From assembly GCA_030652345.1 (NCBI GenBank), contig JAUSAU010000093.1, positions 1-45,374 of the forward strand: a DNA stretch of 45,374 nt, written 5' to 3'. Of this stretch, positions 1-45,374 are shown one piece after another; position 1 is the first letter of the stretch, and each line of letters begins with the position of its first letter. The position numbers and the translations under genes were made by a program. Source of the stretch: Coriobacteriia bacterium. Its GTDB lineage: Bacteria > Actinomycetota > Coriobacteriia > Anaerosomatales > PALSA-660. Under the pieces are notes generated by a model. That model worked only from the letters and a program-made list of their open reading frames with translations, did no database searches and had not been told where the DNA came from.

Positions 1-36
1 GGTGTCGGCGGCGAGGTCATCGCCTACATCTGGTAA
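1..36 (+). CDS. rpsH: 30S ribosomal protein S8, C-terminal end (partial)
   Basis: Only the last 11 codons and the TAA stop are present. They read [11 protein letters not shown], the characteristic S8 C-terminus that contacts 16S rRNA helix 21. The position directly before L6 is the expected spc-operon order. The rest of the gene lies upstream of the window. Confidence 0.85.
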
Positions 37-62
37 TCGGACCGGAGAGAAAGGAGCAAGCC

Positions 63-599
63 GTGTCTCGTATCGGCAAGCAGCCCATCCCGGTCCCCGC
101 CGGAGTGGAAGTGACAATCGAGGGCTCGGACGTCAACGTCAAGGGGCCGAAGGGCACCCTGGAGCAGTCGTTCAATCCCGACATGGCGATCACGCTGGAG
201 GAGGGCACCGTCATGGTGCGCCGTCCCAGTGACGCACGTCAGCATCGCAGCCTGCACGGGCTCACCCGCACGCTCGTCGCCAACATGGTCATCGGTGTGT
301 CGGAGGGCTTCCGCAAGGACATGGAGATCGTCGGCGTCGGTTACCGTGCGGCGCTCAAGGGCTCTGACCTCGACCTGTCGCTCGGCCTGAGCCACCCGAT
401 GGTGGTCAAGGCCCCCGAAGGCATCACCTTCGAGGTCCCGGCGCCGAACCGTATCTCGGTCATCGGCATCGACAAGCAGCGCGTCGGCCAGGTGGCAGCC
501 GAGATCCGCAAGATCCGTCCGCCGGAGCCGTACAAGGGCAAGGGTATCCGCTACGCGGGCGAGCACGTCCGTCGTAAGGTCGGCAAGGCCGCCAAGTAG
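63..599 (+). CDS. rplF: 50S ribosomal protein L6
   Basis: This 178-residue protein has the usual L6 length and two-fold alpha/beta architecture. L6 binds 23S rRNA near the sarcin-ricin loop and supports factor binding. The N-terminus [15 protein letters not shown] and the C-terminal segment [12 protein letters not shown] are family hallmarks. The GTG start at 63 is set by AAGGAG at 51-56. It sits between S8 and L18 as in the canonical spc operon. Confidence 0.97.
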
Positions 600-660
600 G
601 CGATCTATGGAGCGTGCCTGCTAGAGACGGGCGCGTACACGAAGGAGTCGGAGAGGGATC

Positions 661-1029
661 ATGGATAAGACGAAAGCGAAGGCAGCAGGTCTCGCCCGCC
701 GCCAGCGCCGTGTCCGCGGGAAGGTGAGCGGCACCGCGTCGCGTCCGCGCCTGCGGGTCACCCGCACCAATCTGCACATCTACGCGCAGCTCATCGACGA
801 CGTGGCCGGTGCCACCCTGGCGTCAGCATCGTCGGTCGACCCCGAGCTGCGCCCGGCGCTGAAGTCCGGCGCCGACGCCGACGCCGCCAAGGCGGTGGGC
901 GGTGCCCTCGGGCGCCGCGCCCTCGAGGCCGGCATCACCGAAGTCGTCTTCGACCGCGGTGGGCGTCTCTATCACGGTCGTGTGGCCGCTCTCGCCGAGG
1001 GCGCACGCGACGCCGGCCTGAAGTTCTAG
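661..1029 (+). CDS. rplR: 50S ribosomal protein L18
   Basis: This 122-residue protein binds 5S rRNA in the central protuberance. The basic N-terminus is followed by the conserved block [16 protein letters not shown] and the C-terminal [12 protein letters not shown] motif. The ATG start at 661 is preceded by a purine-rich stretch at 642-657. The gene lies between L6 and S5 in the spc operon. Confidence 0.97.
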
Positions 1030-1044
1030 GAGGAGGATCAAGTA

Positions 1045-1557
1045 ATGGCGTATGACAGTAACGCTCCTGTCTCCGAGATCCAGGAGCGCGTCGTCTACAT
1101 CAACCGTGTGTCCAAGGTCGTCAAGGGCGGTCGCCGCTTCTCGCTGACGGCACTGGTCGTGGTCGGCGACGGCAACGGTAACGTGGGTGTCGGCATGGGT
1201 AAGTCCGCCGAAGTCCCCGTGGCCATCAAGAAGGGCGTCGAAGACGCGAAGAAGAACATGTTCAAGGTCCCGGTCCAGGACGGGACGATCCCGCACCCGA
1301 TCCTCGGCGAGTTCGGTGCCGGCAAGGTGCTCCTGAAGCCGGCCGCTCCGGGTACCGGTATCATCGCCGGCGGTCCGGTCCGCGCGCTTCTCGAGCTCGC
1401 GGGTATCACCGATATCCTGGCGAAGTCGCTCGGTTCGGACAACGCGCTGAACATGGTCAAGGCTGCCGCTCAGGGCCTCGGAGCCCTCGTGAGCCCGGCG
1501 GATATCGCTCGCCGCCGCGGCAAGAGCATCGGCCAGGTCTATGGCTGGGAGGAGTAG
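1045..1557 (+). CDS. rpsE: 30S ribosomal protein S5
   Basis: This 170-residue protein has an N-terminal double-stranded RNA-binding domain, with [18 protein letters not shown] sequence around residues 20-33, followed by the S5 C-terminal domain. S5 acts in decoding fidelity and mRNA unwinding at the entry tunnel. A strong GGAGGAGG at 1029-1036 defines the ATG start at 1045. The gene follows L18 with a 15-base gap. Confidence 0.97.
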
Positions 1558-1561
1558 GGCG

Positions 1562-1756
1562 ATGACGAAGGCAACCCCCAAGACGCTCAGGGTCACTCAG
1601 ATCCGAAGCGGCATCGGCCTTCCGCGTGATCAGAGGGCGACGGTCCGCGCGCTCGGTATCAAGCGCATGCACCACACCGTCGAGCAAGTGGATACTCCGA
1701 CCGTTCGCGGTATGATCTTCAAGGTCAAGCACCTCGTGAAGGTCGAAGAGATCTAG
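1562..1756 (+). CDS. rpmD: 50S ribosomal protein L30
   Basis: This 64-residue protein has the single-domain bacterial L30 length, with the motif TQIRSGIGLPRDQRATVRALG. L30 is a peripheral large-subunit protein. I chose ATG 1562 over an in-frame ATG 21 bases upstream because that one lies inside rpsE, and the family begins shortly before the LRVTQIRS block. The ribosome-binding site is the GGGAGGAG that forms the end of rpsE. Confidence 0.95.
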   Translation: MTKATPKTLRVTQIRSGIGLPRDQRATVRALGIKRMHHTVEQVDTPTVRGMIFKVKHLVKVEEI

Positions 1757-1766
1757 AGCGTTTGAC

Positions 1767-1792
1767 GCGGACCGGCCTTGCGGCCGGTCCGC
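1767..1792. other. Perfect 11-bp hairpin between rpmD and rplO
   Basis: GCGGACCGGCC at 1767-1777 pairs perfectly with GGCCGGTCCGC at 1782-1792 around a TTGC loop. No T-run follows, and both neighbours belong to the same operon. It is more likely an attenuator, an RNA-processing site or an mRNA-stability element than a full terminator. The function is inferred only. Confidence 0.6.
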
Positions 1793-1882
1793 TCGCATGT
1801 CATTACACGAGTCCGCCGGCGGCGAGCAGCCGGCGACCGGGGCGCCGAAGGCGCACTGGTGGCGAACACGAAGGAGAACGAG

Positions 1883-2323
1883 ATGCAGTTGCACGATCTT
1901 GCCCCGGCTCCGGGGTCCACGAAGAAGCGCAAGCGCGTCGGTCGCGGTAACGGCAGCGGCCACGGTTCGACGTCCGGTCGCGGTGACAAGGGTCAGGGCT
2001 CGCGCGCCGGCGGCACCAAGGGCGCCGGTTTCGAGGGCGGTCAGACTCCGCTCGCCATGCGCCTGCCGAAGCTTCCGGGCTTCAAGAACCACTGGCGCAC
2101 CGAGTACGACGTCGTCAACGTGGGCCGCATCGAGGGCCTGTACGCTGACGGCGACACCGTCGACGCTGAGACACTGAAGGCCAAGGGTGTCATCAAGTCC
2201 TCGGACACGCCCGTCAAGGTCCTCGGCGACGGCGATCTCACCAAGAAGCTCACGGTCCGGGTCGACAAGGTCTCCGGGAGCGCGCGCACGAAGATCGAAG
2301 CTGCTGGCGGGACGGTCGAGTAG
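1883..2323 (+). CDS. rplO: 50S ribosomal protein L15
   Basis: This 146-residue protein is a late-assembly large-subunit protein. The family signature is the glycine-rich basic N-terminus (MQLHDLAPAPGS, then alternating G, R and K) followed by GFEGGQTPLAMRLPKLPGF. I chose ATG 1883, with AAGGAG at 1871-1876, because the reading frame upstream of it does not resemble L15. The 126-base spacer before it contains a strong hairpin. The stop codon is two bases from secY. Confidence 0.96.
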   Translation: MQLHDLAPAPGSTKKRKRVGRGNGSGHGSTSGRGDKGQGSRAGGTKGAGFEGGQTPLAMRLPKLPGFKNHWRTEYDVVNVGRIEGLYADGDTVDAETLKAKGVIKSSDTPVKVLGDGDLTKKLTVRVDKVSGSARTKIEAAGGTVE

Positions 2324-2325
2324 CC

Positions 2326-3600
2326 ATGCTGGAAGCCCTCGCAAACGCCTTCAGGATCCCGGACCTCCGGAAGAAGATCCTGTTCACGATCGGCATGATC
2401 GCGCTCTACCGCGTGGGTGCGCACATCCCCGTCCCTGGTGTCACCAACGCGATGATCGACGCGCTCACCGAGGCAGCGAAGAACTCCAGCGCGCTTGGGC
2501 TTCTCAACCTGTTCGCCGGCGGCGCCATGCAGAACTTCGCGATCTTCGCGCTCGGCATCATGCCCTACATCACCTCATCGATCATCATGCAGCTGCTGCA
2601 GGCGGTCATCCCGAGGCTCGAGCAGTGGTCCAAGGAGGGCGAGTCGGGTCAGCGCAAGATCATCCAGATCACGCGCTACATGACCCTCGGTCTCGGTCTG
2701 TTCGAGTCGGTCGGCCTGATCGCCACGTTCCAGAGCACGTTGATCCAGGCGGGTGCGCTTCCCACCACCGGCTTCGACTGGCTGACCCGCGGGCTGATCC
2801 TCGTCACCCTCATGGCCGGCACGGCATTCATCATGTGGATGGGCGAGCTCATCACGCAGCGCGGCATCGGTAACGGCATGTCGCTGCTGATCTTCGCGAA
2901 CATCGTGTCGCGGTTCCCGATCACGATCATCGAGGCGATCCAGCTCGGTCAGTGGTACTGGGCTATCGCCATCATGGTCGCCGCGGTCGGTATGGTCGCC
3001 GCGATCGTGACCATGGAGCGCGGACAGCGCCGGATCCCGGTGCAGTACGCCAAGCGCGTGGTCGGTCGCAAGGTCTTCGGCGGGGTCGGCACGTACATCC
3101 CGCTCAAGGTGAACTCGGCGAACGTGATCCCGATCATCTTCGCGAGCTCCATCCTGTACTTCCCGACGGTCATCGCCGGCCTGTCCCGCAACGCGACGTT
3201 GACGACGGTGGCCAACACGCTGGCATCCGGCCCGCTCAAGTGGACGCTCACGGCCGTGCTGATCGTCTTCTTCGCCTATTTCTACACCGCTCTCGTGTTC
3301 AATCCGATCGACCTCGCCGACAACCTGCGCAAGCAGGGCGGCTTCATCCCGGGCGTCCGTCCGGGCAAGGCCACGTCGACCTACATCGAGAACGTGCTCA
3401 ACCGCATCACCCTGCCGGGAGCGATGTTCCTCGCGGCGATCGCGATCGTCCCGACGATCCTGTTCGAGCAGACGCAGGTGTCGCTGCTCCAGCAGTTCGG
3501 TGGTACGTCGATCCTCATCATGGTCGGCGTGGCGCTCGAGACGATGACGCAGCTCGAGAGCCAGCTGAAGATGCGGCACTACGACGGCTTCTTCAAGTAG
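2326..3600 (+). CDS. secY: Protein translocase channel subunit SecY
   Basis: This 424-residue polytopic membrane protein has about ten hydrophobic segments. It forms the Sec channel with SecE and SecG. Conserved elements include VGAHIPVPG near the first membrane segment, and the C-terminal block FNPIDLADNLRKQGGFIPG followed by TSTYIENVLNRITLPGA. It starts two bases after the rplO stop with little Shine-Dalgarno sequence, so translational coupling to rplO is likely. The rplO-secY-adk-map order is classical. Confidence 0.98.
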   Translation: MLEALANAFRIPDLRKKILFTIGMIALYRVGAHIPVPGVTNAMIDALTEAAKNSSALGLLNLFAGGAMQNFAIFALGIMPYITSSIIMQLLQAVIPRLEQWSKEGESGQRKIIQITRYMTLGLGLFESVGLIATFQSTLIQAGALPTTGFDWLTRGLILVTLMAGTAFIMWMGELITQRGIGNGMSLLIFANIVSRFPITIIEAIQLGQWYWAIAIMVAAVGMVAAIVTMERGQRRIPVQYAKRVVGRKVFGGVGTYIPLKVNSANVIPIIFASSILYFPTVIAGLSRNATLTTVANTLASGPLKWTLTAVLIVFFAYFYTALVFNPIDLADNLRKQGGFIPGVRPGKATSTYIENVLNRITLPGAMFLAAIAIVPTILFEQTQVSLLQQFGGTSILIMVGVALETMTQLESQLKMRHYDGFFK

Positions 3601-3628
3601 GAGCCTGTACCAGACGTGACGGACCGTG

Positions 3629-3658
3629 GGGCGGGATGGCTGTCGAGCCGTCCCGCCC
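3629..3658. terminator. 13-bp hairpin after secY
   Basis: GGGCGGGATGGCT at 3629-3641 pairs with AGCCGTCCCGCCC at 3646-3658, including one G-U pair, with a GTCG loop. No T-tract follows. It may be a weak terminator or an mRNA-end stabiliser separating secY from adk. Confidence 0.55.
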
Positions 3659-3683
3659 GGCGTGACGAAGGGGAGGGGAAGCC

Positions 3684-4334
3684 ATGAACGTCGTGCTGCT
3701 CGGGGCACCCGGCGCCGGCAAGGGCACGCAGGCCGCCAAGATGGTCGAGGAGTTCGCGCTGCCGCACATCTCCACGGGCGATATCTTCCGGAAGGCCGTC
3801 GGCGACGGCACGCCGCTCGGGCTCGAGGCGAAGCGATACATGGACGCAGGAGAGCTCGTGCCTGACGAGGTCGTCATCGGTATCGTCAAGGAGCGCCTAG
3901 CCCAGCCGGACTGCGCGGAGGGGTTCATCCTCGACGGGTTCCCGCGGACCGTGCCGCAGGCCGATGCGCTCGGCGCGGGCCTCTCGTCCATGGGCACGGC
4001 GCTCGACGCCGTCATCCTCGTGGACGTCGAGAAGGATGCGCTCGTCACCCGCCTCACCGCGCGGCGGCAGTGCCGGTCGTGCGGCAAGATCTACAACGTC
4101 CTCTATGATGCGCCGACCGTCGACGGTGTCTGCGACGAGTGCGGTGGCGAGGTCTATCAGCGCGACGACGACTCCGTCGAGACCGTCACGAACCGTCTGG
4201 ACGTGTACGAGAAGAACACCCAGCCGCTGATCGACTACTATGCAGGCCTCGGCTTGCTGAAGTCGATCGACGGCGCTCGGGGTGTCGACGAGGTCTTCGC
4301 GGATGTCGCGAAGGTCATGCGCGGCGAGGCATAG
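3684..4334 (+). CDS. adk: Adenylate kinase, zinc-LID form
   Basis: This 216-residue enzyme interconverts ATP and AMP with two ADP. The P-loop [10 protein letters not shown] spans residues 8-17, and DGFPRT at 84-89 is the NMP-binding signature. The long LID domain carries four cysteines (C130, C133, C150, C153) in C-x2-C...C-x2-C spacing, the structural zinc site of Gram-positive type adenylate kinases. GGGGAGGGG lies just upstream of ATG 3684. It is followed closely by map. Confidence 0.98.
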
Positions 4335-4347
4335 GGAAGGCCGGCGG

Positions 4348-5094
4348 GTGATCGTTCGGAAGTCCCAGGCCGAGTTGGCCACGATGCGCGAAGCCGGGCG
4401 GCTGACGGCGAGAGCGCTTCGGGCCGTCGGTGATGCGGTCGCGGTCGGCGTGACGACCGGCGAGCTCGACGAGATCGCTGCTGAGGTGATCGGTCGTGCG
4501 GGCGCGAAGGCCGCGTTCAAGGGCTACCACGGCTACCCGGCCACGATCTGCTCGTCGCGCAACGGTGAGGTGGTCCATGGGATACCGGGGCGGACGAAGC
4601 TCGTCGAAGGCGACATCATCTCCGTCGATGTCGGTGCGATCGTCGATGGCTACTTCGGCGACTCGGCCAGGACATTCGCGGTCGGCGCCGTCTCGGATGA
4701 GGCCGGACGTCTCCTCGAGTACACGGAGAAGAGCCTCGAGGCGGGGATCGCACGGTGCCACCCGGGGATGCGTCTCTATGACATCGGCGCGGCGGTGCAG
4801 GCGGTCGCTGAGGCTGCCGGCTTCTCCGTCGTCCGCGAGTACGTGGGGCACGGCATAGGCCGCGCCATGCACGAGGAGCCCCAGGTGCCGAACTACGGCA
4901 CCGCCGGGAGGGGGCCGACGCTGCTGTCGGGTATGGTCCTGGCGATCGAGCCGATGATCAACGCGGGAGGTGCCGCGGTACGCCAGCTGAACGACGGCTG
5001 GACGGTCGTGACGACGGACGGATCGTTGTCTGCGCATTTCGAGCACACCGTCGCCATCACTGATGATGGACCGGTTGTGTTGACGATAGAGTAG
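4348..5094 (+). CDS. map: Methionine aminopeptidase, type I
   Basis: This 248-residue metalloprotease removes initiator methionine. The metal-binding set is complete: D94, D105, H168, E201 and E232. H77 is the conserved substrate-side histidine. I chose GTG 4348, preceded by GGGAAGG, because the homologous start IVRKSQAEL follows it directly; an ATG further upstream lies within adk. The gap from adk is 13 bases, so the two are probably cotranscribed. Confidence 0.97.
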   Translation: MIVRKSQAELATMREAGRLTARALRAVGDAVAVGVTTGELDEIAAEVIGRAGAKAAFKGYHGYPATICSSRNGEVVHGIPGRTKLVEGDIISVDVGAIVDGYFGDSARTFAVGAVSDEAGRLLEYTEKSLEAGIARCHPGMRLYDIGAAVQAVAEAAGFSVVREYVGHGIGRAMHEEPQVPNYGTAGRGPTLLSGMVLAIEPMINAGGAAVRQLNDGWTVVTTDGSLSAHFEHTVAITDDGPVVLTIE

Positions 5095-5101
5095 GGTTCG
5101 C

Positions 5102-5130
5102 TGGACGCGGCCAAGGAGTGTTGCTATACT
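5102..5130 (+). promoter_or_regulatory. Promoter upstream of infA
   Basis: An extended -10 (TGC before TATACT, 5125-5130) is spaced 17 bases from a -35-like TGGACG (5102-5107). This gives a start of transcription near 5137, about 37 bases before infA. It would allow infA-rpmJ-rpsM-rpsK-rpsD-rpoA-rplQ to be transcribed separately from the spc genes. Confidence 0.6.
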
Positions 5131-5173
5131 CCCCGTTTGCGGCTTCAACGGCCGCCGGTAGAAGGAGATCTGT

Positions 5174-5395
5174 TTGGGCAAGAAAGACGACGCCATCGAG
5201 ATGGAAGGCACCGTGGTGGAGCCTCTCCCCAACGCGATGTTCCGCGTTGAGTTGGAGAACGGCCACAAGGTGCTGGCTCACATTTCGGGCAAGATGCGGA
5301 TGCACTACATCCGCATTCTCCCGGGGGACAAGGTCGTTGTGGAGTTGTCCCCCTACGATTTGACGCGCGGCCGTATCACGTATCGCTACAAGTAG
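5174..5395 (+). CDS. infA: Translation initiation factor IF-1
   Basis: This 73-residue OB-fold protein binds the 30S A site during initiation. The family signature [18 protein letters not shown] is intact, and the C-terminus is GRITYRYK. The start codon is TTG at 5174, supported by AGAAGGAGAT about seven bases upstream and by alignment of MGKKDD with family N-termini. It opens the alpha-operon part of the cluster. Confidence 0.97.
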
Positions 5396-5508
5396 GCGTC
5401 GTGCGCGGAGCCGCTACGGGCTACGCCCGGCGGCGTGTATTTGACAGACAACTGACACCTGCGGCTGGGTGTGCACATAGAGCGAACCGATCCGAAAGGG
5501 AACGGGAT

Positions 5509-5622
5509 ATGAAAGTGCGACCCTCTGTGAAGAGGATCTGCGAGAAGTGTAAGGTGATCCGTCGCCATGGGCGCGTTCTCGTGATCTGCGAGAATCCGCG
5601 TCATAAGCAGCGGCAGGGCTAG
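5509..5622 (+). CDS. rpmJ: 50S ribosomal protein L36, zinc-binding form
   Basis: This 37-residue protein has the full family length. The zinc ligands C11, C14, C27 and H32 are all present, making this the C+ paralogue. ATG 5509 follows the purine-rich AAAGGGAACGGG. It lies between IF-1 and S13, the standard location. Confidence 0.97.
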
Positions 5623-5644
5623 TCCGACTCGAGGAGATACCACT

Positions 5645-6019
5645 TTGGCGCGTATAAGCGGCGTCGACCTCCCGCGCGAGAAGCGTGTCGAGATCGGCCT
5701 CACCTACATCTTCGGCGTCGGTCTCACGACCAGCCAGAAGATCCTGCGCGAGACGGGCATCAGCCCTGACACGCGCGTGCGCAACCTCACTGAGGAGGAA
5801 GTCGTCCGCCTCCGTGAGTTCATCGACCGCAATCTGAAGGTCGAAGGCGACCTGCGTCGTGAGGTCAGCCAGAATATCAAGCGTCTGATGGAGATCGGCT
5901 GCTACCGCGGCCTGCGTCATCGCAAGGGCCTGCCGGTCCGCGGTCAGCGGACCCACACGAATGCGCGTACGCGCAAGGGTCCTCGCCGCCAGATCGGCGC
6001 GAAGAAGAAGGGCAAGTAA
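5645..6019 (+). CDS. rpsM: 30S ribosomal protein S13
   Basis: This 124-residue protein of the small-subunit head contacts tRNA and the large subunit. The N-terminus [21 protein letters not shown] and the basic tail with [17 protein letters not shown] are diagnostic. It starts with TTG at 5645, placed eight bases after GAGGAG (5631-5636), the second TTG start in this cluster. No in-frame ATG or GTG suits better. Confidence 0.97.
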
Positions 6020-6022
6020 GCG

Positions 6023-6424
6023 ATGGCTGCTCCCAAGAAGAAGGCCAAGACCCGGCTGAAGCGCAGCGAGCGCAAGAACATCGCTGTCGGCCAGGCTCAT
6101 ATCAAGAGCACGTTCAACAACACGATCATCAGCATCACCGACCCCGCGGGCAACGTCATCGCGTGGCGCAGCGCCGGCCAGGTGGGCTTCAAGGGCTCAC
6201 GCAAGTCGACGCCGTTCGCCGCGCAGCTCGCTGCCGAGCAGTGTGCGAAGGACGCCATGGAGCACGGTCTGCGTAAGATCTCGGTCTTCGTGAAGGGCCC
6301 CGGTTCGGGCCGCGAGACCGCGATCCGTTCGTTGCAGGCCACCGGGCTCGAGATCGCGAGCATCCAGGACTGCACTCCCGTCCCGCACAACGGCTGTCGG
6401 CCGCGCAAGCGCCGCCGCGTGTAG
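6023..6424 (+). CDS. rpsK: 30S ribosomal protein S11
   Basis: This 133-residue platform protein lies near the mRNA exit site. The conserved core [18 protein letters not shown] and the C-terminus [18 protein letters not shown] are diagnostic. It starts three bases after rpsM, so the two are probably translationally coupled. Confidence 0.97.
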
Positions 6425-6448
6425 TTTTCTCGAGGAGGAATACGACAG

Positions 6449-7075
6449 ATGGCACGTTATACTGGCGCGGACTGCCGCCTCTGCCGTCGCGAGGGCATCA
6501 AGCTGTTCCTGAAGGGCGATCGCTGCTACAGCGATAAGTGCGGCGTCGAAAGACGCCCGTTCCCGCCCGGTCAGGCCGGCCGTAAGCGCCCGCGTGACAG
6601 CGAATACCGCGTGCAGCTTCGCGAGAAGCAGAAAGCCAAGCGCACCTACGGCGTGCTGGAGAAGCAGTTCCGAACGTACTACGAGCTGGCAAGCCGCCAG
6701 CAGGGTAAGTCCGGCGAGAACCTTCTCCGCCTGCTGGAGAGCCGCCTGGACAACGTGGTCTACCGTCTCGGCTTCGCCGCGTCTCGCGACGAGGCACGTC
6801 AGACGGTCCGCCACAATCACATCTCCGTCAACGGCCGCCGGGTGAACATCCCGAGCTACCGTCTCCGTCCGGGCGACGAGGTCGCCGTGGTGGAGAAGGC
6901 GAAGAACCTTTCGGTCGTCAAGGCTGCGATCATCTCCTCGGCTCGTGTCGAGGTGCCGGCGTGGCTGCAGGTCGATGTGGAGAAGCTTCAGGGCAAGGTC
7001 CTGGCGCTCCCGACTCGCGACCAGATCGATTGCCCGGTCCGCGAGCAGCTCATCGTCGAGCTCTACTCGAAGTAA
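6449..7075 (+). CDS. rpsD: 30S ribosomal protein S4, zinc-binding form
   Basis: This 208-residue protein is a primary 16S rRNA binder that nucleates 30S assembly. The N-terminal zinc site C9, C12, C26, C31 is complete (C+ form). The S4 RNA-binding domain spans roughly residues 98-160, with [14 protein letters not shown] followed by [24 protein letters not shown] at 6432-6438 precedes ATG 6449. S4 often autoregulates this operon, but I see no specific S4 leader here. Confidence 0.97.
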
Positions 7076-7112
7076 TCGGCGTCTTTGACACCACGCCAAG
7101 GAGGCTAGGTAG

Positions 7113-8045
7113 ATGACAGAGTTCATGAGGCCGTCGGTCTCGGTCGACGCTATCGATGAGCGCACCGCGCGCTACGTCGTGGAGCCGCTCGAGCGCGGGT
7201 TCGGCTACACCCTCGGCAACTGCATGCGCCGGGTGCTGCTGTCGTCGCTCCAGGGCGCGGCGGCCACGTCGATCCGCGTCGAAGGCGTGCAGCACGAGTT
7301 CTCCGCGATCGAGGGCGTCCGCGAGGACGTCACCGACATCGTGTTGAACGTCAAGCAGCTCGTCTTCCGTGAGACCGGCATCGGCGAGGACGCCGTCGCG
7401 ACGCTCGCGGTCACGGGACCCAAGACCGTCACGGGCGCCGATCTGGTCGTCCCGTCCGAGTTCGAGTTGGTCAACCCCGAAGCGGTCATCGCGACGCTCG
7501 ACAAGGGCGCCAAGCTCGAGATGTCCATCCGCATCGGCGTCGGTCGGGGTTATGTGTCCGCCGACAAGAACAAGCGTGCGGACGATCCGCTCGGCGTTAT
7601 CACGATCGATTCCCTCTTCAGCCCCGTGTCCCGTTGCACCTACGTCGTGGAGAACACGCGCGTCGGGCAGCGCACGGACTACGACAAGCTGACGCTGGAA
7701 CTCGAGACCAACGGTGCCGTCGCTGCTGACGATGCTGTGGCTCGCGCTGCGAAGATCATCAACGACCACATGATGCTCTTCGAGGCTCACGCCAAGGCCG
7801 AGCTGGGCGGCGATACCTTCGCTGACCTGCCGGAAGAGGGCGAGACCATCCTCGACACACCGATCGAGGAGCTCGACCTGTCCGTCCGTTCGTTCAACTG
7901 CCTGAAGCGCCAGGGTGTCAACACCATCGGCCAGCTGACGGAGTGTACCGAGGCGGACCTGCTCAACATCCGTAACTTTGGCGCCAAGTCCATCGAAGAA
8001 GTGAAGGACAAGCTTCAGTCGATGGGCCTGGGGCTCAAGGGCTAG
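7113..8045 (+). CDS. rpoA: RNA polymerase alpha subunit
   Basis: This 310-residue protein has the assembly and dimerisation domain in residues 1 to about 230, including the block LERGFGYTLGNCMRRVLLSS. A linker is followed by the C-terminal domain from about 245, with ELDLSVRSFNCLKRQGVNTIG then IRNFGAKSIEEVKDKL. The C-terminal domain contacts UP elements and activators. AAGGAGG at 7098-7104 sets ATG 7113. Confidence 0.98.
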   Translation: MTEFMRPSVSVDAIDERTARYVVEPLERGFGYTLGNCMRRVLLSSLQGAAATSIRVEGVQHEFSAIEGVREDVTDIVLNVKQLVFRETGIGEDAVATLAVTGPKTVTGADLVVPSEFELVNPEAVIATLDKGAKLEMSIRIGVGRGYVSADKNKRADDPLGVITIDSLFSPVSRCTYVVENTRVGQRTDYDKLTLELETNGAVAADDAVARAAKIINDHMMLFEAHAKAELGGDTFADLPEEGETILDTPIEELDLSVRSFNCLKRQGVNTIGQLTECTEADLLNIRNFGAKSIEEVKDKLQSMGLGLKG

Positions 8046-8059
8046 AGGGAGACGCCTCA

Positions 8060-8452
8060 ATGCGACACCTGAAGAAGGGCCGCGCGCTCGGCAGCGATGC
8101 GAGCCATACGAAAGCCATCCTGCGCAGTCTCGCCCTGGCGCTGTTCGTGAACGAGCGCATCAAGACCACGGAGACCCGTGCCAAGGAGGTGCGGAGCCTC
8201 GTGGACCGCATCATCACCTGGGGCAAGAAGGGCGACGTGCACTCGCGCCGTTTGATCATCGCGGCGCTCGGCGGCGAGAAGAAGATCGACAACCCGAAGA
8301 CCGGTAAGCAGGACCTCGAGGTCTCCTACCGGATCATCAGCGAGATCGCGCCGCGGTTCGCGGAGCGCGAGGGCGGCTACACCCGCATCCTCAAGCTCGG
8401 CCCGCGCAAGGGCGACAACGCCCCCATGGTCATCCTGGAGCTCGTGGAGTAA
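8060..8452 (+). CDS. rplQ: 50S ribosomal protein L17
   Basis: This 130-residue protein lies at the peptide exit tunnel. The N-terminus MRHLKKGRALGSDASHTKAIL and the ERIKTTETRAKEVRSL block are characteristic. It closes the alpha operon 14 bases after rpoA. A 13-bp hairpin follows. Confidence 0.97.
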   Translation: MRHLKKGRALGSDASHTKAILRSLALALFVNERIKTTETRAKEVRSLVDRIITWGKKGDVHSRRLIIAALGGEKKIDNPKTGKQDLEVSYRIISEIAPRFAEREGGYTRILKLGPRKGDNAPMVILELVE

Positions 8453-8496
8453 CACGGCATCAGGCAGCGCCCGTGAGGGTGCGAGCGGTACTATCT

Positions 8497-8529
8497 CGGG
8501 AGGGTCCGCGGCTGAAGCGGGCCCTCCCG
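8497..8529 (+). terminator. Hairpin after the ribosomal-protein operon
   Basis: CGGGAGGGTCCGC at 8497-8509 pairs with GCGGGCCCTCCCG at 8517-8529, with one G-U pair and a 7-base loop. No T-tract follows. It sits between L17 and the ECF transporter genes and probably reduces read-through. Confidence 0.6.
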
Positions 8530-8545
8530 CCGTATCGACACGGGA

Positions 8546-9376
8546 GTGTGCTACCGCAACGTGATCGTCTTCGACGATGTCACCTACCGATACGCCCCGA
8601 GTTCCGCACCGGCGCTCGAAGGGATCTCACTGACGCTCGCGCCGGGCGAGTTCGTGGCGCTGGTCGGCGCGAACGGCTCCGGCAAGTCCACGCTGGCTCG
8701 CCTCTGCGACGGTTTGGCGCTGCCGTCCGCGGGCTCGGTCGCCGTCGACGGACTCGACACGCTCGACGGGCCGTCGAGCCTTCGTGTCCGCTCGGTCGTC
8801 GGGATGGTGTTCCAGGACCCCGACGACCAGATCGTCGGGACGGTCGTCGAGGAGGACTGCGCGTTCGGGCCCGAGAACCTCGGCGTTCCGTCAGAGGAGA
8901 TCCGTGTACGGGTCGACGAGTCCCTGGCCGCCGTCGGACTCACAGGTCTCGAGCGACGCGAGCCGCATCTCCTCTCGGAGGGGCAGAAACAGCGGCTCGC
9001 CGTCGCCGGTGCTCTGGCGATGCGTCCGCGCTATCTGGTACTCGACGAGCCGAGCGCGATGCTCGATCCTGCCGGGCGTCGCGCCGTGCTCGCGATCGTC
9101 GAGCGGCTCGCGCACGAGGACGGACACGGTGTCCTGCTCATCTCGCACGACGCGGTCGGTGTCGCCCGTGCGGACCGTGTCATCGGGCTCGTGCAGGGCC
9201 GGGTGGTCTACGACGGAACCCCGGTCGGCCTGTTGGCTGACGCGACCCTTCTGGAGACCCTCGGCCTCGCGATGCCGCCGGCGGGCGTGCTTGCAGCGTG
9301 TCTGCGGGAGTCGGGCGTCGCCGTGCCGCCGGATGCTGTGGAGCCGGAGAGTGTGGTGGCCGCGCTATGGCCCTGA
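8546..9376 (+). CDS. ecfA1: ECF transporter ATPase EcfA1
   Basis: This 276-residue ABC ATPase is one of the two nucleotide-binding subunits of the energy-coupling factor module that powers vitamin and metal uptake. Walker A GANGSGKST spans 41-49. The Q-loop region FQDPDDQIVG, signature LSEGQKQRL and Walker B YLVLDEPSAM follow in order. The start is uncertain: GTG 8546 or GTG 8561, both near GGGAG at 8542-8546. It overlaps ecfA2 by 10 bases. No substrate-binding S component is adjacent, as in group II systems. Confidence 0.92.
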   Translation: MCYRNVIVFDDVTYRYAPSSAPALEGISLTLAPGEFVALVGANGSGKSTLARLCDGLALPSAGSVAVDGLDTLDGPSSLRVRSVVGMVFQDPDDQIVGTVVEEDCAFGPENLGVPSEEIRVRVDESLAAVGLTGLERREPHLLSEGQKQRLAVAGALAMRPRYLVLDEPSAMLDPAGRRAVLAIVERLAHEDGHGVLLISHDAVGVARADRVIGLVQGRVVYDGTPVGLLADATLLETLGLAMPPAGVLAACLRESGVAVPPDAVEPESVVAALWP

Positions 9377-10212
9377 TCCTCGACGCTGTCGTCTGTGACT
9401 ATGCCCGGGGTACGAGACTGAGCTCCCGGGCGTTGGACGCCGTGAGTCTCCACCTGAAGCCGGGGGAGCTGGCGATCGTCCTCGGACCGACCGGTGCCGG
9501 CAAGACGACGATGCTGCGAGCCGCTGCGGGGCTTCTTCAACCGTCATCGGGCAGCGTCATGGTCGATGAGCATCCCGTCATGGGTCGCGGTGCTGTTCGC
9601 GGTGCAGTGGGCCTTGTGTTCCAGCGTCCCGAGGCTCAGTTCTTCGCGCCGAGCGTGGAAGAGGACTGCGCGTTCGGGCCGCGCAATCTGGGACGTTCGC
9701 CCGATGAGGCGGTGCGCTCGGTGCGCGATGCCCTGTCAGCAGTCGGCCTCGACCCCGATACCTTCTCGTCACGGGAGCCGTGGGGCCTCTCGGGCGGGGA
9801 GGCGCGCCGCGCGGCGATCGCGTGCGTGCTCGCTATGCGGCCGTCGTACCTGCTCCTGGACGAACCCACGGCAGGACTGGACGCTGCGGGAAGGTCCGCC
9901 GTGATCTCGGCGATCGCCGGGGTGCGTCAGGCGGCCGGCGTGCTGGTCGTCACGCACGACCCCGATCTCTTCCTGTCCGACGCGGACCGGGTGATGGTGC
10001 TCCGCGACGGCTCTGCCGCGTTCTCCGGGTCCGTCGACGCGTTCCTCGACGCGCTCCCGGAGCTGGTTGCGGCGGGCTCGGCGGAAGCTCCCGAGGTCGC
10101 GCGCACGCAATTCCTCGCACAGGACGCGGGAGTCTTGCTGCCCGGACGGCTCACGTTGGACCCCCGGCGCGCGGCTGAGCGCCTCGCCGCCGGCGTTCGA
10201 GGTGCCCGATGA
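9367..10212 (+). CDS. ecfA2: ECF transporter ATPase EcfA2
   Basis: This 281-residue ABC ATPase pairs with EcfA1. Walker A GPTGAGKTT spans 40-48. The remaining motifs are FQRPEAQFFAPSVEEDCAFG, the signature LSGGEARRAA, and Walker B YLLLDEPTAGLD. I chose ATG 9367 because it begins the ABC domain; the frame upstream of it overlaps ecfA1 more deeply without homology. The C-terminus beyond about residue 220 is more divergent. It overlaps ecfT by four bases (ATGA). Confidence 0.93.
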   Translation: MALILDAVVCDYARGTRLSSRALDAVSLHLKPGELAIVLGPTGAGKTTMLRAAAGLLQPSSGSVMVDEHPVMGRGAVRGAVGLVFQRPEAQFFAPSVEEDCAFGPRNLGRSPDEAVRSVRDALSAVGLDPDTFSSREPWGLSGGEARRAAIACVLAMRPSYLLLDEPTAGLDAAGRSAVISAIAGVRQAAGVLVVTHDPDLFLSDADRVMVLRDGSAAFSGSVDAFLDALPELVAAGSAEAPEVARTQFLAQDAGVLLPGRLTLDPRRAAERLAAGVRGAR

Positions 10213-11006
10213 GGTCGTTCTCGGGCATCGGGCAGTACGTTCCGGCCGTCTCGCCGGTGCACTCGCTCGACGCTGCTGCCAAGCTCGGTGTCGTCGTCGC
10301 GTTCACCGTGGGACTCTTCCTGGTGGACGGGTTCTCCGGACTGGCTGCGATGGGCGCGGCGATCGCGCTCGCCGTCCTCGTGTCGCGTGTCCCCGTACGC
10401 GCGGTCGCGCGCGGTCTGGGGGCCGTGGGCCTCATACTCGTCTTCACGATCCTTGCGAATGCGCTGCGCTGGGATCCCGCGACGGTCGCCTTGGTGCGTA
10501 TCGGTTCCCTTGCGGTCGACGCCGCGGGACTGCGGACGGGACTGTTCTTCGCGGTACGGATCGTCCTGCTGGTGACGGGCACGTCGCTGCTGACGCTCAC
10601 GACGAGCCCGGTCGAGCTCACCGGCGGCATCGAGCGGGCGCTCGGACCGCTGCGGCGCGTGGGAGTACCCGTGGGGGAGCTGGCGATGACGCTGACGATC
10701 GCCCTGCGCTTCATCCCGACGACCTGGGAGGAAGCCGATCAGATCATCACGGCGCAGCAGGCGCGCGGAGCGTCGTTCGACGCGGGCGGTCCGCTCGCCA
10801 GGGCCCGCGCGTACACGCCGGTGCTCCTGCCGCTGTTCTACCGTCTGTTCCGCCGTGCGGATTCGCTCGCAACGGCCATGGAGGCGCGCTGCTACTCGGG
10901 TTCGGCCGTGCGCACCCGACTGCACGATGCCCGGATGGGCACCGGTGACTGGGTCGTCCTCGTCGCATCGGCGAGCGCGCTGATCGCTGCCGGGTGGCTC
11001 CTGTGA
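10209..11006 (+). CDS. ecfT: ECF transporter transmembrane subunit EcfT
   Basis: This 265-residue membrane protein couples the ATPases to exchangeable S components. Hydrophobic segments lie around residues 28-75, 80-105, 118-140 and at the C-terminus. The two coupling-helix motifs are visible as QQARGA and MEARCYSG. The gene starts by a four-base overlap with ecfA2 and ends by a four-base overlap with truA, so the block is one transcript. Confidence 0.93.
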   Translation: MRSFSGIGQYVPAVSPVHSLDAAAKLGVVVAFTVGLFLVDGFSGLAAMGAAIALAVLVSRVPVRAVARGLGAVGLILVFTILANALRWDPATVALVRIGSLAVDAAGLRTGLFFAVRIVLLVTGTSLLTLTTSPVELTGGIERALGPLRRVGVPVGELAMTLTIALRFIPTTWEEADQIITAQQARGASFDAGGPLARARAYTPVLLPLFYRLFRRADSLATAMEARCYSGSAVRTRLHDARMGTGDWVVLVASASALIAAGWLL

Positions 11007-11779
11007 ATCGGCCTGTCACCGCACTCACCGTGGCGTATGACGGCGCGGCGTTCAGCGGCTTCGCCAGGCAGGTCGCCGTGCCTACCGCGCAGGGCGTGCT
11101 CGAGGACGCGCTGTCGACGGTGTTGCGGCGCCAGGTCCTGACCGTCGGCGCAGGGCGGACGGACGCCGGCGTGCACGCGCGCGGGCAGGTCGTCAGCTTC
11201 ACCTCGGCGGAGACGGATCCTGATGCGAGGACCATCCTTCGCGCCGTCGGTGCGCTCGCCGCCCCGCACGTCGTGGTGTCGGACGTGCGCACCGCTCGCC
11301 CGGGATTCTCCGCGCGCTTCGATGCGCTCGCCCGTGAGTACCGCTTTCTGATCGTGCCCGGGCCGGTCGCTCCCATGGCGCTGCGCCACGCAGCGTGGTG
11401 GGTGAAGAAGGACCTGGACATCGATGCGATGCGGGCGGGCGCCGCGTTTCTCGTCGGGAGTCACGATTTCCGGTCGTTCTGCGTGACCGGATCCGCGGTC
11501 GACAAGCCGACGGTCCGTGAGGTCCGCGCGATCGAGATCGAGCCCGCGGTCGAACTCGGCGAGTCGTGCATCGCCGTCCGTATCTTGGGACGCAGCTTCC
11601 TGCATTCGATGGTGAGGATCATCGTCGGCTCACTCGTGGACGTTGGTCGCGGGCGTCGGGACCCTGCGTGGATCGCGGAGGTGCTGGCGGCGGGCGAGCG
11701 CGCGACGGCGGGGATCACAGCGCCGGCCCATGGCCTCACGCTGTGGAGCGTCACCTACGCGGACGATGTCTGGATCTGA
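11003..11779 (+). CDS. truA: tRNA pseudouridine(38-40) synthase TruA
   Basis: This 258-residue enzyme makes pseudouridine at tRNA positions 38-40. The catalytic aspartate is D54 in GAGRTDAGVHARGQ. The second-half motif SFLHSMVRIIVGSLVDVGRG is also present. I chose GTG 11003, which gives a GTGA overlap with the ecfT stop; a GTG nine bases further up is possible. The ecfT-truA-rplM-rpsI order is widespread in Gram-positive bacteria. Confidence 0.95.
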   Translation: MNRPVTALTVAYDGAAFSGFARQVAVPTAQGVLEDALSTVLRRQVLTVGAGRTDAGVHARGQVVSFTSAETDPDARTILRAVGALAAPHVVVSDVRTARPGFSARFDALAREYRFLIVPGPVAPMALRHAAWWVKKDLDIDAMRAGAAFLVGSHDFRSFCVTGSAVDKPTVREVRAIEIEPAVELGESCIAVRILGRSFLHSMVRIIVGSLVDVGRGRRDPAWIAEVLAAGERATAGITAPAHGLTLWSVTYADDVWI

Positions 11780-11826
11780 GCGTCACCGAGCGCGCGGGAT
11801 GGATACGCCCGGCCGCGTTGTACCCG

Positions 11827-11855
11827 TTGACTTGCCAGTAACCGCGTGGCAGACT
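11827..11855 (+). promoter_or_regulatory. Promoter upstream of rplM
   Basis: TTGACT at 11827-11832 is followed after 17 bases by an extended -10 (TGG before CAGACT, 11850-11855). The predicted start near 11862 gives a leader of about 72 nt before rplM. The -35 is strong and the -10 is weak. Confidence 0.45.
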
Positions 11856-11860
11856 GTGTG

Positions 11861-11896
11861 GGTTCGTTCCGATGAGCCCCGTGAACTCTTGGAACC
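11861..11896 (+). other. Hairpin in the rplM leader
   Basis: GGTTC at 11861-11865 can pair with GAACC at 11892-11896, and GTTC at 11866-11869 with GAAC at 11883-11886, leaving an asymmetric internal loop. It sits at the predicted 5' end of the rplM-rpsI transcript, where ribosomal-protein autoregulatory leaders occur in other phyla. The function is inferred. Confidence 0.4.
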
Positions 11897-11933
11897 TACC
11901 TGCACGTCCGAAGCTTTGTGTTGAGGAGAACGA

Positions 11934-12368
11934 GTGAAGACGTATCACGCCAAGGTCGGTGAAGTCGAGCGCGAGTGGCTGCTCGTCGATGCTACCGATG
12001 TGACGCTCGGACGGCTTGCGAGCGAGATCGCCCAGATCCTCAAGGGCAAGCGCAAGCCGCAGTACACCCCGCACGTGGACACCGGCGACTTCGTCATCGT
12101 GGTCAACGCCACGAAGATCAAGGTCACCGGAAAGAAGCTGACGGACAAGAAGTACTTCCGCCACACCGGCTACCCGGGCGGCCTCAAAGAGGTCACGCTC
12201 GAGGTCCAGTTGGCGAAGCACCCTGAGCGTGTCATCGAGCATGCCGTCAAGGGCATGTTGCCGAAGAACACGCTCGGCCGCGCCATGGGCATGAAGCTCA
12301 AGGTGTACGCCGGTCCGGAGCACCCGCACGCGGCCCAGAAGCCGCGTCAGATCACCCTGGAGGGTTAG
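11934..12368 (+). CDS. rplM: 50S ribosomal protein L13
   Basis: This 144-residue protein is an early 23S rRNA binder. The N-terminus [20 protein letters not shown] and the [14 protein letters not shown] block are diagnostic. GAGGAG at 11923-11928 sets the GTG start at 11934. It is paired with rpsI five bases downstream. Confidence 0.97.
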
Positions 12369-12373
12369 GACGT

Positions 12374-12769
12374 ATGACCGATAAGGCTGTCTACTACGGC
12401 ACCGGTCGCCGCAAGACCTCGGTCGCGCGCGTCCGTCTCCTGCCCGGCACGGGCACCATCACCGTCAACGGTCGCGAAGCCGCCGGCTACTTCGGCCGCA
12501 CGGTGCTCATGACCCTGATCGAGACGCCGTTCAAGGTGACCGACACCGTCGGCCGCTTCGACGTCATCGCCTCGATCCACGGTGGCGGTCTCTCCGGCCA
12601 GGCCGGCGCCCTGCGCCACGGCATCTCCCGTGCCCTGCTCGAGGCCGGCGACGACTATCGCGGCGAGCTCAAGAAGAACGGCCTCCTGCGCCGCGACCCG
12701 CGTATGGTCGAGCGCAAGAAGTACGGTCTCAAGAAGGCCCGCAAGCGCCCGCAGTTCAGCAAGCGCTAG
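12374..12769 (+). CDS. rpsI: 30S ribosomal protein S9
   Basis: This 131-residue protein has a C-terminal tail, [12 protein letters not shown], that reaches the P-site tRNA anticodon stem. The motif [16 protein letters not shown] opens the protein and [19 protein letters not shown] lies in the middle. GGAGGG near 12358 precedes ATG 12374. A 14-bp hairpin follows the stop. Confidence 0.97.
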
Positions 12770-12795
12770 TCCGGGACCCGAAGCACGCACTTCTC

Positions 12796-12829
12796 CGGAG
12801 GCCCGTCGCGCATATGCGGCGGGCCTCCG
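12796..12829 (+). terminator. 14-bp hairpin after rpsI
   Basis: CGGAGGCCCGTCGC at 12796-12809 pairs with GCGGCGGGCCTCCG at 12816-12829, with one G-U pair and a GCATAT loop. There is no T-tract. It ends the truA-rplM-rpsI block and precedes glmM. Confidence 0.6.
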
Positions 12830-12841
12830 AGCGTGAACGGG

Positions 12842-12888
12842 TATCATCCCAACGCTCCGCAAGCGGCCGTGCTCCGGATGGGGCGTTG
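12842..12888 (+). promoter_or_regulatory. -10 element and folded leader of glmM
   Basis: TATCAT at 12842-12847 is a good -10, although I see no clear -35 at 17 bases. Immediately downstream CAACGCTCC (12850-12858) can pair with GGGGCGTTG (12880-12888), including a U-G pair, enclosing smaller pairings. The promoter and the leader fold are tentative. Confidence 0.35.
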
Positions 12889-12924
12889 CCGGCCCCGAGG
12901 GACGATCGGAGAACGTACACGATC

Positions 12925-14262
12925 ATGGGACGACTCTTCGGTACCGACGGCGTACGCGGCATAGCGAACGCCGAACTCACGCCCGAACTCGCATTCCGCC
13001 TCGGCGAGGCTGCGGGCCGCTTCCTGTGCGATCGCGGCCGCGGCCGCATCGTGGTCGGTAAGGACACGCGCCGCAGCGGCGACATGCTCGAGGCGGCGCT
13101 CGTCGCCGGCATCTGCTCCGCAGGATCCGACGCGCTCACCTGCGGTATCGTCCCCACACCGGCCGTGGCCTTCCTGACCCGCGAACTCGGCGCCGACGGC
13201 GGGGTCGTCATCTCGGCTTCGCACAACGCTGCGGAGTACAACGGCATCAAGTTCTTCAGCCGTGACGGTTTCAAGCTCCCGGACGAGTTCGAGGACGAGA
13301 TCGCCGAGTTCGTCGAAGAGGGTTCGCGATCGACCGCGAGGCCCACGGGGCTCGGTGTCGGCCGCGCGCACGCGCTGGCCGACGCCGCCGACCGCTATGT
13401 CGCGCATGTCGTCGCATCGGTCCCGGAGCGCCTCGATGGTGTGCGCATTGCGCTCGACTGCGGTCACGGCGCCGCGGCGAGGACGAGCGTGCACGCTCTC
13501 GAGGCACTGGGCGCGGACATCGTCGCGATCAACTGCGACTGGGACGGCATGGACATCAACGACGGCTGCGGTTCGACGCATCTCGGGCCGCTCGTCGAGC
13601 TGGTCCGGTCGAGCGGCGCCGCGCTCGGGCTGGCGCATGACGGCGACGCGGATCGTGTGCTCGCCGTCGATGAGACGGGTGCGGAGGTCGACGGGGACCA
13701 GATCATGGCGGTGTGCGCCGCGCAGCTCAAGCGCGAAGCCCGCCTGCCGCACGACACCGTCGTGGGCACCGTGATGGCGAACCTCGGCTTCGACGTCGCC
13801 ATGAAGGAGCTCGGCATCGCGCTCGTCAAGACCAAGGTCGGCGACCGCTACGTCCTCGATCAGATGCGCACGATGGGCGCCACGCTCGGCGGGGAGCAGT
13901 CCGGCCATATCATCTTCCTCGAGCACGCGACGACCGGCGACGGACTCGCGACCGGTCTGCAGCTCGCCCGTGTGATGAAGGTGACCGGCAAGCCGCTCTC
14001 GGAACTGACCAAGGTGATGCACCGCTATCCGCAGGTGCTCGTCAACGTCCGGGTCGGGGACAAGGCGCGCCTTCCGGCCAGTGCGGCGATCGCGCGCGCG
14101 GTGGCCGCTGAGGAAGAGAGACTCGGCGTGACGGGACGGGTGCTCGTACGGCCATCCGGCACCGAGCCACTCGTGCGCGTCATGGCGGAGGCTGCTGATC
14201 TGGACGTCGCCCGGAGCACGGTCGACCGTCTGGTCGAGGTCGTGAAGGCCGAGCTGGGGTAG
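12925..14262 (+). CDS. glmM: Phosphoglucosamine mutase
   Basis: This 445-residue enzyme converts glucosamine-6-phosphate to glucosamine-1-phosphate for UDP-GlcNAc and peptidoglycan. The phosphoserine is S99 in ISASHNAAEYNGIKFF. The metal loop AHDGDADRVLAVD and the phosphate-binding RPSGTEPLVRVM near the C-terminus are intact. I chose ATG 12925 because MGRLFGTDGVRGIAN is the family N-terminus; upstream in-frame sequence does not resemble the family. The ribosome-binding site (GGAG at about 12908) is rather distant. It precedes glmS, which makes its substrate. Confidence 0.97.
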   Translation: MGRLFGTDGVRGIANAELTPELAFRLGEAAGRFLCDRGRGRIVVGKDTRRSGDMLEAALVAGICSAGSDALTCGIVPTPAVAFLTRELGADGGVVISASHNAAEYNGIKFFSRDGFKLPDEFEDEIAEFVEEGSRSTARPTGLGVGRAHALADAADRYVAHVVASVPERLDGVRIALDCGHGAAARTSVHALEALGADIVAINCDWDGMDINDGCGSTHLGPLVELVRSSGAALGLAHDGDADRVLAVDETGAEVDGDQIMAVCAAQLKREARLPHDTVVGTVMANLGFDVAMKELGIALVKTKVGDRYVLDQMRTMGATLGGEQSGHIIFLEHATTGDGLATGLQLARVMKVTGKPLSELTKVMHRYPQVLVNVRVGDKARLPASAAIARAVAAEEERLGVTGRVLVRPSGTEPLVRVMAEAADLDVARSTVDRLVEVVKAELG

Positions 14263-14290
14263 GCGCACCTGTCATCGAACCGACACCGAT

Positions 14291-14326
14291 GCGGCCCGCC
14301 TCGTCTGCTACGATGAGGCGGGCCGC
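14291..14326 (+). terminator. Hairpin after glmM
   Basis: GCGGCCCGCCTC at 14291-14302 pairs perfectly with GAGGCGGGCCGC at 14315-14326 around a 12-base loop. Within the loop TGC plus TACGAT (14309-14314) resembles an extended -10, so terminator and glmS promoter may overlap. No T-tract follows directly. Confidence 0.55.
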
Positions 14327-14361
14327 CGCCTTTCCACATCCACCGGCGGCGGGAAGGGAGG

Positions 14362-14396
14362 CGTGTCACGGATCTGACGCACGGACGCATGACACG
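14362..14396 (+). other. Inverted repeat abutting the glmS ribozyme cleavage site
   Basis: CGTGTCA at 14362-14368 is repeated inverted as TGACACG at 14390-14396, ending one base before the predicted cleavage site A14397/G14398. It could cap the 3' end of the 5' cleavage product or be a protein-binding site. Minimal glmS ribozymes do not need this upstream sequence. Confidence 0.45.
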
Positions 14397-14556
14397 AGCG
14401 CCGGGACTGCGCGGTACGGCCACGCGTAGTCGACGAGGCGGGAGCTTATCGAAACATTCGGCGGATGGCTCCCCGGCACACGTCCCGATGTCGACATCGG
14501 CTCCGACAAATCCTGCGGGCGACTGCAGGGACAAAGCGGACCGGATTCGGGAATCC
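14397..14556 (+). ncRNA. glmS ribozyme: glmS glucosamine-6-phosphate-activated ribozyme (riboswitch)
   Basis: The self-cleaving RNA lies about 100 nt upstream of glmS. The cleavage-site core AGCGCC is at 14397-14402, with scission expected between A14397 and G14398. P1 forms between ACTGCGCG (14406-14413) and CGCGTAGT (14423-14430), followed by the invariant CGACGAGG. P2 pairs GGGAGC with GCTCCC and encloses the conserved TTATCGAAACATTCGGCGGA at 14447-14466. P3 is CCGATGTCGACATCGG, and P4 contains CCTGC..GGGCGACT..GCAGG followed by the conserved ACAAAGC. In this class glucosamine-6-phosphate is the cofactor, so product excess cleaves the glmS mRNA. The 3' boundary is approximate. Confidence 0.9.
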
Positions 14557-14659
14557 AGCACACACGTGCACATCTCCGACGAACGAGGGCGGATCCATCG
14601 CGTCTGCGCCCGCGCATACCGTCGGCATGCCCTGATACCGCGACCGGGAGGTCATTCAT

Positions 14660-16486
14660 ATGTGTGGAATCGTCGGATACGTCGGGCCCCAGCGTGCGAC
14701 CGACGTCTTGATCGCCGGTCTTGCCCGGCTGGAGTACCGCGGCTATGACTCGGCCGGCGTTGCGATCATCGACCACGGGGAGCTCACCGTCGCGCGGCGC
14801 GTCGGCAAGCTCGTCAACCTGAGCGACGCACTCGCCGGCCATCCCGTACCCGGCTCCACGGGCATCGGCCATACCCGCTGGGCGACCCACGGCCGCCCCT
14901 CGGAGGAGAACGCGCATCCGCATACCGACTGCACGGGCCGCATAGCCGTCGTGCACAACGGCATCATCGAGAACTACGCCGAACTCCGGGACGAGCTGGC
15001 GTCCGCCGGCCATATCCTGCGTTCCGAGACCGACACGGAGACCGTCGCCCACCTGATCGAGAGTTACTACGACGACGATCTGCTGACGGCCGTCCGCAAG
15101 ACCATCAAGCGTCTCTCGGGCAGCTACGCGCTCGCGATCGTGCATCTCGACCGGCCCGACCAGATCGTGGCCGCACGCAGGGATTCCCCGCTGATCATCG
15201 GCCTCGGCGTCGACGAGAACATCGTGGCGAGTGACATCCCCGCGGTGCTCGAGTACACGCGCGACGTGCTCGTGCTTCACGACGATCAGATCGCCGTCGT
15301 CACGCCGGGTTCGGTCGCGGTCTTCGATCTTGAAGGAGCAGCCGTCACCGACCCCGAGACGATGCTGGTCGAGTGGGACCTCGACGCCGCCGAGAAGGGC
15401 GGCTACGACGACTTCATGCTGAAGGAGATCTTCGAGCAGCCCAAGGCGCTGCGCGAGACGCTTCGCGGCCGGATGCTGGACGGCGAGGTCCAGCTCTCCG
15501 AGCTTCAGATGACGCCCCAGGAAGTCGCGGGGATCAACCGTGTCTTCATCATCGCGTGCGGTACGTCCTATCACGCCGCGCTCGTCGCCAAGAACCTCAT
15601 CGAGGCGTGGGCGCGCATCCCGGTGGAGGTCGACGTGTCGAGCGAGTTCCGGTACCGGGATCCGATCGTCGATGACGAGACGCTCGTGGTCGCTGTCACG
15701 CAGTCGGGCGAGACGGCCGACACGCTCGCGGGCGTACGCGAGGCGCGCGAGCGTGGCGCGAAGGTCATTGCGATCACCAACGTCGTCGGATCGCGGGTGA
15801 CTCGCGAATCGGATGGCGTGATCTACACGCACGCCGGACCGGAGATCGGCGTCGCCGCCACGAAGACGTTCACGGCTCAGATCGCGGCGCTCACCGTGCT
15901 GGCGCTCAAGCTGGCACAGGCGAGGGGCGCCCTCTCCGATGAGCGGGTCGCCTCGTTGTGGGAGGAGATCGTGACGCTTCCCGATGTCGTGGAGGCGATC
16001 CTCCAGGACCTCTCCTCGCTTGAGGAGTGCGCGGCGGCGTACAAGGATGCCTGCTCGTCGCTCTTCCTGGGGCGCGGCGTCGGCGTGGCTGTCGCGATGG
16101 AGGGCGCGCTCAAACTCAAGGAGATCTCGTACATCCACGCGGAGGCGTATGCGGCAGGCGAGATGAAGCATGGCCCGATCGCGCTGATCACCACGGAGGT
16201 CCCGGTCGTGTGCGTCGCCACGCAGGGGCACACGTACGAGAAGGTCGTCAGCAACATCCAGGAGGTGCGCGCACGCGGCGCGGAGGTCATCGTGGTGGCG
16301 ACGGCCGGCGACGAGGACATCCGCAAGCATGCGGAGCACGTGCTGCACATACCCCGGACGAGCGAGGCGTTGTCGGCCATACCCGCCTCGGTGCCGCTCC
16401 AGCTGCTCTCGTACTACATCGCGAAACTGCGTGGCTGCAACGTCGACCAGCCGCGCAACCTCGCCAAGTCCGTGACGGTCGAGTAG
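14660..16486 (+). CDS. glmS: Glutamine-fructose-6-phosphate aminotransferase (isomerizing)
   Basis: This 608-residue enzyme makes glucosamine-6-phosphate from fructose-6-phosphate and glutamine. C2 of MCGIVGYVG is the N-terminal nucleophile of the glutaminase domain (about 1-225). Two SIS sugar-isomerase domains follow (around 285-420 and 455-595), with ACGTSYHA and TQSGETADT motifs. The C-terminus QPRNLAKSVTVE carries the conserved lysine. GGGAGG at 14646-14651 precedes ATG 14660. A glmS ribozyme in the leader gives product feedback on mRNA stability. Confidence 0.98.
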   Translation: MCGIVGYVGPQRATDVLIAGLARLEYRGYDSAGVAIIDHGELTVARRVGKLVNLSDALAGHPVPGSTGIGHTRWATHGRPSEENAHPHTDCTGRIAVVHNGIIENYAELRDELASAGHILRSETDTETVAHLIESYYDDDLLTAVRKTIKRLSGSYALAIVHLDRPDQIVAARRDSPLIIGLGVDENIVASDIPAVLEYTRDVLVLHDDQIAVVTPGSVAVFDLEGAAVTDPETMLVEWDLDAAEKGGYDDFMLKEIFEQPKALRETLRGRMLDGEVQLSELQMTPQEVAGINRVFIIACGTSYHAALVAKNLIEAWARIPVEVDVSSEFRYRDPIVDDETLVVAVTQSGETADTLAGVREARERGAKVIAITNVVGSRVTRESDGVIYTHAGPEIGVAATKTFTAQIAALTVLALKLAQARGALSDERVASLWEEIVTLPDVVEAILQDLSSLEECAAAYKDACSSLFLGRGVGVAVAMEGALKLKEISYIHAEAYAAGEMKHGPIALITTEVPVVCVATQGHTYEKVVSNIQEVRARGAEVIVVATAGDEDIRKHAEHVLHIPRTSEALSAIPASVPLQLLSYYIAKLRGCNVDQPRNLAKSVTVE

Positions 16487-16491
16487 GCGCC

Positions 16492-16965
16492 ATGACGATC
16501 AAGGGCCTCGGAGTCGACATCGTCGAGATCGACCGCATGGCGGCCGCACTCGCGCGTCATCCCCGTCTCAAGGAGCGCATCTTCTCGGAGGAGGAGCGGC
16601 GCTACTGCGACAAGCGTAATCGGCCCGAGGTCCACTACGCGCTGCGCTTCGCTGCGAAGGAAGCCGTCCTCAAGGCGCTCGGGACCGGCTTTTCGGGCAT
16701 GAAGTTCACGGACGTCGAGGTCCTTCGCGACGCGACCGGTCGCCCTGCGCCCAAGCTCTCGGGCCGGGCCGCCGAGGTGGCGGACGAGATCGGCGTCGTC
16801 GAGATGCACCTGTCGCTGTCGTACACGCATACCACTGCCGTCGCCTCCGCAGTCGCCATCACTGAGCGCCGGGAGGTGGCGCCGCCGGATCCGGCAAAGG
16901 TGCGTGCCGCGGCGTTCAAGGATGCGAAGGCGTTGCTCGACGGCCTCGACCGACAGGAAGAGTAG
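16492..16965 (+). CDS. acpS: Holo-[acyl-carrier-protein] synthase
   Basis: This 157-residue enzyme transfers the 4'-phosphopantetheine arm to acyl carrier protein. The Mg-binding residues D9 (GVDIVEIDR) and E57 (RFAAKEAVLKALGTG) are present. A C-terminal extension of about 30 residues, from about APPDPAKVRAAAF to the end, exceeds the usual 120-130 residue family length and looks helical. It starts five bases after the glmS stop without a clear ribosome-binding site, suggesting coupling to glmS. Confidence 0.93.
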   Translation: MTIKGLGVDIVEIDRMAAALARHPRLKERIFSEEERRYCDKRNRPEVHYALRFAAKEAVLKALGTGFSGMKFTDVEVLRDATGRPAPKLSGRAAEVADEIGVVEMHLSLSYTHTTAVASAVAITERREVAPPDPAKVRAAAFKDAKALLDGLDRQEE

Positions 16966-17002
16966 ACCGCCCGCCGCTTGCGGCAGTGCGATCGGGGGAG
17001 CG

Positions 17003-18538
17003 ATGCGATACGTCCTGACCGGCGAGCAGATGCGCGAGGCCGAGGCCGAGGCGGTCGCGGCGGGGCATGCGCTCGGCGACCTGATGGAGCGCGCAGGCGC
17101 GGCGCTCGCCGCGGAGGCCGCGGTCCGCGTACCCGAGGGCCGGATCGTCATCGCCGCCGGGCACGGCAACAACGGCGGCGACGGATGGGTCGCGGGCAGG
17201 TACCTCGTGCGGGCCGGTCGCGAGGTCCTGGTCGTCGCGCTTCGCGACATCGCGGACCTCCCGGTGCCGGCCGATGCGGCCGCGCGCGCCGCGATCGAGG
17301 CAGGCGTGCCGTATCGGGTCGCGTCGAGTGACGCGGATCTCGTCCTCGCCTTCGCCGACGCGGCGATGATCGTCGACGCACTGCTCGGCATCGGCTCGCG
17401 GGGCGAGCCGCGTCCGCCGTACGCCGATGCGATCGCGGCCATCAACGACGCGGGTGCTGTCGTCATGGCAGCCGACCTGCCGAGCGGCGTCGACGCGGAC
17501 ACCGGCGGTGTCCCGGGCATCGCCGTGGTGGCGTCGGCCACGGTCACCTTCTCCGCTCTGAAGCCCGGGCTGCTGCTCCAGCCGGGGGCGTCATGCGCCG
17601 GGGAGATCGTCGTCGCGGATATCGGGCTGCCACCCGCGGCGCCGGCTCCGGGCGGATCGCTCGAGGCGTGGGGATGGGAGGAGTACGCCGACCTGCTTCC
17701 GCTGCCCGGGCCGCTCGTCCACAAGCATTCGCGCGGAAGCGTGCTCATCGTGGGGGGCGCTCCGGGGATGACGGGGGCTGTGTGCCTCGCCGCGGACGGT
17801 GCCCTGCGCTGCGGTGCCGGACACGTGACCGTCGCGGTCCCGGCTCCGTCGCTCGGCGTCGTCGAGGTCAAGCTCACCGCCCCGGTGAAGCTCGCCATCC
17901 CCGCGGGTCCCGACGGCGACCTGTCCCGGTCGGCTGCCGACGCGATCCTCGCAGCCGCCGACCGGTGTGATGCGGTCGTCATCGGTCCCGGTCTGGGCCG
18001 GTCGGCCTCCACTGCGGAGGCCGTGATGGAACTCCTGGAGCGGCTGACGCTCCCGGTGGTCCTTGACGCCGATGCGCTCTGGGCGCTCGGGGAGAACGGG
18101 CTGGACGCGGTGGGACGGCGCGGGGCGCCGACGGTCCTCACGCCGCACGCCGGTGAGGCCGGCCGGCTTCTCGGGCTGGAGGGCGACGCGATCGATGCCG
18201 ACCGCCCTTCGGCAGTGCGCGCGTTGGCGGCCTGTGGCGCGGTCGCCGTGCTCAAAGGTCCGGCGACGCTCATCGCGGGGAGCGGCCGTGTCGTCGTGAA
18301 CCCGACCGGCGGTCCCTCTCTTGCCACACTCGGCACCGGCGACGTGCTCGCCGGCATGATAGGCGCCTTGCTGGCCCAGGGGCTGCCGCCGCTGGAAGCC
18401 TGTGCGCTTGCGGCCTATCTGCACGGCGCGGCAGGCGACGCGGCCGCGAGTGACCTCACTCCCGTTTGTTGTACCGCCGAGGATGTGGTTGCATATCTCC
18501 CCGAGGCCGTGCGGCCGCTGCTCGAGCGGCGCACCTGA
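17003..18538 (+). CDS. nnr: Bifunctional NAD(P)HX epimerase / ADP-dependent dehydratase
   Basis: This 511-residue fusion repairs hydrated NADH and NADPH. The N-terminal epimerase (about 1-210) carries AAGHGNNGGDGWVAGRYL at 51-68. The C-terminal ribokinase-like dehydratase (about 230-511) has TPHAGEAGRLLG and the anion-hole motif GTGDVLAGMIGALLAQG. I chose ATG 17003, preceded by GGGGGAG, because MRYVLTGEQMREAE is the family start. It sits after acpS and before a CBS protein, a frequent actinobacterial order that continues to alr. Confidence 0.95.
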   Translation: MRYVLTGEQMREAEAEAVAAGHALGDLMERAGAALAAEAAVRVPEGRIVIAAGHGNNGGDGWVAGRYLVRAGREVLVVALRDIADLPVPADAAARAAIEAGVPYRVASSDADLVLAFADAAMIVDALLGIGSRGEPRPPYADAIAAINDAGAVVMAADLPSGVDADTGGVPGIAVVASATVTFSALKPGLLLQPGASCAGEIVVADIGLPPAAPAPGGSLEAWGWEEYADLLPLPGPLVHKHSRGSVLIVGGAPGMTGAVCLAADGALRCGAGHVTVAVPAPSLGVVEVKLTAPVKLAIPAGPDGDLSRSAADAILAAADRCDAVVIGPGLGRSASTAEAVMELLERLTLPVVLDADALWALGENGLDAVGRRGAPTVLTPHAGEAGRLLGLEGDAIDADRPSAVRALAACGAVAVLKGPATLIAGSGRVVVNPTGGPSLATLGTGDVLAGMIGALLAQGLPPLEACALAAYLHGAAGDAAASDLTPVCCTAEDVVAYLPEAVRPLLERRT

Positions 18539-18571
18539 GTGCCTGCCGACCTCCACGGAAGGACTTCCACC

Positions 18572-19033
18572 ATGGCCGACCTCACTGCACGGGACATCAT
18601 GACTCCCGATCCGATCACCGTCTCGCCCGAACTCGGTGTCACGGAGGCGGCGAAGCTCATGACCGAGAAGGGCATAGGCGCCTTGCCAGTCATCTCTGGC
18701 GGACGCCTGGTCGGACTGGTGACCGAGGGCGACCTCATCATGCAGGACGTGAAGGTCCACTTCCCGACCTACCTGAGCCTGCTCGGCGGCTATGTGTTCG
18801 CACCCGGCTCGACCGACCGGTTCGAGTCCTCGCTGAAGAAGGCCGTCGGAGCGACGGTCGAGGACGTCATGACGCCCGACCCGGTCACCATCTCGGCCGA
18901 CGCAGCGGTGTCCGACCTCGCGACGCTGCTCGTGGAGCGTGATGTGAGCAGGGTCCCGGTGCTCGACGGGGACGTGCTCATCGGCATCGTCAGCAAGCAC
19001 GACATCGTGAAGTCCCTGGCGGCGGGAGAGTAG
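18572..19033 (+). CDS. Tandem CBS-domain protein
   Basis: This 153-residue protein consists almost entirely of two CBS domains (about 5-60 and 95-150), each opening with a DIMTPDPITVS/DVMTPDPVTIS motif. CBS pairs bind adenosyl ligands such as AMP, ATP or SAM and sense energy state. No catalytic domain is attached, so its target is unknown. I chose ATG 18572, with GGAAGGA upstream, over GTG 18539, which abuts the nnr stop. It is two bases from alr and presumably cotranscribed. Confidence 0.9.
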   Translation: MADLTARDIMTPDPITVSPELGVTEAAKLMTEKGIGALPVISGGRLVGLVTEGDLIMQDVKVHFPTYLSLLGGYVFAPGSTDRFESSLKKAVGATVEDVMTPDPVTISADAAVSDLATLLVERDVSRVPVLDGDVLIGIVSKHDIVKSLAAGE

Positions 19034-19034
19034 C

Positions 19035-20156
19035 GTGACCGACCGGCGCTGGGCATGGGCTGAGGTTGACCTCGCCGCGATTGCCGCGAACGTGCGCGCC
19101 CTCAAGGCGCTGACGCGTCCGGGGACCCTGTTCATGGCTGTGGTGAAAGCCGACGGCTACGGCCACGGCGCTGTCGAAGTCGCGCGCGCGGCCCTCGGCG
19201 CGGGGGCGGACCGCCTCGGCGTCGCGACGATCGACGAGGCGATCGAGCTGCGCGGTGCGGGCGTCGACGCACCGGTGCACGTGCTCGCAGAGCCTCCCCA
19301 CACCTCGGCCGCGACGGTCGTCGAGTACGACATCACGCCGACGCTCTATTCACGGGCGTTCGCCGTCGCCCTCTCTCGCGCTGCGGCCGAGGCCCAGGCG
19401 ACGGTGCGCTTCCATCTCAAGGTCGACTCCGGCATGAACCGCATCGGCGTCCGCGCCGAGGATGCCGCGGACTTCGTCGAGTCGCTGACCGGTTTGCCGG
19501 GTATCGCGATGGAGGGCGTCTTCACGCACTTCGCCACCGCCGACATTCCCGGCGACTGGGAGTTCGAGGGGCAACTCGACCGGTTCAACGCTGCGATAGC
19601 GGCGATGCGGGCCCGGCAGATGGATCCGGGCGTCGTGCACGCTGCGAACAGCCCGGCCACGATCCTGCATCCGGAGACGCACTTCGACATGGTCCGGTGC
19701 GGCATCGCCATCTACGGGCTGCATCCCGCGCCCTCCACGCACGGGGCCGTCAAACTCGAGCCCGCGATGTCGGTGAAGGCGAGGGTCAGCCGTGTCGCCA
19801 AGCTCGGCATGGGCGACGGGGTCAGTTACGGCTTCACCTGGCACGCCGCGGCGCCGACGAGTGTGGCGACGTTGCCGCTCGGGTACGCGGACGGCGTGCG
19901 CCGCTCCCTCAGTAACGAGATGCGCGTCCTCGTCGGCGGGCAGGAGTGCCGGCAGGTCGGACGCATCTGCATGGACCAGTTCATGGTCGAGGTGCCCCGG
20001 GGGCTGAGCGTCTCCGCCGGGGAAGAGGTCGTGATCGTCGGCCGACAGGGACGGGCGTCCCTGACGATGGAGGGGCAGGCCGAGATCGCCGGGACGATCG
20101 ACTACGAGATCGCCTGCGGGTACGGGGCGCGTCTGGAGCGCCGCTACCGGTCCTGA
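19035..20156 (+). CDS. alr: Alanine racemase
   Basis: This 373-residue PLP enzyme supplies D-alanine for peptidoglycan. The PLP lysine is K38 in MAVVKADGYGHG, and the second catalytic base is Y265 in GDGVSYGFTW. The C-terminal beta domain has VGRICMDQFMVEV. The start is GTG 19035, two bases after the CBS protein stop, preceded by CGGGAGAG. A strong hairpin follows. Confidence 0.97.
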   Translation: MTDRRWAWAEVDLAAIAANVRALKALTRPGTLFMAVVKADGYGHGAVEVARAALGAGADRLGVATIDEAIELRGAGVDAPVHVLAEPPHTSAATVVEYDITPTLYSRAFAVALSRAAAEAQATVRFHLKVDSGMNRIGVRAEDAADFVESLTGLPGIAMEGVFTHFATADIPGDWEFEGQLDRFNAAIAAMRARQMDPGVVHAANSPATILHPETHFDMVRCGIAIYGLHPAPSTHGAVKLEPAMSVKARVSRVAKLGMGDGVSYGFTWHAAAPTSVATLPLGYADGVRRSLSNEMRVLVGGQECRQVGRICMDQFMVEVPRGLSVSAGEEVVIVGRQGRASLTMEGQAEIAGTIDYEIACGYGARLERRYRS

Positions 20157-20181
20157 CCGATCGCGAGCACATCGTTTCCCG

Positions 20182-20212
20182 CGCGGCGGCACCTTTTGGA
20201 GGTGTCGCCGCG
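20182..20212 (+). terminator. Hairpin after alr
   Basis: CGCGGCGGCACCT at 20182-20194 pairs with AGGTGTCGCCGCG at 20200-20212, with one G-U pair and a TTTGG loop. TTGCGTTG follows, a modest T-rich tail. It likely ends the glmS-to-alr transcript before the ATPase leader. Confidence 0.65.
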
Positions 20213-20233
20213 TTGCGTTGTGCCGTGTGTCGG

Positions 20234-20400
20234 GTCGGCGACTGACGACGGTTGCGAACCGACGGGGGGATTCTTCGGACGGAAACGCGATTCCTAGAAG
20301 GAATCACCTCCACGACGTGGAACTGTACGTTCAGGAGGGACAAGTGTGCCTCCTCGCCGGGATTTCCGGCGGCGGGTTGCCGGCCCGCCATCTACCCACA
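20234..20400 (+). promoter_or_regulatory. Hairpin-rich leader of the V/A-ATPase operon
   Basis: Four stems follow one another: GATTCCT/AGGAATC (20289-20305), TCCAC/GTGGA (20309-20321), AGGAGG/CCTCCT (20333-20354) and GGCGGG/CCCGCC (20371-20389). Upstream, CGGTT/AACCG (20249-20261) competes with GTCGG/CCGAC (20234-20263). The AGGAGG is a perfect Shine-Dalgarno sequence but no convincing gene starts behind it. I could not assign a clear promoter. A cis-regulatory role is inferred. Confidence 0.45.
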
Positions 20401-20416
20401 CGAGAGGAGACGCCAA

Positions 20417-20788
20417 GTGGTCGACGACAAGGTGCTGGAGGAGATCCGATTCCACCAGGATGTCGTGGAACACGAGAGCGGCTCGCCGCTCCACCAGATC
20501 CGCGAGAAGGAGATGGAGATCTCGGGGCGCGTGCTGGCGGCGAAGCAGCAGGCCGACGAGATCGTGGCCGAGGCTCGACGCCGCGCCGCGGACATCGTGG
20601 GGAAGGCTCAGAGCGAAGGCGACCGGCTGGCCCGTGACTTCGAGCAGAAGTCGCTCGCGGATGCCGAGAAGGAGGCGAAGGTCGTCAAGGAGCAGGCGGT
20701 GGTCGAATCCGCCCAGCTCGAAGAGGCCCTCGTCGCCCGAAGGGATATCGCAGCGCAGGCAGTCGTGGAGGCAGTGACCGGTCTCTGA
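20417..20788 (+). CDS. V/A-type ATPase peripheral-stalk subunit G/H
   Basis: This 123-residue, charged, almost wholly helical protein has long heptad-like A, E, K, Q and R runs (about residues 25-105). This is the expected form of the peripheral-stalk subunit that pairs with subunit E. Identification rests on composition and on its first place in the ATPase operon rather than on a motif. I chose GTG 20417, preceded by GAGAGGAGA. The frame is open further upstream, but that sequence has no such composition and overlaps the leader hairpins. Confidence 0.8.
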   Translation: MVDDKVLEEIRFHQDVVEHESGSPLHQIREKEMEISGRVLAAKQQADEIVAEARRRAADIVGKAQSEGDRLARDFEQKSLADAEKEAKVVKEQAVVESAQLEEALVARRDIAAQAVVEAVTGL

Positions 20789-20808
20789 CCGCCCTGTGCG
20801 CAGGGCGG
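20789..20808. other. Intercistronic hairpin in the ATPase operon
   Basis: CCGCCCTG at 20789-20796 pairs perfectly with CAGGGCGG at 20801-20808 around TGCG, starting directly after the stop of the G/H subunit. It may stabilise or process the mRNA between the first and second ATPase genes and so set subunit ratios. Confidence 0.5.
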
Positions 20809-20828
20809 CCCGTTAGGGGGTGAGGGAC

Positions 20829-22799
20829 GTGCTCGTCCCGATGGCACGGGTCGAGATAATCGGACCGAAGAACCGCTTCTTTGAAGTGGTGAGCTTGCTG
20901 CATGAGCAAGGCACGCTGCACATCGAGGATCTCACCAAGAAGATCGGATCGGGCGAGATGCCGGTCGATCAGATGGAGGTCCTCTCCGGGCAGCAGATCG
21001 AGCGCGAGCGCATGGAGGATCTTCTCATCCGCGTGCGTGCGATCATCAAGGCCTTGCACATCCCGGGCTCGCAGGTCGAGGAGACTTCCCGGCAGCGAGA
21101 GTACCTCTCGCTCTGGAAGCTCTCCAGCGACGAGCTCTCGACCGAGATCGCCAACGTGATCGCTGAGGTCGAGGACCGCACGAGCGGGCTCGCCCAGTCT
21201 CAGACCGATCTGGAGAACGACCTCTCGCTCCTCGGTCGCTATGAGCCGATCCTCCACAAGATCCAGCCGCTCGCGCGGCAGATCGTCACAACCGGCAACT
21301 TCGACTCAGTCGCGCTGCTCATCGAGCGGCGCTACAAGGGTCTGCTCGACCAGCTCAAGGAAGAGCTCGACAAGATCACCAAGAAGCAGTGCGAGATCGT
21401 CTCGACCGATGTCGATGAGGACACCACTGCGGCGATCGTCGTGTTCTCCAAGGTCTACTCCGAGCCGGTGCACAAGTTCCTGGCGATGGAGAACGTGAAC
21501 CAGATCCGCCTGCCCTCCGATATGCAGGGCATGCCCTTCGACGAGGCGTACGAGCAGATCCGCGTACGCCGTCGCGAGATGCCGGCTCAGCTCCAGGAGG
21601 TCCGCTCCGAGCTCGAGGTCATGTCGGCCAAGTGGTACCTGCGCCTCACGACGATCCGTGACGTCCTGATGGACAAGCTGGATGAGATCAGCGCGATCCC
21701 GAAGTTCGGTCAGACCGAGTACGCGTTCGTCATCACGGGCTACGTCCCGATCGAAGAGATGACGACCATGCGCAAGGGTCTGGTGGCCGCGTTCGGGGAC
21801 GACGTCATCGTCAACCAGAAGGAGATCACGGAGAAGGAGTTCGCGGATACGCCTGTGGCGCTCAAGAACTCCAAGGCGATGCAGCCGTTCCAGTCGCTCC
21901 TGAGCGTGTACGGCATGCCCCGGTACGGGACGATGGATCCCACGTGGATGCTGTTCGTCTTCTACCCGGTGTTCTTCGGCATGATCGTCGGCGATATCGG
22001 CTACGGCCTGATCATGCTCGGCATCGTCTTGTGGATGCGCTTCCGCTACAAGGAGAACGAGACCATCCAGCTCGCGACATCGGTGCTGGGCCCCGCGTCC
22101 ACGATGGTCGTGGCCTTCGGGTTCCTGTATGCCGAGTTCTTCGGCAACTGGCTCTACGTGAACAAGTGGATCATCCCGATCCCTCTCGGGCCCATGGAGC
22201 TACCGTTCGAACGTGTCGTGCTGGTGCAGGAATTCATGTACCTCGCGGTCGCGGTCGGCGTGCTCCAGATCCTGTTGGGACTGGCCTTCGGCATCGTGAA
22301 CGCCGTGCGCACCAAGAACAAGCACCACCTGTTTGAGAAGGGTGGCATCCTGACCTTCCTCCTCGGCGTGTTCATCGCCCTTGGCATCGGTGCGGCGACC
22401 TCGTTCTTCGGCAGCTGGACCATCTGGGGCCAGGGACTGTTCGCGTTGGTCGCACTCAGCGGCTTCATATTCGCCGTTCGCGGCGGGGGCGTCATGGGCG
22501 TCGTCGAAACGGTCGAGTCCGTGACCCACATCGCGAGCTACATCCGAATCATGGCCGTCGGCCTGGCCGGCGCGATCTTCGCCGACGCGGTCAACTCCAT
22601 GATGCAGAAGTCCGGCAACATCGTCGCGGCGGTCCTCATCGGGATCTTCCTGCATGGACTCAACTTCATCATCGCGGCGTTCAGCCCGACGATCCACGCA
22701 CTGCGTCTTAACTTCCTGGAGTTCTTCGGGAAGTTTTACGAGACCGGCACCAAGGAGTACAGCCCGTTCCACAAGACCGGAGGTGAAAGGCAGGCATGA
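20829..22799 (+). CDS. ntpI: V/A-type ATPase membrane subunit I (a)
   Basis: This 656-residue subunit anchors the stalks and forms the ion half-channels against the proteolipid ring. The soluble N-terminal half (about 1-375) is rich in coiled coil, and the C-terminal half has about seven or eight membrane spans. The essential arginine is R573 in SYIRIMAVGLAGA. I chose GTG 20829, eight bases after AGGGGG, giving MLVPMARVEIIGP; GTG 20820 or ATG 20841 are alternatives. It overlaps the proteolipid gene by four bases. Confidence 0.93.
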   Translation: MLVPMARVEIIGPKNRFFEVVSLLHEQGTLHIEDLTKKIGSGEMPVDQMEVLSGQQIERERMEDLLIRVRAIIKALHIPGSQVEETSRQREYLSLWKLSSDELSTEIANVIAEVEDRTSGLAQSQTDLENDLSLLGRYEPILHKIQPLARQIVTTGNFDSVALLIERRYKGLLDQLKEELDKITKKQCEIVSTDVDEDTTAAIVVFSKVYSEPVHKFLAMENVNQIRLPSDMQGMPFDEAYEQIRVRRREMPAQLQEVRSELEVMSAKWYLRLTTIRDVLMDKLDEISAIPKFGQTEYAFVITGYVPIEEMTTMRKGLVAAFGDDVIVNQKEITEKEFADTPVALKNSKAMQPFQSLLSVYGMPRYGTMDPTWMLFVFYPVFFGMIVGDIGYGLIMLGIVLWMRFRYKENETIQLATSVLGPASTMVVAFGFLYAEFFGNWLYVNKWIIPIPLGPMELPFERVVLVQEFMYLAVAVGVLQILLGLAFGIVNAVRTKNKHHLFEKGGILTFLLGVFIALGIGAATSFFGSWTIWGQGLFALVALSGFIFAVRGGGVMGVVETVESVTHIASYIRIMAVGLAGAIFADAVNSMMQKSGNIVAAVLIGIFLHGLNFIIAAFSPTIHALRLNFLEFFGKFYETGTKEYSPFHKTGGERQA

Positions 22800-23119
22800 T
22801 GACGAAGAGGCTCGCAAGGGTCATGTCCAGCGGCGTGTTCATGGCAGCGGTGGCGCTGCCGACGATCGCGATGGCGCAGGAAGCTGCCGCGACAGGACCC
22901 GTCGAATGGCAGACGAGTGTAGGTAAGGCGATAGCTGCCGGACTGGCCATGGGGCTCTCCGCCCTCGGCGCTGGCTACGCACAGGCGAAGATCGGCTCCG
23001 CTGGCGCCGGCACACTCGCCGAGCGTCCTGAGGTCGCGATCTGGGTCATCACTCTCCAGGCGCTTCCCGAGGTTATCGTTCTGCTCGGGTTCGTGTCCGC
23101 GATCATGATCACCGGCTAG
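22796..23119 (+). CDS. ntpK: V/A-type ATPase proteolipid subunit K (c ring)
   Basis: This 107-residue protein has a hydrophobic N-terminal leader (about 12-27, ending AMA before QEAA), then two membrane helices (about 44-64 and 78-106). It is the two-helix type of proteolipid, not the duplicated four-helix type. The ion-binding carboxylate is E92 in LQALPEVIVLLGF, with Q88 four residues earlier. A glutamine there is compatible with sodium coordination, but sequence alone cannot settle H+ or Na+. It begins inside the end of ntpI. Confidence 0.93.
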   Translation: MMTKRLARVMSSGVFMAAVALPTIAMAQEAAATGPVEWQTSVGKAIAAGLAMGLSALGAGYAQAKIGSAGAGTLAERPEVAIWVITLQALPEVIVLLGFVSAIMITG

Positions 23120-23153
23120 GTCCCCCGACCGAGACATCCAAGGGGGACTCCCG

Positions 23154-23732
23154 ATGGCTATCGAGGACATCTTCAAAGCACTCGAGGAGCAAGGCGAGGC
23201 TGAGATCCGCGACATCGTCGAGGCTGCGCGCGAACAAGCGCGTGGCATCGAGGAGGACGCTCAGGTCCAGGCTGAGACCGTTCGCTCGCAGAAGGTCGAA
23301 GTGGCGCGTTCGGCGGTGCAGTCGAAGACCGCCCGCGTGACCAACGCGTCGCGGCTCGACGCCCGGCGGATGCTCGCCGCGGTCAAGGAGCGTGCGATCA
23401 GCTCCGCGTACGACGAGGCGCTGACGCGCCTTGCCGGACTGCGTTCTACCGCGTCGTACGAGGCGCTCTTCGCCTCGTTGGCCGAGGAGGCGCTTGCCGG
23501 TGTCGAGGGCGACTTCACGTTGCTGGTCGACCCGGCCGATGAGGCGCTCGCAACGCGGATCGTCGCGGGGAGCGCTCTTCCGGGGGCCGTCGATGCGACG
23601 GCTTCCACGCGCGGCGGGCTGACCGTCGTCGCGAACAACGGCACCATGTATCGCCGCAACACGATCGAAGACAGGCTCGAGAAGTTCCGTGCCGCCGGTC
23701 AGGCGTCTGTGGCGGAGATACTGTTCTCATGA
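23154..23732 (+). CDS. ntpE: V/A-type ATPase peripheral-stalk subunit E
   Basis: This 192-residue protein has an N-terminal helix of about 100 residues and a C-terminal globular domain, which ends with GLTVVANNGTMYRRNTIEDRLEKF, close to the family motif GG(V/I)...G.I..NTFEDRL. It pairs with the G/H subunit to form the stator stalk. AAGGGGG precedes ATG 23154. It overlaps ntpC by four bases. Confidence 0.93.
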   Translation: MAIEDIFKALEEQGEAEIRDIVEAAREQARGIEEDAQVQAETVRSQKVEVARSAVQSKTARVTNASRLDARRMLAAVKERAISSAYDEALTRLAGLRSTASYEALFASLAEEALAGVEGDFTLLVDPADEALATRIVAGSALPGAVDATASTRGGLTVVANNGTMYRRNTIEDRLEKFRAAGQASVAEILFS

Positions 23733-24817
23733 GCGTGACCGCGATGCGACATACGCCGCCTGCAGGCCGTGACTACGGCTACTGCAACGCGCGCGTCCGG
23801 GGCATGCGGTCACGGCTTATGGATCCGGCGTTCTTCGACTCGCTCATGGATGCGCAGGACATGAACCGGCTCATCCAGGCGTTGTCGGACACCGAGTACG
23901 CCGAGTACATCGACGCGGCGATCATCAAGGGCAGGACGCCCGCTGCGATGGACGAGGCGTTCCGGGCGAACATGGTCGGCACGTTCCAGAAGGTCACGGG
24001 CTTCCTGAACGCGGAGGCCTACGACCTGGTGACGACCCTGCTCGGCCGCTGGGACCTGTTCAACATCAAGTCACTGATCCGCGGCAAGCACATGAACCTC
24101 AGCGGAGACGAGATCCAGGACGGGCTCTATGCGGTGGGAGCGCTCACGCCTGTCGAGCTGAACATGCTCGGCAATCTCGACGGGGTGCGTGCCGTGGTCG
24201 ATACGCTGTGGACGTGGGGCTCGCCATATGCGGAGCCGCTCAGGTCCAATCTCGCGGCGTACGAGGCCGAGCACAACCTCACGTTGCTCGAGCTTGCGCT
24301 CGATCGGTACTACAGCGGGTGGGCAGCCGCGCGGCTCACGGGCAGGGGACCGAACACGGCCTCGGCGCGGCGCATCCTCGGGTTGCAGATCGACTCGGTG
24401 AACCTGCTCACGACGTTCCGGCTTCTCAAGAGCGACGTGGCCGACACCGACGTTCGACAGTTCTTCCTGCCCGGAGGCGAGCACATAGCGGAGGACCTCT
24501 TCATGGAGCTCGCCGCGCTCTCTGATGTCGACGAGGTGCTCGACAAGCTTCAGAGGACGCCGTACGGGAAGCACTTGGAGGCGGTCGTCGTCCGCTACAT
24601 CGAAGAGGGCTCACTTGCCGTCTTCGAACGCGCGCTCGAGGACTACGTCATGCGCCGGGCGCTCGCGGCCGGCCGTGGCGACCCACTGGGAGTCGGTATC
24701 GTGATCGGCTACCTGTGGGCGAAGCAGAACGAGATCACGAACCTTCGCATCATCGTGAAGGGCAAGTCCGTCGGGATGCCCGCGGACCGCATGCGGAAGG
24801 AACTGATCCTTGTATAA
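23729..24817 (+). CDS. ntpC: V/A-type ATPase subunit C (d)
   Basis: This 362-residue soluble helical protein is the funnel-shaped socket between the proteolipid ring and central stalk. It opens with GYCNARVRGMRSRLM and ends with GYLWAKQNEITNLRIIVKGK, both family hallmarks. The ATG start overlaps the ntpE stop (ATGA). The neighbouring order E-C-F-A-B-D matches archaeal and bacterial V/A operons. Confidence 0.94.
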   Translation: MSVTAMRHTPPAGRDYGYCNARVRGMRSRLMDPAFFDSLMDAQDMNRLIQALSDTEYAEYIDAAIIKGRTPAAMDEAFRANMVGTFQKVTGFLNAEAYDLVTTLLGRWDLFNIKSLIRGKHMNLSGDEIQDGLYAVGALTPVELNMLGNLDGVRAVVDTLWTWGSPYAEPLRSNLAAYEAEHNLTLLELALDRYYSGWAAARLTGRGPNTASARRILGLQIDSVNLLTTFRLLKSDVADTDVRQFFLPGGEHIAEDLFMELAALSDVDEVLDKLQRTPYGKHLEAVVVRYIEEGSLAVFERALEDYVMRRALAAGRGDPLGVGIVIGYLWAKQNEITNLRIIVKGKSVGMPADRMRKELILV

Positions 24818-25142
24818 GCTCGTCGTCCTTACAGACCCGGAGCATGCCGACGGCTTCAGGCTCGCCGGCTGCGACGTCGTGGTCGCGGAGACGCCGGATG
24901 ACGCACGCCGTCATCTCGCGCAGCTCGTCGACGACGACACGAGCGGCATCATCGCCGTCAACGAGGCCATGATGGCCGCCGTGGACGAGCGACTGCAGCG
25001 CAAGATCGACTCGATCTACCGGCCCATTGTCGTTTCGCTTCCCATCAAGGAGACGCTGCACATCGGAGAGGACCACAGGGCATACCTGTCGCGCCTGATC
25101 CGACGGGCAATCGGATTCGACATCACACTGAGGCGAGGATAG
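24810..25142 (+). CDS. ntpF: V/A-type ATPase subunit F
   Basis: This 110-residue Rossmann-like protein binds subunit D in the central rotor. It has LVVLTDPEHADGFRLAG near the N-terminus and RPIVVSLP late in the sequence. The TTG start at 24810 overlaps ntpC by eight bases. No better in-frame start exists, and the family N-terminus begins here. It directly abuts ntpA. Confidence 0.9.
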   Translation: MYKLVVLTDPEHADGFRLAGCDVVVAETPDDARRHLAQLVDDDTSGIIAVNEAMMAAVDERLQRKIDSIYRPIVVSLPIKETLHIGEDHRAYLSRLIRRAIGFDITLRRG

Positions 25143-26894
25143 ATGATCGCAGGAAGCATCTCGAAGATCACCGGACCGGTCGCTGTCGCGTCCGGCATGA
25201 CCGGCGCGAAGATGTACGACGTCGTTCGCGTCGGCGCAATCGGCCTCATGGGCGAGGTGATCCGTCTCGAGGGTGACCTCGCGACGATCCAGGTCTATGA
25301 GGACACATCCGGCCTGAAGGTCGGCGAACTGGTCGAGTCGACCGACGGCCCGCTCATGGTCGAGCTGGGTCCCGGTCTGCTCACGTCGATCTACGACGGC
25401 GTCCAGCGCCCGCTGCCGGTCATGGCCGAGCAGGGCGGCGACTTCATCGAGCGCGGTACCGTCGCGTCTGCGCTGGACCGTGAGAAGAAGTGGCCGTTCG
25501 TCCCGGTCGCCGAAGTGGGCGCTGATCTTGTCACCGGCGACGCTCTCGGCACCGTCCAGGAGGGCCAGACGATCGTACACAAGATCATGGTCCCGCCGGG
25601 TCGCGCCGGGAAGCTCAAGTGGCTGGCGAAGGCCGGCGACTACACCGTCGACGAGGTCGTCGCGAAGCTCGAGGACGGCACTGAACTCACCATGACGCAG
25701 CGTTGGCCGGTCCGTCAGGGACGGCCGTACACGCGCAAGCTGGATCCGACGACGCCGTTCACCACCGGCATGCGGATCCTGGACACGTTCTTCCCGATCG
25801 CCCTGGGCGGCAACGCCATCATCCCGGGCGGTTTCGGGACGGGCAAGACGGTCACCCAGCAGTCGCTGGCCAAGTTCGCCGACGTCGACATCATCGTCTA
25901 CATCGGCTGCGGCGAGCGCGGCAACGAGATGACCGAAGTGCTTACCGAGTTCCCGGAGCTCGAGGACCCGAAGACCGGCGCGCCCCTCATGGACCGCACC
26001 GTGCTCGTCGCGAACACCTCGAACATGCCGGTCGCCGCGCGCGAGGCCTCCATCTACGTCGGAGCCACGCTGGCCGAGTACTACCGCGACATGGGCTACC
26101 ACGTGGCCATGATGGCGGACTCGACATCCCGCTGGGGTGAGGCGCTCCGCGAAGTATCGGGACGCCTCGAGGAGATGCCGGGCGAAGAAGGCTACCCCGC
26201 CTATCTGGCAACGCGTCTCGCGTCGTTCTACGAGCGCTCGGGGCGTGTCCAGGCGCTCGGCGGAGAGGGACGCGTCGGTTCCGTCACGATGGTCGGCGCG
26301 GTATCGCCGGCAGGCGGCGACATGTCCGAGCCGATGACGCAGAACTCGTTGCGCGTCACGGGTGCCTTCTGGGCACTCGACACCTCGCTGGCCCATCGGC
26401 GTCACTTCCCGGCCATCTCGTGGACGAAGAGCTACACGCTGTTCCTCGGGCAGGTCAAGGGCTGGTATGAGACCAACGTCGCGCCGGACTGGCAGTCGTG
26501 CCGCGACCGGTCGATGTTCATCCTCCAGAAGGAGACCGAGCTTCAGGAGATCGTGCAGCTCGTCGGTCCCGACGCACTTCCCGAGTCGGAGAAGATCATC
26601 CTCGAAGTCGCGCGTATGCTGCGTGAGGACTTCCTCCAGCAGTTCGCGTTCGACGAGATCGACGCGTACTGTCCGCCGCAGAAGGCGTACTGGATCCTCA
26701 AGGTCATCCTCTCGTTCTCAGACGCCTCTGTCGCGGCTCTGAACCGCGGGGTGTCGCTGCGCCAGATCCTCGAACTGCCGATCCGCGATACAGTCGCGGG
26801 TCTCAAGACCACTCCGCACGAGGAGGCCATCGCCTTCATGCAGACCTACACGGGACAGCTGTCCGAGGACATCGCCGCGATCGAGGTGCTCTAG
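25143..26894 (+). CDS. ntpA: V/A-type ATPase catalytic subunit A
   Basis: This 583-residue subunit hydrolyses or makes ATP. The P-loop GGFGTGKT is at 229-236; many relatives have GPFGSGKT, so two positions vary conservatively. The non-homologous bulge region specific to A subunits lies about 120-190. Catalytic context GCGERGNEM and the [13 protein letters not shown] motif follow. It starts with ATG directly after the subunit F stop and abuts ntpB, consistent with coupled 1:1 synthesis. Confidence 0.98.
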
Positions 26895-28319
26895 ATGACG
26901 CCGACCGCAGAGATCACCCCGAAGTCGTCGCTCCTGTCCACGGACTACCGGACGATCGACTATGTCACCGGTCCGCTGATCTTCGTCCACAACGTGCACG
27001 GCGTGGCCTACAACGAGATGGTCGGTATCTCTCTGCCTGACGGCAGTTCGCGAAGCGGCCAGGTCCTTGAGATCGCCGGCGACATCGCCGTCATCCAGGT
27101 GTTCGAAGGCACGCAGGGCATCGACGTCGATCGCACGACCGTGCGTTTCCGCGAAGAGGTCGCCAAGATCGGCGTCTCTCCGGACCTGCTGGGTCGCGTC
27201 CTGAACGGAACGGGCAAGCCCATCGACGGCGGTGCTCCGGTCATCCCGGAGAAGCGTCTGGACATCACGGGTGCGCCGATCAACCCGTTCATGCGTGACC
27301 AGCCCGCGGACTTCATCGAGACAGGCATCAGTGCCATCGACGGTCTGAACACGCTGGTCCGCGGCCAGAAGCTGCCGATCTTCTCAGGCTCCGGCCTTCC
27401 CGCGAACGAACTGGCGGCACAGATCATCCGTCAGGCGCGCGTGAAGTCGGGCGAGGAGTTCGCCATCGTGTTCGGCGCCATGGGCATCACGCACCGCGAG
27501 GCCGCCTACTTCATGCAGCAGTTCGAAGACACCGGAGCGCTCGAGCGCGTCGTGTTCTTCATGAACTTGGCGGACGACCCCACGGTCGAGCGCCTGCTGA
27601 CGCCGAAGTGCGCCCTTACGGTCGCCGAGTATCTTGCCTTCGAGAAGGACCTGCAGGTCCTCGTCGTCCTCTCGGACATGACGAACTACTGCGAGGCCCT
27701 GCGCGAAGTGTCGACCGCACGCGAAGAGGTGCCGGGACGCCGCGGCTACCCGGGCTACATGTACACCGACCTCTCGATGATCTATGAGCGCGCGGGCCGC
27801 ATCAAGAACCGCAAGGGCTCCGTGACGCAGCTCCCGATCCTCTCGATGCCGGACGACGACATCACGCACCCGATTCCCGACCTCACCGGCTACATCACCG
27901 AGGGTCAGATCGTGCTGAGCCGCCACCTGCACCGTCGTGGCGTCTTCCCGCCGATCGACACCCTCCCGTGCCTGAGCCGCCTGATGAACCTGGGCATCGG
28001 CGAGGGCAAGACACGTGACGACCATCGCGCCGTGGCGAACCAGCTCTATGCCGCGTACGCACAGGGTCGTGACCTTCGTCGTCTTGTCGCCATCGTCGGC
28101 GAAGAGGCGCTGTCGGACAGCGACCGCCGCTACCTGCGGTTTGCCGACGACTTCGAGGCCCGGATCGTCGGGCAGGGCGAGGAGGGGCGTTCGATCGAGC
28201 AGACGCTCACCATCGCCTGGGAGCTCATGGCTGGGCTGCCGATGGGCGAGCTCAAGCGCGTACGTGACTTCATCCCGAAGTACCATCCCAACGCCGCCGA
28301 GCCGAAGATCGGGGAGTAG
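26895..28319 (+). CDS. ntpB: V/A-type ATPase regulatory subunit B
   Basis: This 474-residue subunit alternates with A in the catalytic hexamer. Its P-loop position reads [14 protein letters not shown], lacking the GxxxxGK[ST] lysine, as expected for the non-catalytic B subunit. [19 protein letters not shown] and [17 protein letters not shown] are family blocks. It follows ntpA without a gap. Confidence 0.98.
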
Positions 28320-28327
28320 GTCACCCC

Positions 28328-28978
28328 ATGGAAGAGGTTCGCCCCACCAGATCAGAGCTCCTCGAGAGACGGAGTCAGATCGGGCTCGCCCAGCAGGGCA
28401 TGGATCTGCTCAAGCAGAAGCGTGACGCTCTGCTGATCGAGTTCATGTCGGTCATGGACGAGACGCTCCGACTCTCATCGAGCCTCCAGAAGTCGGTCTC
28501 AGAGGCGCAGTACGCGCTCGCGGTCGCCAAGGCGGTGGACGGCAACGTGTCCGTCCGTTCTGCCGCGATGGCAACCAAGGGCGAGGTCGTCATCGACATG
28601 ACCGGTACGAAGATCATGGGCGTGTCCGTCCCGGTGGTCACGAAGGGCGAGAGTCCCCTGAGGACGTCGTTCACCCGTGGCTACGCGATCACCGGCGTAT
28701 CGAGCCGCATCGATGAGACCGCGGACAAGTTCGAGCACATCCTCGACGTCATCATCGAGTACGCCGACATCGAGACGCGCCTCAAGCGTCTTGGCGAGGA
28801 GATCCAAAAGACGAACCGGCGCGTGAACGCTCTCGAGCAGATCACGGTGCCGGCGCTCAAGGAGCAGGTCAACTACATCCGCCAGACGCTCGACGAGCGC
28901 GCGCGGGAGGACCTGTTCCGCCTGAAGAAGGTCAAGAAGAAGATCGAGCGCAAGAAGGCCGCGCACTCCGCAGCCTGA
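28328..28978 (+). CDS. ntpD: V/A-type ATPase central-stalk subunit D
   Basis: This 216-residue subunit is the rotor shaft, analogous to F-ATPase gamma. The N-terminal helix VRPTRSELLERRSQIGLAQ and the C-terminal helix with NALEQITVPALKEQVNYI form the coiled coil. GGGGAG precedes ATG 28328. It is the last gene of the ATPase operon and is followed by a long hairpin. No F-type ATPase gene appears in the window. Confidence 0.96.
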   Translation: MEEVRPTRSELLERRSQIGLAQQGMDLLKQKRDALLIEFMSVMDETLRLSSSLQKSVSEAQYALAVAKAVDGNVSVRSAAMATKGEVVIDMTGTKIMGVSVPVVTKGESPLRTSFTRGYAITGVSSRIDETADKFEHILDVIIEYADIETRLKRLGEEIQKTNRRVNALEQITVPALKEQVNYIRQTLDERAREDLFRLKKVKKKIERKKAAHSAA

Positions 28979-29019
28979 CGCGGTCACCCTAGCGGGCTCC
29001 GCACGCTCGCCCACAAGTT

Positions 29020-29055
29020 GAGGCGGCCCACCCACCGGGGGTGGTGGGCCGCCTC
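29020..29055. terminator. Terminator of the ATPase operon
   Basis: GAGGCGGCCCACC at 29020-29032 pairs perfectly with GGTGGGCCGCCTC at 29043-29055, and the inner ACC/GGT can extend it. It lies between convergent genes, with the ATPase operon on + and the small gene on -. A run of T is lacking. Confidence 0.7.
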
Positions 29056-29102
29056 GCTTCACGTCCGGGGTCGTGCGCCCCGCGAGAGAACGAAAAGACG
29101 GA

Positions 29103-29134
29103 AACGCGGGCCCGCTTGAGGCGGGACCCGCGTT
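29103..29134 (-). terminator. Terminator of the minus-strand small gene
   Basis: AACGCGGGCCCGC at 29103-29115 pairs with 29121-29134 with one bulged base. On the minus strand it is followed by a T-rich tail (GTTTCCGTCTTTTCG), making it a conventional intrinsic terminator for the gene ending at 29175. Confidence 0.7.
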
Positions 29135-29174
29135 CCGATAGAGGGTCGGCCGCCCCCGGACGGCCAGACCCTGG

Positions 29175-29522
29175 CTAACCCTTGGCTGCGACGACCGCGT
29201 AGACGTCCTGGAGCACGTCGACGCTGTTGCGCGAATGCTTCGTGATCTCGCGTGCGAAGTTGAGGATCTTGCGCGCGTCCGTGAGTGTGAGCAGGCTGAA
29301 GTGCAACTCTTCCCACTCGGCACGCGCGACGTAGGCCCAGACCTCGCCGAGGATCCACTGGAGCGTCTCGATCTCCGGCTCGGAGAACTTCGCCCAGTCC
29401 GTCTTCAGGCCGTTGCGCATACGTTCCAGAGCGCGCTCGACGGCGCGCGCCTTCTTGATCTGGAATGTCCGCATCCCGATCTCTTCGTCGGTGACGTCGG
29501 GCCGCTGGTTGTTCATGCTCAT
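29175..29522 (-). CDS. Small helical protein of unknown function
   Basis: I do not recognise this 115-residue protein. It has no signal peptide, membrane span or cysteine. It is charged and predicted mostly helical, with aromatic patches (WAKFSEPEIETLQWILGEVWAYV around residues 43-65) and a second amphipathic region TLTDARKILNFAREITKH. ATG at 29522 follows GAGGAG by about 12 bases; an in-frame ATG six bases later is an alternative. It has its own terminator. It is one of only two minus-strand genes here and lies between the ATPase operon and a divergent nitroreductase. No function is assigned. Confidence 0.75.
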   Translation of the reverse strand: MSMNNQRPDVTDEEIGMRTFQIKKARAVERALERMRNGLKTDWAKFSEPEIETLQWILGEVWAYVARAEWEELHFSLLTLTDARKILNFAREITKHSRNSVDVLQDVYAVVAAKG

Positions 29523-29611
29523 TTCCGGATCACGCTCCTCTCGACGTAGGGATTCGACGCCGGCGCTGCGAATCCTTCACGCTGCGCTGCGGCAGGACTG
29601 CGGGCGGCGCC

Positions 29612-29630
29612 CCCATTCCTCTAGAATGGG
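29612..29630 (+). promoter_or_regulatory. Possible -10 and palindrome before the nitroreductase
   Basis: CCCATTC (29612-29618) and GAATGGG (29624-29630) form a 7-bp inverted repeat. TAGAAT at 29622-29627 overlaps it and matches the -10 consensus at five of six bases, but no clear -35 is seen. This could be a promoter with an operator on its -10. Confidence 0.35.
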
Positions 29631-29686
29631 CGACACGGTCGGTTCACAACCGGCCGCGGTTTGTCCGAATCGGGTCGGAGGGCTGC

Positions 29687-30202
29687 ATGGAGTTCCAGGA
29701 AGTCATCGCGAAGCGGCGGAGCGTGCGTCACTTCAACACCAAGCTGGCGGTCTCTGAGGCGGATATCCGCGCGCTGCTCGAGGCTGCGACGACGTCCCCG
29801 ACTGCGGGCAACATACAGCCATGGCGCTTCGTCGTGGTCCGCACGGCCGCCGCGCGCGAGCGGCTCGCGGCGGCGATGGGACAGAAGTGGGCGACGGCAG
29901 CCCCGGTCGTCATCGTGGTGTGCGTCGATCCCCGGCCGTGCGCGGCGCGCTACGGCGATCGCGGCGAGCAGCTGTACGCCATCCAGGACACCGCGGCGGC
30001 GGTCCAGACCATCTTGCTCGCCGCCGTCGACCGCGGGTTGGCCTCGTGCTGGATCGGTGCGTTCGATGACCGGGCGGTGTGCGAGGCCATCGGCGTCCCG
30101 CACCCGATCACCCCCGTCGCCGTGCTGCCCGTCGGATACTCGGCCGAGGCGGCCGCCAGGCCGTCGCGCAGGCCGCTCGAGGAGGTCACCACGTGGATCT
30201 AG
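29687..30202 (+). CDS. Nitroreductase-family FMN oxidoreductase
   Basis: This 171-residue protein is of the NADH:FMN nitroreductase fold. FMN-binding segments are KRRSVRHF at 9-16 and SPTAGNIQPWRF at 37-48. The later ASCWIGAFD segment and GVPHPITPVAVLPVGY complete the domain. The natural substrate of such short members is usually unknown. GGGTCGGAGGG precedes ATG 29687. It overlaps the DNA glycosylase gene by 10 bases, so the two are cotranscribed. Confidence 0.9.
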   Translation: MEFQEVIAKRRSVRHFNTKLAVSEADIRALLEAATTSPTAGNIQPWRFVVVRTAAARERLAAAMGQKWATAAPVVIVVCVDPRPCAARYGDRGEQLYAIQDTAAAVQTILLAAVDRGLASCWIGAFDDRAVCEAIGVPHPITPVAVLPVGYSAEAAARPSRRPLEEVTTWI

Positions 30203-30951
30203 GCGGTCCGGACGACTGTCCGGATCTGGAGGGGTTACGCGGGCACATCGGCGACTGCCGCCGCTGTCATCTCGCGGAGACGCGCAACCGGCTCGTGTTC
30301 GGCGTGGGAGATCCCCGGGTGCGCCTGCTCTTCGTCGGAGAAGCGCCCGGAAAGAACGAGGACCTGACCGGAGAGCCGTTCGTCGGTGCGGCAGGGCGCC
30401 TCCTCGACGAGCTGCTCGGCTCGATCGGGTACGACCGCTCGCAGGTCTACATCGCGAACGTGCTGAAATGCCGACCGCCGGGCAACCGCGATCCGCTCCC
30501 GGATGAGATCCGCGCGTGCACGCCGTTCCTGAAGCGACAGATCGAGCTCATCGATCCCGTCGTGGTCGCGACCCTCGGCACGTTCGCGACGCAGTACGTA
30601 CTCGACACCACTGCGCCGATCAGCGCCCTGCGCGGCAGGCTGTACCATGTAGGCGCGCGCCGCGTGGTGCCGGTCTTCCATCCGGCTGCGGCGCTCTATG
30701 ATCGATCGAAGCGATCGGTGCTCTTCGACGACTTCCGTCGACTGAAGGCGGTCATCGACGCGCGCGGGGAAGCGGCCGAGCCGCGGGAGCGCGACGCGGC
30801 GGGACTCGCCGGACCCGGCCCACTCGGGCATACGGGCATCCGCCGCGAGGACGCCCGTTCGGTCGCGCCTCCCTCGGAGGAGATCGTCGTGGGTTCGACA
30901 GGGGTCGCGGCGGGTACCGAGCACGTGGATGATCGACCCCATCTCTTCTAG
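30193..30951 (+). CDS. Uracil-DNA glycosylase, family 4 (iron-sulfur)
   Basis: This 252-residue enzyme excises uracil from DNA. Four cysteines, C22, C25, C93 and C109, have the spacing of the 4Fe-4S ligands. Motif A is GEAPGKNED at 49-57 and the later motif is VFHPAAALYD. Residues from about 190 on form a low-complexity, probably disordered tail of about 60 residues, beyond the usual family length of about 200. I chose GTG 30193, with GAGGAGG at 30178-30184, inside the nitroreductase end. Confidence 0.93.
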   Translation: MDLGGPDDCPDLEGLRGHIGDCRRCHLAETRNRLVFGVGDPRVRLLFVGEAPGKNEDLTGEPFVGAAGRLLDELLGSIGYDRSQVYIANVLKCRPPGNRDPLPDEIRACTPFLKRQIELIDPVVVATLGTFATQYVLDTTAPISALRGRLYHVGARRVVPVFHPAAALYDRSKRSVLFDDFRRLKAVIDARGEAAEPRERDAAGLAGPGPLGHTGIRREDARSVAPPSEEIVVGSTGVAAGTEHVDDRPHLF

Positions 30952-30964
30952 AAGGGACGGCCCC

Positions 30965-31453
30965 GTGGCCGAAGATCACATCATCGAGACCGCCGACGAG
31001 GCCGCGACGCACCGCGCCGGCGTGCTTCTGGGGAGCTCGTCCCACGCGGATGACGTGATCGCCCTGATCGGCGGACTCGGCGCCGGCAAGACGGCGCTCG
31101 TGCAGGGTATCGCGGCCGGGCTCGGAGTCACGGAGCACGTGCCGAGCCCCACGTTCAACATCCTGCTGGTCCATGTCGGTGATCGCACGCTGTATCACTT
31201 CGACCTGTACCGGCTCGATCGGGCCGACCAACTCGAGGACATCGACTTCTACGAGACGGTCGAGTCGGGTGGCGTCTCGGCGATCGAGTGGGCCGACCGG
31301 TTCGAGGACGAACTGCCGCCCGACCACCTCGTCGTGAACATCGAGGTGCTCGATGCGACCCGACGCCGCATCGTGTTCCGCGGATGCGGCCCCGCCTCTG
31401 AACTGCTCGCCCGCCGATGGGCCGATGCGTGGGCCGGCGGGGTGGCGTCATGA
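30965..31453 (+). CDS. tsaE: tRNA t6A37 biosynthesis ATPase TsaE
   Basis: This 162-residue P-loop protein drives turnover of the TsaB-TsaD complex. Walker A GGLGAGKT is at 36-43, followed by VPSPTFNIL and YHFDLYRL, both family hallmarks. I chose GTG 30965, with AGAAGGGA at about 30950-30957, over an ATG 36 bases upstream inside the glycosylase gene. It overlaps tsaB by four bases, joining the t6A genes in one operon. Confidence 0.95.
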   Translation: MAEDHIIETADEAATHRAGVLLGSSSHADDVIALIGGLGAGKTALVQGIAAGLGVTEHVPSPTFNILLVHVGDRTLYHFDLYRLDRADQLEDIDFYETVESGGVSAIEWADRFEDELPPDHLVVNIEVLDATRRRIVFRGCGPASELLARRWADAWAGGVAS

Positions 31454-32220
31454 AGCGGGTGCTCGCGTTCGACACGGCCACGGAGGAGGTCGCCGTCGGG
31501 ATCGGCGAGATCCACGCCGACGGCGTGCACCTGCTCGGCGATGCGAACGTCGACGTACCGCGTGCCTCGCTGACGCACCTCGTCCCGCAGATCTCACGCC
31601 TGCTCGACTCGCTCGACCTGCAGATCGGGGACATCGACGCCGTCGCTGTCGGTCGCGGGCCGGGTTCCTTCACCGGCGTGCGCATCGGCGTCGCGACCGC
31701 GAAGGGCGTCGCGCAGGGACTCGGCGCTCCGCTCTACGGCGTCGGCACGCTCGACGCGATCGCGGAGCGCTTCGCGGGCCGCGACGGCCTGCTCGCCGTC
31801 GTGGGTGACGCGATGCGCCGTGAGGTCTATCCCGTCCTGTTCCGGTGCGGCGCCGGCGCCGTGATGCGCCTGACGCCCGATGCAGTCGCGAAGCCGGCCG
31901 AGGTCGCCGCCCGATGGGCGGACGAGATCCGGGAGCCGCTCCTGCTCGCCGGCAACGGGCTCCGGAAGTACGCGGACATCTTCTCGGATGCACTCGGGGA
32001 GCGTGCGACATTCGCGCCCGAGGCGTCCTGGACGCCCACCGGTGAGTCACTCCTGCTGGCCACGTGGCGCGCATGGAGCGCTGACGAGTTGGGCGACGGG
32101 AAGGCGGCCACCGTGCTGCCGGTGTACACGCGGCTCTCCGACGCCGAGGAGGACGAGCGCGCGCGTGCGGGGCTGCCGCGAGCGCTTCCCGGCAGCGGCG
32201 TGGTCGGGAGTGCGTCGTGA
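31450..32220 (+). CDS. tsaB: tRNA t6A37 biosynthesis protein TsaB
   Basis: This 256-residue ASKHA-fold protein is the inactive partner of TsaD. It has LAFDTATEEVAVGIGE at the N-terminus and VGRGPGSFTGVRIGVATAKG at about 70-90. It starts by an ATGA overlap with tsaE and ends by a GTGA overlap with the RimI-TsaD gene. The C-terminal third is less conserved. Confidence 0.95.
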   Translation: MKRVLAFDTATEEVAVGIGEIHADGVHLLGDANVDVPRASLTHLVPQISRLLDSLDLQIGDIDAVAVGRGPGSFTGVRIGVATAKGVAQGLGAPLYGVGTLDAIAERFAGRDGLLAVVGDAMRREVYPVLFRCGAGAVMRLTPDAVAKPAEVAARWADEIREPLLLAGNGLRKYADIFSDALGERATFAPEASWTPTGESLLLATWRAWSADELGDGKAATVLPVYTRLSDAEEDERARAGLPRALPGSGVVGSAS

Positions 32221-33785
32221 GCGCGCGGATCCGCCCCATGGTCGAGCGCGATCTCGATCGTGTGCTCGCGCTCGAGCGCGCGAGCTTCACCACGCCGTGG
32301 AGTCGCGGCATGTTCCTCGACGAACTGCTGCAGGGGCGCTCGCGCCACTGGCTGGTCGCCGACTCCCCGTGGGGCATCGTCGGCTACGCCGGTCTCATGG
32401 CGGCCGACGGGGATGGCCACATCATGAACATCGCGGTGCGCGCAGATGCGCGAGAGCTCGGCATCGGGTCAGCGCTGCTCGCTGAGATCCTCGGTGAGGC
32501 GTGCCGCCGGGGCATCGGGAAGCTGACGCTCGAGGTGCGCCCGGGCAACGAGGCGGCGCTCGGACTGTACCGCGACGCGGGCTTCGTCGAGTCCGGTCGT
32601 CGTCCCGGCTACTACTCCGATACGGGCGAGGACGCGCTCATCATGTGGACGCCGCGGCTCGATTCCCCCGACATGGTGCGGGCCACCGCAAGGGTCGCGT
32701 CCCGTGGTGCCGAGGCGCTCACCTCGTTCCGCATCGAGCGGGCCGAGCCCGGGGTCCCGATGCCCGCGCACCGCGACCTCATCCTCGCCATCGAGACCTC
32801 GTGCGACGAGACCGCGGCAGCCGTGCTCAGGGACGGGCACGAGGTCCTCTCCAGCGTCGTCGCCAGCCAGATCGACTTCCACGCGCGCTTCGGCGGCGTC
32901 GTTCCGGAGATCGCCTCGCGCAAGCATACGGAGGCGATCGTCGGGGTCATCGACGAGGCGCTGGAGCGCGCGGGTGTCACCCTGGGCGACCTGACGGCGC
33001 TCGCCGTGACGTACGGCCCCGGGCTCGTCGGCGCGCTCGTGGTGGGGGTGAGTTACGCGAAGGGCCTCTCCCTCGCCACCGGCCTGCCGCTGGTGGGCGT
33101 CAACCACCTCGAGGGCCATCTCTTCGCCAACGTGCTCTCGGATGCCGAGGTCGCGCCGCCGCTCGTGGCGCTCGTCGTGTCCGGCGGACATACCTCGCTC
33201 GTGCACGTCCCGTCGTGGGGTGAGTACCACACACTCGGGTCCACGCTCGACGACGCGGCGGGGGAGGCGTTCGACAAGGTCGCCAAGGCGCTGGGCCTGG
33301 GATACCCGGGAGGGCCGGTGATCTCCCGCCTCGCGGCCGAGGGCGATCCGGCGGCGATCGACTTCCCGCGGGCGATGATACGCACTCCCGACTACGACTT
33401 CTCACTCTCGGGGCTGAAGACGGCGGTCGTGACGTACCTGAAGACGGAGGCGGCTGCCGGCCGCGAGATCTCGATGCCGGATGTGGCCGCGTCCTTCCAG
33501 CAGGCGGTCATCGACGTCCAGGTCGCAAAGGCGGTGCGGGCGGTGGCCGACTGCGGTGTGAAGGTCTTCTGCATCGGTGGCGGCGTGGCCGCGAACCCGG
33601 CCCTGCGCGACGCGTTGCGCACGGCGATGGAGTCACGCAGCGTGCATTTCAGCGTGCCGCCGTTCGCGCTGTGCACCGACAACGCGGCGATGATCGCGGC
33701 AGCGGCGCACTTCCGGCTCTGGCGGGGCGAGACGCTCGGCCCCACGAGCGAAGCGGTCCCGTCGCTGCGGCTGGACGACATCTGA
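32217..33785 (+). CDS. rimI-tsaD: RimI-TsaD fusion: N-acetyltransferase and tRNA threonylcarbamoyltransferase
   Basis: This single 522-residue reading frame joins two enzymes. Residues 1-147 are a GNAT acetyltransferase of the RimI type, with MNIAVRADARELGIGSALL and the GLYRDAGFVE motif. A linker of about 40 residues (148-185) follows. Residues 186-522 are TsaD, with AIETSCDETAAA, the metal motif NHLEGHLFA (H297 and H301), and SGGHTSLV and FCIGGGVAANPAL. TsaD transfers threonylcarbamate to A37 of ANN-decoding tRNAs. The GTG start overlaps the tsaB stop. An internal ATG at 32760 (M182) could allow separate TsaD, but no ribosome-binding site precedes it. Confidence 0.95.
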   Translation: MSARIRPMVERDLDRVLALERASFTTPWSRGMFLDELLQGRSRHWLVADSPWGIVGYAGLMAADGDGHIMNIAVRADARELGIGSALLAEILGEACRRGIGKLTLEVRPGNEAALGLYRDAGFVESGRRPGYYSDTGEDALIMWTPRLDSPDMVRATARVASRGAEALTSFRIERAEPGVPMPAHRDLILAIETSCDETAAAVLRDGHEVLSSVVASQIDFHARFGGVVPEIASRKHTEAIVGVIDEALERAGVTLGDLTALAVTYGPGLVGALVVGVSYAKGLSLATGLPLVGVNHLEGHLFANVLSDAEVAPPLVALVVSGGHTSLVHVPSWGEYHTLGSTLDDAAGEAFDKVAKALGLGYPGGPVISRLAAEGDPAAIDFPRAMIRTPDYDFSLSGLKTAVVTYLKTEAAAGREISMPDVAASFQQAVIDVQVAKAVRAVADCGVKVFCIGGGVAANPALRDALRTAMESRSVHFSVPPFALCTDNAAMIAAAAHFRLWRGETLGPTSEAVPSLRLDDI

Positions 33786-33842
33786 TCCGCGCGGCGGCGA
33801 TGCGGACCTGAGTGTCACGCGCTCACATCCGGTACCGACCGC

Positions 33843-33871
33843 TTGCACTCACCGTCCGCCCTCGGTATCAT
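33843..33871 (+). promoter_or_regulatory. groE promoter
   Basis: TTGCAC (33843-33848) and TATCAT (33866-33871) are separated by 17 bases. The predicted start near 33878 lies six bases before the CIRCE operator, the classical arrangement for HrcA-repressed groE. Confidence 0.65.
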
Positions 33872-33883
33872 CACCTCCGGCGG

Positions 33884-33910
33884 TTGGCAGTCGTGCCGTG
33901 CGAGTGCTAG
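33884..33910 (+). promoter_or_regulatory. CIRCE operator (HrcA-binding site)
   Basis: TTGGCAGTC (33884-33892), a 9-base spacer, and GAGTGCTAG (33902-33910) match the CIRCE halves TTAGCACTC and GAGTGCTAA at seven and eight of nine positions. The right half runs directly into AGCACTC, forming the palindrome GAGTGCTAGCACTC. This indicates HrcA control of groES-groEL; hrcA is not in the window. Confidence 0.85.
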
Positions 33911-34008
33911 CACTCTCCGCCGATGGGTATCAAGACGTGTGGACATCCTCGGGGGCGTGGACTGCGGCTCCCGGGACCGATACGACGACGAAAGATGGAG
34001 GGTAGGAC

Positions 34009-34296
34009 ATGAATCTGAAGCCGTTGGGCGACCGCGTGGTCGTCAAAGCCGCTGAGGCCGAGCAGAAGACCGCCTCGGGCATCATCCTCGCCGATTCCGC
34101 CAAGGAGAAGCCGGTGCGTGGCACCGTCATCGCCGTGGGCGAAGGCAAGGTCAAGGACGATGGCGCCCGCATCCCCGTGGATGTGAAGGTCGGCGACACC
34201 GTCATCTACAGCAAGTACGGCGGCACCGAGGTCAAGGTCGATGGCGAGGAGTACCTCATCCTTCGCGCCGACGACATCTACGCGGTCGTCAGCTAG
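34009..34296 (+). CDS. groES: Co-chaperonin GroES
   Basis: This 95-residue protein forms the heptameric lid of GroEL. The N-terminus [13 protein letters not shown], the mobile loop [18 protein letters not shown] and the C-terminal [14 protein letters not shown] are all present. GGAGGG lies before ATG 34009. A promoter and CIRCE lie 100-170 bases upstream. Confidence 0.98.
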
Positions 34297-35991
<1,695 letters not shown>

Positions 35992-36031
35992 CCCTCGCGG
36001 CTGCATCACCTGCTCCATCACGCATCGACGG

Positions 36032-36058
36032 AGGGCCCCGGCACCACGCCGGGGCCCT
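36032..36058 (+). terminator. Terminator after groEL
   Basis: AGGGCCCCGGC at 36032-36042 pairs perfectly with GCCGGGGCCCT at 36048-36058 around ACCAC, followed by the T-rich TTCTGTGT. This is one of the few intrinsic-type terminators in the window. Confidence 0.8.
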
Positions 36059-36142
36059 TCTGTGTGGGCGAGGTAGACTGGTAGGCGCTGCAGGGTCTTC
36101 GGGCCCCCGCACCGAGTCCTGTTCCCGACGCGGAGGTACCGC

Positions 36143-37273
36143 GTGCGCATCCTGATGGTCACCGATACCTACGCTCCGGCCCGAAACGGCGTGGCGATGT
36201 GGGTCGCTCTCTCCGTTCGCGAGCTCGTCGCGAGGGGACACGAGGTCGAGGTCCTGACCTACGCGCACGACAGGCGCGAGCCGGGTGACGTGGTCATGCA
36301 CGAGTTGCCCGCGTGGTTCGGCATCGATCCCGACTTCAAGGTCGCGCCCATCCTCAGCGGACTGCCGGACTCCCTGAAGGACCGGACGTGGGATATCGTC
36401 CACATCCACCACCCGATCCTGCTCGGCCCCCGCGGCATCGATCTGGGTCGCGACCGGGAGGCCAAGGTCGTCTTCACCTGCCACTCGGTCTACACGGACT
36501 ACCTCGACGAGTACTACTGGGGACTGGGCAAGGTGCTCAAGCCGGGGCTGAACGCTCACACGGCACGTTTCGTGAACTCATGCGACCTCGCGTTCGCGCC
36601 CTCCACGCGCACCGTGCGCTGGCTGCGTGAGTGCGGTGTGACCGCGCGCATCGAGATCCTTGAAGCGCCCGCCGACACGGAGCGGATCACCTGCACCGCT
36701 CGCGCTCATGCGCGCGAGCGCCTCGGGCTCGGCGACGTGCCGGTGGCGCTCTACGTCGGCCGGATCGCCGACGAGAAGCGCGTCGAGGAGCTCGTCGACG
36801 AGTTCGCCGTCACCGTGCGGACGGTGCCGGGCGCTCAGCTGGCGCTCGCGGGCACGGGCCACCGCGTCGAGCGGGTGCGCGCACGAGCGGCACGCCTCGG
36901 CATCGGCGATCGCGTGCGGCTTCTCGGTCCGCTGGCGGGTGAGGATCTGGGGCTGTGGTACTCCGCCGCCGACATCTGCGTGAGCGCATCCCGTTCGGAG
37001 ACCGGCCCCCTGACCGTCGTCGAGGCGATGGCGTGCGGGACCCCGACGGTCTCGCTGCGCGCCCCCGGCTTCGAGGACCGCATCGTCGACCGGGTCAACG
37101 GTCTGCTCGCTCCTGACCGCCCGGGCGCCCTCGGGGTGGCCATGGCCCGCGTGCTGGCGGACCCGGTACTGCAGGCGCGCATGGCCGCGGCATCGGTGGA
37201 GCGCGCCCCGCAGTACACCCCCGCGGCCGTGACGGACCGGATGGTCGCGATGTACGAGGACCTGCTCGCCTGA
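36143..37273 (+). CDS. Glycosyltransferase family 4 protein
   Basis: This 376-residue GT-B glycosyltransferase has the N-terminal domain start ILMVTDTYAPARNGVAMWV. The C-terminal donor domain has LYVGRIADEKRVEELVDEF and ends in the E-x7-E region SETGPLTVVEAMACGTPTV. It resembles enzymes that glycosylate glycolipids such as diacylglycerol or phosphatidylinositol, but the acceptor cannot be read from sequence. GGAGG at about 36132 sets GTG 36143. It stands between groEL and ychF with no partner genes. Confidence 0.88.
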   Translation: MRILMVTDTYAPARNGVAMWVALSVRELVARGHEVEVLTYAHDRREPGDVVMHELPAWFGIDPDFKVAPILSGLPDSLKDRTWDIVHIHHPILLGPRGIDLGRDREAKVVFTCHSVYTDYLDEYYWGLGKVLKPGLNAHTARFVNSCDLAFAPSTRTVRWLRECGVTARIEILEAPADTERITCTARAHARERLGLGDVPVALYVGRIADEKRVEELVDEFAVTVRTVPGAQLALAGTGHRVERVRARAARLGIGDRVRLLGPLAGEDLGLWYSAADICVSASRSETGPLTVVEAMACGTPTVSLRAPGFEDRIVDRVNGLLAPDRPGALGVAMARVLADPVLQARMAAASVERAPQYTPAAVTDRMVAMYEDLLA

Positions 37274-37279
37274 TAGACT
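37251..37279 (+). promoter_or_regulatory. Possible ychF promoter
   Basis: An extended -10 (TGA before TAGACT, 37274-37279) lies 17 bases after a weak TGTACG (37251-37256). The predicted start is about 50 bases before ychF. Confidence 0.4.
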
Positions 37280-37310
37280 GCCGCGGGGCGCGAGGCGCCC
37301 GTCATCGGCA
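37279..37310. other. Two-tier hairpin between the glycosyltransferase and ychF
   Basis: GGGCGC (37286-37291) pairs with GCGCCC (37295-37300), and flanking TGCCG (37279-37283) with CGGCA (37306-37310). It may be a terminator for the glycosyltransferase gene or a leader fold of ychF. Confidence 0.4.
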
Positions 37311-37336
37311 GTACGCACCCTCCAAGGAGCTCACCC

Positions 37337-38401
37337 GTGGCACTCTCCATCGGCATCGTCGGACTTCCCAACGTCGGCAAGTCGACGCTGTTCACCGCGC
37401 TCACCAAGAAGACCGGCGTGGCGGCGAACTACCCCTTCGCCACGATCGACCCGAACGTCGGCGTCGTGCCGGTCCCGGACTCACGCCTCGACCGCCTCGC
37501 CGAGCTCGTGCACCCCGAACGCACGCTGCCGGCGGTCGTCGAGTTCGTCGACATCGCCGGTCTCGTGAAGGGCGCGAACGAGGGCGAGGGCCTCGGCAAC
37601 AAGTTCCTCGCGAACATCCGTGAGACCGACGCGATCTGCGAGGTCGTGCGCTACTTCTCGGACCCGGACGTCATCCACGTCGAGGGTCGTGTGGACCCCG
37701 CGGACGACGTCGAGACGATCCGTACCGAGCTCGTCCTGGCCGACCTCGGCACGCTCGAGAAGGCCATGGTGCGCCTCGAGAAGGAAGCACGGCGCGACAA
37801 GGGCCTCGGGCCCAAGGTCGCTCTCGCGAAGCGGCTGTGGGATTGGATGGAGCAGGGCCACCGCGCCGCGCGCATGGAGATGACCGACGCCGAGCGCGAG
37901 CTCGTCGCCGACCTGCATCTGCTCACCATGAAGCCGATGCTCTACGTCGCCAACGTGGACGAGGCCGACATCCACGTCGAGCTGCCCGCGATCGACGGCG
38001 TCGTCCCGATCAAGATCTGTGCGAAGGTCGAGGCCGACCTGGCTGAACTCGATGCCGAGGAAGCGGCTGAGTACCTGGTCGAACTCGGGCTGGACCAGCC
38101 AGGCCTCAACACACTCATCCGTGAGGCGTATCGCCTCCTGGGACTCCAGAGCTACTTCACTGCCGGCGAGAAGGAGGTCCGAGCCTGGACCGTCCGCATC
38201 GGTGCGAAGGCCCCGGAGGCGGCCGGCGTCATCCATACCGATTTCGAGCGCGGCTTCATCAAGGCCGAGGTCATTGGCTACTCCGACTACGACGAACTGG
38301 GCACCGAGGCCGCCGCGAAGGCCGCAGGCAAGCTGCGCATCGAGGGCAAGGACTACACGGTGGTCGACGGTGACGTGATGCACTTCCGCTTCAACGTCTG
38401 A
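37337..38401 (+). CDS. ychF: Ribosome-associated ATPase/GTPase YchF (OLA1 family)
   Basis: This 354-residue OBG-family P-loop protein usually prefers ATP and associates with ribosomes. G1 is GLPNVGKST at 8-16, and G3 lies in DIAGLVKGANEGEGLGNKFL. The C-terminal TGS domain (about 275-354) includes VIHTDFERGFIKAEVI. AAGGAG at 37324-37329 sets GTG 37337. It is monocistronic and followed by a perfect bidirectional hairpin. Confidence 0.97.
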   Translation: MALSIGIVGLPNVGKSTLFTALTKKTGVAANYPFATIDPNVGVVPVPDSRLDRLAELVHPERTLPAVVEFVDIAGLVKGANEGEGLGNKFLANIRETDAICEVVRYFSDPDVIHVEGRVDPADDVETIRTELVLADLGTLEKAMVRLEKEARRDKGLGPKVALAKRLWDWMEQGHRAARMEMTDAERELVADLHLLTMKPMLYVANVDEADIHVELPAIDGVVPIKICAKVEADLAELDAEEAAEYLVELGLDQPGLNTLIREAYRLLGLQSYFTAGEKEVRAWTVRIGAKAPEAAGVIHTDFERGFIKAEVIGYSDYDELGTEAAAKAAGKLRIEGKDYTVVDGDVMHFRFNV

Positions 38402-38423
38402 TCGAGTGGATCCGCATGAAGAC

Positions 38424-38456
38424 AGAGGCCCCGGCTGCCGAGCAGCCGGGGCCTCT
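38424..38456. terminator. Bidirectional terminator between ychF and the amidase gene
   Basis: AGAGGCCCCGGCTGC at 38424-38438 pairs perfectly with GCAGCCGGGGCCTCT at 38442-38456, a 15-bp stem with a CGA loop, between two convergent genes. It has no T-tract on either side. Confidence 0.75.
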
Positions 38457-38482
38457 GAACGTGCGGGGATCGGAGCGAGGCG

Positions 38483-40153
38483 TCAGTGCGTCACCTTGTT
38501 CACGATGGAATCCACGATGTTCGGTTGCTCCGCGTCGGTGCCCACGATGGTCCAGCGCGAGGCGCGGTAACGACGGTTGGTCATCCACAGCCGCGAGTAC
38601 GGCGACAGCACGCGGCCCCCGGTCAGCAGAAGCGGCTGACCGGTCCGCATCGATGCTGCAGCCGCGATGATCCCGGATGGCGACGGCGCCGACGGCGCTA
38701 CGGATGGCGCGATGCGGCCTGTCTTCCAGCCGGACGAGAGCACTGCGACATTGGTCCGGAAGCTGTCCGGGCCCCCGATGCGTGTGAGGCCGGGGAGTCC
38801 GGCCACGGCGCTCGGCCAGACGGCGAGAGCATCTCCGACCACGATGGTCTGCGAGATCTCCGTCGCGTGCGCGGCGAAGAAGGCGGCCGTGGCCGGTGAC
38901 AGGACGGTGCTCGGCTCCGTCAGGAGGACCGGGGTCGGCGCTCCCGTCGCGACCAAGCATGCCGAGATGGCATCGGCGAACGATGCGGACGATGCGAGCG
39001 CCACTCTGCCGGAGGTCGGCACGCCGACCTCGTCAGCGACGAGGGCCGCCGTGGAGCAGGCATCGGCCCCCGCGATGCGCCGCGCGGCCGGGGCGGACCC
39101 GGCTGCGGCCGCCGCAGCCGCGAGGACGCCGTCGGGCAGCGCTTCGGGGCTCGCGATGGCGATGATGTTCGACGGGCGGAGTCTGGCGAGCTGCGCGGCG
39201 GTGGCGGTCGGTACGCCGCCGGCGTCGGCCACCAGCACGGCCGCGCCCAGTCTCAGCGCCAGCGGTGCCGCCGTCATCGCCGACGTCGGGTCGGTGCTCG
39301 ACACCAGGAGGATGCTCTCAGCTTCGGCAGGGAACTGGGCGACGCACGCAGCCGCCGCGACTTCCGCCGGTGTGGTACCTCCGAAGCGGGGATAGCTGCG
39401 CTTGAACGGGTCGGTCGCCAGCCAGCGCTGTATGCCGCTCGCGATGGCGTGTGCGAACAGCCGGCGGACCGATGGGCGCTTCAGCGCCCTGTTGTCGGTC
39501 CGGTTGGTCACGAAACCGCCCTCGACGAGCACCGCGGGCATGTTCGACCAGCGCAGCACGTAGAAGCTCGTGAACTTGGATCCACGGCTGGGGAGCCGCA
39601 CGTGCTGCGTCATCGCGGCCTGGACGTAGCGGTTGAGTGAGCGTGCCGCGTCATCGCTGGTCGCCGACCACGTCTCGGTGCCGCGTGCGCGACGATTGCG
39701 CGACCCGTTGTTGTGGATCGAGACGAAGAGGTCCGCACCTGCCGCATTCGCGAGGTCGCAGCGCATCTGGAGGTCGTCGAGAGGCGGGCTGCCCATCCGG
39801 CGCCCGTCAGAGTAGAAGCCCCACTGACCCGTACGGCCGTTCCAGTGCCACGTCGGCACGTCGCCGGTGGTCAACTGGCGGTCGGTGGTCCGCGTCATGC
39901 CGACGTCGATCCCCGCGGACTCCAGCTCCGAGCGCAGTGCCAGCGCGATGCCGAGGTTGGCGGTCTTCTCCCGAAGGCCGAACGCGGAGGCGTTGTTGTA
40001 CACCCCGCCGTGACCGGCGTCGATGAAGACCAGGGGTGCGGCGAAGGCCGGGTTCGGCGTCGCCAGGAGGGCGCCCAGGACAAGTGCCGCCGCGATGAGC
40101 CGTGGTGTCCGGAGGCGAGCGAAGAGCGAACTGATACGAGTGTGCTGCGACAT
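38483..40153 (-). CDS. Secreted N-acetylmuramoyl-L-alanine amidase with cell-wall-binding repeats
   Basis: This 556-residue precursor has a signal peptide in residues 1-38 (hydrophobic 19-31, cleavage after AFA). The Amidase_3 domain spans about 40-246, with zinc and catalytic residues H48 and E62 (FIDAGHGG to REKTANL), H147 (SIHNNG) and E211 (LVEGGFVTN). Residues about 255-556 contain roughly three cell-wall-binding repeats of type 2, anchoring it to wall polymers. It would cleave the stem peptide from muramic acid in wall remodelling. It runs against the general direction and has its own promoter (TATACT) and a shared terminator. Confidence 0.93.
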   Translation of the reverse strand: MSQHTRISSLFARLRTPRLIAAALVLGALLATPNPAFAAPLVFIDAGHGGVYNNASAFGLREKTANLGIALALRSELESAGIDVGMTRTTDRQLTTGDVPTWHWNGRTGQWGFYSDGRRMGSPPLDDLQMRCDLANAAGADLFVSIHNNGSRNRRARGTETWSATSDDAARSLNRYVQAAMTQHVRLPSRGSKFTSFYVLRWSNMPAVLVEGGFVTNRTDNRALKRPSVRRLFAHAIASGIQRWLATDPFKRSYPRFGGTTPAEVAAAACVAQFPAEAESILLVSSTDPTSAMTAAPLALRLGAAVLVADAGGVPTATAAQLARLRPSNIIAIASPEALPDGVLAAAAAAAGSAPAARRIAGADACSTAALVADEVGVPTSGRVALASSASFADAISACLVATGAPTPVLLTEPSTVLSPATAAFFAAHATEISQTIVVGDALAVWPSAVAGLPGLTRIGGPDSFRTNVAVLSSGWKTGRIAPSVAPSAPSPSGIIAAAASMRTGQPLLLTGGRVLSPYSRLWMTNRRYRASRWTIVGTDAEQPNIVDSIVNKVTH

Positions 40154-40197
40154 GGCTGCGATGCCCCTAAGGGTGTCCGGGGATAGGTGCGACGTGT

Positions 40198-40227
40198 AGT
40201 ATACGCCCGCTGAGCCGATGGGGTCAT
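40198..40227 (-). promoter_or_regulatory. Promoter of the amidase gene
   Basis: On the minus strand, ATGACC (40227-40222) is followed after 18 bases by TATACT (40203-40198). The start of transcription would fall about 40 bases before the amidase ATG. Confidence 0.6.
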
Positions 40228-40264
40228 GCCCGCGCGACGGGCGTCACACGGGCTCCTGCTCGCG

Positions 40265-40293
40265 TTGACCCTCGCGCCCCGGCGCGCTACCCT
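40265..40293 (+). promoter_or_regulatory. Promoter of the guaB3 operon
   Basis: TTGACC (40265-40270) and TACCCT (40288-40293) are exactly 17 bases apart. This predicts a leader of about 180 nt before the GuaB3 gene. The 327-base interval 40154-40480 therefore holds divergent promoters and this leader; I see no gene in it. Confidence 0.6.
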
Positions 40294-40353
40294 GTAGCAA
40301 CCCCGCACGCCATACGCGGACTTCACCATCGCAGACCGCGTCGCAGCACTCAG

Positions 40354-40415
40354 AAGACCAGGCGCAGCACCGGCCCGCGGCTCCACGCGCGAGGGACGGA
40401 TACGCTCCTGGTCTT
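40354..40415 (+). other. Long-range stem in the guaB3 leader
   Basis: AAGACCAGG at 40354-40362 pairs perfectly with CCTGGTCTT at 40407-40415, closing a 44-base GC-rich interior. It does not match the purine or other riboswitch cores I know. A regulatory role is possible but unproven. Confidence 0.45.
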
Positions 40416-40480
40416 GCCGCATATTCGGCGGGCTCCACACCGGTACAGAGCAGATCGCTGACATAGAGGAGGCGCCCTTC

Positions 40481-41653
40481 ATGGAAGTCGAGATCGGACG
40501 CGGAAAGACCGCACGCCGGGCCTACGGGTTCGACGACCTGGCAATCGTCCCGTCCCGCCGCACCCGCGACCCGCGCGATGTGAGCATCGGATGGGAGTTC
40601 GCATTCCGCGGCAAGACCTTCAACTTCCCGCTTCCGATCCTGGCCTCCGCGATGGACGGCGTGGTCGACCCCGCCTTCGCCGTGACGCTCGGCAAGCTCG
40701 GCGGCCTGGCGGTCCTCAACCTTGAGGGGATCCAGACCCGCTACGTCGACGCGAACACGCAGCTCGACATCATCGCCTCGTTCGACAAGGAAGAGGCGAC
40801 CGCCAAGATGCAGGAGCTGTACAAGGAGCCGGTCAAGGCCGAGCTCATCACGCAGCGCATCAAGGAGATCAAGGACGGCGGTGTCCTCGCGGCGGGCTCA
40901 CTGACTCCCCAGAACTGCGAGCGCTACATCGATGCCGCGCTCGCCGGCGGGCTCGACATACTCATCATCCAGGGCACCGTCGTCTCGGCTGAGCACGTGT
41001 CGAGCTTCGACGAGCCGCTCGACCTGAATGCGTTCATCGAGCGTCTTCCGATCCCGGTCATCGTGGGCGGCTGCTGCTCGTACTCCGGCGCGCTCCACCT
41101 CATGCGCACCGGTGCTGTCGGCGTGCTCGTCGGCGTCGGCCCCGGCCACGCGTGCACCTCGCGCCGCGTGCTCGGAATCGGCGTCCCGCAGGGCACCGCG
41201 ATCGCGGATGCCGCTGCTGCCCGTATGCGTCACCTCGACGAGACGGGCACCTACTGCCACGTCATCGCCGACGGCGGAATGCGCACCGGCGGCGACCTGG
41301 CCAAGGCCATCGCCGTGGGCGCCGACTCGATCATGATCGGGTCTCCGCTCGCCAGCGCCTCCGAGGCGCCCGGCCGCGGCTTCCACTGGGGCATGGCGAC
41401 GTTCCACCCGGATCTGCCGCGCGGTACGCGCGTGAAGGCCGGCGTGAAGGGTACGCTCGAGGAGATCCTGCTCGGCCCCGCGCACCAGAACGACGGCACC
41501 CTCAACCTGCTCGGCGGCCTGCGCACCTCGATGGCCACCTGCGGCTACGAGAACCTCAAGACGTTCCAGAAGGCCGAGGTCATGGTCGCTCCGTCGCTGC
41601 AGACCGAGGGCAAGGTCCTGCAGAACAGCCAGGGCGTCGGGATGGGCCGGTAG
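40481..41653 (+). CDS. guaB3: GuaB3-family IMP dehydrogenase
   Basis: This 390-residue TIM-barrel protein of the IMP dehydrogenase/GMP reductase superfamily has no CBS insert. The catalytic loop GPGHACTSRRVLGIGVPQ puts the nucleophile at C225. ILASAMDGVVD and VIADGGMRTGGDLAKA are phosphate-binding segments. The loop and the guaA neighbour favour IMP to XMP activity over GMP reductase, although actinobacterial GuaB3 copies usually accompany a canonical GuaB. GAGGAGG precedes ATG 40481, and guaA follows without a gap. Confidence 0.9.
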   Translation: MEVEIGRGKTARRAYGFDDLAIVPSRRTRDPRDVSIGWEFAFRGKTFNFPLPILASAMDGVVDPAFAVTLGKLGGLAVLNLEGIQTRYVDANTQLDIIASFDKEEATAKMQELYKEPVKAELITQRIKEIKDGGVLAAGSLTPQNCERYIDAALAGGLDILIIQGTVVSAEHVSSFDEPLDLNAFIERLPIPVIVGGCCSYSGALHLMRTGAVGVLVGVGPGHACTSRRVLGIGVPQGTAIADAAAARMRHLDETGTYCHVIADGGMRTGGDLAKAIAVGADSIMIGSPLASASEAPGRGFHWGMATFHPDLPRGTRVKAGVKGTLEEILLGPAHQNDGTLNLLGGLRTSMATCGYENLKTFQKAEVMVAPSLQTEGKVLQNSQGVGMGR

Positions 41654-43201
41654 GTGGCATACCACGAGCACCAGGAAGTCGTATTCGTCCTCGATTTCGG
41701 CGCGCAGTACGCGCAGTTGATCGCGCGGCGCGTGCGTGAGGCGCGCGTCTACTCCGAGATCGTGCCGTTCGACATACCCGCGGCCGAGGTGGCCGCGCGC
41801 AAGCCCTCCGCCATCATCCTGTCAGGCGGCCCGGCGAGCGTGTATGCCGAGGGGGCTCCGCACATGGACCCCGCGATCCTGGATCTCGGCATCCCGATCC
41901 TCGGCTTCTGCTACGGCATCCAGGAGATGGCGCTGCACCTCGGCGGCGAGATCCCGAAGACCGACATCGGTGAGTACGGCTTCGCCGAGCTCGAGGTGAC
42001 GGACACCGCAAGCGTCTTGCTCGCGGGCGTTCCTGAGTGCTCGCAGTGCTGGATGAGCCATCGCGACAGTGTGGGCACCGCGCCCGCCGGCTTCGCGGTG
42101 ACCGCGCGCACGGGCACCACCGCGATCGCCGCCATGGAGGATCCCGCCCGCAAGCTCTTCGCGACGCAGTTCCACCCGGAGGTCGCGCACACGGAGTTCG
42201 GGCAGCACATCATCCGCACGTTCCTGCACGACATCGCGGAGATCCCGCCGACCTGGACGATGCTCAACATCATCGAGGAGACGGTCGAGGCGGTGCGCGC
42301 GCAGGTCGGCGACGCCCGCGTCATCTGCGGCCTGTCGGGCGGCGTGGACTCGAGCGTCGTCGCCGCGCTGCTGCACCGCGCCATCGGCGACCAGCTGACG
42401 TGCATCTACGTGGACCACGGCATGATGCGCCTCAATGAGTCCGAGCAGGTCGTCCACACCTTCCGCGACCACTTCCACATCAACCTCGTGCACGTGGACG
42501 CGGAGGAGCGCTATCTCACCCTCCTCGCGGGCGTCTCTGACCCCGAGGCCAAGCGCCGCATCATCGGCGAGGAGTTCTGGCAGGTCTTCTTCGAAGAGGC
42601 CACCACGCTCGAGGGCGTTCGCTACCTCGCCCAGGGCACGCTCTACCCCGACGTCATCGAGTCGGGCAACAAGCACGCCGCCAAGATCAAGAGCCACCAC
42701 AACCTCATCCCGTTCCCCACCGGCGTGCACTTCGACCTCATCGAGCCGCTCAAGGCGCTGTTCAAGGACGAGGTGCGTGCTGTCGGCAGCGAGCTGGGGC
42801 TGCCCGACGAGATCGTCCACCGGCAGCCCTTCCCGGGCCCGGGCCTCGCGGTCCGCATCATCGGCGACATCACGCACGAGAAGCTCGAGAAGCTCCGTCG
42901 GGCCGACGCGATCGTGCGCGAGGAGATCGGCGCGTGGGACACCGATCGTGAGGTGTGGCAGTACTTCGCGGTGCTCCCCGACATCAAGTCGGTCGGCGTG
43001 ATGGGTGACGAGCGCACCTACGAGAACCCGATCATCATCCGCGCCGTGGCATCCGCCGACGCGATGACCGCCGACTGGGCGCGCCTGCCCCACGAGCTGC
43101 TGGCCAAGATGAGCAATCGCATCATCAACGAGGTCGACGGCATCAACCGCGTCGCCTACGACATCACGAGCAAGCCGCCCGGCACCATCGAATGGGAATG
43201 A
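41654..43201 (+). CDS. guaA: GMP synthase (glutamine-hydrolysing)
   Basis: This 515-residue enzyme aminates XMP to GMP. The class I glutaminase domain (about 1-200) has the nucleophile C86 in GFCYGIQEM. The ATP pyrophosphatase domain has the PP-loop [10 protein letters not shown] near residue 225. The C-terminal dimerisation domain ends with [12 protein letters not shown]. The GTG start directly follows the guaB3 stop, so IMP dehydrogenation and XMP amination are genetically coupled. Confidence 0.98.
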
Positions 43202-43277
43202 ACGGGTAACGTCACGGATGTCGCCGGATCTCCGCGGAGACTGGCGTCACGAGTACCGAGGGGTCGAAGGAGACATC

Positions 43278-43544
43278 ATGTCCGACGAAGTCCGCGACGA
43301 GATCAACGCGCACCGGGTGCAGATCGACGAGATCGACTGCCGCATCGTGCAGCTCCTCAACGAGCGCGCCGTGCACTCGCTCGCCATCCGCGACCTCAAG
43401 CCCAAGGTGAGCTGGGGCCTCTACGACCCCAAGCGCGAGGAGGAGATCTTCAGCAACCTCGCGAAGTGCAACGAGGGCCCGCTGTACGGTGACAACCTCC
43501 GCGAGGTCTACGAGGCCATCCTTCATGTGATGAAGGAGCTGTAG
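43278..43544 (+). CDS. aroQ: Chorismate mutase, AroQ type
   Basis: This 88-residue all-helical protein matches the AroQ chorismate mutase fold: HRVQIDEIDCRIVQLLNERA in helix 1 and LYDPKREEEIF before helix 2. It converts chorismate to prephenate for phenylalanine and tyrosine. ATG 43278 follows AAGGAG. It is three bases from a DAHP synthase gene. In many bacteria a mutase domain fused to or bound by DAHP synthase makes it sensitive to prephenate; here the two are separate genes. Confidence 0.88.
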   Translation: MSDEVRDEINAHRVQIDEIDCRIVQLLNERAVHSLAIRDLKPKVSWGLYDPKREEEIFSNLAKCNEGPLYGDNLREVYEAILHVMKEL

Positions 43545-43547
43545 GTC

Positions 43548-44336
43548 ATGACGACAGCCAGCGCGGTCGGCGTCATCACCAAGGGCGGGCCGGTCGGCAT
43601 CTTCGCCGGCCCGTGTTCCATCGAGAGCCGCGAGCAGATCATGGAGGTCGCCGCCGTCTGCGCGGAGCTCGGCATCCGCATCCTGCGCGGCGGCGCCTAC
43701 AAGCCCCGCACGAGTCCGTACTCGTTCCAGGGACTCGAGGAGGAGGGGCTCAAGTACCTCGCCGAGGCGGGCGAGCGCTACGGCCTGCTCACCTGCACCG
43801 AGGTCGTCGACTCCGCCCATGCCGAGATCGTGGATGCGTACGTGGACATCCTGCAGATCGGTACGCGCAACATGGCGAACTTCTCCTTGCTCAAGAAGAT
43901 CGGCCTCGTGACCAAGGACTCCGGCAAGCCGGTCCTCTTCAAGCGGGGGATGGCGGCCACGATCGAGGAATGGCTCGGCGCGTCCGAGTACATCACCATG
44001 CACAACCCCAACGTGATCCTGTGTGAGCGCGGCATCCGCACGTTCGAGACCTCGACGCGCTTCACGCTCGACATAACGGCGGTGCCCGTGGTCCACAAGC
44101 TCTCTATGCTGCCGATCATCGTGGACGCGTCGCACCCGACCGGTCAGCGGGATCTCGTCGGGCCGGTGTGCAAGGCGGCGATCGCCATCGGCGCCGACGG
44201 CCTGATGATCGAGGCGCATCCGGACCCGCGCAAGGCGCTGTCCGATGGCCCGCAGTCGCTCGACCTTGCAGGACTTCGTGACCTCGTTGGCGAACTCGAA
44301 CCTGTGGCGAATGCTGTCGGAAGGACGATGGGCTAG
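43548..44336 (+). CDS. aroF: 3-Deoxy-7-phosphoheptulonate synthase (DAHP synthase), type I-beta
   Basis: This 262-residue TIM-barrel enzyme condenses PEP and erythrose-4-phosphate, the first shikimate step. [14 protein letters not shown] opens the barrel. [30 protein letters not shown] and [12 protein letters not shown] are active-site segments. There is no N-terminal ferredoxin-like regulatory domain, so regulation may come from the adjacent chorismate mutase. AAGGAG lies inside the mutase end. KDO-8-phosphate synthase is less likely, given the [16 protein letters not shown] signature. Confidence 0.93.
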
Positions 44337-44427
44337 CGGTCCCGATCGCTCGTACGCCACGTAGGAGCTCGTCGTGTGCGTTGTGTAGGGGCAATGGGTC
44401 GGAGTCGCATGGGGAAGGGCGACCGGG

Positions 44428-44634
44428 GTGCCGGACGCACGGCCTGATCTCTCACGTATCTGCCGCCACTGCGGCGCAGTCGACGCTGCCGCGCAGGGGC
44501 CGTGCGCCGTGTGCGGCTCGTCTGTGTGCGCGCGGTGCGGCAATACGCAGCATCTGCAGGGGCAGCGCCGGGTGACGCACAACTCCTGTGTGGCCAAAGA
44601 CGACGGCTTCACGATGATCAAGTTCGTGAAGTAG
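44428..44634 (+). CDS. Small zinc-ribbon protein of unknown function
   Basis: This 68-residue protein has three CxxC pairs (C12/C15, C26/C29, C34/C37) plus H51 and C54. That is enough ligands for two zinc sites in a treble or double ribbon. The tail DDGFTMIKFVK is not cysteine-rich. GGGGAAGGG at 44411-44419 sets GTG 44428. I do not recognise the family. It lies 91 bases after aroF and 80 bases before a UvrD-type helicase, so a nucleic-acid or protein adaptor role is possible but unsupported. Confidence 0.7.
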   Translation: MPDARPDLSRICRHCGAVDAAAQGPCAVCGSSVCARCGNTQHLQGQRRVTHNSCVAKDDGFTMIKFVK

Positions 44635-44665
44635 GGCCGCCACCACAGGATCTCCCACGATGAGA

Positions 44666-44680
44666 GGGCGCGATCCGCCC
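44666..44680 (+). terminator. Short hairpin after the zinc-ribbon gene
   Basis: GGGCG (44666-44670) and CGCCC (44676-44680) form a small stem with a CGATC loop. It is weak and has no T-tract, so it is only a possible terminator. Confidence 0.3.
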
Positions 44681-44699
44681 GCTGGGGCTCTCGGTCGGC

Positions 44700-44705
44700 T
44701 ACAAT
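44700..44705 (+). promoter_or_regulatory. -10 element of the helicase gene
   Basis: TACAAT matches the -10 consensus at five of six bases. The expected transcription start (about 44712) is only a few bases before ATG 44715, and no Shine-Dalgarno sequence is present, so the mRNA may be leaderless. No clear -35 was found. Confidence 0.5.
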
Positions 44706-44714
44706 AGTTCTTCT

Positions 44715-45374
44715 ATGAAAACAGACTTGAGCGACCTCAACCCCGCCCAGCGTGATGCCGTCGTGACGACTGAGGGACCACTCCTCGTACTCGCCGGCGC
44801 AGGCTCGGGCAAGACGCGCGTACTGACGTACCGCGTAGCACATATCGTCGGCGATCTCGCCGTCGATCCGCATCGCATACTCGCGATCACGTTCACCAAC
44901 AAGGCAGCGGCGGAGATGCGCGAACGCCTCCACGCCATCGCCGGGCCGGCGTCGCGGGCGATGTGGGTCATGACGTTCCACGCGTTCTGTGTGCGCATCC
45001 TGCGTCGTGAGGCCGGACTCCTCGGGTACGGGACGTCCTTCTCGATCTATGACGAGGACGATCGCAAGCGGATGATGGCCTCCGTCATCGCGGGTCTCGA
45101 TATCGACCCCAAGCGCTTCCCCGTCTCGACGTTCGTGGGCCGGATCTCGTCGGCGAAGAACGAGCTGCTCTCGCCGGAAGCGTATGCGGAGAAGGCGGCG
45201 ACTCCTCCCGAGAAGATGACGGCGCGGGTCTATCCCGAGTATGAGCGCCGCATCCGCGAGGCGAATGCCATGGACTTCGACGACCTGCTGTTCAACGTCG
45301 TGAAGCTCTTCCGCGACCATCCGGATGCGCTCGCCCGCTGGCAGGGCCGCTTCAGCTATCTCATGGTCGACGAG
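44715..45374 (+). CDS. pcrA: UvrD/PcrA-type DNA helicase, N-terminal part (cut by window end)
   Basis: The first 220 residues of a superfamily 1 3'-5' helicase are present. The Q motif LNPAQRDAV, motif I LAGAGSGKTRV (28-34 core), motif Ia AITFTNKAAAEMRER and TFHAFCVRIL follow in order. DFDDLL and the start of motif II (LMVDE) end the window. PcrA/UvrD enzymes unwind DNA in repair and remove RecA or stalled polymerase. Which paralogue this is cannot be told without the C-terminus. Confidence 0.95.
   Translation, partial: MKTDLSDLNPAQRDAVVTTEGPLLVLAGAGSGKTRVLTYRVAHIVGDLAVDPHRILAITFTNKAAAEMRERLHAIAGPASRAMWVMTFHAFCVRILRREAGLLGYGTSFSIYDEDDRKRMMASVIAGLDIDPKRFPVSTFVGRISSAKNELLSPEAYAEKAATPPEKMTARVYPEYERRIREANAMDFDDLLFNVVKLFRDHPDALARWQGRFSYLMVDE

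Follow-up and report, generated by a model that had tools for sequence, protein, structure and literature searches.

The glmS ribozyme between glmM and glmS

We analysed a stretch of 45,374 nucleotides, hereafter the window, in which glmM, encoding phosphoglucosamine mutase (12814–14262), and glmS, encoding glutamine--fructose-6-phosphate transaminase (14660–16486), lie on the + strand together with all of the features described below. Both genes were recognised by their family profiles (TIGR01455 with 560.1 bits, cut-off 447.55, and TIGR01135 with 846.8 bits, cut-off 418.05, respectively), in agreement with a preliminary description of this DNA, which had placed a glmS ribozyme next to glmM and upstream of a genuine glmS. 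The ribosome-binding site of glmS, GGGAGG, was read from the sequence at 14646–14651. A cmscan search of the whole window with 4227 Rfam families yielded the glmS ribozyme family RF00234 as the sole match over its gathering score. As the outcome of the covariance-model search that the preliminary description had proposed, the match covers 14386–14554 with 95.4 bits against a gathering score of 37 (E 4.3e-21), and it is full-length, extending over model positions 1–167 of 167 without truncation.

The hallmarks on which the first assignment relied are indeed present, namely AGCGCC at 14397–14402, GACGAGG at 14432–14438, TTATCGAAACATTCGGCGGA at 14446–14465, a P3 hairpin at 14474–14493, and GGCGACT and ACAAAGC in P4.1/P4, and the conserved core letters AGCGCC, GACGAGG, ATCGA, TCGGCGG and ACAAA all occur in the window and agree with the Rfam consensus. 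The predicted cut between A14397 and G14398 is likewise consistent with the RF00234 match. The start of the span proposed earlier, 14397–14556, stood, but its end did not: the pairing stops at 14552, in P3.1, which gives a ribozyme of 14397–14552. The element is, as judged from its sequence, a glmS ribozyme of the known class, and the identification was right.

The secondary structure was examined in an alignment of 50 copies with 45 named pairs, comprising the window and the 49 copies found by the covariance model in the order of the MAG Actinomycetes bacterium LH_M22 (G001, locus L001), whose GlmS, 80% identical to that of the window, is the nearest among the named relatives. As a result, changes on both sides were found in 30 of the 45 pairs, against 19.4 in shuffles, and 263 cells were changed on both sides, against 90.4. 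A standard pair was present in 92.3% of the cells, against 81.9% in shuffles, a percentage that leans towards the structure, since the window, with the register it takes in the relatives, served to define the pairs. All five measures exceeded those of every one of the 500 shuffles, the shuffle control being inflated by the kinship among the aligned rows, and only 29–45% of the cells were paired when the partners were slid by 1–3 columns.

Clear covariation was seen in P1 (14405–14413 with 14423–14431; changes on both sides in 6 of 9 pairs), P2 (14440–14445 with 14468–14473; 5 of 6 pairs, 100% of cells paired), the P3.1 pseudoknot between the P3 loop, 14483–14488, and the tail, 14547–14552 (5 of 6 pairs, 85.3%), P4 (14498–14505 with 14537–14544; 7 of 8 pairs, 90.5%) and the P4.1 hairpin at 14512–14529, with its GCGA loop at 14519–14522 (5 of 7 pairs, 89.1%). 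The P3 hairpin (14474–14478 with 14489–14493) covaries weakly, in 2 of 5 pairs, with 98.8% of its cells paired. Since the four pairs of the core pseudoknot, CGCC at 14399–14402 with GGCG at 14460–14463, are invariant in all 50 copies, covariation is uninformative on this helix, which we take to be P2.2 in the usual naming.

Some details are particular to the window copy. Its P1 holds a G14409–U14427 pair where all 49 relatives have G–C, and T14427 is its sole departure among the columns that are unanimous in the 49 relatives; its P4 is drawn with either one bulged C or two mismatches. The core letters are the same as in the relatives; a divergent ligand affinity, as raised in the preliminary description, is conjectural. 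A perfect 16-base palindrome, CCGATGTCGACATCGG, occupies 14485–14500, spanning P3, the junction and P4, and occurs in none of the 49 other aligned rows. A plain fold of 14398–14546 favours the hairpin 14485–14490/14495–14500, which competes with P3, P3.1 and P4; the palindrome is a possible misfolding trap. An inverted repeat directly 5′ of the cut, CGTGTCA/TGACACG (14362–14368 with 14390–14396), was also considered and taken as chance; among the 50 loci, a 7-base repeat was present only in the window and a 6-base one only in L111, and its fold z was −0.32.

The gene context is shared with the relatives. A GlmS-coding stretch lies downstream on the same strand in all 50 order-level copies, including the window, and the gap between the end of the ribozyme match and the glmS start, 105 bases in the window, has a median of 109 bases (49 of the 50 loci, those with a start found; L096 was dropped). 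Within the DNA examined, a GlmM-coding stretch was found upstream in 43 of the 50 loci, in some of them, such as L177 and L182, more than 1 kb away. The presence and completeness of the ribozyme, its covariation and its gene context are established by these analyses, as is its distribution by those that follow.

Distribution of the ribozyme and its nagB-linked copies

The glmS ribozyme class is best known from Bacillota, and its occurrence in this genome had been called phylogenetically notable. This did not hold up, since the ribozyme scored over the cut-off in 49 of the 69 genomes in the order of LH_M22, in 64 of 396 in its class and in 75 of 396 in the phylum sample, in searches with stricter filters by which weak matches may be lost. 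The class sample is that of LH_M22 and contains Collinsella tanakaei (G006), and from this we take it to be Coriobacteriia, in line with the Coriobacteriia-like genome suggested by the preliminary description. Matches in the class came from 65 genomes, with all of their loci taken; that of G139 (L206) was partial, with 26.4 bits below the cut-off, and was excluded from the counts. The ribozyme was also found in 67 of the 148 genomes in the class of an Acidimicrobiia MAG and in 77 of the 119 in the phylum of a Clostridia MAG. The glmS ribozyme class is thus ordinary in this order of actinobacteria, to which the window adds one more member. Our literature searches returned no match that pairs the glmS ribozyme with Coriobacter or Eggerthella, and the excerpts of PMC11602151, PMC2258182 and PMC3766115 contain no actinobacterial distribution of the ribozyme.

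Among the 69 genomes of the order, the ribozyme was present in 49 of the 57 with a GlmS of at least 70% identity, and in none of the seven with a divergent GlmS (50–52%) or of the five without a GlmS-grade match. The ribozyme of LH_M22 itself scores 111.5 bits, and the GlmS proteins of G122 and G051 are 81% identical to that of the window. Since the ribozyme goes with the orthologous GlmS, it looks inherited within the order, with a few losses. A GlmS tree with 69 rows places the window in a starred clade of 32, and all but two of these (30) have the ribozyme before glmS. The label of the tree, a ribozyme in front of glmS, needs five changes overall, and at least four by the starred branches; L011, L013 and L018 carry the label "no", and a later scan of their loci found no ribozyme, and for L004 and L010 the scan covered the fetched locus only. 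Across the whole tree there is room for several origins. Recent horizontal gain by this genome is not favoured, as the ribozyme follows GlmS both in the order and in the tree.

The eight relatives that have an orthologous GlmS and no ribozyme (L269–L276) show that the ribozyme is not indispensable. Neither GACGAGG nor the full core was found in any of their eight leaders, and TATAAT is present letter for letter in seven of them, in five cases 77–80 bases before glmS.

Outside the order, one group of 15 Coriobacteriia genomes carries 16 ribozymes, nine before glmS and seven before nagB. The nagB-side copies (L195, L197, L199, L201, L202 and L205, plus the ribozyme at 7592 of L200, its second) come from seven of the 15 genomes, stand directly ahead of the gene and match RF00234 over its full length with 62–72 bits, and GlmS is over the TIGR01135 cut-off in all 15. 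The NagB of L200 scores 381.3 bits with TIGR00502, and in L200 and L205 nagB is followed by a GlmU-like acetyltransferase gene (below the curated cut-offs) and then by glmM. In G404 (L200, 5281–7592), ribozyme, glmS, ribozyme and nagB stand in tandem, a possible trace of a ribozyme duplication between glmS and nagB. Since nagB encodes glucosamine-6-phosphate deaminase, an enzyme that consumes glucosamine-6-phosphate, the sense of a putative switch at this position is ambiguous. The adjoining UDP-GlcNAc genes may explain the placement, and the nagB copies raise the question of whether the same RNA also controls this deaminase as well as a UDP-GlcNAc operon.

Predicted promoter and proposed control of glmS

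Just after glmM, a strong hairpin of 15 pairs was predicted at 14291–14326 (−34.7 kcal/mol and z −6.53 for the fold of 14288–14340), and it is possibly a terminator. A simple terminator scan of 14200–14700 reported none, presumably because the hairpin has no T run. A comparison of the relatives revealed a predicted extended −10 box, TGCTACGAT, at 14306–14314, with transcription predicted to start near 14321. Across the 50 order-level loci, the distance from the best −10 box to the cut is 55–94 bases, and 46 of these boxes have a TG ahead of them. The box of the window is weak alone, as its own score was reached by 5% of shuffles, and a plain sigma-70 scan of 14200–14700 found no site. Its distance from the cut, 89–94 bases, is shared by the four closest tree rows (G100, G122, G124 and G138), which supports it, whereas that in most other order-level loci is 55–70 bases. 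The loop of the hairpin at 14291–14326 overlaps the predicted −10 box, and termination and initiation may therefore overlap at this site.

The best explanation of the locus is, almost certainly, that the ribozyme shuts down the glmS message of which it is part. This transcript would start near the predicted 14321 and carry the folded ribozyme, and plentiful glucosamine-6-phosphate, the product of GlmS, would bind the ribozyme. With the RNA then cut at A14397/G14398, the downstream piece, which holds glmS, would obtain a 5′-hydroxyl end and be degraded, probably by RNase J, while the 5′ piece of about 77 bases would be lost together with the Shine–Dalgarno-like run described below. The ligand, the cleavage and the decay in this scheme follow what would be expected of the ribozyme class. 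A profile that we take to represent the RNase J family, TIGR00649, scored over its cut-off in all six relatives searched and in 9 of the 14 genomes used as controls. In B. subtilis, according to the excerpt of the review PMC3997798, the ribozyme cut leaves a 5′ OH and exposes the message to RNase J1.

The Shine–Dalgarno-like run and comparison with known systems

The 5′ piece ahead of the cut contains a Shine–Dalgarno-like run, AAGGGAGG, at 14354–14361, which is a candidate stabiliser similar to the STAB-SD of cry3A, described in the excerpt of PMC4113751 as an SD-like, non-translating 5′ sequence that blocks RNase J1. We thus weighed a variant of the scheme in which the same ribozyme is combined with such a leader element, which would dock the 30S subunit and block RNase J, so that its amputation would matter as much as the 5′-hydroxyl end. 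With the evidence discussed below pointing in both directions, we regard this variant as tentative and rather unlikely, even though the cry3A precedent speaks for it.

In its favour, a strict run lies between the predicted start and the cut in 33 of the 50 order-level leaders, including that of the window, against 8% in dinucleotide shuffles and one of 50 on the opposite strand, and in all 16 leaders of the other Coriobacteriia, against 12% in shuffles and none of 16 on the opposite strand. Between the ribozyme and glmS, outside the glmS binding site, the run was present in only four of 49 control stretches, and it was absent from the eight glmS leaders of this order that have no ribozyme. Among the G+C-rich Acidimicrobiia, 7 of 20 leaders contain a strict run, compared with 11% of shuffles, as do 10 of 30 Bacillota leaders, compared with 13%. 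For other actinobacterial copies, however, no such trend was observed, with runs in none of the 12 A+T-rich Acidimicrobiia leaders and in 2 of the 29 of the phylum sample, against 25% in shuffles. These leaders came from the best-scoring 29 of 75 phylum-sample genomes, the best-scoring 30 of 77 Bacillota genomes, and the best-scoring 30 of 67 Acidimicrobiia genomes plus two further ones.

Pairing with the anti-Shine–Dalgarno tail was computed as well. The computed duplex of the upstream stretch of the window has −18.6 kcal/mol, which none of 100 shuffles equalled, and 30 of 50 order-level leaders, 9 of 16 from other Coriobacteriia and 19 of 30 from Bacillota paired better than 95% of their shuffles, against 4 of 49, 1 of 16 and 3 of 30 in the respective control stretches. 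In contrast, this was the case for only 3 of 32 Acidimicrobiia and 0 of 29 phylum-sample leaders. The contrast also shrinks under a looser score, which was reached in 44 of 50 leaders of the order (38% in shuffles), in 16 of 16 from other Coriobacteriia (55% in shuffles, 8 of 16 control stretches) and in 23 of 30 from Bacillota (49% in shuffles, 18 of 30 control stretches). For the pairing, the start codons and the looser score, the run positions in L088, L102 and L188 were set by hand. The distance from the strict run to the cut is 35 bases (sd 5.7) and that from the predicted start to the run 23 bases (sd 8.4; n = 33), the latter being 33 bases in the window, where the start is likewise a prediction. 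Against a docking role, the run shows no greater predicted openness than the remaining leader (0.54 versus 0.51, higher in 17 of 33). All of these counts come from related copies, which are not independent, and depend on predicted transcription starts.

A non-translating element would be expected to stand apart from start codons, and the stretch 4–11 bases past the scored run holds few of them: 3 in the 44 order-level copies, where 13.0 would be expected, and 1 in 16 of the other Coriobacteriia, where 5.7 would be, with expectations that cover promoter positions too. By another yardstick, positions 12–24 past the run, the order holds 18 start codons, or about 11 per eight positions against the 3 seen; the other Coriobacteriia hold none there, and therefore show no depletion. 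When the strict run was used as the anchor, start codons were found 4–12 bases on in 3 of 33 order-level copies (7.2 expected), but in 5 of 16 of the other Coriobacteriia (4.5 expected), which again show no depletion and to this extent weaken the stabiliser variant.

The last figure, a number as expected, would also be compatible with a short leader peptide that uses the run as its ribosome-binding site and is translated as far as the ribozyme or into it. An ATG lies 6–7 bases past the run in 4 of the 30 Bacillota copies examined, and in the window a GTG at 14363, one base past the run, would yield MSRI. Nevertheless, we consider a leader peptide improbable, given that start codons at the spacing of 4–11 are below expectation in Coriobacteriia, that ATG accounts for a single case among the 60 copies with a run, and that the window has no start codon at this spacing past 14354–14361. 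The four Bacillota loci are L303, L306, L293 and L310, in which the run and the ATG lie upstream of the ribozyme; the short frames of L303 and L306 end 3–5 bases before the cut.

A decayed ribozyme, which would have kept the family resemblance and lost the cutting, is highly improbable, since the bulged P4, the G–U pair in P1 and the competing palindrome that might suggest it are set against a full-length match of 95.4 bits and a single departure from the unanimous columns of the 49 relatives, at which the pair is kept.

Switching of glmS by its own ribozyme therefore remains the preferred reading. Its extension to a two-part device in Coriobacteriia, and perhaps in many Bacillota, in which the glucosamine-6-phosphate-triggered cut would remove a non-translating, SD-like shield against RNase J, is drawn by analogy and is slightly less probable than the stabiliser variant itself. 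If the SD-like element is a stabiliser, it would supply a testable second half of the upkeep and loss of the glmS mRNA.

Compared with the known glmS ribozymes of RF00234, the window copy shares the full-length match, AGCGCC at the cut, the core pseudoknot, P3.1, P4/P4.1 and the site before glmS, and its core letters show no difference from those of the Rfam alignment, whereas it differs in its 66% G+C, and the P4 bulge and the local palindrome are particular to it. It resembles the other order-level ribozymes (48 loci and L001 of LH_M22) in its site before glmS, its extended −10 box and its SD-like run; unlike most of them, the window, G100, G122, G124 and G138 have a −10 box that lies farther from the cut (89–94 versus 55–70 bases). 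As for the combination of STAB-SD and glmS in the literature, STAB-SD appears among the matches listed only in a reference list. As in the cry3A STAB-SD (PMC4113751), the run of the window lies near the predicted 5′ end of the leader, and it has no start codon at a working distance. The window differs from cry3A in that a ribozyme cut site follows its run, for which stabilisation and 30S binding are candidate roles.
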